DNA of 64,000 bases from contig JAJSPD010000041.1 in the NCBI GenBank assembly GCA_021307315.1, positions 62,001-126,000 of the forward strand, given 5' to 3'. The translations under genes were made by a program, and so were the position numbers. This document shows, piece after piece, positions 1-64,000 of the stretch (position 1 is the first letter of the stretch; the number at the start of each line of letters is the position of its first letter). This DNA comes from Bisporella sp. PMI_857. Lineage: Eukaryota > Ascomycota > Leotiomycetes > Helotiales > Helotiaceae. The notes beneath the pieces are model-generated. The model was not told where the DNA came from, did not search any database, and was given only the letters and a program-made list of their open reading frames with translations.

Positions 1-242
1 CTCTGAAGCGTTTATTTAGCGAAGGACTGGCGTCTCCGGTAGAAGTGAGCAGTTCTCGGGAGCTTTCCTTGTTAGGGGTAGGTCTTACTTAGCTTTATAG
101 CATACTGGTAATCGCTAAGAATTGCTAGTGGGCACTCTACGCTGGAATGTGGAACTATCGTACTGTTCAGTTTCTGGTCATGGAGTGTAAGGCGCCTGTT
201 GATGATTGGTGAGTATTAAGATGGAATCAAGTAACGTCAGCT

Positions 243-1202
243 ATGTCGACAAAGCTGCTGACCGCCCAGTCTAGGTCCTATAACCATGCATGGGAATATG
301 CATATCGCAATAGTTGCGACATTACGGAGCTCAACGGGCTTAAATGCATTATGGCGAACCCGAACATTCATAGGGATTGGATCGGGGAGCAGAACTTTGC
401 CGAAATCCATGCAATTGTTCTTGGCCGATCGTCTAAACTGCTCGTGACCGAGCTTGACGACAACCCGTACGCCGTATATGCCAAGGATGCCAAAGGCCGC
501 ACCGCGCTTGCCTGGGCCACGGCCCGGGCCCAGTTGGATGACATGGAGCTCCTGATAGCCCGCGGCTCCCTCGTAGACGCGATGGATACTAGCGGCCGCT
601 CCATTCTCCTGAATGCAGTCGACAGCTCCAACAACGAGGGCCTCCGCATCATCCTTGAGGCCGGGGCAAATCCCAACCCAGTAGTGCCCGAAGGCCTGTT
701 CCGCAGCAGCCCGCTTATTGCGGCCGGCGTAGGCGGTAAGCTGGAAATGATCAAGTTGCTCATCAAATTTGGCGCTGAGATCGGCGCGACCAATCCGGAG
801 GGATGGACGGCATTACAGGCAGTTATTAAAGCGCAAAATGTCGAATGTGCAAATGTCCTGCTCACTCGTGGTGCTGACCTGGGCTACATATCGAAGAATG
901 GACATTCAGCGCTTACGACAGCGATAATCTACAACAGCCATGCTGTGCTGAAGCTCTTGATCGACTGGTACCACACCAGCCATCTAAATCTAAATGGGCT
1001 CCAGGTGCTGCCCATCATAGCAGGGTCCGCGGACGCGGAGACCATGTCAATCCTCGGGGCGTCAGCCCTAAAGCAGACTCTACTTAATGGGTCTGAATTC
1101 GCTACCAGCTACGAAATTCTTCAATCACGAGCGGACTATGATGAGAGACTGGGCGACGCCTTCAATGAATTTTTGTCTATCGCGGGCCCAAGGAGGAAGT
1201 AG
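243..1202 (+). CDS. Ankyrin-repeat protein
   Basis: A single 319-aa open frame. Residues about 75-240 hold at least four ankyrin-type units, recognisable by pieces such as GRTALAWATARAQLDDMELL, GRSILLNAV and GWTALQAVIKAQN, each followed by a helix ending in LLI or LLL and then RGA or FGA. The segment before them (WIGEQNFAEIHAIVLG) resembles the lead-in of a common fungal ankyrin family, from recall. Ankyrin stacks bind other proteins, so a scaffold role is likely but no partner is visible. There is no signal peptide, membrane segment or catalytic motif. An in-frame TGA lies at 210-212, so the ATG at 243 is the first possible start in this exon. An upstream exon beyond the window edge cannot be excluded, since such domains often form the C-terminus of larger proteins. 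Bases 1-242 show no gene. Confidence 0.75.
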   Translation: MSTKLLTAQSRSYNHAWEYAYRNSCDITELNGLKCIMANPNIHRDWIGEQNFAEIHAIVLGRSSKLLVTELDDNPYAVYAKDAKGRTALAWATARAQLDDMELLIARGSLVDAMDTSGRSILLNAVDSSNNEGLRIILEAGANPNPVVPEGLFRSSPLIAAGVGGKLEMIKLLIKFGAEIGATNPEGWTALQAVIKAQNVECANVLLTRGADLGYISKNGHSALTTAIIYNSHAVLKLLIDWYHTSHLNLNGLQVLPIIAGSADAETMSILGASALKQTLLNGSEFATSYEILQSRADYDERLGDAFNEFLSIAGPRRK

Positions 1203-1356
1203 CTGTCTTGCGGAAACCGACATCGCATCCATCGTTTACTATATATAATTCCACCTGCTCGAAAACACTCAATCAATTCTTGTCAATCTTCCTTTTCCTT
1301 CGCATGTTCCCCCGTCCTTGGTTAGCGTTGGCGAAGTGCGTCTTCTGCCATCCTTT

Positions 1357-3608
1357 CTATGTTCCTGCACCAAAATCTATTGATACATTGTGTAACTTCT
1401 CAGACTCTTGACTGAGTTTCTGCATTTCTGCTTCCAAATCCTGCGGGCAGAATATCTTGCAGAGGTTTGTCATATCATCGTAGACCCTACAAGATGGTCA
1501 TCAGTCGGCCAGACATCTCCCAGCGATTCTTTGCTTACACTTGACGTTGCTGGGAGCCGGGAATATTTATTATGTTTCCAATGTTAAAACATAACGAGTA
1601 GAGACGATTACGAGCATCCCAGTCTTCCGCCGGTTCTGACACAGGGAAATGTCGTTTATATATGTGTGTGTAAGTTTCTTTGCTAAGCCTATGTCTCGGT
1701 GCTCTCCAGTTTCCTATATCGTACTCGTTATGACCGTAGAATGAGCAGGCATCAAAGATAAAAGCATGTCCAGTCTTAGCATCCATGGCTGTATTACCAT
1801 CCCAGCAGTCACCGTGGATTAGCGAGGGCTTCAGTACTCTACCTTCGGCCTGAAGTGGGAGAAGGAGGCGAGGCACGACTTTCCTCAATGTGATCTCGCA
1901 TACCACCTCAAACTCGGGCCATTTAAGATAATGCTTGACCAGTTTCATGAGGTATCCAAGATGTCGTGAGAACACAGCACACCAGGAATCGTCCCATTGG
2001 TTTACGGTCTGGGCGATCTTCCCGTGGTACGTCTGGATATGGAAACCAAACTTGCCAGTTGGTGATTGCGAGCGAAGATGCATGTCTGCTAAACGAGGAG
2101 CCAATTTATCCGACTCCGCGGGCTACCGTTCGTTAGAGCGCTCAATGGCACAGGTTTTCTATCATACCTGTTTTCCGACGTCGCGAAACTCGGTAAGGAG
2201 GAAGTAGGTGTCTGGACCATCCCATTCGAACATCCCCCAAGCATAAGGTTCGGGCACAAATTCTGGCGATACCATGTTGATAGCCTTCAATGATTCGAAC
2301 TCTCCCATACACATATATCGTCCAGTCTCTCCAAGAGAGACTACCTATGCTCTGATCAGTCTTCAGCCTCAAATGGAACCTTTCCATGTGACCTACCTTC
2401 AGAAAGTAATTCACAATCTCTTTTGTTGGGAGTTGAGCTACAATCTTCGCTGTTTTTCCATAGATGGAATGGCCATAGCTAGAGGCTTGGAGCACTTTGG
2501 TATTGGGGACTGGAAATGCTGAATTGAGAAACATTTTAATCTAAGCTAGTGACTGATACCATCTCATCATGTCTACGCACCTTTGATTACGCCTCCGTTA
2601 ACCTCATATGCCCCGCTCGCTATAGGCGGCTCAATCGGAATCGTTGGTGTTTCTTCCATCCTCCGCTGTGCGTCCTCCTCAGACGGAAGTGCTAGGCCGA
2701 TGTACAAGGCCGGCTCATCAACGTCATTATTTTTGTAGCTTTTGGTTGGTGGTGCAATGTCAGCACCATGGCATCATAAGTCTGTTTCATGGACGTACCT
2801 CAAAACCGAGATCGCCCCCGGTTCGAACATTATGGGTAGACTGTTATCAATCGATAAGCCGATCCACCGCTTCGTAAAACAGCGAAGGATGAGGCCATGT
2901 GCGACCTGTAGTGCTCATCTATTAGCCGCTGTGGGCGAAGCCAGGGAAAGAATAGATGGAGTTATGGGGGTACAAGCGTACAAGAAGGACATCAGCGGGT
3001 TTCTCCCCATGCATGTAAGGCTGCTGAATCTCTTTGATTTGTGAGATAAGTCTGTCCAGCCGCTCGGTAATTTGGTGTCTTGATCTGTGTGGTATCAGAA
3101 ACAGGTCATCACCTAGACCAGGTCACAACTTACTCTCCGCCCTCACATCCATCTGTCCAGATATCCCACTTCGTTTCCTTGTCTTGACCCCTCTCCTGCC
3201 TTAAACGTCTGATCTCGTGGATTTTGAGCCCTTCGTAATCGCCATAATCCCACTCCGCAATGTCCTCAGTGTAGGTAAGCTTCTTTTCGATGAGATCGAA
3301 GTTGGGCTTCAGCAATAGCTCAAAGGTCTGTCTGGCCCTCTTTCTCGGGCTGACAAAGATGCGCTTGAGGCGGCGTGGATCGAGGAGTTTGCCAGGTCCC
3401 ACGAGCATCACAGCCGCCGAGGAAACCTGAGCAGTGCCGGTTGAGTTGAGTGCGATCTCTGTAGTGCCCGTGGAACGGCCTAACTTGGCCCATTCGGTTT
3501 CTCCTACCAGACGCGCATCGTCACAAATGGCTTATTACATGACCTGATAGAGGACTCACCATGTCGAAAAAGGAATATACGGGGTGTTAGGGCGTTTTGG
3601 GCGGACAT
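1357..3608 (-). CDS. Predicted fusion: SHB17-type histidine phosphatase + fructosamine 3-kinase
   Basis: Nine exons join in one frame without a stop: 3608-3560, 3503-3134, 3084-2982, 2905-2799, 2738-2581, 2518-2397, 2344-2168, 2122-1539, 1486-1357 (1800 nt, 599 aa). All introns are GT..AG and 45-76 bp. Residues 1-235 are a histidine phosphatase: RHGETEW at 15-21 supplies the phospho-accepting His, VAHG at 175-178 the second His, and AEWDYGDYEG the acid region; the nearest family recalled is the yeast Shb17 sedoheptulose-bisphosphatase group. Residues about 240-599 are a fructosamine (ribulosamine) 3-kinase: HGDCWDGN at 465-472 is the catalytic loop, FIFDACSFYG the metal-binding Asp, and NEYDIGNWRAPRHR is family-typical. 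Such kinases phosphorylate glycated lysines so that the adduct falls off. The exon holding the end of the phosphatase continues through the Met (residue 237) that would start a stand-alone kinase. Two separate overlapping genes remain possible. Confidence 0.75.
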
Positions 3609-3982
3609 GATCTTGGTGAATTAAGAATGGATTCAATTTCAACTCGGTTTCGAAACATTTTGGACAAGCGGCATTTGGCCGCGGCACATCAAAACAGCAA
3701 CGTCATGTGATCCAAAAGCGGCTAGACCGATGTCAGAAATCGGCTTACGTAAGTAGGCCAAGGAGCTAGAAAATCTCTCACGCACACACACATTTACGGC
3801 TTACAGTAACACTGTAGATAATATCATCAACCGTAACGCTCCTACAAGCCTGTATTCTATTGCTGTGATACCCTCACATATCCTCTTGCCTCATAGAACA
3901 CATTTCTCACAACCGACCTTCCCGCCCATCCACATTGCCAGGACTCAACTTTGCATTTTGTAGTCGGTAAACCAGTCCGTAG

Positions 3983-4175
3983 CCCTAGGGTTAGGGTCAA
4001 CTTTCATGCCCCATGGGGCGTAAATTTTTTTTAAGTAGAAATATTAAAACACTTCACGCCCCATGGGGCGGGCATTGATTTTGAAAAAAAGAAAAAAAGA
4101 AAAGAAAAAAGGGACAGAACAACCAGCTCACGCCCCAAAAGAAAGTCAGACAAACCAGCTCACGCTCTATAGAGC
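3983..4175. repeat. Cluster of CGCCCCATGGGGCG palindromes next to a telomere-like word
   Basis: GCCCCATGGGGC occurs at 4008-4019 and CGCCCCATGGGGCG at 4057-4070. Decayed relatives (CACGCCCC, CACGCTCTATAGAGC) follow at about 4130-4175, separated by A-rich spacers. CCCTAGGGTTAGGG at 3983-3996 resembles fungal telomere repeat but is only about two units. The palindrome core resembles CCCCATGGGG in the ends of the hAT element near 57.7 kb, so this may be a remnant of a related element end. Confidence 0.4.
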
Positions 4176-4856
4176 AGAAATTTTGAAAATAAAAGATCAG
4201 AAAAACTTATTCAATTGACTATCACTGCTAAGTTACAAAAAGAATCAGCAAAAGGAGAATCCAGGAGAATCCAGGAGATTACGGGTCTCTAACGGCAAAC
4301 AAGTATCAATTGCTGAAGGTTGTAGAACCTAAACTACAGGAGAGAATCCCTCTACTTATAGAGGTGTGATACCCACATGTCAACACACTGATGCCTACAG
4401 GTGCCTACAATAGACTTTAGGTATGGTCCTTAGACCTAACATATGGGCCGGGGCGGTTTGATCCCACCTTGCTCCGCCGAAGCCAAAAGACGAACTCCAC
4501 TATCGATTGACTGCATCTCACGGGTCGCCGGGCAGACTAGTGATTTCACTTAGTATGCTCGTTGGCGTCAGGTGTAAGATGTGTCGATTGTTCTGTTCTA
4601 GGCACAGATGTTGGATATATATCAATGCTGACAGCTGCGGAGTATAATCTTTGGATCGCCGGAACGTTGACCTATCTTCAGTACACCCGAGAACGCCAGA
4701 ATAATAAACGAGTAAGTTAGAGCTAGGTTGCCTATCTGTGAAAGGCTCAGTAGCCAAATATACACTGAGGCGGAAGACGAGTTCAGCTAACTTATCAACC
4801 TTGGGAGTATGAGTGTATTGCTCGCCACTCTTGTGGGAATATGCAGAGTCCGCATC

Positions 4857-4985
4857 TTCATCTTCATCATTGTTCGCTTGATCAGTACAGTACTGTAAAG
4901 CAATCTTCTACACTTCCATCTTCGATCTCATTCCCGTCTTTGGTGTCGTCTCCTTCATCTTCGTCATCTTCGTCATCTTCGTCAA
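4857..4985. repeat. CATCTT/CGTCAT-type microsatellite
   Basis: Two imperfect runs of TCATCTTC-like triplet-rich sequence (about 4857-4872 and 4945-4985). On the minus strand one frame reads an acidic Asp/Glu run followed by a stop, so this may be the scar of an acidic low-complexity coding segment. No gene can be built around it. Confidence 0.45.
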
Positions 4986-7900
4986 TACCGAGGTGACACC
5001 GTGAGTCGCGCTTATTGCTAGCATTTTTTATTACTAATTATTTGACTATGAGGTGACATCTGATGAACAATTATCGACGGCAAAAGCGATGCGGATGAGT
5101 GCAAAGATACACACAGTTTAAGGAGAGGCTGGAGCAAATAGGCAACGACGCGCAGCCAGATCAAGGATGTGATCACTGATGGCGTTACCAAGCGTAAGCG
5201 CTAATGCTCTTGGCTCTATTTTATTTTATTTTCACCAACTTCACATGGGAAGTGACTCGGGGCTGAAACTGATTGTTGCATGGCAATTCGGGTGCTATCA
5301 AATTAGAGGTCGCTTGCGGTCATTTCAGTGTGACCCATATCGCTTGGGAAAACTATTACCACTCAATATTGATTGCGCAATACCGTTATCTCGGACGTCC
5401 ACCATTCAAATATGTTGCATTGGATGGATGTATCGGGCTATTTCTGAGACCGTTTATTTTCTCAAGTGCTATCAATGTTACTTCACGCAGGTCTCCATCT
5501 TGTCCTCACACCCAACACACCCGGAGAGCATTATACGTAGCAATTATTATCTGGCTACTACGGTACCCAGCCTTCCTAGCTGTGGCAAGTACATGTACAT
5601 TCTCTGAGAATTAAGAAATCTTGCTTCTAACATCATTTTGATTTAAGTTAATCGGTTTACTTTTGTGTCTGGCGTGGCATCCGAAATGTTAGAAATAGGG
5701 TCTAATAGGCAGCGGAATCAAATAGAGGATCTGCGAAGGTATCACGGCGATGAATTACAGGCTTGCAATAGCGTTACGGATGATTGATATTCTCTACAAC
5801 GCTGAGCTGTAAATGAGGGGAAGATATTTCTAAGTTAGTTCTTTGGCCTACTTTACGTAAGCCGATTCCTGACACGAAAGGATCTTGGTTAAGGTCACCT
5901 GATAATCTACCCAGCCGTCCTTCCCCCTGCTCTAACTAGCTCATGATAGTCAAGAAAAATGGAAAAGGATGACCCAGTCTGGCTTCAAAAGATGGGGCTG
6001 ACAAGCATGGCTCGCATGTTCTAGAGTTGCCGGCTAAGCACCCCTCTTTTCATCCCCGTCACAGATGCTTGGCTTTCAAAAGCGGCGGAATGACTAGTGT
6101 AAACTAGCGTCCCGGAAATCGAGGCTTGTGGCTTCGATGCACTATCATGTGGAGTGCATAAGGCTAGCGCCCATAGTCCCATTGAAATACGCCTCTCTGG
6201 GAGCAGTAAACAGGTTGGGGATCACATGGGGATCACGTGGTGAAGGTGGGGATCATTTGCCCTAGTGGCGCGTGTATTTAGCGCTTGCTTCAACTACTTT
6301 CTTCATGCGATACTACAACGTATATACCCTCGAATCTTTACAATACCCTCCCCTCGGGAGTGATCCCCATTTGTCGTGTCTTCTCTTCTTCTTTTCCTGG
6401 GATCACAACCATTACTGTAGCGAGTATATTGTAAGAGCTGAAAATTGTCCAAAGCCTAGGAAAATCTGAGTATATACAGGGTCCCCACCGTTGTCGGTTG
6501 GCTACAGAACAACAATGGGAAGAACTGACAAAGCAACTAATTTATAGACAACGTTTAAGAGTAATGATGCTCCGGGGCTGACACCGCAATCCGGCCTGTG
6601 AGCTTACTTAATTAAGTATGCCATGCTTGAATCCGCAGAGTAATGCCGAAGTGATCGTACAAAGTGGGACTGAAAGTCTGCCGACCCCTCACATTACGGC
6701 GGTCAGATTGGGCCCCAGTTCCAATTTCATCGTTGGAGCGGCAGCGTCTTGGCTTCTCAAACCTTGTATCCATACTGGCCAGGGCTGCTGTAAGATCGCC
6801 TGCAGACCCAGTTGCGCATACTGTAAATCAACGACTCATGGAGGGCCCCGAACCCCACCCGCATAATTACACCTGCATCTTTGCTTTTCTAGGAAAATGC
6901 ATGGGTCGATGTATGACTCGCCTGTCAAAAGTACATCAGGCAAGGGGTAGAAAATTGGCCGATGGTTGTCTTACCAGGCATTAGAATCTCAACTAAGTAA
7001 GATCCTTGCTGTTAGCGAGAGCGGCTTCAGAGATCGTATCTGTTGCTTCGGATATTCCGGTAGATAGTGAAGGGAAGGGTCGGGTGGTTATCTAAGCTAT
7101 TAGCACGGGAAGCCCCACTCACAATTTGTTTGCCCTTATACGAAAGCAAATTCGAGCTTGCTTTCCTCTCGTTCGATATGGAGGCAATTGATTTTCCGGA
7201 TTACTCGCTGCCCATGCCATCACTTCGGTCTCGCAAAAATTAGCATCTGTATCTATGCGACCCAATCCTTTTTGTATTAACCCGTAGAGTAGAGAATCTG
7301 TCTTCTTGTATCCTATATCCATCTGGCGAACCTGAAGAATGAATTGCAGCATTTGAAGGAATGTCTACTACTCGCCGATAAATATAGACTCACACAGAAG
7401 TGAGAACATGTTGTTGACTTTCAAAAGATAATGGAACGAATCCCACGAACCTCAACCTTCGCATGGGAGGTGGATGTGGGGAGGGGAATTTAGCGGGAGG
7501 TTGCTAGGTGAGGAATGACACTTGTTATTCAAAAAGTTGGGTCTCTCAACTCTCAGAAATTGCTTTATGAATGTCCCCGATGTGCACCGACGAAAGAAGC
7601 ACGCAATTGCCTTTCGTACCTCGTATGGTGCCGCGAATTTAAGGTAAATTGTCAGCGGCTGGATAAGTTATCCTTGAAATCAGATGTGGAATTGTTGGTA
7701 ACCGGCTAGCCAATCCCAAACGGACGGCTCCACAGAACCCTATCCCACTGTATTGCATTCAGCTGGAATGGCTCGCCAATATCACCGTTGGTCGCAGCAA
7801 AAGAGTAATTCTCATCGTTGCTTATAGTAGTGGTCCTTTCTCGAGATCGGTCATTCAATGAAGCTCAAAAGTGCTACAATGCTTTATTTTTTCGTGTGCC

Positions 7901-10900
7901 TTAGACCGCAGAGTGTACACACCACGCTCCTCCTCTTCAGAGTACAACAGCTGCTGAGTGAGGTAGACTTCGGCAAGTCGGTTCATTGTTGTTCTGGTGG
8001 TTCGGTTGTACGACTTACTTCGAACACTTGGAGGTGATTGGAAAGTGATTCTAGCTACCAGAGTTGCTCTTAGCAGATCTACTGAGATTGCAAGAAGCAA
8101 ACGGGGCTATCGTTGACAAGCGGTGCAACTGAAGAACAAAACTAGTCCTGGCAGCATTCTCGACAACTCTAAGAAAGGTCAATTTCTCCGCTACACAGTT
8201 TGCAGGGCTAGGCTGATGAATCACTTACAGGAGCACAATGTCAGAAGCGATCTATTACGCAGCTCACTGAGGGCTCAATCAGCCTAGAGACGAGTAGTTT
8301 ATCGAGAGGCACAACAGAATACTAGAGCTAGAAGGGCTGGGTATATTGCGAATCTCGAAAAAAGACAAGGAACTTGGAAGGGCAGATAGTCTCCTGCAAT
8401 ACAATAAAGGGCTAGAAGACTGAAGGACCGATACAAGGGCTCGCTCGAGCAACCCACACCAGCAGCAGCAGAACAGTTATCAAGCATACCTGGAGAGTTC
8501 CTCGATTGGCATAGAGAGGCGCTGTAGCGGCTCCCTATCCTAGAACCCGCGACCGGACCGTGGATGCAGAGGGAGCACGAAGAAACCCAGATGGATCATG
8601 CTGGAGCTGGGCAGCTGGCTCAGAGTAGGAATCGGGCCTTACATAACCCAGGCTTCAGAAGGTGGCCACTTCTTTGACACAATTCCGCACCCCAGATTGA
8701 ATCCGACCAGCTTATCGAAGCTATATAATCTCCCGTACGTGCATGGCAAATATCACGTACACCAATGCGGCCTACCATCCTCGAGGACCAGTTCATATTT
8801 CTGATCGTGGACCCAGAGCGTGTTATTTATATTACACGAAATGGTATATTATCGATCGTTCGTATTGCGAAAGGCGACATTCTGTAACTTAGCCCCTGCT
8901 TATCCCAAGAGGTTCGCTTTATCGCATCCCGCAAAGAGATCGCCTTTGCAAGGCATTTCAGTGACCGCTAATCATCTACTTTCTCTTGGCCAAAAGTCTG
9001 CGAACATATAAAAAGAGAACGTCCACGGCCTGTAGCTGAGAAGAAAAGACTAACCAGCAAACGACCATTACTCCGAGTATCCTGTAAAAAGGTACCAATC
9101 TTCTCTGAATAGTGATTTCACCAACATAGCAACACCTGCTAACTCCGCAAAACAGCCCTCATCCTCCTATGCACCCAATACACCATTACAGTAAGAGAGA
9201 CACTAGTACAGCTAAATCGGCCAGCCATCCGCACAAGCTTCTCACTAGGTGCAAGTACCACCTCCATTTCCCACGAGCCAGAAGGATCCACACAGCTAGA
9301 GGCAGGACTGCAAAGCTTCCCGGTGAGGGAGGTAGATGGATACATTGTAGCTATAGGGAAAGAAAAGCGGAGGGTGAACGGCCATTCTCTTATCAGCTGC
9401 TCAAAGAGTCTGCCTGGAATTGAGTGACCTGGCAGAACTTGGAGGGAATAATAAATGGCGATTAACTACCGCCACCCAAATCTAGTGGAGTATAGCAGGC
9501 GGTATCCTCGCTTGTGGGATCAGCGGGCTCTCGGATGACCGCAGGCAGAGCAAAAACACGGCAACAAAGCTCAGGGAGTCAATTTTAACGAGTGGGAAAC
9601 TTACCACAAGTTCAATATCACACAGTACAACTTCCGGGGGTCCTATGATGTTATGCGCCTCTCTTAAAGGAGGAGAACAGTATTCACAAGAAGGTCAGAT
9701 GCCAAATGCGACTCCAACATTACAATTACAAGTCACAACCCGACCAGCGGCAGATACCGTACGTTCGTGTATACAGGTAGAGAAAGCTCCTCTGCATACG
9801 CTTTTCATCAGCAAATAAAATTTCCTTGGAGCATGTTAGAGTAACAAGAGAGAAGCCGGTACTTTCCGACAACATACGCACAGATACAAACGGGGTATGG
9901 AGGGGAAATGATCTCTGTTCACAATATATACAACCTATATATCTACAAAACAAGGACACATTCACGGGTAAGGATCCACGTAGAGAGCACGCTTCTGGAA
10001 CCGAGCATCGCTTTCGACAGATATGCGGACAACATGCGGATAGTAGTGAGGGATCTTCGCCTGCACCGCAAACACTGGTACAACAAGCCACAAATGCCAA
10101 CTCAGTCTGGCACGGATGGACCTGGCCCTGCCGACTGGAGCCAGCGCTATCCAAAGAGCCGATAAAAGGGCAGTCCACTTGGACCGGCCCACGAACCATT
10201 TACGAATGGAAACAGCATTCAAAGTCAATAGAGAACCTACGCCACTGAAACAAGACAACTTCGGTAGATCAACCCAGAAATTTTCATTGAAAGTATAAAA
10301 AGAACACTGCCTAGAAGTTTTCCTATCACGTCTCCACAACACTTAGATGAAGCAGTACAGCAATGTAAAATGGCAACTAAGATGACTGATGATTCACTCG
10401 TGATTTGCATTAGCTTGTCTTCTTCACTAGCCAGCCTGTTGAGATACCGTCGAGGATCATTTATGTAATAATTAACATTGTCAAGACTTTATTTATCAGC
10501 AATTCGTAGAGAGCTGGTATGTCCCTATGGTTAGGCTCATCAAAAATTTCGGGAGGCAGGGGATCATTTCGGTTTGTCAATATAGAAAACCCATTCTACG
10601 CGATGCTTATTCTGTAAAAAGGGGAGAGGACAAACAATAAAAGAAAATATATATAGTGAATTAAAAGAGCATGAACAATCGAATGCTGATGAAAAAAATA
10701 GAAATGATGAAGGCTTTGAGCTTTAATGAAGAGGGATGCCAGCCCCCTCCCACTTCAGTGGAAACAAATTATCTGAGAAAATACAGTTTCGGTTCTAGGT
10801 GGAGATATCTAAGGCGCCCCCGACGAGTCCTCCTAAATCCTCATCTCCCATCGAAAGAGTCGAAATATCCACAGATTCGTCCTTCTATAACCCACAGCTG

Positions 10901-11405
10901 CGTATCCCACAATTTCATTGCAGCTATATCATCTAGGAAAATGCAGACCGACTACCAAAACAGGTACCACTGCATACATCTGCGTAGCCTAGATGAATAG
11001 GTACTTTAAGATAAATATTTAGATTCCTGGCATGGTGGCGACATAGGAGATGTTACTCATAGTGAAATTGACAAGAACCCCTCAATTCCCATTCCAAACA
11101 TAGAAAGACAGCAACCGTGAATTTCCTTAACGCGGAAGTAATAAAAGAGGGGGTAGTTTCGTTAAAAATCAGCAAACATGGCCAAGAATGGAAGAGAGGA
11201 AACTTCCGGTTAATCTGTAAAGGATGGGCGGGAATTGAGCCATATGCACAATGAAAACTCCCATTAAAAGAATATGAGACGAGAGGAAGGAAATATACTC
11301 CGTATCGAGAGAAGAACAAAGTGAAGGCGGGCGGTGCCGTGGATAATATCGCCTTGGCTGAAGGTGGACTGCCGTCATGAAAAAAACATGCGAGCAGCTT
11401 TGAAT

Positions 11406-13330
11406 CTAGCTCTGGTGCTCGTCATGGGTATAACTTGTATCATGGTAATACTCAGAAAGTCCATGGTGCATAGGTGGGCCCTGATGTTGCGTGACCTGGT
11501 TCTGAGGTTGTATACTGTGGCTTTGATACTGTCTGCCGACCCCCTCAAAACGTTGTGATGTGGTGTCATAATGAGGTATAGATAATGGAGGAGGTAACAT
11601 GTTCACGCTTGTTGGTGGCGGGAGCTGGAAGGATGTTTGCGATGGCGCACTGACGTAATAGTTGTTAGGGCCATTGCTGGCGCTCACAATATTGGCTGTC
11701 ACGGCTGACTGAGATTGCCAGCTGTATATTCTTGGAGGGGAGCTGTGGAAGTTGGGACGCTCCTGAACCGCAGGCAGTGAGAGGTAGCTAGAGTCTGGGA
11801 AGGTGCCGTGAGATGGAGATTCCATATGTTGCTGAGAGGCTGAATATTGACGGACAGGTATATGACGAGTACCTGGAAGTTGTTGAAATGATGTGGAAAC
11901 TGGCTCTGATTGTTGTTGTGAAAGATGTTGTTGCAAGTCGCCAGATATTATGCCGGGAGAGCCATCTGGCGTATGAATAACACCTAACTCTTCATCATCC
12001 TCACCTTTCATACCTTCATCTTCACTTTCGTCATCGGTGGATATGTTTCGATCCCCTGACATGATTGGAATACGTGTGCTGCCATCTTGAAAGGTACAAG
12101 TTAGCTCGGGTTATAATGCTTTAAGAGGTTTAAAGTGTTATACCAATCTCTCCGTTTTTAAACCGTTCCTCTTGTTTGGCCACCTTGAAAATCTCTTTGA
12201 AAAAAACTCTTTTGTTTGCATTATCAGTTTTCTCCTTATCGTTGAACCAGGGTGTCATTACTTCAAGCGCCGCATCTTCAAGCTTTTTCACGTTAAGGCG
12301 AAGCTTCTGGGCTGAAGGGTGTTGCTGATCATACGGCTGAATTACCATGCGTAGAATGTGAACAAGTAGCCGAACCCGTTCTGTAATATATTAGGTAAGT
12401 GATCCCAAAACGATTTAATAAATCTTACGTGGCTTCAAAAGATGATCGGGCTCTCTGTGCGGAACCCTTTCCTTCTTGTCTGGTCCAGGCTCTAGCGGCC
12501 ACCATGATGGAGCGGCCTCTGATCCTCTGGTGTAAGGGAAGTGTGTCTGTTTCTTCGGCTCAACCAACTTGACAAGTGCCTTTCCTATATGCTTGCACGC
12601 ATTCTGCTGCAGATCTCGGAATCTCTGGTAGTAGAACTTTTCCACTTCTAATTCGTCTCCAATTACTAGTTGTTGGTATCTTTGCGTTTGGACAGGAATG
12701 GCAGTGACCTCTGGCTCTGCATAATGGCCAAAGAGTGATGGCCGAGAGCGCTTTCTCTGCCTGATGCTTGAATGTCCCGCACCTCCCTCATCCGAATCAC
12801 TCAACGACACCCGCCTCATTCTTCGTCGGTTATCCGACGATGAACCGGCACTCAACTCGGTAAGATACTCTTCATCGTGCATAGAGGCTAAGACAAAACG
12901 TCAGCAGCTCAACTCTTGCAAAAATATTTAGAGATACAGACCTTTTGAAGATCTTCTTAAGCTCCTCCGGAAGTTTGAACGAAATCGATCATCGAAAAAT
13001 CTCTCTTGATATGGGGCTATTTGGCTAGAGCTATAGGTTTTCTCTATGCCATGTTCGTCAACCACGAAGAGAGCAAATTCTCGTACAGAGATTCCCGCAC
13101 ATTCCTTCAGAGCAGATTCGACCGGCTTAATTGATTAATCTAGAGTTCATATACACAAAGCAATGCACACTCACGAGTACTCTGGGATGAAGAACCGGAG
13201 CAGGAGCAAATCGAGTCTCTTGATGATTAGCGTTTAAGAAAGAACGATCTGGACATTCCCCTGTCCAGGTACTATCCCTTGAGGGAAAGCTTCGACCTTG
13301 CGGCGGGAAGGACCCTTGAAGCTGAACCAT
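11406..13330 (-). CDS. YDR124W / AFUB_079030-like helical-bundle protein (DUF2841 family)
   Basis: Five exons join in frame (13330-13175, 13125-12942, 12887-12429, 12380-12144, 12085-11406; 1716 nt, 571 aa) through GT..AG introns of 48-58 bp, one with a clear GCTGAC branch site. The conserved block spans residues about 195-345: VEKFYYQRFRDLQQNACK, KLVEPKKQ, PSWWP and HREPDHLLKP, then VRLLVHILR and a basic helix-rich stretch. I recognise this as the 'subtelomeric hrmA-associated cluster protein AFUB_079030/YDR124W-like' family; in Aspergillus fumigatus a member lies in the hrmA cluster linked to colony and biofilm form. Residues 1-190 are basic and Ser-rich, and 346-571 are Gln/Ser/Pro/Tyr-rich, so probably disordered. 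A nuclear role fits but is not shown. The ATG at 13330 is the first in frame. The gene looks intact. Confidence 0.8.
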
Positions 13331-16183
13331 GGTGAAGATATACACGAATGATGGAGTATTGTCTAAGATGCGGTGCAGTGTGCCTGGAAGTACTCACAGT
13401 AGCGGTGAGATGTGCAAGTCGAGTTGTCGTATTGAGCAAGGTAGAGTAAGGTATGTAGAATCAGAGCGTAATTCGGGGTTGGCTGTATAGATATACCCTT
13501 CCGTTGGAAGATCTAATACTGCGGAGGCGCGAGACGCCAAAGTAGCCATATAAGCCTTAGCGATGCAAAGAATCAAGGAGCGGCTGAGAAAGAATTTGGA
13601 TAACATACACAACCCCAAGCTAAAAATAAAAAAAGAGAAAACGAGAGACAAATGGGTAAAAGATAGTGACTTACTACTGCATAATAAGACTGCCCGAGGT
13701 GGATACTTTCTTCCCGCCAGTAACAAATTGAGGTCGTCGCTATTAAGGAGAGACCGGCACCAATCTCAGGGGTACTGTAAAGTGGTAACGGTTGTCTCGA
13801 CGCCGATTATACCCAATAACAGAAGAGAATAATTAAAGAAAAGCCAGAAATATGGAAAACAAAACAAAACATTGATTGCATATACCTTGTATATAGTTGT
13901 GTAAAAAGCAAAGAGTTTATGTGAACAGAGCGTCCCGGAACTTCCGATAGGACAACTCTGCACAGTGATCTATGAAAGTTCATATCGTCCACGGACAGCA
14001 TCCAACTTCTTTGGAAAGAAAAAGTAAATAGAGCACGTCGGCGGAGAAGACGATCAGCCACTAGTAAAACATTGTCGCCATTAACTCTGGAACAAGGCGT
14101 CATCTGGTTGGCGATCGACACTTCCCTCACCCCGCCCCCGCACCGTGAGTTATTGGATTCTCGCTTCTTAAAGTAAGGGAAAGGCGTTGGCTTTAATAAA
14201 GAAATTACGCTCTGCACAGCTCGGGTCACTTTTCCCTTCTTGCTTCTGGATAAGCTGTGATAGCCCGCGCGAGAAGGACCAGACTTCACATTCCAGTCCT
14301 TTATTACATACCCTGAAATCAGATGCAGAAGCCTAGTTTCTGTTGGGACACTGAGACATAGCTTAGCCTGTTGAACACACCACACGAAATCAGAGATTGT
14401 ACGATGTCTTACTGCGTTACAAGCCTTTGGGGTAGTTCTGAACAAATTGTGCATCCATGAAACACGCTGGTGCTTAGCCTAGAGCTACTCAGTATGCTTG
14501 AGTTTTCTTTTCAAAGTACTACCTGAAGACTGTACCGCAAGTTGCTTAGATTGCTGGTTCCACTGGAGGACGCTGCGAGTGTGGATGGTAGAGTTTGCTG
14601 AATCAAGATGACTTTCATTATCGAATAACGGCTTTGGTGTGGCCAACCGGATGTATGTGAGGCGGCGACACTGGACATGAGACTGTGAGCATGACTCCTT
14701 GATCTGATATGTTCAGGCCGCGTGTAATCCTGTAATCTGGATTTTACCACCGGAACGCGTATTGGTGTTGGTAGGGTGGCCCAGAATGCGGCTGTCATCG
14801 TTAGGTTATCTAACGAGCATGTTATGGGTGACTTATCACTGGCTTATCAACATACCGGTTGGCTGTAAGCGTCTATTACCTCTGAGTTGTATACCTGGTG
14901 ATTTGTCGACAAAAAAGCCCAAAGCTGGGATGAAGAGGATGTTTGTCCAAGAAATATTTCAAGCGACACATGGGCGCCGGTTGCTTTAGAGAGATAAGCG
15001 GTTGTGGATCAAAGTCCAGGTTTAGAGGTCATGGCCTGAGCTTCAATTGCTGTATGCATGCACCGGACCAGACATGTTCTATATAGCACTGTAGTCCCGC
15101 TGACACTTGTAGGCCGTGGTTGGCTAGGGTCATAGTCAACATGGATCTGAGATAGGACAGCAATTTTCTTCTCAAGGATGCAACCAGTAAAAAATCCACT
15201 GCTGTTGATTTATGCAACTTCAGGGGGTCAGGAAACATCAAAGGTGGAATCATTCGAATCAGGTCGAATCAGATATTCAGCCCCGACGCCACACCTTTGA
15301 ATTCTATGCATATCCTTACTGATAAATCATGGGGCTGGAAAGAGATCAAAAACGACGTGAGATTTGCGGGACGCTAGGATACTGCCGGGACAGTTTGATT
15401 TATCTCGCGTGTCCATGATACCATGAACAAAATGATGGTGAGTCGTCAGACAGATGATCCTCAACTCAAAAATCAAGATATTATAGGTAAATTCCTGAGT
15501 TTGTGAACTCCATCAAGTAAATAAATCTCATCGACTAATAAGCAGCTTGGGCAGTGTGCGAACAGAGCACGGACTCAGTGTTGAGATCTTGACAGCTGCT
15601 CATGGGATGACTGCAACTATATTCTTGGCGGAGTTTTGTATTGGGACGCTGAGACACAGTTCTGCAAATACTGGCCTATCAGTATCTTTGGAACGGCTAC
15701 AATGCAAGTGGGCCGCGGACGGTGGTTCTGAACAAGTTGGGTTTTCTAGGGGACGCGGATGTTGGTAGAGTTTCTGGAGCAAGATGACTTCCCAGGCGTG
15801 GCCCATTGGCTGTAATTGAGGCTAAAGGCGAGACTGGATATGAGGCCTTAAGCACGGCTCCTATGGCGCGATCGATCACCGCGCCAAGCTATTTGCATAC
15901 AGGTAAAGAGATCCAGCTTCACTGACCTGTCACATGCCGCAATAGAAAGTTCAAGAAGGCGAACATTCTAAATTTGGATCTAATCCGTTAACATATTATA
16001 TCGAGACCTAACATCTTTTGATCGGAAAGACGCAATTTAGCTAGCTATCACAGACAGTGTGCATGCGTGCAAATGCATTTTTCTTGGCTCAGGGCATTGA
16101 GATGCCGCTAATACACGTTGTGGAATAGTATCGAAGAGGGAAATCCCATAATAGACAATACATTAGGGCCTCGAACAATAATA
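13331..16183. other. Intergenic stretch with diverged repeat copies, no gene called
   Basis: The longest frame, minus strand 14454-13807, has no recognisable motif and no supporting splice structure. Two related segments are visible: about 14330-14650 and 15630-15810 share TTGGGACRCTGAGACAYAG, a GTTCTGAACAARTTG word and GTAGAGTTT..AGCAAGATGACTT in the same order, with many transition differences. They look like old copies of one repeat, perhaps altered by repeat-induced point mutation. Confidence 0.4.
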
Positions 16184-16636
16184 ATGTCTATTCCACAGTT
16201 CCGTTTGCTCGCCGAGCCTCGAACGGTTGGGTCAGACGGAACGGTCTACCCCCCAATTGTTATAGAAGTTTCCAGTGCCGACCCTTACTTCACCAATGAT
16301 GAGAAATATGCCAACTACAGTGCCACAGCCCAACTATTCAAAGACGGCAAATTGGCGTCTTTTGATCGAAATTCTACTTACACTGCATCAATGAGAGCCC
16401 TGCCTTCCGACGAGCGATACACGAGCCAACGCGGTCTGCAGGTTGTTGCGTATTTGTATATTGGTCATCTTAAAGTCTCTGGAGCAGAAACTTGCTCCAT
16501 TACCGTACAGATTGACCAGACATCACATAGCGACGGGTTTGCCACAACAAATACTGGCCATGTTCAAACCGCTACATTTCTGGTGAATGGCCCCTCCCAG
16601 AGCGATGTTGTTCTCAGTAAGCAATCCTCAATCTAG
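16184..16636 (+). CDS. Small velvet-like protein (tentative)
   Basis: Open frame of 150 aa from the ATG at 16184 (a longer frame from 16118 would need a TTG start). The layout recalls a velvet domain: an opening strand with FRLLAEPRTVGSDGTVYPPI (compare the Arg-rich and DPPP motifs of velvet factors), then IVIEV, a strand with ATAQLFKDGK, a segment ending LPSDERYTSQRG, the strand VAYLYIGHLKVSGAETCSITV and a closing TATFLVNGPS. Velvet factors are fungal DNA-binding regulators of development and secondary metabolism. Similarity is by pattern only, and the Arg/Lys residues that contact DNA in true velvets are mostly absent. It could also be an unrelated beta-sandwich protein. The next feature downstream is a decayed housekeeping-gene relic. 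Confidence 0.35.
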   Translation: MSIPQFRLLAEPRTVGSDGTVYPPIVIEVSSADPYFTNDEKYANYSATAQLFKDGKLASFDRNSTYTASMRALPSDERYTSQRGLQVVAYLYIGHLKVSGAETCSITVQIDQTSHSDGFATTNTGHVQTATFLVNGPSQSDVVLSKQSSI

Positions 16637-16844
16637 AAGCTAGAGCTTGGCTAACATTGCATACAAGGCGAAGCCCAGAAAATAGGATTCCAATCTATTT
16701 ACAGACAAGGAGAGAGCGTGCCTTCTTCGCTCTGTTAATCAAGGGCTGTCGCACAGGGTTATGGTCATCACAAGCAATGGGGTCTTGAGAGTTCGTTGAG
16801 CCAACGGCGGGTGGAGTAAAATCAATTCTTGAAATATGGGAAAA

Positions 16845-17330
16845 GCAAAGAGTGAGGATCACTCTCCAGATGCTAATATGCGCCTTTGCAGTTCCCCAAA
16901 TCACCATATCTGAGACTTTCCTCCAATTCTTCTCCAAGGCCGATAATGTTGCAAAACAAGAAATTTTCGGTCAGAACAAATTCTTGGGTTTAATGAACTC
17001 AGCAGACGCATCCCAAGGACAGGAGAAAATCATAGTTGAATTCTCGTCACCAAACATTGCGAAGCCCTTTTATGCTCGCATCTTATTGGCGGTTTCCTGT
17101 AGAACTTATATCAGTGTGCTGGGTGGGATGTTCCTCGCATAAATTACCTTGGAGACTGGGGCAAGCAGTACTGAATTTTAGCTGTTGGCTATCAAAAGTA
17201 CGGTGATGACACGGAGCTGGAGGCGGACCTAACCAACCACTTCTTTGACGTTTGTATTAAGATCAATAAAGATAAAGAGGTGGAAGAGGAGGAGATTAAG
17301 TGTATACATAGGAATAAAGGTAAGTTTAGC
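16845..17330 (+). pseudogene. Arginyl-tRNA synthetase relic
   Basis: One frame (about 16852-17142) reads ETFLQFFSKADNVAKQ and, further on, KIIVEFSSPNIAKPF. Just downstream, in shifted frames with stops, come NYLGDWGKQY and LAVGYQKYGDDTELEADLTN..FDVCIKINKDKEVEEEE. These match, in order, the region of class I arginyl-tRNA synthetase around the signature motif, from recall of the family. Where a working enzyme has the HIGH-type motif (HAGHLRS after AKPF) this copy reads YARILLAVS, so the ATP-binding motif is destroyed. A stop follows before NYLGDWG and another interrupts the next block. Only this N-terminal catalytic part can be recognised, and no KMSKS region was found. A degenerate fragment of a housekeeping gene, presumably a duplicate. 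Confidence 0.7.
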
Positions 17331-19235
17331 TCACTTATTACATTCTGGACGTGTTTAGTGATTGAAAGGTAATCCTTAACGTCTATTGATGAATCTCTAT
17401 TGACTGATGAATATAGCGAGATTGTGGCTGAATTACCAATCCCGCGGTCTGGCCATTGAATCCTGGGAACGGTTCATCCCTTGGCCAAATGCGCAGGTAG
17501 AGGAATTTATGAATCCAGTCCGGAGAGATGGTTGCAGGACACAGCTGCAGTCCGAAAGCATCTCAATACCATCCTTCCGAAGCTGTACGGACATGGACAC
17601 CAGGACAGTAAGTATTATTGCGGTTGCACACATGTAATTAATGACAAATATTAGAACTGATGCTTGAAGAACAGGCTACTTCGTCCATTGTGCAAAGCAA
17701 AATTGACCATTTAGAAGCTCACTTCTCGAAATTGGCCTGTGATTCAAATGCTACTACTCTATTCATCGCACGACTGAACGCAGAAATTTTAGGTACGAAG
17801 GCTACCGCCCTTCGGCTATACCTAATGATGATTTTGAATCGAAATATTCGACTATGGATGGTGTGGGACTCGAATGCGTGGGCTCCCCCTGGTATTTGAG
17901 CCAGCCTGAAAATCAGGACAAAATACAGGCGTCTGGTTACTGGTACCCTCCTTCGAGATGCCCGCAGCAACCCACATGTGTCCAAGCTGTATAAACCAAG
18001 ATCGTGAGTTGATTTTCCACTTCCTGGCGTATAGCGGTATATTACCAGATTCAGATTAGGCTCGAGATTTGGGATTTTATTGAATGAAAGATTTTTGGTT
18101 GGCCCCATTCGGAGAAGCGACTACAAGAGATGTATCTCTAACCTAAAGCAGTGGCATAACCTATGTCGTAGGTACATAAACGCCTGAAATAGATAGAAAA
18201 ATACCGTTTATTCCAGAGGGTTCTAAGAAGGTTTATGGCTTTGCTTCTCATTCTTCTGTCACGCCTTTGTGGTTGCCCAAACGACATCTAACTACTCATA
18301 GGCTTAAATCCCAATCTTAGATCTTTCAGTAAAGATACAGTAATGACAGAAAGTAGCGGGGTTACATCTTCTCACTCCAGTAATGCTGCATACCTCCCGT
18401 TCCCTTGTAGCTTGCTGACATTGGCAGATCGGCGAAATGCCTTCTGTCAGCAAGAAATGTCTTCGAAGTTTGGACTTCGCAAATATCATGCGTCAGAAAG
18501 GCACTGCTTGGTTACTTTGTGAGCTTCTCAGCAGGGTTGACCTGTATCTCATGATGACATTCTTCCCGCTAAGCAGCTGACCCAAGCCCCAATAATCTTC
18601 CCAGAGCGTGGACGCATGTGGATTCCCTCGGGTGAGTCCGTTTCACGCGTTGCCAAATTATCCGCACTCTCTGGGGCCGCTGGTCTTCACGATTTTGACT
18701 GGGAGACGCCATCTACTTATGGCTCACTCTCGGAGGCTGGTGGAGAGTGGTGAGAACCCGGAGCAGCCCCACGTATATGGGCAGAGAGAGGTCAGAGCGT
18801 GGATGAAGAGAGTCGGTCGTAGAAAATCGGTGAAGGAAGGTGGTCACAGGAAATTGACAAGGGAAAGTAGGCATGAGAGATCGCGGCGTTGTTATACTGT
18901 ATAGCAATTAAAATCAGTCAGTTGCGGCTAGTGGCATCATCACAAGCCCCCATCCACCTCAGAATCTTACGCGCTTGATCACTCGTATGCCCGCCTTGCT
19001 CAAATCGACCGCAATTGATACCGGTCTATTTTTACTGTTTTTACTATGTCCCGAGTTCTCTGCATATGCCTTCCGTACTCCAGCGACTCTTTCACCAGGT
19101 TTAGATTGCACGCGGCAAGTAATAATAACAGTTAATTGGCCACGGTAAAGGAAATCATTACTATACACGCAAAACTTATTAATAAATCGACTTGATCGAA
19201 AGAGCAGTGCGAAGGAAAAGAGTATCCAAGGTCTT
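17331..19235. other. No gene supported
   Basis: Only short overlapping frames occur. The forward frames at 17407-17640 and 17660-17899 lie directly after the arginyl-tRNA synthetase relic and could be its decayed continuation, but I see no motif that proves it. Nothing recognisable lies between 17,900 and 19,235. Confidence 0.35.
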
Positions 19236-19239
19236 ATGG

Positions 19240-20083
19240 ATGACTTCCTTGAAACCTCATGCTTTGCAATAGCGTCATTCAGGAGGTCCGCGATAGGTTC
19301 CGTTCCCAGAACAGAGCCGGCCCCATTGCTTCAGCCCACAGCAGCGGGGTCTGGCCGTTGGTATCCTCAGAAGCGGGATCAACACCATTTGTATCGAGCA
19401 GTATCCTCACTACAGTTTTGTGCCGGTTCCCTGCTGCCAACGATAGCGGTGTTCTCCCATCAGAATCTCGAGATTCAGGGTCACGCCATCCGTGAAGAGG
19501 AGACATCTCACTCGTGGCCGTGCTTTGCTGCATTCTTAAGCAGAAGGTTTACTACTACCACGCTCCCTTTCTCTGCCACGAATGATAGTGATGTCCGGCT
19601 GTGTTTGTCCTTAGAGTCTGGATTAGCGCCATGGTTTATCAGAAGCAGCACTACCGTCTCGTGTCCTTCCCCTGCTGCTAGCGATAGCGGAGTCCGTCCG
19701 TCGTCGTCTTCCGAATCCAGTTTTACGCGTCAGAACACTAGCTTCCGCAAGGAGGAATCTCACTACTGCCTCGTGCCCGCTGACCGCTGCCCGCCGCTAA
19801 TGATAGCGGAATCCTTCCATTAGAATCTTCATAGTCACGGCTGATGTCATTCGTAGCTAAGCGTCGCTCCACTACTGTCTTATGCCCGTTCGCTGCCGCA
19901 AGTGACAGCGCTGAGGGCTGGCAGCAGGAGTTCTAGTATTGCCCCGTGCCCGCTCTCTGCTGTGACTAATAGCGGCGTTCGACGGAAGTTGTCCTCCGTG
20001 TTCAGATTAACTTTACCCTCAAGCAGGAGTGTCGTAACTTCCTTGTGTCCATGTGCTGTCGCCAAATGTATCGCTGTCGGCAA
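19240..20083 (-). pseudogene. Ankyrin-repeat gene relic
   Basis: Minus-strand fragments in different frames carry ankyrin units: TAIHLATAHGHKEVTTLLLE and FRRTPLLVTAESGHGAILEL (20083-19880), then DGRTPLSLAAGNRHKTVVRI and NGQTPLLWAEA (19533-19279). Between them the same kind of repeat (GRIPLSLAAGSGHEAVVRFL, IASSRGR) can be traced through several frameshifts. Another piece, YGNTALHAAVIKYLGLKV, lies at 20708-20487 on the same strand. No frame runs through, so this is a decayed multi-ankyrin gene. Many fungi carry such repeats at the C-terminus of NACHT-type proteins; no NACHT motif was seen here. Confidence 0.65.
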
Positions 20084-20708
20084 TATTTATTGTCTATAAA
20101 GACAAGGACTTCCGACAATAAACAATATCCTACACTTTCGAACAGCCGCATAAATATCGAAGCAATTCGTAGGACAACCTTTTTATCGACATTGAAGACA
20201 GGATTCTTTGAATTGTTGCTCTGAGATAATGGAAAGCAATGGCGAGCCTCGATCGCGTGTTTGAGAGAAAATTTGGGCGAGGCCAGCAAGTAATGAAGAG
20301 GGAAAGGACTCTATGGCAAGACGTGGAGAAAAGGTTTCCGAGAAAGGATCACAAGCTGTGTTAGGGCGTGGAGAACTCTAGTTGGCGTGATTATGCTGCA
20401 CTTGGTGCGCTGATCCTGTGACAAAATTTTAGTGAATTCCCAATCCTGGGTTGTCCACGGCGGGGTAACAACGCCATAGACCTCAGTTACGAACTTTGGA
20501 GGCGCCTGCATTCACACGTTCGTAGACGCGTAGTTACACTCTGGACACGAACCTTGAGGCCCAAATATTTGATTACAGCAGCGTGCAGGGCGGTATTGCC
20601 ATACGACCATCGGCAATTCAACTTTGTATTCCATTGTAAAGGCACCACAAATATGCGTTTACCAATTCTGAGGGCAACCATCCAAAGCTCAATGAGAACG
20701 GCGACCAC

Positions 20709-21910
20709 GGAGGCGCTCGATCTACCTCAAAGACTTATAATTTCAATCGAGGAATACCGAATATCTTAAGTCTATCGTGACCAAAAGAATCATCGTCTCC
20801 TGCTCGTACGCCAGAACACAGATTGTGACTATGCTATAGTAACACTCAACTTTTGAACTGTCTCAAGCCTAGAATAGAACTCTAGGAAATTGGTTATCGT
20901 GCATGCAAATGATGAAATCCGTTCAGAGGATCTGCCTGAATGTTTTAGCCTACATATCTGGCAATTGAATACACAGCTTGTCCATAAGGCAAGAAAGGAA
21001 AAGGCAAGAACATATTTCGAGCACGGAAAGTGGATCTAACTTCTGTCAGGAGAACAGACAGCCCATCCACCTCCCTTCCTTCATATTTTTCTCTTCCTCG
21101 CTACATCCACGACAACAAACCATCAACATCTCACAGGTGCAGTGAGGTTTGAACATTGTCGTATCTATGTTGAATTGATTGATCACGATATCCGACCCAC
21201 TCGCGGTTCGTCACAAACTCCTCCATTGGTTGGGGGCAACATCCATTCAGAAGGTTACAAGATCAGAAGGACATTTCCTATAGAATGAGCTCTCTTTCGA
21301 ATTTCGTTTTGCCCGGTAGGTAGCTAATCCCACGGTCGTAGATATCTAATCATTTGTCAAAGTTGCTTGTCACCGCTCCGTGCTCGGCGTATTCTGTTGC
21401 TCCTACGCGGGTAAAGTCAGTTACCCTATCGCTACCCTTTGGTAAGGCTTCTATGACTGTGTCCTGTTATCCCTTTTACTGTTTTTTAGGATGCGGCTAT
21501 CAAACTTTTAAAACGAGGAGTGCCCCGTGATGGTGTCCACCATTTGGGATCGCGATGCCTCTGTACGCTAAAGATCATCGACAAACCATTTGGTTACCGA
21601 GTCCCATCCAATCAAGTAATGTAGCAGACTGCGGTATTTGGCAGGTTGGCCAACGATAACGGCACTCTGTCGAAATGAGCCGCAAAATCATATCATTTTC
21701 AGTCCCAACTGACTTGACGCTCGGTCTAACGATCTCGAAAGGCATCTCGACTTTGCTCTTCTTCGATTTACACCAAATACGACACAAGTGCATATTCTAT
21801 CAGTCGGTATGTCCTTGCCTCTGTCAGAATCATTGTGACGAGGGCTGATCAGACTTTGCTATTAGTCTCTACACTGTGCGTCTCCTCACAAAATTCAACT
21901 CGACATCTCC
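20709..21910. other. No gene supported
   Basis: No frame over 75 codons and no family motif. CT-rich stretches near 21,060-21,110 resemble fungal promoter or UTR sequence and could belong to the small gene beginning at 21,911. Confidence 0.35.
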
Positions 21911-22166
21911 ATGATTCCTTCGACCCCAACGACTCCCGAAATTACCCCCTCTCAAGTTGATCGAGCTTCTGCCACCAACAGCACAAACTTCTTGGAGTCG
22001 GTTGGGTGGGAATATCAGTTGTCACATATCATAGGAGTAAGACTTTTCTCAAGAACTATTATTCAAAGCTAAAATACAATTTGTTCAGTACGACTCCTCA
22101 CGCCTGGCGAAGCCAGAATCCACCATCAATACCGCATTTAGGACGAACAAGAGTGATAAGACATAG
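21911..22166 (+). CDS. Possible small two-exon gene (67 aa)
   Basis: An ATG at 21911 opens 42 codons rich in Thr, Ser and Pro (beginning MIPSTPTTPEITPSQ) that end at a GTAAGA donor (22036/22037). A 52-bp intron ends in TTGTTCAG, and exon 2 (22089-22166) continues in phase to a TAG, giving FLESVGWEYQLSH in exon 1 and YDSSRLAKPEST in exon 2. No family is recognised. The clean splice join is the only support; it could be a chance arrangement or the 5' end of a larger broken gene. Confidence 0.3.
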
Positions 22167-22767
22167 GTATTAACGTGTTCTTATGCGAGATATGTACGGA
22201 TCGATGGACCCACAAAGAGAAACTATGAGTTGGAACGGACAAGCCTGGTGAACCAAGAGGTTCCTCCAGATCATACATGCCAGTTGTGTGAGGCCACCTC
22301 CTTTTTGCAAGTATACTCCAAGACATGTTGTTTCCGTGTGCTCCTCGTTGAACCGTCTACTGTTCATACCTTCGACTAAGGAGAGCAATTCGGTTAGCAG
22401 GTTAGGTCGGAACGACAGAATCAAATCGATGAGAGTGTTGGTGAACGAAAACTCCAACCCCACTGTATATATTGTTAGCAATTCCCTATATGAGACAAAG
22501 TTTCGCTCACTGCTCTCGTAAACTGAAAGCTTGCTTTGAGATGTTGATGTAGCCTTGTTCGTGGTCAAGGAACCCTGCCAGTAGTCATTCGAGCTTTGAC
22601 AATACTACATGGCTACTGCAGGTCTCTACGATCACAATCTTAATTACCGCAATCTGAAATTCAGCGCCGAAGCGTAACAAGCGATTGATATTTCATTACT
22701 AACATTACAATGAGCTGTCCCTCTTTCGTCCAACCGCTTCCTGTTCTTTCGCTTGCTCCATTCCGAA

Positions 22768-23542
22768 CTAGATTGGTGAAACGACAATGGCGTCCTCCTC
22801 TGTATAATATCTTTCCAACTTCGCTCTGACTAAAGCAACCAAAATTGGCCAATTAGGCTTGAATTGCGGTCCACATTTTGCCATGCTACTATCTGGCGGA
22901 TCTCCCAAACAGCACCAGAAACCCATATTCATTTCTTCCAGAAAGACCTTAAGATCTTTCCTGTGGACCTTCAATTTTTGTCCTGCAAACTGGCTTATTT
23001 GCAGCAACGGATCGTGGCTATCTGCAAATTGCGTCTGGTCATTATGGGTGACATCCCAACCACCATCCTGCCAGTACTTAAAGCCGTCTGGACAAAAGAC
23101 CAGAATGATGACCTTTTGGTCATTTTCCCTGGAAGAAGCCATCTCGGAAGCATATATCCTCGTGAAATCACGCTCTGCAGCGACCCGAGACTCACAAAGC
23201 CTGGTCATTAGCCCCAGCAATTCGACCATCAGTCTGAAACTCCTGCGAATGGATAGCCAATGCAGCTTCATAATGCTTTTTACTCAAGGTCTCGTATATC
23301 ATACCCCGTTGAGTGAAACCTATCGGGGGCTTGCTCGAGTTATTGGGCGGGAAAAAAATGTCCGCGCACGACATACTTGTAATGTAAATACGAAACACAG
23401 GTACCTCGTCAGATGGGGCAAATGGGTTTGAAGGATCCCCGAAGCCAACAAAAAGGCATTGCAAATTAGGTAAATTCACTTTGAAACAGGGAAGATGAGG
23501 CCATGCCTTCGACGAAGGCGTTGATGCGACGGGAGTCGTCAT
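22768..23542 (-). pseudogene. Hypothetical protein gene with a +1 frameshift
   Basis: A frame from the ATG at 23542 runs for 116 codons (MTTPVASTPSSKAWPHLPCF..), ending ..FQTDGRIAGANDQAL and a stop near 23192. The next frame is open from there to 22768 and continues sensibly as CESRVAAERDFTRIYASEMA.. through WPILVALVRAKLERYYTEED. One extra T near 23195 explains the break; together the parts would give roughly 255 aa. No family recognised. The Trp- and charge-rich second half (KYWQDGGWDVTHNDQTQF) looks like real protein. A sequencing error would make this an intact gene. Confidence 0.45.
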
Positions 23543-23978
23543 TGCTCAGAAAGTTGCAAATGTTAACGCGGGTTCCCTCTTTTATCCTTTGTAACGTACC
23601 CGGGCTGTTGCAATCGCGCTTTGAAGATGATCGTGAGGAGTGTGACGTTGGTCTTGGAAAAGAGCTGGTGAGGCAATGATGAGAAAGAAAGATGGTGGAA
23701 ATGAGGGACCACCACCATTTTATTGGGTAAATGCTAAGTGGTGGATAAAACCGCCTGTTGCGCCATAAAGTCCGAGGGACTAATCGCGATATGCGACAGT
23801 TTTTCAACATTCCGTGACTGGCTGGCGTCAACAGTGAAGTATCGATTGGGCCATAGGCGAAGGCACCTAAGTACTCGGGTGATGCTGCCTGATAAGGTGG
23901 GCAGGATCAAGCATTGGTCAAGCATCAAGGCTCCGATAATAAAGACCATTGCCTTTCATTGCACAACGGTTCAACAGG

Positions 23979-24785
23979 ATGTTTCGCCTCCTTAAATACC
24001 GTGCCACTCTTCTCTCATCTCTGCTTTTTCGTATAAGGCGCTTCTTCGTTTCTTTTATTGGAGTTCCATGTTTTAAATTTTGTCGGGGACATGCGGAGCA
24101 TCGTTTCGTATTTGCTGAGACGCAAAGTGTTATACGTATTGGCCAACTGGCGAATTTCGGAAATCAGTATGATGGGACAACGCTCATAATCTGTATTTGC
24201 GATGCGACGCCTAATGAGATGTTGCAATATCGCCCCGATGATCCATACACCTTTGTTATGGGCCCTAACGGCGTTTGTCTTAATGGAAAGTTGCACTTCA
24301 ACTTGTTGTGCGACGGTAAGCTTTTGCAGCAAATCGCGATGGCTATCGGAATGTCACTTCATTACACGCCAAACGAAGTGGCGGGTCTTACGGGGAAAAT
24401 TATAGAAGTCTTCGAGCGGTGTCGAGGTGACGTGGTGAAATTGATGCAGAGGAATTCTGTTGTATCCAAAAAAAGCTTGAAAAAACTGGTGGAATTGAAT
24501 GGAGAAAGTCTGACTTGGGAGGAAATCTTGCTTTTTCACCGAGCATGGGTTCTATGGAGCCCTTTCGAAAACTACTGGAATGGGGACATTGCTTCTACCG
24601 AAGAAAGTGTAACTCAAGATTTTGCAGCGATTGTGTCGCTGGAAGACCTTGATGACTGGGAACGCGCTCGTGAACGCGCTCGTGAACGCGAAATCTGGAT
24701 TTATCAGAGGGTATTCAGTTGCATTGTGGGTTTAGGTGTAGGTTTGCTGTATTTCTTATATGCCATAGCTAGGTCACTATCCTGA
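23979..24785 (+). CDS. Hypothetical protein with C-terminal membrane helix
   Basis: Open frame of 268 aa from the first ATG (23979). The N-terminus is basic and hydrophobic (MFRLLKYRATLLSSLLFRIR). The middle (about residues 75-190) holds MGPNGVCLNGKLHFNLLCDG and LHYTPNEVAGLTGKIIEVF, then a charged helical part with LVELNGESLTWEEILLFHRA. A short ERARERARERE run comes from an 11-bp tandem duplication near 24,660. The last 27 residues are a likely transmembrane helix (VFSCIVGLGVGLLYFLYAI). No family recognised. A decayed relative lies 0.8 kb downstream on the same strand, so this is one member of a local tandem family. Confidence 0.55.
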   Translation: MFRLLKYRATLLSSLLFRIRRFFVSFIGVPCFKFCRGHAEHRFVFAETQSVIRIGQLANFGNQYDGTTLIICICDATPNEMLQYRPDDPYTFVMGPNGVCLNGKLHFNLLCDGKLLQQIAMAIGMSLHYTPNEVAGLTGKIIEVFERCRGDVVKLMQRNSVVSKKSLKKLVELNGESLTWEEILLFHRAWVLWSPFENYWNGDIASTEESVTQDFAAIVSLEDLDDWERARERAREREIWIYQRVFSCIVGLGVGLLYFLYAIARSLS

Positions 24786-25565
24786 TCGACCACTGTGGTT
24801 TTGAATACCGGCCTTGATGTATGCTGATGAAACATCATCTGCCATTCCACAATGCACCGCTGAAAAGATTCCCGCCCTGATTAATTTCAGTATGTTTGAA
24901 AGAGGCAAATGCACGTTAAGCTTCCTGGTAACAAAGCTCTCATCGCATGCAGCTCTCCCTTCCTCACTTGGATCATCCGTGAATTGCATTACTCGCGAGA
25001 AATTCCGTCATCGCCCGGACGAGAGAGCTGCTCATTCTTTGCCGTGGATGTGCCTTCATTTCCCTGACAGTCATCGGTTGTGGGTTTCGAATGAGGTCCT
25101 TCAGGAGGTCAGAGTTATCCGCATAATGTTCACCTTATTTAGGTCTGCGTTTGTTGTGTGCTGGCAATCTTCTTCCATTATGAGAATGGTCTGACGAGAC
25201 TGTAGAAACGTTAGCCCCCTCATCCGCCTTCCGGATTAGCATGTCGTACATGAACAGTTGCTGTGATGGCTCGAACACGATCGCGATGGAATATGAAGTT
25301 GGTGCGTACAAAAGCGAGGTCAAAGCGGTGCAAAAATGCACAGCATTTGGTGCGATAGGCAAAGTTTTCAGCATTTCAAATGAGACTTCTGACTGGCTAG
25401 TGCCGATGGGTAATGAGCCCTAAGCACTCCGGCGTTTCTGCCTGACGAGTGGGCAGAGCAAATGTCAAAGCCGCAGAAGCTAAATACAGACACCCATTCA
25501 ATACGCGACATTTCAATTCAGTTCTTCAATCACAGTCACCATCTTCTCCCATTTCCCTATATTCA

Positions 25566-26191
25566 ATGGCGTCCTCTGAGAATGCCCTACTCAAGTTCAT
25601 CCCAGGGATCGCAGACCTTATTGTCGGTTTGGACGGAAAACGTATTCTGAGTACAGTGAACTTACCAGTCTCAACGATCATCCCGCTATTGGGGCTGAAC
25701 CCATATTTCATACTGCAACGCGACGATCGCTGAGATATTGAAATATCACAAAAGTCATCCGACTTTTGGCTATCGTTCAACCGTCTTCATTGGCCCTGGG
25801 GGCGGTGTTTGTGATGGCAGGACGTTCCGGTGTGAGTTCCACGACGGTGAACTTGTGCAGCAAGCCGCCAAGGCGGCTGGACAGGTGTACAAGTTAACAG
25901 AAAGCGAAGTGGAGGATCTCACAAAGAAAAATTATTGAAGTCGTCCATCGGTCCTGTCGGGCCATTAAAGACCTGATGCAACGGGTAGCGGATATGACTG
26001 ACAAGCAAGTGATGGAACTGGCGGAGGTAAATGGAATCAATCTCACCTTTTACGACATACGGCTTCTTCATCGCCAGTATGTTGAATGGCAGAAACTCCA
26101 TCGAGAATGCGAAATAGAGGCACGTGGGCGGCGAAACGTGGAGAGGGCAATGGTATGCACTCTCGTTTTGGAGTGGCAATTGAGCTATTAA
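25566..26191 (+). pseudogene. Decayed tandem copy of the 24-kb membrane-protein gene
   Basis: Three frames in sequence match the gene at 23979-24785: GPGGGVCDGRTFRCEFHDGE and LVQQAAKAAGQVYKLTESEV (25738-25938) align with its GPNGVCLNGKLHFNLLCDGK..LQQIAMAIGMSLHYTPNEV, and LMQRVADMTDKQVMELAEVN (from about 25976) aligns with its LMQRNSVVSKKSLKKLVELN. A stop or frameshift lies near 25733, and another near 25937 just after LTKKNY. The piece after that (HRSCRAIKDL, in a shifted frame) fits VFERCRGDVVKL. The C-terminal membrane helix is missing. The 5' part from the ATG at 25566 (MASSENALLKFIPGIADLIV) may be its original start. Confidence 0.6.
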
Positions 26192-26629
26192 AAACCCATC
26201 TTGTGTCTGAGTGCCACACCTAATATCTTGGGGAACCTCGGAGGCAGGATATTGAATATGCTTATGACCTATGTCGAATCAACTCGGTGTGACTTTTGAA
26301 AGGCTATCACATACAGTCATGCGATCGAGCTTCCCTAACTACGCCGATTTTCACCGCTTTGATACCTAGTGCCTGGATAATGACTGTGGGAGCCACCGTA
26401 GCCAGTGTGTTGCTTATAAAATGGATCTATGTCGAGTGAGGTCCGTTCGACCGGCAAGGTGGATCGATACGCACTGTTGCTCAAGGGTGATTGACGCTGG
26501 GTGGTAAACGGGTCTTGGGTAACTATTTTTCAACATTAAAACGATAGATTAAAGAAGCTTCAAACTTGCGGGGGATGAGGGTGGACCTTGGCTGAATATA
26601 TTGGTGGACAGGTCTAAGCACTTTCTTAC

Positions 26630-27000
26630 TCGACACGAGGTCTCTTGTATTATAGCAGAGGGACCCACATAAGCGCATTCATGATAATATCGTCGGCTAT
26701 TGTTAGAATTTGGGGCCCACTGCCTCTCGGAAGTCCTTTGACATAGCCTGAGATGGCCCTGCAACCCGGAAAGAAGTTTCCATCCCCTACGGTAGGCTTG
26801 AGGGTCGGAGTTGCGTGAGCAATATGTGAAAAGTCATTGGGCGGTGAGTCGCATTCAGGTAGCTTTTGAGTCTTGTGATTCCCGATCCAGGAGTGTTGCC
26901 GCCTTCAATTTAGAACCGTTCCCAATAGGCGGAGCTATTCCTGGAAGTATGGATAAATATTCACCACACCCAGATTATACTGATTTCCGGATCTCCCAAC
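26630..27000. repeat. Long direct repeat, left copy (other copy at 63,650-64,000)
   Basis: About 350 bp repeated with high similarity at the right end of the window, including GACCCACATAAGCGCATTCA and AGGAGTGTTGCCGCC followed by AATTTAGAACCGTTCCCAAT. The left copy has small insertions, for example a segment after GCAATATGTGA that is absent on the right. In one forward frame both copies read SAFMIISS[AV]IVRIW.PLP.GSPLT before stops, so this may be a fragment of an old coding repeat or transposon. No family recognised. Confidence 0.75.
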
Positions 27001-27505
27001 TGTTAACAATTGCCCGCCTCGTCCTGGAGGCAAAACTTGCCTCGTTCGACATGGACCCGCAGACCCGAGCCAAGGTATAGCCAACCCAATTCAGCGCGTT
27101 CAGGATATCTTTCCTATGCTTCTACTTTCTCGATATTGCATCCTTCACATTGCTAATACATCGGCAGGGTGCGATATCAGATCATTTACCGAAAAGTTGT
27201 CTGGGGGGCAAAATTCCTCCGGCTAGCTGCCGTCGACTGACGATCGGAGCACTGATGCTCACTCTTTGGTTTTTTAATGTTTCCAACTTATTTTTGGGCT
27301 AAAATTGCCGCCGGAATTGAATTGATGCCATCCGCATCTTGTTGCTTTTCTTGTGCTGGCTCAGCAGATTCGAGCTTCCTACGCTGCTTTAGGTTAAGAT
27401 TAAACACAAAAGTAGATCCTACATCTCCCCGATATAGAACGAGACAAGTCTTCATCAATTGTAAGAGATAGTCAACTCGGACTTGGTTCTGTCAAAGCTG
27501 ACTGT

Positions 27506-27668
27506 TGTCACGGCCCCGGCCCTATCTCGCTTAGAGCCCCTTAAGGCTCGCTTACACTTGGCCCTGGCCAGTCTCCTATAATGCGCTGCTTTCCTTCCCT
27601 TCTTCTATTTTAAGTCCTTCTTTCTGGGATCTCCGGATCGAGATCTCTGTTCGCTTTGAGTTGTTACA
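27506..27668. mobile_element. Solo LTR of a retrotransposon with 5-bp target duplication
   Basis: The 163-bp segment begins TGTCACGGCC and ends GAGTTGTTACA (TG..CA ends). ACTGT flanks it on both sides (27501-27505 and 27669-27673), a perfect 5-bp target site duplication. No internal retrotransposon coding sequence adjoins it, so it is a solo LTR left by recombination. A longer relative of the same family (sharing CACGGCC, CTCGCTTA, GGCCAG, GCGCTGCTTT and CTTCCCTTCTTCT) is at about 62,987-63,210. Confidence 0.8.
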
Positions 27669-29070
27669 ACTGTAAGCTGGCCACTTTGGCGGACTGCGCA
27701 CTTTCAAATCGTGTAAGCACAGTGAAAGCAACTAAGTCCTCAGTACATCTATTTCCACATCATGACGGAAGAACATAATAGCAAATAAGAACATCAGCCG
27801 ATAGACATTTTTAGAGCCGGATTCTCAGCAAAGATTGGCCAGGGATCCCAGCCCGTCGTCCATCGCACGTCGACCTTCCCAAAGCACCCATTATAGCCTC
27901 CAATAGTTGGCCAATTCTGCAATACCCCGCCAGGTCTCGACCGATTGAGAGTGCGGAGGGCTATATGCAAATGAGATTTGTACATCCAACGCCATTAGTT
28001 CGCCTTTGGCTAACTCGTCAATGGTCTCTTGCAGCAAATGGCTCATTTTCGGCTAGTTGTAGCTCGCCAGAGTCAGAGTTTTTGTCGTTCATATAACCCT
28101 TACCGCAAGTGACTCCGCGGAATCAGGTGAGCCTTACTAACGGGCTTCAAGGGAGGCAGCTAGATCTTTCAAAAAGAGAATGCGGACAACTCTTTTGACT
28201 TCTCGGGGATAGCATCCACGATGGTACAATATCCGTCATGCTGGATAACTGTTGTCAAGTGAGGGTTCCAGAAAGTTGTTTGTATTGCTTTTGTATCTTT
28301 CGGGTAGTATTCTTGCTGAGGAGCCAGTCTCGCAATCAGTTGAAGCTCTCGGTAGGGCCTAGCCGTGATAGGAGTCCATAGCTGACAGTATCCCGATTTC
28401 AGGCAATGCAAAGCCTCTTCGGTTCCAGTGTGGCTTCTCAGAGGATCTGGGAGCGCAAACACGTACATGATACATAGCTTTCAAGTACAGAAGTTGGGGT
28501 TCAGCTAGACAATCAAGACTTCAAGAACATTATTAATCGTGAATTTCGCATAGCCGTTGTTGTTCGCAACAAAGAGTGAAATGTGCTGACCGTTGCGGCT
28601 ATATCTGATTTCTCCCATAATAGGCTCTGAAATACTTTTTTGACGCTGCGGAACCGAGGACAAGTAATTGGTGATCGGATCACGCGCTCTAAACACTTTT
28701 CTCAGGCGAGCCCTAGAACTCGGTCCGTACCACATACTGGCGTCTTGGTTGGGATCAATCTCCGATCTCGATTGAAAAGACTCAAACAGGTAGTTTCCAT
28801 TCACAAAGAATGAGAGCTTCAAGCGCCGCAGCTCGACGGCCAATTTGCGCTGGCCAGGCTAGAATGCCGCCAAGTGTCGACGGCTTTCGAAGTGCTCAAA
28901 AGTGCGCCGAATACGTTGGTACAACGAAGAGCGCGGATCGACTAGCGTAGAATTGCGGCGCGTTGCGTAGCCAGTACTAAAATTGAGGACCCGATTGCTT
29001 TGCTTCGACGTCCATATGTTTGGGAGCTGCTTAATCACAACAACTTGGGTCCTGAGATCTAGCCAATGTA

Positions 29071-30372
29071 CAAATGGTTCCGGGAAGTGTTCGTCACGTG
29101 GCAGTTTTCATACTCTTCGTTTCAAAGCACAATAACTTCAGAACCACTTATTCATTCTATTGATTATATATATCAATTAAAACCTTATTCAGTACTTTGT
29201 TGAACCACTCTTGTTTTTGATTACTGCATCTAATCAACGCAGCATACTATTACAAAAAGTAAGTAGACTTTTCGGCATAATTTGTAGCTATATTTCGTGC
29301 AACGCTTGCTTCATTTCAGCTACGTTTTTTGCTCTGTGCTTTCTATTCCCGGTTCTTCCTTTGATTTGCTTCTATAAATTTTCAATTGGTGTCAGATCTA
29401 GAGATTGTAGCGGCTACGAAAGGATTTTAACTTTTTGTTTAGTCAAGAAAGCTCGAACAGTCTTTGCTTTGTGCTATAGCGCATTGTCTTTTTAAATAAC
29501 AACTGATAGCCCGTACTTTGCTCTTATTCGTCGGTAGAATAGAATAAAGTACTTCTTTAAAACGTCGATATAACGCTTCGCAGTTATAGTTCCTTTTTGA
29601 AGAAGAATAACAAAAAGCCCTATTTCTTTTCCACAAAAACAAGTCTACACTCCAATTGCCGTCCGGCTACTCTTAAACGTAAGCTTCAAATTTTTGCTTA
29701 GTCATTCCTTATTTGGCCCGCGTGTAACGTAAAAGATATTATTTGATTCTCCGACATAAAATGTAGCTTCGTTCGACTAGTATACAGTTCGTCAGTTTTT
29801 TTTCTTTTTCTTTTTTACTTTTGTCTATGAAAGCCTTTTTGTTATATTTTCTGGCCGAAGCCAAAACTTTTTGCGCGGAACTCTTTTTGACTTTCTATGC
29901 TCTTTCAAGATTTGTCGAACAGTATTTCGGCTAAGTCGAACGCCAGACTTAGAAAGAGTAGCTAAAAGCTTAAGAGAGCACCTTGGATTAGCTACCGCGT
30001 AGCGTACCAAAGCTTTATCTTGTCGATTACTGGTCGCTTTAGGTGCTCCGGACCGTGGCTTCGAATGAAAATCGAGTGTGCTTTGCTTCTTGAGACGGTT
30101 GATAAGAAAGCTCATAGTAGAGTAGGGTTGTTTGAAATGCGCCGCAACAGCCGAAACGTTCTTTGTACAATCGTATCGCTCCCAAATACGTGCTCTTAGA
30201 GTAGGGGAGAGCTCTACACGGCTGGTTTTGCGTACGTAGCCTATAATAATATGAGGAATCGCAATCAATTAAAAAAAAAAGTGTGTGTGTGGGCTGAACC
30301 GTAGTTGGAGGGGTAAAAACCCCACATAATATGTGGGTAGATCACGTGACGAACACTTCCCGGAACCGTTTG
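29071..30372 (-). mobile_element. Degenerate Tc1/mariner element, 1.3 kb
   Basis: The 30-bp ends at 29071-29100 and 30343-30372 are inverted copies with one mismatch (CAAATGGTTCCGGGAAGTGT.. against CAAACGGTTCC..). Each is bordered by TA (29069-29070 and 30373-30374), the Tc1/mariner target duplication. The 1302-bp length is typical for the superfamily. It lies inside the DUF3638-type relic and contains the transposase relic listed next. A second small palindrome, CCCACATAATATGTGGG, lies just inside the right end. Confidence 0.85.
29210..30268 (-). pseudogene. Tc1/mariner transposase relic
   Basis: From about 30240 to 29825 one minus-strand frame of about 140 codons encodes the N-terminal paired-type helix-turn-helix: RVELSPTLRARIWERYDCTK, VAAHFKQPYSTMSFLINRL, then KSTLD-like text and LLATLSKSGVRLSRNTVRQI, ending at a stop after ENITKRLS. 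The catalytic DDE half (29,800-29,210) is recognisable only in outline (a frame with TKLHFMSENQIISFTLHAGQ, RLRVAGRQLECRLVFVEKK) and holds many stops. Stop codons concentrate in the AT-rich half, as expected from C-to-T decay. The element cannot move by itself. Confidence 0.75.
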
Positions 30373-31175
30373 TACACAATTGTCGACTAACGATGCGGGT
30401 AAATGGAAATGATCTAGAGTCCTAAACACTCGTGGCGGGATCAGCTCCAAAACAGCATTATGCATGCGTGCCCTCACAAATACCTCCCGTTGCGGAATCC
30501 AAGATGAATCTGGTAGCTGCAATGATAGCGAGCATGTAGGTCAAGCCAGAGAGAGATGAAGGGTATTTCAGCAAGCTCTGCTGTGGAACCACTGCTGTCC
30601 TTCACTCTGATGGCAATTTGCCAATAGGCTTTCCTATCACAAGCAAATGCCTTTTCAGTAGGTGGAAATGCACAGTCGGCAGCATAGTTTGGGAAGTAGC
30701 AACAACAATGATCTGGACCCACCATTGGCCTGGATCTGGAAGAAATTCGAATCCAGGGATCTTGCTTGATTGGGTCTCTTCAGCATCTGGCTAGATATTA
30801 GTAGCGATTGATGATATCAAGCTGCCTTGACTGGATTTAAGAGGATACCTAGAGATGGATCTCAACTGGTGGACCATATTGAAATCGCGGATCAAAGCGT
30901 TTTTCAAATCCAAGGGCAGAGTAGTAGAATTGCTGATTATGTCACTTTGCAAAAGATGGAGCAAACGTCTGTCTGCAAAATAAAGCGGCCGGAAAGGCGT
31001 ACCGAGAGCATTTTCGGAGATTTCTGCATCTGTTGCGGTCTGGATCTCTGACCGGAATGCGGGAATCCAGTTAGTCGATGTGCAATAGTGACCAAGGTCT
31101 CCATGCAATTTGTTTCGCGCTAATTGGATGAGATCCCGTTCAGGTGCTAACCCAGCCGATCTACTAGTCATTTAC

Positions 31176-34100
31176 AGAAAGCTCCATCTCTTCGCCGCTT
31201 CCGTACTCAAGTTTAGATTTCAAGTTCAACAGAAATCTGAGACTATTGTCGAGTTGTTCCAGAGAAAAGGGTTTGAAACGACATGTATTTGACCGACCAT
31301 CATCACTTCCTGCCTTGGGATGTCCTGAGTTCCCCCGCTGAGGATTTATACCAAGCGGTTACGCTCTGTCATGCGGGAATCGAGCTTTTGGATAATGCAC
31401 AGGGACGGGGGCATCGTTTTGATGCCGTCAAAGACGTGTTGGCCAGATTCGCCGTCAGTACGATATCGCTAGACCTTATACGACTTCGTGTGCTTGTCAA
31501 CGCACTAATATCACTTGGTTTTGCAGTAGTTCGGGGATAGAACCGCACATCCAAAAAAGGGGAGGGCGTATAGATGTTGCTGATTTCCCTTTGAGCAAGT
31601 TCTAGTCCAGCCGCTTCTATTGGCGCTAGGGAATATTTCCTTCATTGGCACATGAAATGTGGAAGTGGGCTGCCAAATACTCTCTGACGAAAGTTATCTT
31701 GTCCATCCCGCGCGTGGAGTTGTCTGTTTAGGGGTTTACGGATCCACATACGACCCATGAGGTCACGTAGTCTGCACAATCACATTTCGTAGAATCTGGA
31801 GTAGAATCTAATACAATAACAATTACCATATCCATCAAGAGCAAGAGCGTGGCCTATAGAGCTACGCCCGTTGCCCCGTGGAAGGTAAGGGGGGCAAACC
31901 AATAGTTATTTATAGTAGAGGTGTCGTAGCTTCTTCGTCTCCCAAGTCACCATGGATTTCCGGAAGCGAGATGCCACTCGCCATCTGACTGGTGCTGGTA
32001 TCTCGTGTTTCGTTAGGATCTTAACTAGATCAATATCATCGCATGGGAAAGTAGTGAATGGGAATGCCTACGAGAAAAACCAACAGCATCCTCATTGGCT
32101 GTCTAGAATGAATTCATCGGCGCCTCTGAAAATGGACCACTGATAACATGCTTACATCTATTTGAAGACACCAGCTCCGGGGAGTCCCCGTATTTTCTTT
32201 ACATACCTTGGTTTCACTTCAGGGCCTTCGGCTCCAGATCCCACAAATGTGTACCTTTATCCAAGGTAAGGCTTGTCGATTGATTTATATTTGCCTTACA
32301 CCAAGTTGAAGGGTCGTAGATCCAGGGTGAACTTTGATCCGTAGTAGCGCCACTTCAAAGGGAACCTGTTCAAGGCTATTCAAGTCGTTACGAAGCCTTT
32401 CCTTGAAATCGTCGTTGGTAGAACTTCCTGACGACAGAATATAGGATCTGAGTGAGAAACGAGGAAGATGATTCGAATATAGGATTGGCATGACCAGGTG
32501 CGGCGAACATCATTTTGTGATACAGGACCGTGCGAGCGCATGCATTGGACCGGTAACTGTCTAACGTTTGGGAAATAATAGATTAACTTAGCACTCCTAA
32601 GATTAGACGTTGGCGTGCACCGTATGCTACCGAGAGGTTGAGCCGCTCGAATTCCCAAATCTTCCGAAAAAAATACTCATTTGGTGAGATGCATCGTTGC
32701 ATGCTATATTAAAAATCGTGTTAGGCAAATTACCTTGCATCCTCGAGGGGAAAGCGCCGTCGGAAATGCTATCCCCATATATTTTAAGGAGCTAACATCC
32801 ATCCGTCATTGATTCTCCTAAAATGTTTGCTACAGGTCTACCGAATGCCCTAGAGGAAAGACCGAAATAAAGTGATTCCTTAGAGAAAGAGAGCTTTGTT
32901 GCCATGCCAGGAGGCATCAAAACATTTATGATCTAGTGAATCGAAATGGATGGCATTTTAATTGGGGAGACACTAGCGCTGCAAGCGCTTTACGCATATC
33001 GGACGCGATGGCCCGTGACCCGTGGCAACAGTTCCAGGAAAAAGAGTGGCCGCCTATGAGGACATACAACCCAATGATGTCTTTCTTTTGATCGGGCTCT
33101 TCATACAAATGATGGGGCAGAGACATCTGTAAAAGAGGTGCCCCTACATGGTTAGTTATCGAAAAATATAGCACACTTGATAGGCCATATACCTTGAGCT
33201 TCACAATGTGGATCACTTCATAAAAATTTCGCTCCTGAAAGACCTCACACCTTGCCTCCATACTGTCTTATCCCCGAAGCTTTTGTCCCAATCCCGAAAA
33301 CCTAAATGGCCAAAGTAGAGGCTAATCAACCGAGAAGGCATGACATGATCCTGAAATTTAGGGAGCATTACACCCCGAGGCACTACAGTGCTGCTACCAA
33401 GTCAGCGTGGCTTCTACGGATATTTGACGGAGTATTTCACCTCTATGATGAACAAGGCAGTCTTGTCCTAGCCAGGCCAGCGGGACAGCACTCCCGCATA
33501 AAGAGTTGGGGAGGTCAACAAAGCAGTTGCTAACAAGGTAAATAAAGTCGCAAAACCAATCCGAAAATCTACAGTCAAGCCTTTATGAACTTAAAGTGAT
33601 CCAGCCATTAGCTTGAGAGAGGGTAGCTGCAGCCTTTATACTCTTTCACTCCGAGAATTTGCCTTACTATCGGACCACCCCAGCGAGCGCAATAGATATG
33701 TGGTTGCCACATAGGCGGAGCCGCACTCCAGTTCTCCCCGAAGACACGAGACTGGCTGTTGCTCGCCTCACACAGGCTATGGTACATTAGCGCATTGCCT
33801 CTAGCGATTTACCATGCCTCACCAGAAATGCACGAGCATGTTGGTTCCTTTATACCACTCGTATCCAGCTCGCTCGCGTATATTACCCACCCTGAACCCG
33901 GCGGCAAGTAAAGGACTCCTAAATTTGCTCCCCCCCCCAAGCTCTCGAGTCATTGTATTCGGTTGCGGTCAACTCACCTACCTATTTCTGTTACCCCATG
34001 GTCTTTCCTTACTTTCCTCTGCCTCTACGTGCGAGCAGTGTCACTCCTTCGAACGTTATAGAAGTAACTGTATAGGCAAGACGATAAGTGTTCGACTCCT

Positions 34101-34434
34101 TAGTGTGAAATTAAGCATGCGATATTAAGGGAAAACGGAATGACGTGACTACTTTCCCATCAAGAGCTCAATATAAGTCAAGTTTTAGTGGTACTTTCTA
34201 AATTTCCATTTATATTGTGCCTCTCTCTGCCATTCTCAAAGTATCTGTGTACTCCATAACGGCTCAGGTGGCCAGTCGTGATTCCAGTACAGGTTCTGTA
34301 CTCATGATGATAAGCCCCCCAATTCCTTCAAACAGATCTGCGCAATGCGTTGAGAGTCCCAGGCAGCTTATATCAGCTATAGGAAGAACAACTATAGAGC
34401 TGTATAAAGACGGGGAAATCTTTATCTAATCGAT
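31176..34434. other. 3.3 kb with no gene supported
   Basis: Scattered frames include minus 33261-32926 (one GT..AG pair could fit after HIVKLK), minus 32491-32285 (DDFKERLRNDLNSLEQVPFE) and plus 33306-33533. None has a recognisable family or complete exon set. Given the relics on both sides, these may be further decayed coding fragments. The GC-poor stretches near 32,690 and 34,130 show nothing else. Confidence 0.35.
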
Positions 34435-34983
34435 TTAGGCAGATCCACCGTTGAACGCATTGAATAATTTGGTTTCGAATATCGACAAACTATTGTCTTG
34501 CTCGCGAAACTGCCGCTGTAAGTCCAGATACTTCTGCTTCCAGCTCTCCTCGTCCTCAATATTGATATACTGTGGCGTAATGTTCGAATCCTCCTCCGCT
34601 AAAGCATTTATATTGACCAGAAACGTTCCTGGAGACGAGAATCCGGCTTGTTGGCTGCTAATAATCTGATCACAGATCTTGGAGGCTTCAGCAAGAGAAC
34701 AGCGCATGGAAACGGTACCATTTGGTAAAAGCCATTCCGCCGATAGGATGCGGGAGATGATCTGTGATTTCAGCGTACCGACTATTTTGTCATTAGATAG
34801 CAAAAGAGAGTTCCACCCAAAGGTGATGGCGGGAAACGGCTGAAGGGAGATGTTCCGCGCTGCTGGGAGTAGTTGGGTATATAGACCGAAGTTTGGGTTG
34901 ATTAGGGATGTCATTTGGATAGCAGTTTCTTGATGGTTTCGCACGGTTGGGTCCTGCGATTGTATAGCGTGGCCTGGAGGCAT
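34435..34983 (-). CDS. Hypothetical protein, C-terminal coiled coil, possibly 5'-incomplete
   Basis: The frame is open from about 35,120 down to a stop at 34435; the first ATG in it is at 34983, giving 182 aa. The upstream part of the frame (DPEQYAGHTSSTTRGGGEAR, LAPRPPVILANKQRN) also looks like real low-complexity protein, so an earlier exon may exist although I could not find its acceptor. The visible protein has a folded middle (NPNFGLYTQLLPAARN, FPAITFGWNSLLLSND, LSAEWLLPNGTVSMRCSLAE) and ends in a charged helix (ESWKQKYLDLQRQFREQDNS) suited to a coiled coil. No family recognised. Confidence 0.5.
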   Translation of the reverse strand: MPPGHAIQSQDPTVRNHQETAIQMTSLINPNFGLYTQLLPAARNISLQPFPAITFGWNSLLLSNDKIVGTLKSQIISRILSAEWLLPNGTVSMRCSLAEASKICDQIISSQQAGFSSPGTFLVNINALAEEDSNITPQYINIEDEESWKQKYLDLQRQFREQDNSLSIFETKLFNAFNGGSA

Positions 34984-35319
34984 GCTGTTTCTTTGCTTAT
35001 TGGCAAGAATTACTGGAGGCCGTGGTGCTAGTCTGGCTTCACCTCCCCCTCTTGTGGTGCTTGAAGTATGGCCTGCGTACTGCTCTGGATCATGGTACAA
35101 CAAGTCATCAATTTTATTTTAGACCCTGGATAAGGGCGGAGCTATAGTGGTGCCTCAGAGTGACTAATTCATCTAAGCTAACTCCACTCGGGGGCAATAT
35201 GTCCCGTTCATGAGTGCAGGCCTCCACCAGTAGTGCAGGCCCGTATGTACTTGGCCAACATGGGCTGAGAACGAGAACCCCTGTTTGTAGCTTTTCGCCC
35301 AAAATTGAGCACTACTCCT

Positions 35320-35580
35320 ACTCTCCCCCCCCCCTAATAAAGGTTATACGGTGGATTTTATGGGGCGATACCGTAGAAGCAGTCTCCTGAATGGCTATAA
35401 ATCCTTGCGGCTCCCTTGCGAGGCTTTTTTTGCCTCTTTCGCACGAGCCATGAAAAGGACTTCAACCCTTGACAAGTAACGGATACAGAGAATCTAAGTG
35501 GCTATGCCCTAGTAGAGAAAGACTTGGCCTATCCAGTATTTTCCAGCGTATAACCTTTATTAGAGAGGGGGGGGGAGAGT
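35320..35580. repeat. Inverted repeat with poly-C/poly-G tracts
   Basis: 35320-35350 contains CTCTCCC.. with an 11-C run, then CTAATAAAGGTTATACG. The same sequence returns inverted at 35547-35580 (CGTATAACCTTTATTAG, then a G-run). The arms are about 31-34 bp and the loop about 195 bp. The right arm lies inside a minus-strand open frame (35722-35462, beginning MTEAPHLAPSEYFRMHL) that looks partly protein-like but cannot be linked to a gene. This could be the two ends of a very small inverted-repeat transposon, but no clear target duplication was found. Confidence 0.55.
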
Positions 35581-36339
35581 ATGTCATCTCTGCTCTTCGG
35601 TAATTTATGGCGGCAAGGGTTCCACTTCCCGACAGGTCTATGAGCGCCACATGCGAGGGAATCGCTGGGGTCAAGTGCATTCGAAAGTACTCTGAGGGAG
35701 CAAGATGTGGAGCTTCGGTCATTTCCGGCTAACTTACTTCGTATTGATCTATTATAGCGTACGGTAAAAGAGTAAAAAGGGGAAATGGAGCGGAATATAT
35801 ATACTGAGGCTGTAGGGCCTCATGTGACTCTCTTTCCGAGATCCTTTCTCGTTTTCTTTGCTGTCATTCTGGAAAATTAGGAACCTATTGCTTTGAATTT
35901 TTTGTAAGTATTTCGCAAAATGATAATCGATTTCTAATTCCGATTTAAAATTTAATCAGTGGTATTTACAGCAAGGTCGAGGCGATATTTGGTCGATGAT
36001 ACGGACGTAGCGTCAACAGAGAGACCGACAACTGCGGGACGGAAATTCAGAATACATTCAATGTGGGAAAGGCACTAAACTATCTAACTCGGCGAGAAGC
36101 ATTCCACAATTCCGCAAAGCGTTAATTGGCAGTAGAAGGTATACTCACCAGATCTAGTAGGGATGAATTCAGCTGGGGTGCAGCGGGAGACATGACACGA
36201 TAATTGAGAGGTAGGGACTACTTATGTATAACAAGGTAGCACCATAAAGTTCAGTGTTGGTCAGAATTCACTAACGCTCTCGCACACCTCTAAATACTAC
36301 GTGTAGGCACTACCTAAAACTCTACTCTCACAAAAGACT

Positions 36340-38871
36340 TCAGACTATCCAATGATCTATCAACTTCTGAACCACACGATCTTTCCTCCCCACCTCAATA
36401 TCTATCTTGGTGACATCTTCATCCTCAGTCTCTGAATCGGGATCGGAGTCAGCACTGTACCACGTCTTATTTTTCTTCTTCTTTCGTAATCGCCGTCTCC
36501 TTAAACTGATCAAAGAGCTGTCACTGTCGCTGCCGCTATCCTCCCCATTCCGTTCCGAAGCCCCCTGCTTGCCCTTATTCGGCAGAGTGACTGGGACGCC
36601 TGGGGGTGGTCCTGGGGCACCAGGCAGACGAGTCATCAAGTGGTGATAGACGTCCAACGGCTTAAACCCAGCCTTCAAAGACCTCTTCGCAGTAGCACGG
36701 ATCAACGCCACGTCCAACTTATTTTTGCGGCGATGGGATTGGACGATCTCTCCCTTGTTATTATAGAGACTAACCTTAGCCCAAATCCATTCAAAGCGAC
36801 GATCAAATTCATCTAGGTTGATTCTGTCCATAATGCAGGCTAAATGACGATATTGCCAATCTGTCAAGAGCAATTGCCAGTCTAAGACGTCGCCGCATCG
36901 GGTATTGTAAGGTTGGATACGAAGCTCCGTAGATTCATTAGTAATGGTGGCACGCATCCAGCTGGGTTCGAGGCCGAGGTGGGTGGGGTCGCAGCGGCGA
37001 ACCGTAAACGAAGAGTAAATTGTCAAGGCTTCTTGCAACTCGTCCTCCGTAGGTTGCGGCGAGGCGTTACTAACATACTTGGAGATTTTAGGATCCCAGC
37101 GTGAGACAACGGTTGTAGGTGGTGCTTGTGGCGTGACTGCTAAACCTTGGTGGGGCCTGGGACCGACATGTGACTGTTCTAATGTGGATAGATCCTGATA
37201 GAATCAGCTTCTGACAAAAGGCAAAGAGAGATCGTGTGAAACAAGCTTACCGAAATTGCAACCGGATATGTGCCCACTCTATGAGAAATCGGAGGTGGCC
37301 GCAGACCACTGAAAGTAGGAATGTCCCTGAAAATTGCAAAGATTGGGCGTTCTTGCTTGGGCTTACTCAACATGGCCATCCGGTGGTTGGGCTTACTCTC
37401 AAAAACCACAAGTAGTTCTCGCTTGTAGGATTTGCCATTGATCGATAGCTCAAGGGGGTTAAGAAGCGTGGATTGATTGAGGGCAATAAGCGTCTTGTAC
37501 CAATCGCCGCTGTTGAGTTGGGACAGGATCGTCCACACATGAGTTTCTACGAGAGAGTGAAATGCGTTATCTGGAATGATATACCTGCCCTCGCGCGAAA
37601 TTACGAAAGCTGTTAGTTGGTACTGGCCGTTGCTCAATGTTTGGATTATTCCTTGTGCCAGAAAATCTTTGCTTCGGAAGAGGTTTTTGAGCCTGATGCC
37701 CAAACCACCCGCTTTCGGCCTGGGCAGCTGTGCTCCAGCTTGTTTAGTCCTATATCCGGTTAAAGCGTGCTTACTATAGTTTGGTAGGAACATACGCGAT
37801 TGTTGGGCAAGACTCTAGAGTTTGAGACCCCAATGGAGCTCTCTTTTGCTTCGTATTCGGTTCTGCCAATAGCTGGTTCGAAGCCACGATGTTGGTCATG
37901 ACCGCGGAGGGTTGAGAACCCGCATTTGCTTCCTGTTCTACCAGGTATGGCGGAGGTTGAGGCTGTGCAATTTTTAGTCTCAATACACTTTCCATACGTG
38001 CCAGGGCGGACATACACTCTTGGTTGTGGTATTTTCTTCATTACCAGTCGTGGAATTGGGCATATGTTGAAGCCTAGGATCAGGCGGCGATGGTAGTGAA
38101 GGAAGCGGGGCCAGTAGAGAAGGAGACGCACCAGCCCCACGGCTCTGTGTAGCAATGTATATATCACTGCTGCTACCACCGCTCTCAGTCTCAGAGTCTT
38201 GGTAATAATTTCCACGTCCTCCCGAAGCGCTAATGCCGACCAACTTCGCCGCCTGTTCGATTTTCTCGCAAGCCTCAATCCAATCTCGAGCATGATTCAT
38301 CTTGAGAGTTCTAGAGAATTCGGCCATTAATCGTATGTGCAGTATTGATGCATGATACTTACTCTATTTTTGGTAAACGGCCCACTTTGTTGATGAGAAA
38401 GAGGCCAAGTTGTAGCCTATAGAGTTTTTCGATATCATCCTCAATCTCATCAATCACCACACCCCAGTCAGTCGCATTGACTGACCTCGCAAACTCCTTT
38501 CCGTCAAGCTTGAAGCCGGCTTTTATTTCCTGTTTCTGCAGAGCTTTGCGTTCTCGCCATTCCAGACAGCCTTTCTCCACAGCTGGCTCTGCTTTTTTCA
38601 GAGTGGTAGCATATTCCATAGCAACAAGGTAAATGTACCTCAGGCCATTGTCCTTGAAAAGCGCCCCTTTCAGAGCTTCATCGCCTTTTGGTTCCAACAG
38701 CTCTTTAATCTGTTGAAGAGTGAAGACCGTGGCATAAAGGTTACCGAGAAACCCACTGAACGCGCAGGGAAGATAGTCAGCTAGGTGCATGCAATCGTAA
38801 GAGGATGCAAGGAACTGAGTGCTATATTCAGAGATGGACCCCAGGAGGGTAATAATTTTAGGCACTTCCAT
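36340..38871 (-). CDS. Large hypothetical protein with C-terminal basic/acidic tail
   Basis: Five exons join in frame (38871-38363, 38310-38016, 37962-37796, 37749-37251, 37194-36340; 2325 nt, 774 aa) through GT..AG introns of 46-56 bp. Residues 1-170 are helical (MEVPKIITLLGSISEYSTQF, then KLDGKEFARSVNATDWGVVI, DDIEKLYRLQLGLFLI), a layout often seen at the N-terminus of fungal signalling proteins. Residues 180-320 are Ser/Pro/Gln-rich and probably disordered. Residues 330-490 look globular (GRYIIPDNAFHSLVETHVWT, KRELLVVFESKPNHRMAML), as do 540-680 (TRCGDVLDWQLLLTDWQYRH). Near residue 720 lies LRRRRLRKKKKNK, a strong nuclear-localisation-type run, followed by an acidic stretch (DSDPDSETEDEDV). 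No family recognised. It appears intact, unlike most neighbours. Confidence 0.7.
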
Positions 38872-41800
38872 GGCCGAGAAAATCAAGAGTCTTCTAATAA
38901 AAAGCTGAGATTCGAGATAGAAAGATAAAGGACGAAGCGATGGGGAGGAGGGGGATATAAGGTATTTTCTTATAGGCAAAAGTTCTCAGATCACGTCCTC
39001 CCGCCCCATTGATTCTCATATCGAGTAGGAACGGGGCGAACGAGAGGAGGTGGCTTTTAACGAACTCAAATTAGTGCCGACCATTATGCTGATTCTGCAG
39101 TCGTCTTGTCACCGCATGTGACAAAGCTGCATATTTGAATATTTGGAAGCTCATTCGCCAATAAACAAACTTCTTTTGTTGCACCACATAATACTAGCTG
39201 GGATACAGTGTTGGAGGCATCATAACACGAAAGGAGAAAGCACTGACAGGAAATGATCCACAGCTATTGGAAGTACGAAGTAGATGAGCCTACATAAAGC
39301 CGAGCCTTTTGCAAGGTTGGGCTGCTTCACTCAAACATGTCATAGCGCCGCAGTGGTGCAGCTTAACACCATTGTGTCTTGTTCTACTGTATCCCTGGTA
39401 TTACGGTCTCCCGCGCGGATAACCTACCAAGACTAGAAGGCGGGAAATACGCATACGCTGCAGGTATGCGCAACCTCAGCCCTGAAACGGTGCAGCTGCA
39501 TAGAGCCTGTCATTTGTGCTACAAAACTATCCAGCAATGCATTAAAGTTTGATTCAAATTCAAGGACCGTGCATATGGAATCTGAGTTGATCTTGTGCTG
39601 ACGGCCGAAGGAGTACATGCTCGAAGTTGTATTTACATGACATCTCAAATTAGAAGGCCGATATACTGTAACACATTATGGATCTAAATTCCAAATTCAG
39701 TGCAACTTCCTTATGAATATTGATTTATATTCTTGGTATTATGCTTTCGAAGGTATGGCCACAGCTTCAGGGCTCTATCTATCGAACGATCAAACCCAGC
39801 AGATACAAGCATTGTCCTCAAACAGTCGAGGCTTGCGTCAGACTAGGGAGGAAGTTAACCTTTAGGAGAGCGGCATATTTAACTTTGTCACTCCCGCCCC
39901 AGTATCGCAGAAATATTGTTCGTTTTAATGGTACAAACGAAGCTTGATGGATTATTGCAAGTGGGAGTGGTCGGAAAGAGGTGAATTGAAAGATTGGCTT
40001 CGAAGTATAGGCAGATGAGATCGGCGTAAACAAGGTCATTGTCGGAATACCTACCACGTAGCAAAAGACGTAGTAGCTGTGAGTACGTTCTTGCTGGTAT
40101 AGTTCTGATATTCTTGATTGATTCCTCTAAGCTACGGCCTATTGCCAGGTAGTTATATAGTGGTAGAAGACCCACAATCCTCGTGATCTGAATCATCTAA
40201 TAGAACGCGTGAAACTATGTACATGCATTCCAACAGTCATGTTCAATTTGGGAGCTCAACAGCATCATTCTGCAGTGAAGAATTTCAGGCACGCACTGCA
40301 GTCGGAGCTTTTTCAATGGATAGAGGAGGGCGAAGACTCAACACTGTATGTGGTGCCCTCTACGAACCTTCAGCGTTTTGTCAATTCGAACTGGAGTCGA
40401 GCACGCACGGTACAACGCAACACTCGAAACGGAGGCCCTTTCAGCTCGAATCAAAGGCAATACGCTGTATATAGCAAAACCTATTCTATTTACTCGCCGT
40501 TCGGTTACCTGCGCGCTGGCAGGGCGAATAACCTCTGGAGCATGAAAATTTTTCGCTCGACCCACTTTTATTTGAGCCTCAATTCGACATCGAAGCAATT
40601 CTTTACGACGATATCTATCCACCATCTTACGGTTTCCATGCCCTTTGCTAAGGGGGACTAATCTCTGGGTACCTAGTACGAGCCATGACCGACGTTGACT
40701 ACTAACAAAACGACGAGAATAAGCCTTGGGAAGGAAGTAGTAGGGCCGGTAGGAAGGAAAGGGCATTTGCAGAAGGAGAGAAGAGTTTAGGAGTGGTTTT
40801 GAGGGGCAAATGAAAAGGAAGAGAATGCTTTGGTCATATACAAGGACTCGATCCCCAACATTCACTGGAACATGTGAGAGGTTTTTGGAAGAAGTATGTT
40901 AAGGCTACTAGTCTATTAATATTGGCTAGTACAGTCCTTGTAGGGTACTTGTGCTCCTGCTTCTTTCTTTTTACTCTCGGACAAAAGCATATTCAGAACC
41001 ACAGTATTTGTTACTGTTATTAGGATCGCGAAGCTCTCGAGAAAGGGCCTAGCCGTGTTACATAGTCCTCGACTGATTCAGCACGTTTAAAAGGAATAAT
41101 AATAATATCAATGGATAGAGCTTGAGCGGGTCAGTTGTATTAGCCAGGATATGTTAGCTTTCGTCGCATTAGTCGTCAGGCCGAATTATTGAACAATGCA
41201 GGGAGGATAGTCGACCAACATATCTTGCCATTCGATATCGGGTCTAGGGACATGACGTTCAAAAATACTTTCGGCTATGTCCAGATTGCTTGTGTATGAG
41301 AGCCCTGTCGTACCCCCTCTTAATGCTAATCCCGGTCGTATCCACCTCAGTAACCCCGTCGTGAATGTTACCGTAATCCTTGCCAAGGACTGGATCTCGG
41401 CTCAGAAGCACCACTAGTGCTAGCGCCGAGATGATTCCTTGGCAGTGTGCCATGCAAACAAATTGTTCCTTAGAACGGCGAGTAGCTTGGCTGTAGGACT
41501 TAGGCTGCCCCTGCTAGTAAAGAACACACCCCACGACCTGGCCCCGCCTCCCGGAATTGCTTGCTGAAATATCAGCGGTGACATTCTGGACACAAGATCC
41601 ATGCCGCCTGAGAATCACAATAAAATGTGGAGATGCACAACCCTTGCAATTTCTGAAAAGTAATTGACTTTCAGCTCGTCTTTTCCTCGTTCCCTTCCCC
41701 TCCCTGGTTCCTGCTTATTTTACATATTGGCGCATTATTTCATAAATTCCAATAACTAATACCGTTCATACGGCGGAATAAATGCCAAACAATCAAGCTA

Positions 41801-42491
41801 GCACCCGAGTACTGCGCAAAACCCAAGCCAGCTTCTGTATCCACGGCTTTTATATAGGGAACTACCAATCGCCATTGAGCCTGCATTGTTCAACTTCAAT
41901 CCCGAATCCGGGGTTCTGGTAAGTTGTCCTAAGTTACATTGCCCTGCCACCAGAGCTTCAAAGCCAAAGCCATTCCACCTTTGAGGTCACTTTTTCCATT
42001 TGCTGCATCCTCCCCCCCCCCCAAAAACTCTAGCAATGGGATCCCGTGTAGTGATGTAATAGTGGTGCCGTGAACGAAGTAGCATAGCTTGAGTCGTGAA
42101 AAGGAAGAACGGCAAGTTGTGGTCACCTATAAGTTGGTGATCCCGCTGAGAAGGATCGCTGACACTTTGGAGGACTTTTTAGATTTTCACGCGTCTTTCA
42201 CAACTGCTGCCGCTGGTTGGCTTGACTTACCGTGTATGCATAGTGAATCACATGCAAGCTACACCAATTTGTTTCTAAAATGCCTGAATGCAAGGCTGCA
42301 TGCACATGGTGGTTGGAAGATCGCAAGCATTTCTATCATGCCAATTCAAGATAGGTGCAAGATCTCGCAGCTCCAGTCGCCACTTCAGGGTTCCTTTTAT
42401 ATAGCCTGGGGGAGTTAACACCCTCAAATCTTAAAAAGAGTACTTTTCAAGTGAATCATTACCTACTTTCTCACTTTCGGTAACCTTAGTC
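38872..42491. other. 3.6 kb with no gene supported
   Basis: The longest frames are plus 40209-40661 (150 codons) and minus 40865-40338 (175 codons). They overlap on opposite strands and neither shows a family motif, splice structure or strong codon bias. MNVGDRVLVYDQSI at the start of the minus frame faintly resembles a motif found near the end of retrotransposon integrases, which is too little to call. The remainder shows only short frames. Confidence 0.35.
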
Positions 42492-43106
42492 ATGAGAGAT
42501 AGTATTATCGTAAGATTCGTTATAAATACGGCCTTAGGGTTAGAGACCGTGTCTCTTAAGGGTTCGTGGGCCATCCGTAAAACGATTGCTCTGACGGAGG
42601 TAAAGGCTGGCGTTTGGACGACCCAAGTCACATTTCAAAAATCCCCAGGTAACCATCGTTATTATTACTTCGTAAGTGTTCTGTGCTATCTGTACGCTTT
42701 ACCTTAATCTTCAGCAGTACATTGTTAACGGAAGGGCCATTCATAACCCTAGCGCATGTTCAGAATACCATGAGAAATCCGGACGCACCATCAACACCAT
42801 CGACATTTCTACAGTTCCGTCCTCACCTATCCCTGGAAAGTGCCTCCCAGAGTCGGCTATTTTACACCCGACGCCGTTACCCCTAAAATTAGACCCGGTG
42901 GTAATCAAGAGCTTCGAGGATTGGAGCGAAAGAACCCAGACTATGAACTAGTTCTAAGCTTAAGAAGCCGTGATAGAATAAAGGATGCGGAACCAATAAG
43001 AATATCCTTACCTAGGTTAATAACCCCGACGGAAGTTGGATCTAAAGCAACCCGGTACTACCATGTGTATTACCTAGTCCAAGCAATTGTCACAACCCAG
43101 AACTAA
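42492..43106 (+). pseudogene. AMPK-type glycogen-binding (CBM48-like) protein relic
   Basis: From the ATG at 42492 the frame gives an E-set/CBM48-like fold: VRFVINTALGLETVSLKGSW, then LTEVKAGVWTTQVTF and GNHRYYYF. A 43-bp GTAAGT..TTCAG intron (42674-42716) follows, then YIVNGRAIHNPSACSEYHEK and SGRTINTIDI. This strand order and the YYYF..VNGR..P pattern are typical of the domain in AMPK beta subunits and in yeast Mdg1/Crp1. After SPIPGK the frame breaks: the convincing continuation (VPPRVGYFTPDAVTPKIRPG, then NPDYELVLSLRSRDRIKDAE, PRLITPTEVGSKATR) is in another frame near 42,835. A 1-nt loss explains it. The gene is short for the family and probably broken; the native 5' end may lie upstream of an acceptor (CTTAG) just before the ATG. 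Confidence 0.55.
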
Positions 43107-44668
43107 TATGTAATTACTTCCGGACAGCCACCCCAAAGATACTCTACAGCTTTCTCTTAAGGTGGATTGGAATGCAGCGCTGCCTTGGTTGCCTCCATCC
43201 ACCAGCAATGAGACCGTCATCTTATCCTTTGAGTTGCTAGAAAGTCTTCCAAGCCAAGTTCTGGGGGGCTCTTAGTGAGTATCTGGCGTTCACCATCTTG
43301 CCATGTGCTGATGATGGTTCGCGTGTGTGTCTTCCAGGAGAGCCTTCATGTCCTTGGCCATCGCATTAACGTACGTACGATCCGAAATCAGTGAAGTGGC
43401 ATAAACATGAACCTGTGGCTAGCTAAACATAGCACAAGGTGGTGAATTCAAGAAGTCGAGAATCCTAATATCGGTGAGGAATGTCCACTAGCCTAGGAAT
43501 AGACTCTACAGAGGAATCCCAGACCTGAGATCTGATCTAGACGACCTTGCAATAAACCCATAATGATCCTATAGATGATATATGGCGTTTTCGAGAGTTT
43601 CTTGTGGCTTAACAACAAGCCTATAGAACGTTACTTTTGATGTTGAGGAAAGGCCATTGCTATGCTGTCATGTGGATCGAGCCTGGGTGGCTGAATATTA
43701 AACGCATTATTGTCACGGCCACGTCAACAAAAAAGGGATGTGGCAGCCTCACTCCCAAACAATGCATCCATGCAACATGGCAATAGAGCATAGAACACAG
43801 AACCCTAACTGTTGTTTCATTATGGCAAACAAGTAGTCAATATTTCTTAGTTACGTCTCATGGCTGGGTTAAAAATTTAATGACTAGGCATGCTTAGCCT
43901 GGGAAATCTCGAAGCGCACTCTCCTGCTCCTGAGTATCCGTTCATGCATAGGTCTTATGCATGGCGTTCATCCTACGCGAGGCTCTTGTCTGATTACGCA
44001 GTGGAATTTTTAATATAAGATAGCGTGTCACCTCGTTTTTCATCTCGTGGCATTTCTTCATCACTTTCACCCGTATTGATTCAGCTAATCTTGAACGTCT
44101 CGATATCATTTGCGAGAGATGATATTCTTTTCGCGTTGCCGCCGCCAGCACAACGAGCATTTTCGCCCATGGTCGAGCAAATTTTCACGAGAGATCACCC
44201 ACTGAGCCTCTCGTCGGCCTTGCGATTGTCCGAGGCTTTGGGTGGAGCTGATGGATCACGTGTCTCAAACGAAGCTCTATATAATGGTGGGGCGCTTCCA
44301 GCAAATCCTCGGCAAGGCAGGCGCTGCTGATTTTTCCGTCACATGGCATTTAGGCTAATCATCTTTTCGCGATCATGATGTACGCTCCACTATCGATACA
44401 AAGGAAAGAATACAGAAATCTGCCAATGTCAGGTTGCATCCAGTCATCGAGTTACACGTAGCATTGCACAGGCATTCAACAGCTTTGCGCCAGCGACAGC
44501 ACCATCTTTCGCGAGAGATGAGTGTTGATTTGATGGGGACAAATTCTCGGCTGAATATTTCTCGCAGCACCACCATCATCATCGCATCACCGGCTAGAAA
44601 CAACGAAAGCCATCATCGACGCCCGTACAACGTAGAGAAGGACCTAATTTTCCACGGATGCTCTTAGT
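43107..44668. other. No gene supported
   Basis: A minus-strand frame at 44160-43942 (rich in Arg/Lys, e.g. SRRSRLAESIRVKVMKKCHE) and an overlapping plus-strand frame at 44025-44330 both lack family motifs. A plus-strand frame at 44434-44667 stops (TAG) directly before the exon called at 44,669 and could be its 5' part if that stop is a mutation or the end of an intron (CTCTTAG). Confidence 0.35.
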
Positions 44669-45054
44669 CATCGAATTATAGAGGCACAGAATCGATAATA
44701 CTGCGTATCAAGGGCGGCGCTTGGGAAGTCATGGACGAGGCAAAGGAAAAGGCTAAGAAGTGGATTGCTGGTAGGAAGGTATATTTGGGTATTTTAGCAT
44801 ATCGAGAGCAGATTTATTGATTCAAGATCAAGGGCTACCAAGTCGTCGAGTCCCCGAGCTCATACCTAGAAGGCCCACCCCAACATACTTGTGCGATCTC
44901 TGTCAAAGCTACGGCAAAAGGGCTGTGGAAGGGGAAAGAGCCCTTCGATACAAAAGATATTGGAGACAGCGTAATAGAGATCAAAGGTGGCGAGGAATGG
45001 ACGGCGAACGATGGTGTGGATGTAGTGTGGATCGTAACAGTAGTAGGACGATAA
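44669..45054 (+). CDS. 3' end of a hypothetical gene (two exons)
   Basis: Exon 44669-44778 follows a possible acceptor (GATGCTCTTAG) and reads IILRIKGGAWEVMDEAKEKA ending at AGGAAG. A 48-bp GTATAT..TTCAAG intron follows; exon 44827-45054 continues in phase with IKGYQVVESPSSYLEGPPQH, KATAKGLWKGKEPFDTKDIG and VIEIKGGEEWTANDGVDVVW to a TAA. The 5' exons are not identified. No family recognised. It converges on the gene called at 45122-46278, leaving 67 bp between the stops. Confidence 0.4.
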
Positions 45055-45121
45055 TGGCAGACAGACGATGTAGAATTTATCCAGCTAGTTTGGCATCGGC
45101 ACATAGTTTCCAGCATCATGG

Positions 45122-46278
45122 CTACCCTCTACGCGCCGCTGTCCATAATTTCCGCGCCGTTTGTAATTCGAAGTTCAGAGTACTGGCACGACCTGGAATC
45201 CAGACTACTACTTTTCCTGTCCCTGAACAGTTCACCATGTTCAACTCATCGCAGGCCTCCAAGTTCGAAAGAATAGATTTGCAAAACTGTCCTAAGGACA
45301 TTTGGGCCAGACCCGTGGGCTGTTCTCCATACAATATCGCAAGTACTTGTGTCCCCGCGCTCGGCCCAGGACCTATGTCTACCCGCAGCGGTGCATCTGG
45401 TTGCAGACCAAGACGGTTCACAACGAACGCCTTGTGTTCTATGCATTCTGGGAAAAGGCGGCAAAATGTAGCCTTCGTCATTGAAAACATTTTCGGCATA
45501 CCTAAAGTAGGCTGATCCCTTGTAAGCTGGGACACAGCTGCAGGTGGGTGCTGGGCGCCATCGTGTGAATTTGATTGTGCTTGTGTGTGTGAACCCGCTG
45601 CTGCCGTCGACGTCTGGGTAGGATCTGGTAACTGTCTGGTCTCTATTCGCGGCTGCTTGGATTGGGGCAGTTCTTGTTCCTCGTTGTCTTCTCCTGCTTT
45701 CACGTCAGCGACGATTTAAAGTCGAGACATGCGGTCTACTACGAACCCTTTTTGCGCTTCTTCGCTCTATGCCAGATAATCCAATCAACCATTTTGGAAG
45801 GAAGATCTGTTTCCATCAAAATATCTGGTAGGAGTTCCTTTGCAGCCATCGGCCACTGTTTGACTTCTTCGGGGCATAGCCTCGACTTCGACTCCGACTC
45901 CCCATCGTCCTTCGATTTCGGCTTCTTTATTTGGGATTTGAATTTTTTTTTCCAATGGATGTAAATTACACCAAAGATGATCACTGGTTTAAGATCCTTC
46001 TTTTGAATGTAAATGAATCTCCACAGCGAGCCATCGGGCGCATCCTCATTCAGCGCTTCCTTTATTATTTGGTCTAGAAGACTGTCCTTTCTCGGAGCCC
46101 AGCCACTCTTCAATGTTGACGCTTGTACTTCCAGTTCCAAAAGATCGGGGGCTTCCTCTATCCAGGTGCGTATAGGAACGATACATTGCAACGCAAGCCA
46201 ATGATAATGGTGGATTGAGTAGTAGTATTTGGAAAGCGACTTTGCATCAGAAAGCGGATTGTCTTGGAAGGCTAACAT
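45122..46278 (-). CDS. Hypothetical two-exon protein downstream of a minisatellite
   Basis: Exon 1 (46278-45747) opens at an ATG, and exon 2 (45696-45122) joins in phase across a 50-bp GTTCGT..GTGAAAG intron containing a CGCTGAC branch site (1107 nt, 368 aa). The first half is helical and charged (LALQCIVPIRTWIEEAPDLL, LLDQIIKEALNEDAPDGSLW) with a short hydrophobic patch (VIIFGVIYIHW). A KKRKK run at the exon junction could act as a nuclear signal. The middle is Gln/Ser/Pro-rich, and the end looks folded (MTKATFCRLFPECIEHKAFV, QFCKSILSNLEACDELNM). No family recognised. A tandem repeat starts about 17 bp before the ATG, so its promoter or 5'-UTR is repetitive. Confidence 0.55.
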
Positions 46279-46294
46279 TATGAGGAGTCGAGAT

Positions 46295-46870
46295 GAAAAA
46301 GCGAGATGACTGTGCTAAAAAAGCGAGATGGGTGTGTTAAAAAAGCGAGATGACTGTGCTAAAAAAGCGAGATGGGTGTGCTGAAAAAGCGAGATGGGTG
46401 TGTTGAAAAAGCGAGATGGGCTGTGCTAAAAAAGCGAGATGGGTAGTGCTGAAAACGCGAGATAACTGTGTTGAAAAAGCGAGATGGGTAGTGCTGAAAA
46501 CGCGAGATAACTGTGTTGAAAAAGCGAGATGGGTGTGTTGAAAAAGCGAGATGGGTGTGTTAAAAAAGCGAGATGGATGTGTTGAAAAAGCGAGATGGGT
46601 GTGTTGAAAAAGCGAGATGGGTAATGTGAAAAAGCGAGATGGGTTGTGCTGAAAACGCGAGACGACTGTGTTGAAAAAGCGAGATGGGTGTGCTGAAAAC
46701 GCGAGACGACTGTGTTGAAAAAGCGAGATGGGTGTGCTGAAAACGCGAGACGACTGTGTTGAAAAAGCGAGATGGGTAGTGCTGAAAAAGCGAGATGACT
46801 GTGTTGAAAAAGCGAGATGGGTGTGCTGAAAAAGCGAGATGGGTGTGCTGAAAACGCGGGATGACTGTGT
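46295..46870. repeat. Minisatellite, unit about 21-22 bp, roughly 27 copies
   Basis: The unit is GAAAAAGCGAGATGGGTGTG plus one or two bases, with variants GATGACTGTG, GACGACTGTG, GGTAGTG and AAAACGCGAGA. Because copies differ between 20 and 22 bp, the phantom frame it creates on the minus strand (repeating HLAFSA.PISLFQ) drifts and is not evidence of a protein. Blocks of two or three variant types recur together (for example the pair GACGACTGTG and GATGGGTGTG three times), showing expansion of higher-order units. It lies directly upstream of the ATG at 46278. Confidence 0.85.
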
Positions 46871-48502
46871 GCACCCTTGCGGACTACCACCAAAAACTGC
46901 TACCCCATTGAAGCTCCACTCTTGGCATTCTCAAAGAGTACTAGCTATTGGTTCAGTCCACCATACTCTAGAGTGAATCCAATTGGTATTGATTCCGAAA
47001 GCCCATTCCTGACTTATCTTCTAATGAATTTCGTCCTTCCAGTCTCATTAAATCGAACACTGTTGTATGCGGCCAAAGTCACGTGAATTACACAGCGACG
47101 CTCGGATCAACAGTGGCTCGAGAGTGGGTGCACGAAATTCCGTGCGCGCCACGTCTTAACTTGATTATACTACAAATTTATATTATAACTATACTTCAAA
47201 ATCAAGATATAGAGCCTTTTAAACATTCTTATTAATTTTCATATACAAAAGTTAGTCTGAAACTTAATCCTTAAAGAGTTATTTTAAAAATAAAAATTTT
47301 ACTAGTAACTTTATGTAACAGAAAGAGGGCAGCAGGAGGGATTGCAATATAACAGGTGAGAACACGTGACTAGCGATGTAGCTGCAATAGTAATGAATTG
47401 ATATCAGAAGTATGCTTGTAAGTCTAACAGGAAAAAATCAAGCTTGCTTTGTTCAGAGAGCTCTAGCTGGTCCTTAAATCTTTTAACTGTACTGTAGCTG
47501 TGAGCCTGTGGCTGTGCGATAAGGTGAGGAATGTGGCACGGGCGCAAGGGCCCGAAACAGGAAGGCTTGAACATAAAATTCGATTGAGAGCCTCCGATAT
47601 AATATTTGAGAGTCTACCTTGAAAGCAACTGCTCAACCTTCACTAGTTGGATGGCCGCCTGGCAGGCCACAGCCTGTGACTAATAACTTCATCCTGATGA
47701 AGCATCCAAGGCTGGACATATTTGTTCTGAAACCTCGTATCATTTATTGACTTGATTGCACCGTTTTGGCTCATCTTTTGATGGCACGGTTGACACCCGC
47801 AGAAGTGTTGGCATGCTTGACGGGATGTGGTTGGTAGGAGAATGAAAGATGCACATGAGGTTGCATGAATTGAATATGTGTAAAGACTGCGATGGTCTTG
47901 GAAACCATGTCCGTCATTGGCTCGCGCAAGGAATTTGAAGCCAACTTTATTGAGTGATTGTCCATAACCGTACAAATAACTAACCTACACACAAACACCA
48001 GTCTCAGCCTTGGCCACACGGCTTCAGGAATCACACTTTGTGTGAGATGGAGCTTTGCTCACCCCTCTCTACTATGAGAGAATAGATTGGGGCACCGTCC
48101 TTTATAAATGCTGATTCTGTCACCGGTTGCAACAGTAGAGCCTCACTCTCATTCTGACCCCCTCTCTATACAAGATCGCTTCTGTTCTATTTCTCTCTTG
48201 TTGCTTTTCCATTCTGCCTTAAATCTGTTATTATTGTGTCCGAGATCTGCGGAGGCCGCTATTACCGTCGACTTAAAACCGTGCCATCTTGGCGTAGGAA
48301 TTTACAGACTCTAGAGGAGTCTGAATATCCTTCCGGATATCTCATTTTACTGACCCATCCGAAGGATCCGAATAGCTGACACAATATCGTCGCATACGGA
48401 GCAATAGGGTTCCTACCGAATGACACACACACCAAGTTCCGACAACAATATGTCCCAACCCTGTGTCCACTACTAGATTTTGTGTTATTGTCAATGTCGC
48501 CT
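46871..48502. other. No gene supported
   Basis: An AT-rich segment lies at 47,150-47,420 and only short frames are present. GTGGGTGCACGAAATTCCGT at about 47,125 is GC-rich and abuts the AT-rich block, possibly the edge of an unrecognised repeat. Confidence 0.3.
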
Positions 48503-49230
48503 TTAATGAGTCCGTACCATCCGGGGATTGCCACTAACTGGGAGATTTTTGGAGATTTTTGGAGAATATCCTGGCTCTTTCTTCCTCACCTGTTGCTTTG
48601 TGGGCTCGTATATGAAAGAAGGGAGAAACAGAAGCGCAGGGACCGTTGAACAGCATCCCCGATAATTGGCGTACATGTTATCTTCGGTAAGAATCTTCCA
48701 ATTCTCCGACAGTACTGAGGGGAAATGTCTTGCGTCGTAAAGCCCTTGAAGGAAATCAACCCCGGAGTAGTATTTCCTCAAGTGAAATAAGGCCTGGTAA
48801 TGGTGAAGTTAGTGAACAAAAAGCCAGGGGTGGGGTACTTAATTCACCGCTAAGATGTCGCTAATTGGCTCAACTAACTCAGTATGAGCAGTTGAGCATA
48901 ATCTAGCAGCATGTGTTGACCATCGTGAGCTTATATTCGGTGGCCTCGGTGACGGAGAGAGATTGTCAGCGCAAAGTTTTCGGAAGTGAGCAAGATCATT
49001 ATTAGTTAATAGTTTCGCTACTTCTCGTAGACCGTGGTCACTAATCCGATCCAGAAACAGAAAGGTTGGTGCTATGATATGACTTCCCCACTCCGCATCT
49101 TCTCCCTTTATAATATTGTCTTGACAGAGCACTGCCAAAACTGCTAAGCATTTCAGCGTTTGTATGAGCGGCAAGTCTTTCAGGCACAATTGCTTCTACA
49201 GTCGCAAATTCCGTCTTAGCCTCCTCACCC
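48503..49230 (-). pseudogene. RasGEF-domain-like gene relic (tentative)
   Basis: A minus-strand exon (49189-48848) reads ISDHGLREVAKLLTNNDLAH, then RWSTHAARLCSTAHTELVEP and ISDILA. It ends at a GTGAAT donor, and a 54-bp intron with a CACTAAC branch site joins in phase to ALFHLRKYYSGVDFLQGLYD and ENWKILTEDNMYANYR. The order (a Trp..His segment, LVEPI, a helix with LRKYYS..FLQGL, then NYANYR) matches the second half of the RasGEF (Cdc25-like) fold as I recall it. The upstream part (VEAIVPERLAAHTNAEM) is in another frame, so the copy is broken and lacks the N-terminal half. It could instead be a lineage-specific helical protein. Confidence 0.4.
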
Positions 49231-50756
49231 AATGCGGATAGTGAAAAGCACTAGCATCCCCTCTCGTTCAGCTAACAGCTCTACGGGCATCAAGTCCCAG
49301 GACATCCTGCCAGTAAAACTAGGAAGCCAAGATGAGCTTCTACAGATCTACAGTCTGACCCGGATATTTTGGAACTCTTTGTATTGGAATAAACCTCTAG
49401 ATCCGTCAGGCCAGAAGTAGTTGCAACGGACCTCTTTACATCGGAAACCTCAGGTCGGACTGTACTTATATCAGGTTGAAGTGCACAGGAGACTGTAAAT
49501 GGAAAGCTGAATGCTTACGATTCTGCCAAGTTGATGGATAATTGAGGGAATTCTCTTTCCCAGCTTATATCGCAACCTCTGCTCCGGCTTCCGCCCATAA
49601 ACGACCAAGCTATGGAGTGTCAGCAACCGCTTCTCCCGCACCACAACTAGTAATTTCCTCTACTCACATAGGTGTATAATAGTGCGTTTCATGGTCGCAA
49701 AGATCCTTTCTAACCTCCTCGAGCAGTAATTTCACATCTGCAGGATTCATACCACCACCAGCTGTTAGAACTCCAATACTGACTTCATGCAATCCTAGTA
49801 AATCTTTCTTTGCCTATTCTCCTAGCAGTTTATGATGTTTGCTTTTGGGCCAGGCACTACTTAACCATTTGAAACTCTCTTCCCGAATATCCACAAATCT
49901 TGTGTCCTCTATCCATTGTTTGTATTTTTCTACTTTCTTTGCTGGATCGCTTTTCCATCCCAAGAATCATCAAAGCAGGTAAGGGGGAGGCTGCTTTGAA
50001 GTTCAAGGTATCCTTCTGCATTTAACGCGACGAAAGCTTTTTGATAACAGAAGGGAAATCGTTGAAGCATGGGTATAAAAGGCGCCCGTGAATATAACCG
50101 AACTTATACGCCTACACCCATTCGTCTTCTACGTCGTCAGTTTCGAAACGGCAGTTTTGTGGCACCCTGTATAATAAGCTTGACGTCTATGTTGGGTACA
50201 GAGAACTCGCCAATTCCGCTAGATTGGGCTTAGGTTGGTGCCGATGACTCTCGTAAATAGGTCCTGCTGGGCTTGCTTGCTGGTCAGTAATGCCATCCCC
50301 CATTGCTTATTACGCCTACCAAATTGTATTGCCCATATCCCAGTCCCAGTCCCAATGTCACGAACTCAGTGGGCTTCAGCTTCCTACGAGATAAGTCCAA
50401 AATGGACTCATGTTGGAGATCTGTGCTCGTCATCTAACGTCCCTACCTCCAGATCAATGCAAAACGTTACCAGTTTAACTGATGTGTTTGCATTGCAGAA
50501 ATAAAACCTAACTTATATTGTCATTTAGTAGCAGATACTCTTGACTGCAGGTCAGAAAAGATCTGGGGATATCGCTGATTCTTGTGGACTCACTCCCTGC
50601 ACGGTGTCGATGATTCTTGCCGCCGTGTTTTTGTCATAGTGTAGGAGGTTCTCGTTTATGCCGTATGCAATATTAATTATTCATACTGCAGATTGTTATC
50701 AATTCTTAATTTACCAAACATGAATTCTATCCGCGAAGTGCTTTATCGCCACGGAG
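49231..50756. other. No gene supported
   Basis: Short frames only. The forward frame at 50235-50504 has no recognisable motif. Confidence 0.35.
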
Positions 50757-50950
50757 CACATGGGCGGCATGAAGCAGATAAGCGATAGGCTAGGAGAGGC
50801 AGAAGTCCTTGATGCTAATAATGCGACCCTCTCACGCATATGACAGGGATCGTTTGAAGGGAGACACGCGGGAATAGCAAGCCGCCTTTTACCCGGAGGC
50901 TCTGCCAACCTTTCCTCGATTGGTTAGCTGACGTCACATTTTCTCGTTGG
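50757..50950 (+). repeat. Paralogous copy of the sequence flanking the hAT insertion
   Basis: 50757-50840 resembles 51308-51390, left of the hAT element (shared GCGATAGGCTA, AGAAGYCCTT and ACGCAT). 50841-50950 resembles 57854-57980, right of it (shared GAGGCTCTGCCAACC, CTCGAT and GACGTCACATTT). The two halves are contiguous here, so this segment corresponds to the uninterrupted form of the target region. It matches the sequence just upstream of the tra1 relic and may be a piece of duplicated tra1 upstream region. Confidence 0.6.
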
Positions 50951-51396
50951 GACTGTTCTTATTGAGACTGAGCGGGAAGCCACTCCTAAGGAAGGGAATG
51001 AATTGGCGCGGAGATTGGGATGCGATTTCTTTGAGGTCTGTGGAAGATATGCTTCGTTGGGTAAGACGATTGTGTCGCCAAGCAAGGAAAGTGGAAGGCG
51101 GTGTTATGAGGGATTCTCAGTGGAACTGGGGAAGTTGTCTTGGCTGGAGATAGTAAATGTTTTCTTGGTGGGGATGAGTACTTTTCAGTTTCTTCACAAA
51201 GCTTTGTCAATATCCACAAGATGTTTCTCGCGAACGTAAATATCCATCTTTGGATACCTTCGGGACCTGCGCTTTCTCACTTATTATTCTATTAGCTGTA
51301 GAGTACTTTATGCCGCTGGGAAGCAAGATAGATAGGCGATAGGCTAGCAGAGTTAGAAGCCCTTATCGCCAACCCAATCCTTTAACGCATCAACAT

Positions 51397-51535
51397 TAGA
51401 CTGCGCAGAAACCCACGGGGCGGGCCGGGGCCCCCGACCCACGGGGTCCCATGGGTCGGGTCTTCGAGGCTCGCTTCCCCCGTGGGGTGGGTTGTGTATT
51501 TTGACCCCGACCCGCGGGACCCCAATGGGGCCCCG
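51397..51535 (+). repeat. hAT left terminal inverted repeat region
   Basis: Starts TAGACTGCG and continues GC-rich with CCGACCCACGGGG, CCCATGGGTCGGG and GGTGGG words up to about 51,535, where the AT-rich body begins. It pairs with 57706-57845. Only short blocks match exactly; much of the region consists of internal CCCATGGG-type palindromes that could fold on themselves. Confidence 0.85.
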
Positions 51536-52101
51536 ACAATATTAACTAAATATAGAAACTACAGTCAAACCCCTCTACAAGAATGTAAGGCGGACTGGCA
51601 GAATTTTAAGAATATATAGGGTATTCTAGTATCGAGATGGTTCTTTCTAGTCTTGGCATTGATTTTTCTATGTGCACACAGGTTAAACAAGGCTATTTTG
51701 TATACTTATTTTTACAAACATACTTTAAATGCAAAGTTGTTGATTAGTATAAAGATTAGTATAAAAATTAAACTTCAAATGTTAAATCCAAACATATTGT
51801 AATGTAGTAAAAAAATTGTGAATTATAATAATATACAACACTAATATTTGTAACAACTCAAGTTGAATAAGGATCTCGATCCGTATATCTAGGTAGATAG
51901 ACTCAAAAGTGTAAACAACTATCAATTGTAATGACTAAAAGAACAAGCTACGGACAGAGGAAAGAAAAAAAAGCAAAGCTCTATATACAGTAACTGGCCG
52001 GAAGCTATAAGCATCCGGTAGTAAGCTCCGCCCGAGCTTTTGAGGTATCCGGTGCTATGCTCCAAGCGATGAAAAACCAGAGCCGTGACAATATTCTAAA
52101 A

Positions 52102-54913
52102 CTAATCTCTTTTTTGCCTTTTTGACCTGTGAATGCCTATTGGAGTATCCGGCACAATATCACCAATATCAGGAGTCGGAAGTCGAGGTAGCTCTTGACT
52201 ACTATTACTAGATAGTTCCCAGTTCGTTGTTTCAATTGACGGTTCGCGGCGATTCCGAAGTGTATTTTGAGACTGAATAGTCGAAAGTGGCTGATTTTGA
52301 TGAATTGACTGACGTAAAGATTTAGAAATCTTGTAATCCCAGCGTTCTTGAGCACGACGAGTTCGAATTTCTTCGTTTCCTTCTGGTTCTTCATCACTAA
52401 TATAGTCATGATTTTCCCAAAGATCAATTTGATCAAGTTGAATTTCAAGGTCTTTTTCTCGCGTTCTAATTTCCGTTTCCATATCTTCAAGTGTCATATC
52501 CTGAATATCAATAGTTGAAAATAGTATATTTTGAAGCTCACGTGTTCGTGAATGTTCAACGAGCGAATGATAAACCAAAAGAAGCGACCGAATAGTTGTC
52601 GGTTGAAGCTGGCCACGGCGATATCCGCATATATCACGTGCAAAGCTAAAAGCACGTTCTACTCCAACACCGGCCATCGGGATACAAAGTAAGTCTCTAG
52701 CCATTGCTGATAAGCCAGGAAGCTGTGTTTCAAGCGATTTCCAAACAAGTAGCGGTGATCGATTATCAGGCTCTGAAAAAACAACACAAAGATTAGTATA
52801 AAAATTAGTATAAAAAGTAGAATTGTAAACATACTCATAGCCAGCCATTCATCAACTTCAGAAAGAGAAAAGTCATCATCTTTGCGATAAGGGTTCTGAA
52901 TGTCTCGAGTAAAGCGCTTGCGACTTAATGCTAACGCTAAAGGATCGTGATTAACTTCTCGAATTTGAGAAAGTCGGTCAGCATTCGTAGACTTTTCTTT
53001 ATATTCCGTATCGTATAACGACCGAAATTGACGCTCGAATTCTTTGGCCCAATCAACTGTTTTGAAATTAAGCCAGCAATAATCTTCTTCAAAGCTTTTC
53101 AGCTTCGATTTTGGATCAAGAATTGCTCCGATGCCATATAAACTACCAAGACTACTATATGTTTTGTTATAGTAAGTATCAAGCTTGGCTTCTGCAGCGT
53201 TAATCGCACCAATTAAATCTTTTACCCAAAGTTGAGCAACAGACTTCTTGGTTAATACTCGGCGAGATTCTTGCAAGTGTTCAAACAACTCATCGTAAAT
53301 TGATAAAGCATAAGGCAATGTTACGCTTGTTGTTTTGCCGATTGTTGTTGTAAAAAAATTGAAAGGACGTAACAAATCGGCTAGATAGCCAATTTTTTTC
53401 CATTCCAATGCAGAAAATGAAAAAGGCTTAGCAGGATCATATGCACTGCAAAATTGATTAATAGACTCTTTAAGACGCAATGCACGAAGAATCATATGCA
53501 CTGTTGAGTCCCATCGAGTGCATACATCAATTAACAATGTAAGAACTGGATCATTCGGAGAAGATGAATCTCTGATTTGTTCTTGTTGAACTCTTTGAAA
53601 CCGATGTTTCCGCTGTGCACTGGAATTGACAAGAATAGCAAGCTTTCGAATCTAATATAAGATTAGTATAAAAATTAGTATAAAAGTCACGTGTTACATA
53701 CCTTTGCTAGTATATATGGAATACCACGTTTGTTGCTAGCTTTGATTTTCTCAAGATCAGACAGCTCCTTTTCTGCTACCCAATTCCGAACAAATGTTTC
53801 GTTGGTAGGTCTCAATTGAACAAAGCTCAAAAGTGCTTGAAGACTAAGTTGAATCACATGCGATAAACACGGCACGTGTTGGACTTTCTTTTTCAGAATA
53901 CTATTAGCTTTCAAAGCTTCTTGTAAGTATCCGTTGATTTCGAGAACCATTGTAGTATTCGAACTTGCATTGTCAGTTGTAATTGAAACAACACGATCAA
54001 AAAGATTGTGCTGTTGAAATACGTTATTGATAACTTGAGCAAGAGCATTTCCGGAATGAACGCCTACCAAACTTTCAAATCCTATTAATTCTTGACAAAG
54101 AACCCATGACTTATCAATATAGTGAGCTATTATACCCATAAATGATAGTCTTGTTGTACTAGACCAGCAATCAAGCGAAATTGCAATTTTGCTTCCAGGA
54201 ACAACATTTGAAAGCATGTTTTGTTCAAGTTTGACTGATTGTTCCATTAGTCGATTCTTCATAGTTGTTGCAGAAGGAAGTTCGAAATTTGGATTTTGCA
54301 TAACAGCTAGCTTTCTCCATTCAGGATTTTCGACCGCGCGGAAAGAAGTACGAAGTGAAACAATAGTTGCAAGGACCTGGTCGTGAAATGCTTGCTTCGT
54401 AAAGATTGGTTGCTATTAATATTAGACATTATACTAATATTTATACTAATCTACTTACAGAAATAGCGTGAAACATGTCTTCCACTTTTCTCTGCCTTGT
54501 ATTACTCTGGCTAGAATAAACAAGGCATTGCCGAGACGCTATATGACTAGACAAAGCTTTGTGCCGGTATTCCGCGTATTTGGATGTGCGAGAACCTTGT
54601 TGCAGTTTTGACATATGACTTTAGGCTCTCCGGTAATCCGGTGTATTCCTTGATCGAATTGTTTCCAGGCAATAGATTTTCGATTTTGAGATTCCCAATT
54701 CAATTGCTTTACCAAATCAATTGATTGGTTTGCAACAGCTTGAACTGCCCATTGTGTACTTAACCACCATTCAACAAACTTATCGTGATATTCGGGTTTC
54801 CATCGAAAATATAGGTTTTTTGGACCAATTTGCGAAAATGGTAAATTGTCAGAAGTATTTAGCTCAAATGAGCTGAAAGGATCAGAAAAGTCTTGCGAAG
54901 TACTTGACTCCAT
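52102..54913 (-). CDS. hAT transposase, one apparent 1-nt deletion
   Basis: Four exons: 54913-54459, 54412-53702, 53651-52835, 52772-52102. Exon 1 holds a BED-type zinc finger (VICQNCNKVLAHPN then a TRNTGT turn, with SSHI as the His part), but the frame slips by one base between NTGT and LSSHI near 54,561. With that slip the parts total 884 aa. Exon 2 has the RNase H-like core: ISLDCWSSTTRLSFMGIIAH (first Asp), DRVVSITTDNASSNTTMV (second Asp region) and HVPCLSHVIQLSLQ (C..H pair). Exon 3 carries LLIDVCTRWDSTVHMILR. Exon 4 carries the hAT dimerisation domain, with LSAMARDLLCIPMAGVGVER then AFSFARDICG. It should cut and paste this element from the nucleus. Exons 2-4 are fully open, so the single break may be a recent mutation or an assembly error. 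Start: the ATG at 54913. Confidence 0.88.
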
Positions 54914-55151
54914 AGCAACGAAAGTGTGCAAGTAAAAGAAAAAGCATCAAATCGGAAAGAAAAACCAAGTATTTAAACAACAAATTAAATTACTAATTCA
55001 AAAAAAATCGTACAAATGAAAGGCTATAATTAAACTTCCAAAAATTAATGTAAAATATAATGATTAGTATAAAGATTAGTATAAAATTTAATATATCTGC
55101 TTAAAGTTCCCTGCTTCATTTATTGTATATACTTAAAAACTACATATACAT

Positions 55152-56456
55152 TTACAGCTTACGCGGCTTTTGAAAGCTGCTTTGTAAGCCAAAGAATGCT
55201 TTAACGATTGTTTGACTTAAAGAATTGTCTGTCATCAAAAACAAATCATTATAAGCGGGGAAAATACGTTCGTACGATCCATCTTCCGGAATTTCCGTAG
55301 CATATACCATATCAAACGCTTCTTTATGACCTGTCAACGAATCGGAAAAGCCGAATCCTGTCTCATTTAACTTATCGTCGGCTGGCCACCAATTTGCAGG
55401 GCCCGGCAGATCGATCCACTCTTCATTTCCGTATGCCCATGCTGCAAGATTTTTCCAAACTGCTTTTTCTCCTTGAGTAAAGTATCTTGTAGGAGTTTTA
55501 TACGCATAGAATTTGCTATATCAGTTAGCAGATTAGTATAAAAATTAGTAGAAATTTATACTTCTTGTAAATGTAAGGACAGCTTGTTCTTTCCAAGTAT
55601 TCCTGTCCACCAGCAGAAAGCTTTCGGATTTTGCGGAACAAGGATCGACGGCTTCGGCGCCATTTTCTTTGCCAAAACTTAAATTCAAGCTTCTTGGCAT
55701 CCTAAAATTGTATTAGCGTTATACTAATCATTATATTAATCTGAAACTTACTAGAATAGATCGTTTATGCTTAGCAATCCCGTCATTTTTCAACTCCTTA
55801 GCAGTTTTGCCGACAACCGCCTTATCTCCGTTTTGCTTTTCATCTAATCTCCACATATGTTCAAACTCGTATTCGTCTTCCGAATCATACTCAATATCTT
55901 CCCATGCTGGATTTCCATCATCATCAATTGCATATAGGCCACCAATTTCTCCATAACCCAAAGCTTTTGCCACAGATTTCCAATCTTTGCCATCCCGTTC
56001 ACTATACAGGTTAGTATAAAAATTAGTATAATTAAAATCAAACGAACCGCTTTGTTTTAACCTGCAAAGCAGACTGCTCAATCATTCGCTTCTGCTCGGC
56101 AAAAGATGCGAGTGCAAATTCAGCAGACTTTTTGAGGACTTTTTTTCTGTATGTAACTGCTGCTTGATCTGCGGCTTTCGCTTTTTCGATCTGATTCTGA
56201 ATACTGTTGCTTTTTATAGCTTCAAGTCTTTTTCTAGCCTTAACAGTATGCACATTGGTAGAAAAACTGCCCGGAGATTTGCGCTTGCGTTTATTGGAAG
56301 AACCGATTTGCTGCGAAGAATCAAGATCCATATCAAATTCATGATCTGAATCATCAGAAATGACAATAATATCCTTTAAACCGATTAGTATACAGATTAA
56401 TATAATATTTCCATAAAAATTACCTGCTGAAGTTGATTTTCAGAAGAGGAAGCCAT
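55152..56456 (-). CDS. Second hAT-borne gene, 370-aa protein of unknown function
   Basis: Five exons join in frame: 56456-56424, 56373-56048, 56001-55752, 55701-55562, 55515-55152 (1113 nt). The donor of intron 2 (GTTCGT) is unusual; the others are standard. The N-terminal part has an acidic patch (DIIVISDDSDHEFDMDLD), then NKRKRKSP, a likely nuclear signal, and a long basic helix (KARKRLEAIKSNSIQNQIEK). The middle is acidic (DDDGNPAWEDIEYDSEDEYE). Then comes a Lys/Arg/Trp-rich stretch (KKLEFKFWQRKWRRSRRSLF) and a globular-looking end with GEKAVWKNLAAWAYGNEEWI, PGPANWWPADDK and FPAYNDLFLMTDNSL. No family recognised and no catalytic motif seen. It lies downstream of the histone gene in divergent orientation and 239 bp upstream of the transposase ATG, same strand. 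A chromatin- or DNA-associated accessory role is only a guess. Confidence 0.75.
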
Positions 56457-56956
56457 ATTGGAAAGGAACGCAACCGAAACGTAAGCGTATTTTGCAAATT
56501 TCAACTCGCAAGAACTAGAGCTTCAAAAATTAGTATAAAGATTAATATAGTACACCAAAAACACGTACTGCGATAGATATTTGACTTTGTTCTGATTTAA
56601 TAAGTTGGTGCGAAAATGATGAATGAGGAAAAGTACGCGTTATCCTGAAAAATAAGGCAGTCGCGTTTTGATGCCTCGATTTTAAGGCACCCAACTACTT
56701 TTCTCAACTTGACTTCTTTTAACTTTCAATTAAAGTTACCAACAACTATACTATACACAAGTATGTATTATATTTATCTTTTTTATATTCTATATTTATA
56801 TTAATCATTATACTAATTCTTTATAGTCTTCTCGTCGAAATCACAAAGTTATAACTTCACTTTCATCTTCAGCTTTTCTAATTCTTTTCGCTACTTTGCA
56901 CAGGTACATATCATTCTGTATTATACTAATATTTATTCTAATCTAAATAGGTTACA

Positions 56957-57506
56957 ATGGCACGTACCAAACAAACAGCTACCAAATCTGCTCGCAAACC
57001 CTCTGCCAAAACCCCTGCCAAAACCTCTGCCAAAACCTCTGCCAAAACCTCTGCAAAAGCTGTACCAAAAAGGAAATATCGAATGAAACCTGGCAGTATG
57101 TTGATTAATATAATGATTAGTATAAAACTAACATTTAAACGTAGCCAAAGCACTTAGAGAAATCAAACGGTACCAAAAAAGCACTGAGCTTTTAATCCCA
57201 AAGGCTCCATTTACTCGACTAGTTAAGGAAATAATGTATGACGTTACGTCTCGACACGCATTTCGCATTCAACTCAGTGCTCTACGATGTCTCCAAGAAG
57301 CCGCAGAATCTGCTTTGGTAACTGAGTTTGAACGTAAGTTATTTCATATAAATACATTATACTAATCTTTATACTAATCTTACTTTAAAGTCACAAATCT
57401 TGCCGCAATCCACGCTAAGAGAGTTACTATTCAGGTAAAGGATATGCATTTGGTTCAAAGAATGAGAGAGGGAATGACGGGCTATAAGTACCCAGGCCGG
57501 GGTTAA
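56957..57506 (+). CDS. Transposon-borne histone H3 variant with CENP-A-like core
   Basis: Three exons, 56957-57095, 57145-57333 and 57391-57506, join in frame (444 nt, 147 aa). The mature tail starts [10 protein letters not shown] as in H3 (K4, K9, S10 positions kept, R8 changed to T). It then departs into [19 protein letters not shown], losing the K14, K18, K23 and K27-S28 contexts. The fold follows: [48 protein letters not shown] and [18 protein letters not shown]. From KEI to LQE there are two more residues than in canonical H3 ([11 protein letters not shown] replaces DFKTDLRFQ), removing the K79 context; a longer loop 1 and LQEAAE are CENP-A traits. The C-terminus has an extra [11 protein letters not shown]. 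Two further GT..AG introns are visible in the 5' leader (about 56,760-56,830 and 56,904-56,949). It should assemble with H4 in nucleosomes if expressed. Confidence 0.88.
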
Positions 57507-57705
57507 AGAATCAAACGCAGTTCATACAAAGGGTTATTAAAGGTATACACGCTAGCGATAGAGCGCTAAGCATATAATAAAATTCGCAAACCAAAGCTTT
57601 AATACGTTTATATCGCGTATCTTTTTGATTAGTAGACTTATTAGTAGACTTATTAGTAGAATTTCTCTAACTTTACAGAAACTATTGTAATATCACGTGT
57701 AAATG

Positions 57706-57845
57706 TAATGGGTCCTTGGCACCCCATCAAAACCCCATGGGGTGGGGTGGGTGCTTTTGATAGACCCCGACCCATGGGGTGGGACCCCGACGGGTGGGGT
57801 CAAGTAGGTGAAAACCCGCCCCGTGGGACCCCAGTTCGCAGTCTA
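57706..57845 (-). repeat. hAT right terminal inverted repeat region
   Basis: Read inward from 57845 on the minus strand it begins TAGACTGCG, then CCCACGGGGCGGG, and shows GGGGTCCCACCCCATGGG and CACCCCACCCCATGGGG palindromic words. It borders the AT-rich body at about 57,706. Just inside, at 57,620-57,665, a separate triplet repeat of TTAGTAGACTTA occurs. Confidence 0.85.
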
Positions 57846-58200
57846 ATCAACATTACTCTAGACAGGGGTCGATTGATAGGGGGACAGTAGAGGACGGCAT
57901 GAGATAATGCCCTGTACTTGAGGCTCTGCCAACCCCTCTTCGATAGCCAGCCGACCTGTCGGACGTCACATTTATCCTCTTTTGGAACCAGGTGCATGTG
58001 CCGAACCAATATGCACTGTTCTGTACAACCACAGCTGGGCATCCCGGTGACACACCCCTTTTTTCCTCGTCGAAATGAGGCTCTGTGAATCTCTTGCAGC
58101 ACAGAATCAACTCGGTAACGCGTGGGACCCAGGAAAATGCGGATACATAGAGTAGCGACCCGCGGGCCGTCTGGCCAACAAACACTCCAACACAACAATC

Positions 58201-61015
58201 ATGTCTACTTTCGAACTCCTCGCAGAGCAAATAAGTTCCGCTGATTCTGGTAAGTAAAGCCCAGGCTCTCTCCCACTTCAGATCTATTGGTGACAGTTCC
58301 TAACTTTCCTTACCCTAGATGCCGAGATCAGAATTGAAGCAGCAATCCAGCTCTCTAACAATATTGAACACTATGTGTCTGGTCCAACATACGCCGGGTT
58401 CCTGAGGAAGCTCGTCCCGATATTCATCAACTGCCTTAAAGGCCCACCACTTTTTATCCCCACATCCCTAGAGCAGGTAAGAGCACCGCGCTCGAATTAT
58501 TAACAACATCTAATCCTACGAGCAGAAGCTTCGAATTTGCATCCTCACAATTCTCTATCAACTCCCTAAGAACTCTCCCGGACCTTTCGAACTATATACA
58601 GAAGATGTAGCGGATTTGTTGATAAATTTAGTGCGCATGGACAATGAGGAAAATGCGTCGCTATGTATCAAGATAATCATAGATATCATGCGATACCGGA
58701 CCAAAGTTCTTGGAGATAAGCTCCAGCCGTTCCTCGCCCTCATCGATCATATGTTCGACCAAATAAATTTGGTGGTGAGGGATCAATTGGACAACCAAGC
58801 ACCTTATAACTCTACACCTGGAACGTCACTACCCGAGAGCTCTCAGAACCACGACAACTCCCCTCGATCAGGTTCATCAACTGCGTCTATCTCTGATATT
58901 CATTTGGAGCAGCCAACTCTCCCGCTTCCGAAAGCAATGGCTTCGCTCAAGGTCCTTGGAGAGTGTTCCATCCTTGTCCAATCAATATTCGAGTTCTACC
59001 AGTCATCGGACTCTCTAGATATCAAACTCATCTTCCTCCGTATCAAGAGCATCCTCCTTCTTCAAGCGAAACTCCAAGAGCAAGCCCATGCCGCCGCAGC
59101 AGCGATGGGATCAATATTCACAGGAGTAAGTCCAAACATACGCGACAGAGCAGTATTCGGGGAGTTTATTGGGATTCAAGTCAGGACTATAAGCTTTCTT
59201 GCATGTCTGCTTCGAATCAAATTTCCGGAGACATGGAAGCAGTACAAGACACATGGTATACTGCTGCAATTAACACCGTTCACATTATGCACTCGCTCTG
59301 CAAGTTTAAAGGAATCGAAAAGTGGATGAACGAAAAGGATATTATTATTTGGTTCAAAATAGTAGGCAAGAACCCGGAAGCATATCTACGAGCCAATACA
59401 CTCTCACTACAGCTTCGTCTTGCGGCCGAACAAGCTAGCGAACAGTTGATGGTTGTCTTCACAAAGTTCTTGGAGCACCACCCCACAGACTTGGACACTC
59501 TTTTTAGCCTCGTTGAATCCGTGGCAAACGGCAAATTCAGTCAAACTCACCCGCTGTTTACATACATCTATCATTACATTATCTGCAACGAATCGATTGA
59601 GTACCAGAAGAAGATTGTGTTGCGTAGTTTGGAAGTTTACGCTAGTAAGAGGGCATCTCAGAGAACCAAGACTTTCTTGTTACACAACATTGTCAATCCC
59701 GTCGTTGCCAAGGACGTTATGCTGATGCCGAAGGAGGGAAGTCCCAAGAATCCTCGCCTGATGGACAAGGTTGTCATCAAGTCAATTCATACGAATATTT
59801 GGAAAGTCAGTTTCGGCGATCCAAATGATGACTTGACGGGGATCGATCACACCCGATTGGAGGCGCTTCAGTTGACCGCGACACTTGTGAAGTACCATCA
59901 TTCAACTCTGCAGGATGCAAGAAAGGACATCATGAAATTTGGCTGGGCCCATATTTATCTGGAGGATGTCATCAACAAACATGCGGCTTACGTTGTAATT
60001 AGCTATTTCATTGCACATTACGAGACACCAGCCAATCTTGTCCAACAGGTCTATCTTTCACTCCTAAAGACGAACCCGGGCGATGGTCGCGCATTAGTGA
60101 CGCAAGCTTTAGAACTCATTGCTACAGTCTTTCCAAACATGTGCAATGCAGTACCAGATGATCGAAATCCTATTTGGGCGGTTACTCCTCACCGAATCCT
60201 TACGGAAGAAAGGCGGCACGTCCCGCAGATAACTACCGTCCTCTCTTTCTTAGTCAAGCATGCGGATCTTTTCTACGAGTGTCGGGACAAGTTCATCATA
60301 CTTATTGTGGGGTCACTTCGAGCAATTGCGCAGCTTCCAAACTGTTCGGGTCAGAGCAAGAAGTTGGTTCTCCAATTGATGACATTAGTTTGGCAATGGG
60401 AGCAACAGCGCGTCGAAGGCAAGAAACCCTTAACTAAGGAGAAGAGTAAGTTGGAGAATTCAGGTGAGCAACTAATGACTTCTTCTATTCTGTCAATGAT
60501 TCGCTCAACCTTAGCAGATACATCTGAGTACATTATTCCAGCCTGGGCTTGCACCAAAACGCTTAACTATCTAGTGGAATTCATCGTGTCACTGAGGAGG
60601 CCTGTTCCTCCACTGTCCGCTGGCGCCAAAGCTGCGAACGCTTCCCACCGCCCTCGGTTGAAATGATCAATTCTATGTCCCTTCTTCATAGCCTTCTTCA
60701 TCCTCAGTACTGGGGAAATGTTGATATTGACTTATCAAACATTGAGATCTTGCTGGTGGGGGATCCAACGGACAATAAATGGGTCAACAGCGTGATGAAC
60801 GCCTTACAAGTCGTGCGATCATTGCCGATGTGAAGCCTCATACCTTGAAGAGCATACCGCTTCTGGAAAAGCTCTTGAAAATGTCTCGGAAGTCGGACAA
60901 CTCGGAAATTTGCGGTTGCCTATATGATGAAACCGATGTTAATGGCCTGAAAATGAAATCATTATGGAGCGTGGGAGTGAATCTTGAATTCTGGAGGTGA
61001 TCGTGTTTCCGGAAA
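58201..61015 (+). pseudogene. tra1: tra1 (SAGA/NuA4 PIKK-like subunit) relic, internally deleted and truncated
   Basis: The 5' end is well preserved. Exons 58201-58249, 58319-58476 and 58526 onward join in frame and read ..IEHYVSGPTYAGFLRKLVPI, LKIR-type text as LRICILTILYQLPKNSPGPF, and KAMASLKVLGECSILVQSIF up to FGEFIGIQVRTISFLACLLR (59220). These match the N-terminal HEAT region of fungal Tra1. The frame then changes, and the next block (from WYTAAINTVHIMHSLCKF) is from a much later part of Tra1, so a large internal piece is gone. That second frame continues to 60666 (ANTLSLQLRLAAEQASEQLM, VKYHHSTLQDARKDIMKFGW, INKHAAYVVISYFIAHYE). Further shifts occur near 60,665 and 60,820 before recognisable text (TLKSIPLLEKLLKMS) ends about 61,015. 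The FAT and kinase-like domains are absent. It cannot encode a functional Tra1; an intact copy is expected elsewhere because the gene is normally essential. Confidence 0.85.
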
Positions 61016-61425
61016 ACGCTAATAGGAAGGATGTCCGGATGTATTTGCATTACACACACTGTCGAGTGAAGATTGCAATCAGGATCGGTTGCAGCAAGAG
61101 GAAGCGTCAATTTATTTCCTTAAATGTCACGTCTGCGATCTACCTCTTTATCAAATAGTTTTCTCGCTTTTCGTAGCTAAAAACAGTGTTATATTTTCCC
61201 AATCGTCAGCCTAAGACATGTTGGGACTCGCTGATCAAAATCGTTTGCAAAAATCGGTTTTCCATCTTTTTCTATGCCGATCTTGCTTCAACTTCGCATA
61301 TCGAGCTCGAGCTCACTTACACGTTTCGTCTTTCTCTCAAGAGAATCATCAGTCCATCAAAAAGTTCCGTCTCCTTTTCGTAAGTCTCATAAACCTTATT
61401 CCAAAATCTCCAACTTAGTATAGGG
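61016..61425. other. Junk between the tra1 relic and the inverted-repeat element
   Basis: No frame of interest. The tra1 similarity fades out about 61,015 and the next recognisable feature is the element end at 61,426. Confidence 0.4.
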
Positions 61426-62126
61426 TATGGCATTATATAACGACCAACGTGCAACAACACAAAATGGGGTAATCAAATATAATAATTGATCAAATTGCAA
61501 ATCGCAAATCGAAATCATTAAATTAATAACTTAGTGCTTTTAACTTTTCTAGGCCCCTCGCCGTTCCTGGCGCTCTGGACGTTCCTGGCGCTTGCGGCTT
61601 TCCTGGTTCTCGACGTTCCTGGCGCTCTCGACTTTCCTGGTTCTTGACGTTCTTAGCGCTTTTGACTTTCCTGGCTCTCGACGTTCCTGGCGCTCTAGAT
61701 TTTCCTGGCTTTCGACGTTTCTGGAGCTGTCAACTTTTCAAAGCTGGTTTTGTTTGTATTTAAAAAAAAAAAAAATTGAAAAAATTTGCTATGTAAGAAG
61801 CTGTTTTGGCATATTTGCTTTTTTTTAAAGTATTTTCAAGTATTTGTGTTTACATATTTTTTTTACTTTTACAATAAAAAAAGAATACAGCTTTTAAGCC
61901 GAAAGCGCTAGGGACGTCGAGAACCAGGAAAGCCGCAAGCGCCAGGAACGTCCAGAGCGCCAGGAACGGCGAGGGGCCTAGAAAAGTTAAAAGCACTAAG
62001 TTATTAATTTAATGATTTCGATTTGCGATTTGCAATTTGATCAATTATCAATTTGATTACCCCATTTTGCGTTGTTGCACGTTGGTCGTTATATCATGCG
62101 GTAGTTGGTCGTTAGTTCATGCCATA
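61426..62126. mobile_element. Non-autonomous inverted-repeat element (about 700 bp) with long TIRs
   Basis: TATGGCAT at 61426-61433 returns inverted as ATGCCATA at 62119-62126. Inside it, about 190 bp at the left (from ATAACGACCAACGTGCAAC through CAAATTGCAAATCGCAAATC to GGCGCTTGCGGCTTTCC) is repeated inverted at the right (61,905-62,092) with few differences. The right arm has an extra internal duplication (two TAACGACCAAC copies). Next to the left arm, 61560-61740 holds a GC-rich tandem series (GACGTTCCTGGCGCTCT and variants); the centre is poly-A/T. No transposase is encoded. A 701-bp element with long TIRs suggests a MITE or foldback type; no target duplication was identified with confidence. 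Confidence 0.7.
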
Positions 62127-62789
62127 AGGGACTGTTGAATGCCCTTTTACGGAATGAGTATCTTGGATCAAAATATACTCAGAATTTGCAAACGTTGGTA
62201 AACCGGCTTGGCACAGCAGATCAGGCTGCGGTCCCGTAAGGCCAATGTTCTAGAGTTGTCGTCATATACAAAAGATTAAAGACCCCATACACCCTCGAGA
62301 AGAAAACCGTAATCAATAGCTACTATTAATCGAAAACCAGAAGACTGGATTCTGGAATTCGAAAAGTTATAGCTCCGTCGCCAAGTTGCCGCCTATCGGT
62401 TTGCCAGTTACGTTTCTCTCGCTCTACAACGTTCCGGTTGTCGTTCAAGGAATAAAACGGCTTTTTTGCCAATTTGCCTGAATTCTTCTTATCTGCCGCT
62501 GCGATCCGGAGGCGTCGTGGTTGATACGCAGGAAGGCTTGGTCTATGTTTCTCAAGTATCCCCGTGAGGTTCCTTTAGCAAAACAGTAAGCGTAGCTATA
62601 CAGTTATCAAGTATAATTCGTCCCTTGTTGACGGTCTATTCAAAGTACTGACATAAGCCCAGAATTTTCACAGAATAATTCTTCAATCCAAATTCATTAT
62701 ACCAAGTATATAAATCTATGTTCGTAAAAAAGTTGCATTGAATTTGAAAGCTAGATCCATAACATCCGATGTCCGCTGATAGTACCGCA

Positions 62790-63300
62790 TGACATAATAA
62801 CGACCTTCGTCGGAAAACGCGAAACAAGGTAATCAAATACGATAATTGATCAAATTGCAAATCGCAAATCGAAATTGTTAAATTAATAACTTAGCGCTTT
62901 CGACCTTTCGTCGCCTCGACATCCCGCCGCCCCTCGACCTCTCCGCCGCTCCCGACTTTTTTAGCGCTTTCGACTTATCGACCCCTTGGTCACGGCCCTG
63001 GCCTCTTTTCGGTGGAGCTCAGCACCGGACACCACAGAGCTCGCTTATACTGGCCTCCGGCCAGTTCCTGTATATAGAGCGCTGCTTTTCTTCCCTTCTT
63101 CTGTCCGTAGCTCTGTCTCTTAGTTATGACAATTGATAGTTGTTCACACCTCTGAGTCCTTCTACCTAAGATCCACGGATCGAGATCCCTGTTCAGCTTG
63201 AGTTGTTACACCTTTTAGCGCTTTCGACCTTCTTTGCGTTTTCTATTATAAAAAGAAAGAAAAATACAAACACGAATACTTGTAAATACTTTAAAAAAAG
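62790..63300. mobile_element. Related inverted-repeat element copy, interrupted by the second LTR
   Basis: 62,790-62,985 repeats the outer arm of the element at 61.4 kb (CATAATAACGACC, GATCAAATTGCAAATCGCAA, TTAATAACTTAGYGCTTT) and continues with TCGACC/CTCGAC-type GC-rich units. After the LTR, 63,211-63,300 resumes with CCTTTTAGCGCTTTCGACC and, at 63,285, the centre sequence AAAGCAGATATGCC seen inverted at 61,807. So one 3'-truncated member of the family is split by the LTR, giving the relative order of insertions. Confidence 0.6.
62987..63210. mobile_element. Second LTR of the 27.5-kb family (solo or fragment)
   Basis: Shares with the solo LTR at 27506-27668 the start GTCACGGCC, CTCGCTTATACTGGCC, GCGCTGCTTTTCTTCCCTTC, CGGATCGAGATC and the end GAGTTGTTACA. 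It is about 60 bp longer, mainly from segments containing CACCGGACACCACAG and TTGATAGTTGTTCACACC. The flanking bases (CCCTT and CCTTT) are close to, but not exactly, a 5-bp duplication. No internal retrotransposon genes adjoin it. Confidence 0.7.
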
Positions 63301-63569
63301 CAGATATGCCGTAAGCGCGTTGATGTGAAATCGTTTCTTCATTCCGCATATCAAATAAAGATCCATGAATCCGCCACGAGGTTCTGGGGCGGGGATATCT
63401 TTGTCAAACACAGTGATGGGGAGTTGCTGGACATTATCCTTTCCGCCGAAAAATATGAGCAAGCGTCGGAGAGGTGAAATGAGACACATACCTGACTCGT
63501 TAACGCTTCTCCCGGAATAACCACGGATGATTGAATGGTTTTTTCAGCAGTATTGGGAATTTTATTCAT
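63193..63569 (-). pseudogene. 5' part of a hypothetical gene, 3' end lost to a repeat
   Basis: An ATG at 63569 opens 26 codons (MNKIPNTAEKTIQSSVVIPG..) to a GTATGT donor. A 53-bp intron ends GCGGAAAG, and exon 2 from 63438 continues in phase: DNVQQLPITVFDKDIPAPEP, then RGGFMDLYLICGMKKRFHIN. At about 63,300 the sequence passes into the transposon-like repeat, and the rest of the frame (hydrophobic Phe/Val run, stop at 63193) is repeat-derived. The true 3' end is therefore missing. No family recognised. Confidence 0.5.
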
Positions 63570-63649
63570 ACGAAGTCTCGGATTCTGTGAAGCGGAAGAA
63601 CTGATGCAGTTTGGTTATCAGGTCCAGCCGTCAAAGGCGGTGGTAGTCC

Positions 63650-64000
63650 AACAACGAGGTCTCCTGTATTATAGCATGCAGAAAGGGACCCACATAAGCG
63701 CATTCATGATAATATCGTCGGTTATTGTTAGAATTTGGTGCCCACTGCCTATCGGAAGCCCTTTGACATATCCTAAGATGGTCCTGCAACTCGGAATGAA
63801 GTTTCCGTCCCCTACAGTAAGCTTAAGAATCGGAGTTGCGTGAGCAATACGTGATTCGCATTCAGGTAGCTTTTGAGTCTTGTGATTCCCGATCCAGGAG
63901 TGTTGCCGCCGTCAATTTAGAACCGTTCCCAATAGGCGGAGCTATTCCTGGAAGTATGAGTAAATATTCATCACACCTAGATTATACTCTTCCCCTGATC
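63650..64000. repeat. Long direct repeat, right copy (other copy at 26,630-27,000)
   Basis: Matches the left copy over about 350 bp in the same orientation up to the last bases of the window. Here one forward frame is open longer, from 63535 to 63843 (LLYYSMQKGTHISAFMIISS.., ending RIGVA). Whether the match continues beyond the window is not visible. Confidence 0.75.

Follow-up and report, generated by a model that had tools for sequence, protein, structure and literature searches.

Transposons of the hAT type that carry histone H3-like genes have already been published, in Pyrenophora in 2013 (PMC3538342) and in the Mycosphaerellaceae in 2019 (PMC6710886). For the hAT element of Pyrenophora tritici-repentis, Manning et al. 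2013 (PMC3538342) reported ESTs of the H3-like gene and explained the case by transduplication, possibly accompanied by drift. Dhillon et al. described H3 amplification in six Mycosphaerellaceae species, with a hAT domain in four of them, and likewise interpreted the H3-like cargo as transduplication; in Pseudocercospora fijiensis, every H3-like copy was inactivated (PMC6710886). Among transposons with other factors, VANDAL21 of Arabidopsis has the target arrays of VANC21 in its non-coding parts (Hosaka et al. 2017, PMC5735166), and fungal DNA transposons, hAT elements included, encode TET/JBP dioxygenases (PMC12730594).

Here, a 64,000-bp stretch of the 55.6-Mb genome of Bisporella sp. PMI_857 (Leotiomycetes, Helotiales), contig C221, positions 62001–126000, was analysed; this stretch is called the window. 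It holds a hAT element with an H3-like gene, H3L. As in Pyrenophora, a transposase, a central ORF and H3L lie between the same ends, a likeness of layout, and the two elements differ in size (5.6 kb in Pyrenophora vs 6.4 kb), in host class (Dothideomycetes vs Leotiomycetes) and in that Pyrenophora has 26 nearly identical H3L copies, whereas mutated copies occur in Bisporella (PMC3538342). The Mycosphaerellaceae elements resemble that of Bisporella in being hAT elements with an 8-bp target duplication, an H3-like cargo apart from host H3 and repeat-induced point mutation (RIP), but they are intronless and about 9.5 kb long, whereas the Bisporella H3L has three exons; each genome there has between 135 and 784 H3-like copies, all inactivated by RIP, whereas Bisporella has two intact copies, and no further domains were reported from the Mycosphaerellaceae elements (PMC6710886). 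The cargo of the TET/JBP transposons acts on epigenetic marks but is an enzyme, whereas that of Bisporella is a histone (PMC12730594).

Transposon-borne H3 is a known kind of cargo, and the initial annotation of this DNA, which knew of no established class of transposon-borne core histones, was mistaken on this point. What is new in Bisporella is a member from the Leotiomycetes, evidence for an old H3L lineage and doublets of a short motif in the introns. Among the matches listed in a literature search (titles and abstract starts, with subscription literature thinly covered), no paper united such cases as one element-linked H3 family.

Layout and copies of the hAT element

A perfect 8-bp target duplication, ATCAACAT, borders the element at either end, and the element terminates in inverted repeats, the combination that marks a hAT element. 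It contains three genes, with the transposase and a second gene on the minus strand and H3L on the plus strand. The features, in window coordinates, are as follows.

51389..51396, no strand, left target-site duplication ATCAACAT
51397..57845, no strand, hAT element, 6,449 bp, with a full copy on contig C3 at 99.5% identity
51397..51405, no strand, left terminal inverted repeat TAGACTGCG
52102..54913, minus strand, hAT transposase gene, exons 54913-54459, 54412-53702, 53651-52835 and 52772-52102
55152..56456, minus strand, second gene, 370 aa, predicted splicing, exons 56456-56424, 56373-56048, 56001-55752, 55701-55562 and 55515-55152
56904..56950, plus strand, predicted intron in the H3L 5ʹ UTR (GTACAT...TAG), holding a doublet, splicing called by eye
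56957..57506, plus strand, H3L, histone H3-like, exons 56957-57095, 57145-57333 and 57391-57506
57837..57845, no strand, right terminal inverted repeat CGCAGTCTA
57846..57853, no strand, right target-site duplication ATCAACAT

The transposase matched the hAT C-terminal dimerisation family PF05699 with 39.6 bits (cut-off 21.4), as a hAT transposase should, and the hAT RNase-H-fold family PF14372 with 20.4 bits, below the cut-off of 27. The absence of decay that the initial annotation had noted holds for H3L and not for the transposase, whose exon 1 frame in the window is interrupted relative to the C3 copy. The C3 frame is likewise broken by single-base gaps, and the single-base length differences in both copies may be assembly errors. 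For the second gene, a Pfam search with a near-identical draft as the query gave no family at E up to 1, and the structure model of its last exon had a pLDDT of 37.6 and no usable fold. Near its N-terminus, the second protein reads DIIVISDDSD (window 56373-56340, minus strand), which resembles a SUMO-interaction motif with an acidic stretch after it.

Six copies of the element were found in the genome, on the window contig, C3, C14, C189, C47 and C258. The C3 copy is full length and differs from the window copy by 15 substitutions plus indels; matching 8-bp flanks were looked for around it and none were found. On C14 the right part is kept, H3L included, while the end of contig C189 falls inside exon 1 of H3L, leaving only the start of the gene. 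The other two do not reach the H3L region, C47 holding the left 1.5 kb at a contig start and C258 two left-hand pieces. H3L is present in four of the six copies, that is, in every copy that reaches its region (window, C3, C14 and C189), and is a regular part of the element, as initially proposed. It is intact in the window and C3 copies and RIP-mutated in the other two, the C14 gene having lost its start and gained three internal stops.

When compared with the window copy, the share of C>T or G>A among substitutions was 75/78 in C14, 733/744 in C189 and 214/214 in C47, mostly at CpA and CpT; these three copies have been hit by RIP. The C258 copy, with 178 differences including 77 C>T or G>A, was excluded from this count because it was misaligned across a deletion and an insertion. 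As RIP struck C14, C189 and C47, H3L does not protect every copy. Neither H3L nor the last exon of the second gene turned up in the Bisporella genome outside copies of this element; the transposase exon had 39 matching places, 33 of them at merely 23–35% identity.

The H3-like gene and its relatives

Both H3L introns (57096-57144 and 57334-57390) are of the GT...AG type, and the product of 147 aa has no stop within its reading frame and matched the Pfam Histone family PF00125 with 104.6 bits (cut-off 26.4). Here the description in the initial annotation stood up throughout: an intact three-exon gene of H3 fold between element ends with a perfect 8-bp duplication, an ARTKQTA tail, a KTSA-type repeat, LQEAAE, a loop 1 that exceeds that of host H3 by two residues, and a remodelled tail and lost K79 that are real in both sequence and alignment. 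The protein is not a canonical H3, as its match is limited to the initial ARTKQTA and it is without the conserved tail through K27 and the RGERA/RGERS end. Residue 8 is T in place of R, K9 is kept, and the ARKS context of K27 is absent.

The H3L genes of the window and C3 differ by three amino-acid changes and a 12-bp deletion, with 0 synonymous changes, and the pair thus gives no sign of constraint. Because the copies differ almost solely by RIP-type changes, dN/dS among them is uninformative. A structure model of the C3 protein had helices at residues 41–54, 62–76 and 86–135 (mean pLDDT 70.8, pTM 0.37) and contains the H3 helices, with helices 2 and 3 merged in this monomer model. A structure search with the model matched nucleosome entries (best E 4.7e-7), with poor superposition (TM 0.49 by query, rmsd 10–21 among the 50 matches listed).

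Among the Bisporella histone loci are a canonical H3 on C35 and two of CenH3 type, a CenH3 on C24 and a CenH3-like gene on C80. The latter (C80:5700-6063, on a 36.6-kb contig) has a frame that stops early (RIRGV); an ascomycete does not usually have two CenH3 genes.

Relatives of H3L were found by homology and chosen by the signature EFx[LM]T, a selection that favours conserved ones. A profile search with the H3L alignment returned, among the 120 matches listed, mostly tandem-H3 predictions, and P0204 and P0212 joined the group. P0099 and a Tribonema protein were assigned to no group, and P0099 was placed with H3 in the tree. The tree comprised 22 rows and 128 columns, with 11 H3L rows: two from Bisporella, two from Pseudogymnoascus, and one each from Tricladium, Stromatinia, Monilinia, Clarireedia, Stipitochalara, Talaromyces and Paracoccidioides. 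All 11 rows, that is, nine proteins from eight other genera plus Bisporella, formed one side of a branch with support of 100/98, and the host CenH3 stayed with H3 despite its long branch. Joining the Bisporella H3L to host H3 was 49.0 log units worse and was rejected (p-AU 4.45e-6), which rules out a recent capture of the canonical host gene and agrees with the initial view that a simple capture is disfavoured. Joining it to the host CenH3 was 36.0 log units worse and also rejected (p-AU 0.000334), ruling out CENP-A kinship of the Bisporella H3L. The H3/CENP-A tree that the initial annotation had suggested therefore sets H3L apart from H3 and from the host CenH3, while the constraint uniting all H3L with CenH3 was not rejected (p-AU 0.274). 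In the N-terminal half (61 columns), H3L needs two changes and formed one group in 0% of 200 bootstrap trees; the single grouping thus depends on the C-terminal half. Judged from these alignments, the better-supported reading is that H3L would be an old lineage and not a fresh capture, belonging to neither H3 nor CenH3.

The initial annotation had also linked H3L to CENP-A. An element gene of CENP-A type that recruits centromere chromatin would fit the loop 1 extension relative to host H3, LQEAAE, and the unrejected union of all H3L with CenH3, but the rejected pairing with the host CenH3 and a tail of H3 type speak against it, and we consider it very improbable. Across the 11 H3L rows, loop 1, counted on the alignment, is between one residue shorter and four residues longer than in H3 (Bisporella +2; host CenH3 +3); as it varies within the group, a longer loop 1 is no CENP-A mark of H3L. 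ARTKQTA occurred among the 11 rows in those of Bisporella only.

Several changes were common to the whole group, with L103E, D106M/L and A127V in 11/11 rows and R63 and K79 replaced in 11/11. Positions 63, 103, 106 and 127, which lie at the DNA contact or on the C-terminal surface, are changed in every row, as would suit a co-factor of transposition: H3L, with H4 or alone, might bend or package the ends or the excised element for transposase assembly, or steer insertion, leaving silencing unaltered. H3L and the transposase do belong to one element, but the other hAT families of the genome have transposases and no H3L, and such a role seems quite unlikely.

In other species, the H3L genes sit on long contigs with the annotation of ordinary proteins, and no contig match paired H3L with a transposase (the transposase relatives being eight proteins). 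The annotation is what would be expected of a host H3 variant, a patchily kept ascomycete gene of which the element captured one allele; we hold this origin to be unlikely, as no H3L was found outside the element in the Bisporella genome and the Pyrenophora H3L also lies within a hAT element (PMC3538342). Searches of viral contigs gave 0 matches for H3L, for the transposase and for the doublet motif. In bacterial and archaeal contigs 10 loci matched; the six whose stretch could be read carry the canonical FEDTN, and none of the 10 has EFE[LM]T.

H3L might instead be passenger cargo, an H3 variant acquired long ago that brings no benefit and is passed on by hitch-hiking while decaying lineage by lineage. 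The decay of copies through RIP and the lack of a synonymous excess between the two intact H3L copies are consistent with this, as is the transduplication by which the authors of both published cases explained them (PMC3538342, PMC6710886). Neutral cargo, however, would not be expected to recur in a three-gene layout in another class (PMC3538342), nor to be found intact, with one and the same diverged histone fold, among the nine H3L proteins from eight other genera, if it is element-borne there, and we regard this explanation as doubtful.

A doublet motif in the introns

The doublet TTATACTAATnnTTATACTAAT, with up to three mismatches allowed, occurred at 16 sites in the element and at none in the remaining 57,551 bases of the window, the mean over 100 Markov simulations being 0.0. 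The sites are as follows.

51743..51764, minus strand, doublet left of the transposase
52792..52813, minus strand, doublet in transposase intron 3
53662..53683, minus strand, doublet in transposase intron 2
54429..54450, plus strand, doublet in transposase intron 1, reversed relative to the gene
55063..55096, minus strand, two overlapping doublets (0 and 3 mismatches) in the gap between transposase and second gene
55532..55553, minus strand, doublet in second-gene intron 4
55719..55740, plus strand, doublet in second-gene intron 3, reversed
56010..56031, minus strand, doublet in second-gene intron 2
56384..56405, minus strand, doublet in second-gene intron 1
56529..56550, minus strand, doublet 5ʹ of the second gene
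56796..56817, plus strand, doublet 5ʹ of H3L
56921..56942, plus strand, doublet in the predicted H3L 5ʹ UTR intron
57104..57125, minus strand, doublet in H3L intron 1, reversed
57357..57378, plus strand, doublet in H3L intron 2
57640..57661, minus strand, weak doublet (3 mismatches) 3ʹ of H3L

Every intron holds a doublet (10/10; nine in coding sequence and the one predicted in the H3L 5ʹ UTR), seven being oriented with the gene and three reversed, and the other six doublets lie between genes or beside the element ends. None of the 16 overlaps coding sequence, though this makes up 65% of the element. Branch sites (ACTAAT) may account for the doublets that run with the gene and not for the reversed ones. 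A branch point is unlikely to be the entire meaning of the motif, since three of the ten introns have it reversed and contain, as read by eye, another CTAAT or CTAAC near the 3ʹ end.

Genome-wide, a stricter pattern gave 45 sites, compared to 0 for the reversed control. The element copies contained 39 of them, and the six elsewhere comprised four beside other hAT transposases, one at a MULE-type transposase and one on C199. The four diverged hAT transposases that adjoin doublets are at C3:138600-141800, C3:20874, C3:51496 and C249:124505, and searches for the histone and the second gene found neither beside them. At C240:275900-277900, the intron of the MULE-type transposase, recognised by eye, holds a doublet with one mismatch. 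The doublet may be common to two transposon superfamilies, hAT and MULE.

The concentration of a motif in an element's own non-coding DNA is shared with VANDAL21, where a short motif is also repeated in introns and other non-coding DNA and, as predicted for Bisporella, the element encodes a chromatin factor; VANDAL21, however, is a MuDR-type element whose factor VANC is not a histone, and motif binding has been shown there, whereas binding to the Bisporella doublet is a prediction (PMC5735166).

Two transposases from assembled public reads, P0122 and P0123, are 51% and 48% identical to that of the element; their unspliced predictions cross these same introns and match the back-translated doublet with one and no mismatch, respectively, indicating that the doublet has long been kept. 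Among 203 background proteins (mostly histones) used as a control, one reached three mismatches and none had fewer. The H3L prediction from Tricladium has a weak motif-like start with three mismatches, which one of these 203 proteins equals.

Possible use of H3L by the element, and neighbouring DNA

Our preferred reading, put forward tentatively and at somewhat less than even confidence, is that the divergent H3 of this three-gene hAT element serves the element as its own variant. The prediction is that H3L pairs with host H4 and that the resulting nucleosomes are less accessible to host silencing marks. In favour of this reading, H3L is kept in all four copies that reach its region, the gene is intact and it has kin in other fungi; it also co-occurs with the second gene in the element. 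H3K9 methyltransferases of the SUV39/DIM-5 type require R8, and R63, replaced in H3L, contacts DNA. Having entered nucleosomes together with host H4, H3L with T8 instead of R8, without the ARKS context of K27 and with K79 and R63 replaced could give chromatin that carries fewer repressive marks or is looser. Such chromatin would in turn allow the transposase to be made and to reach the element ends. The doublets might be the sites at which a protein of the element, either the transposase or the second-gene product, delivers this effect, by analogy with VANC21 for VANDAL21, and this is the least supported step.

A broader version, which we regard as rather unlikely, is that hAT-H3L elements are self-chromatinising: a dedicated H3 lineage would have been held for long across ascomycete classes, with introns marked by doublets, and the element's own H3 would replace host H3 and block silencing. 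If the element does use H3L, a core histone would join DNA demethylases and VANC proteins as anti-silencing tools of transposons, and the published cases, interpreted as accidental captures, would belong to a single old H3 lineage tied to such elements. By encoding an H3 itself, such a transposon would also provide a natural test of which H3 residues silencing depends on.

The DNA beside the element has features of its own. Just to the right, window 58202-60666 is a Tra1-like stretch that matched part of the Pfam Tra1_ring profile with 329 bits and is perhaps a truncated duplicate. It is followed at 61540-62000 by an inverted repeat, MITE-like by eye, with arms of GCCAGGAACGTC-like units and an AT-rich centre. 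About 157 bp of the element (51849-52005) recur inverted at 63053-63210 with 85% identity and also occur twice in locus L006, indicating a small dispersed repeat.
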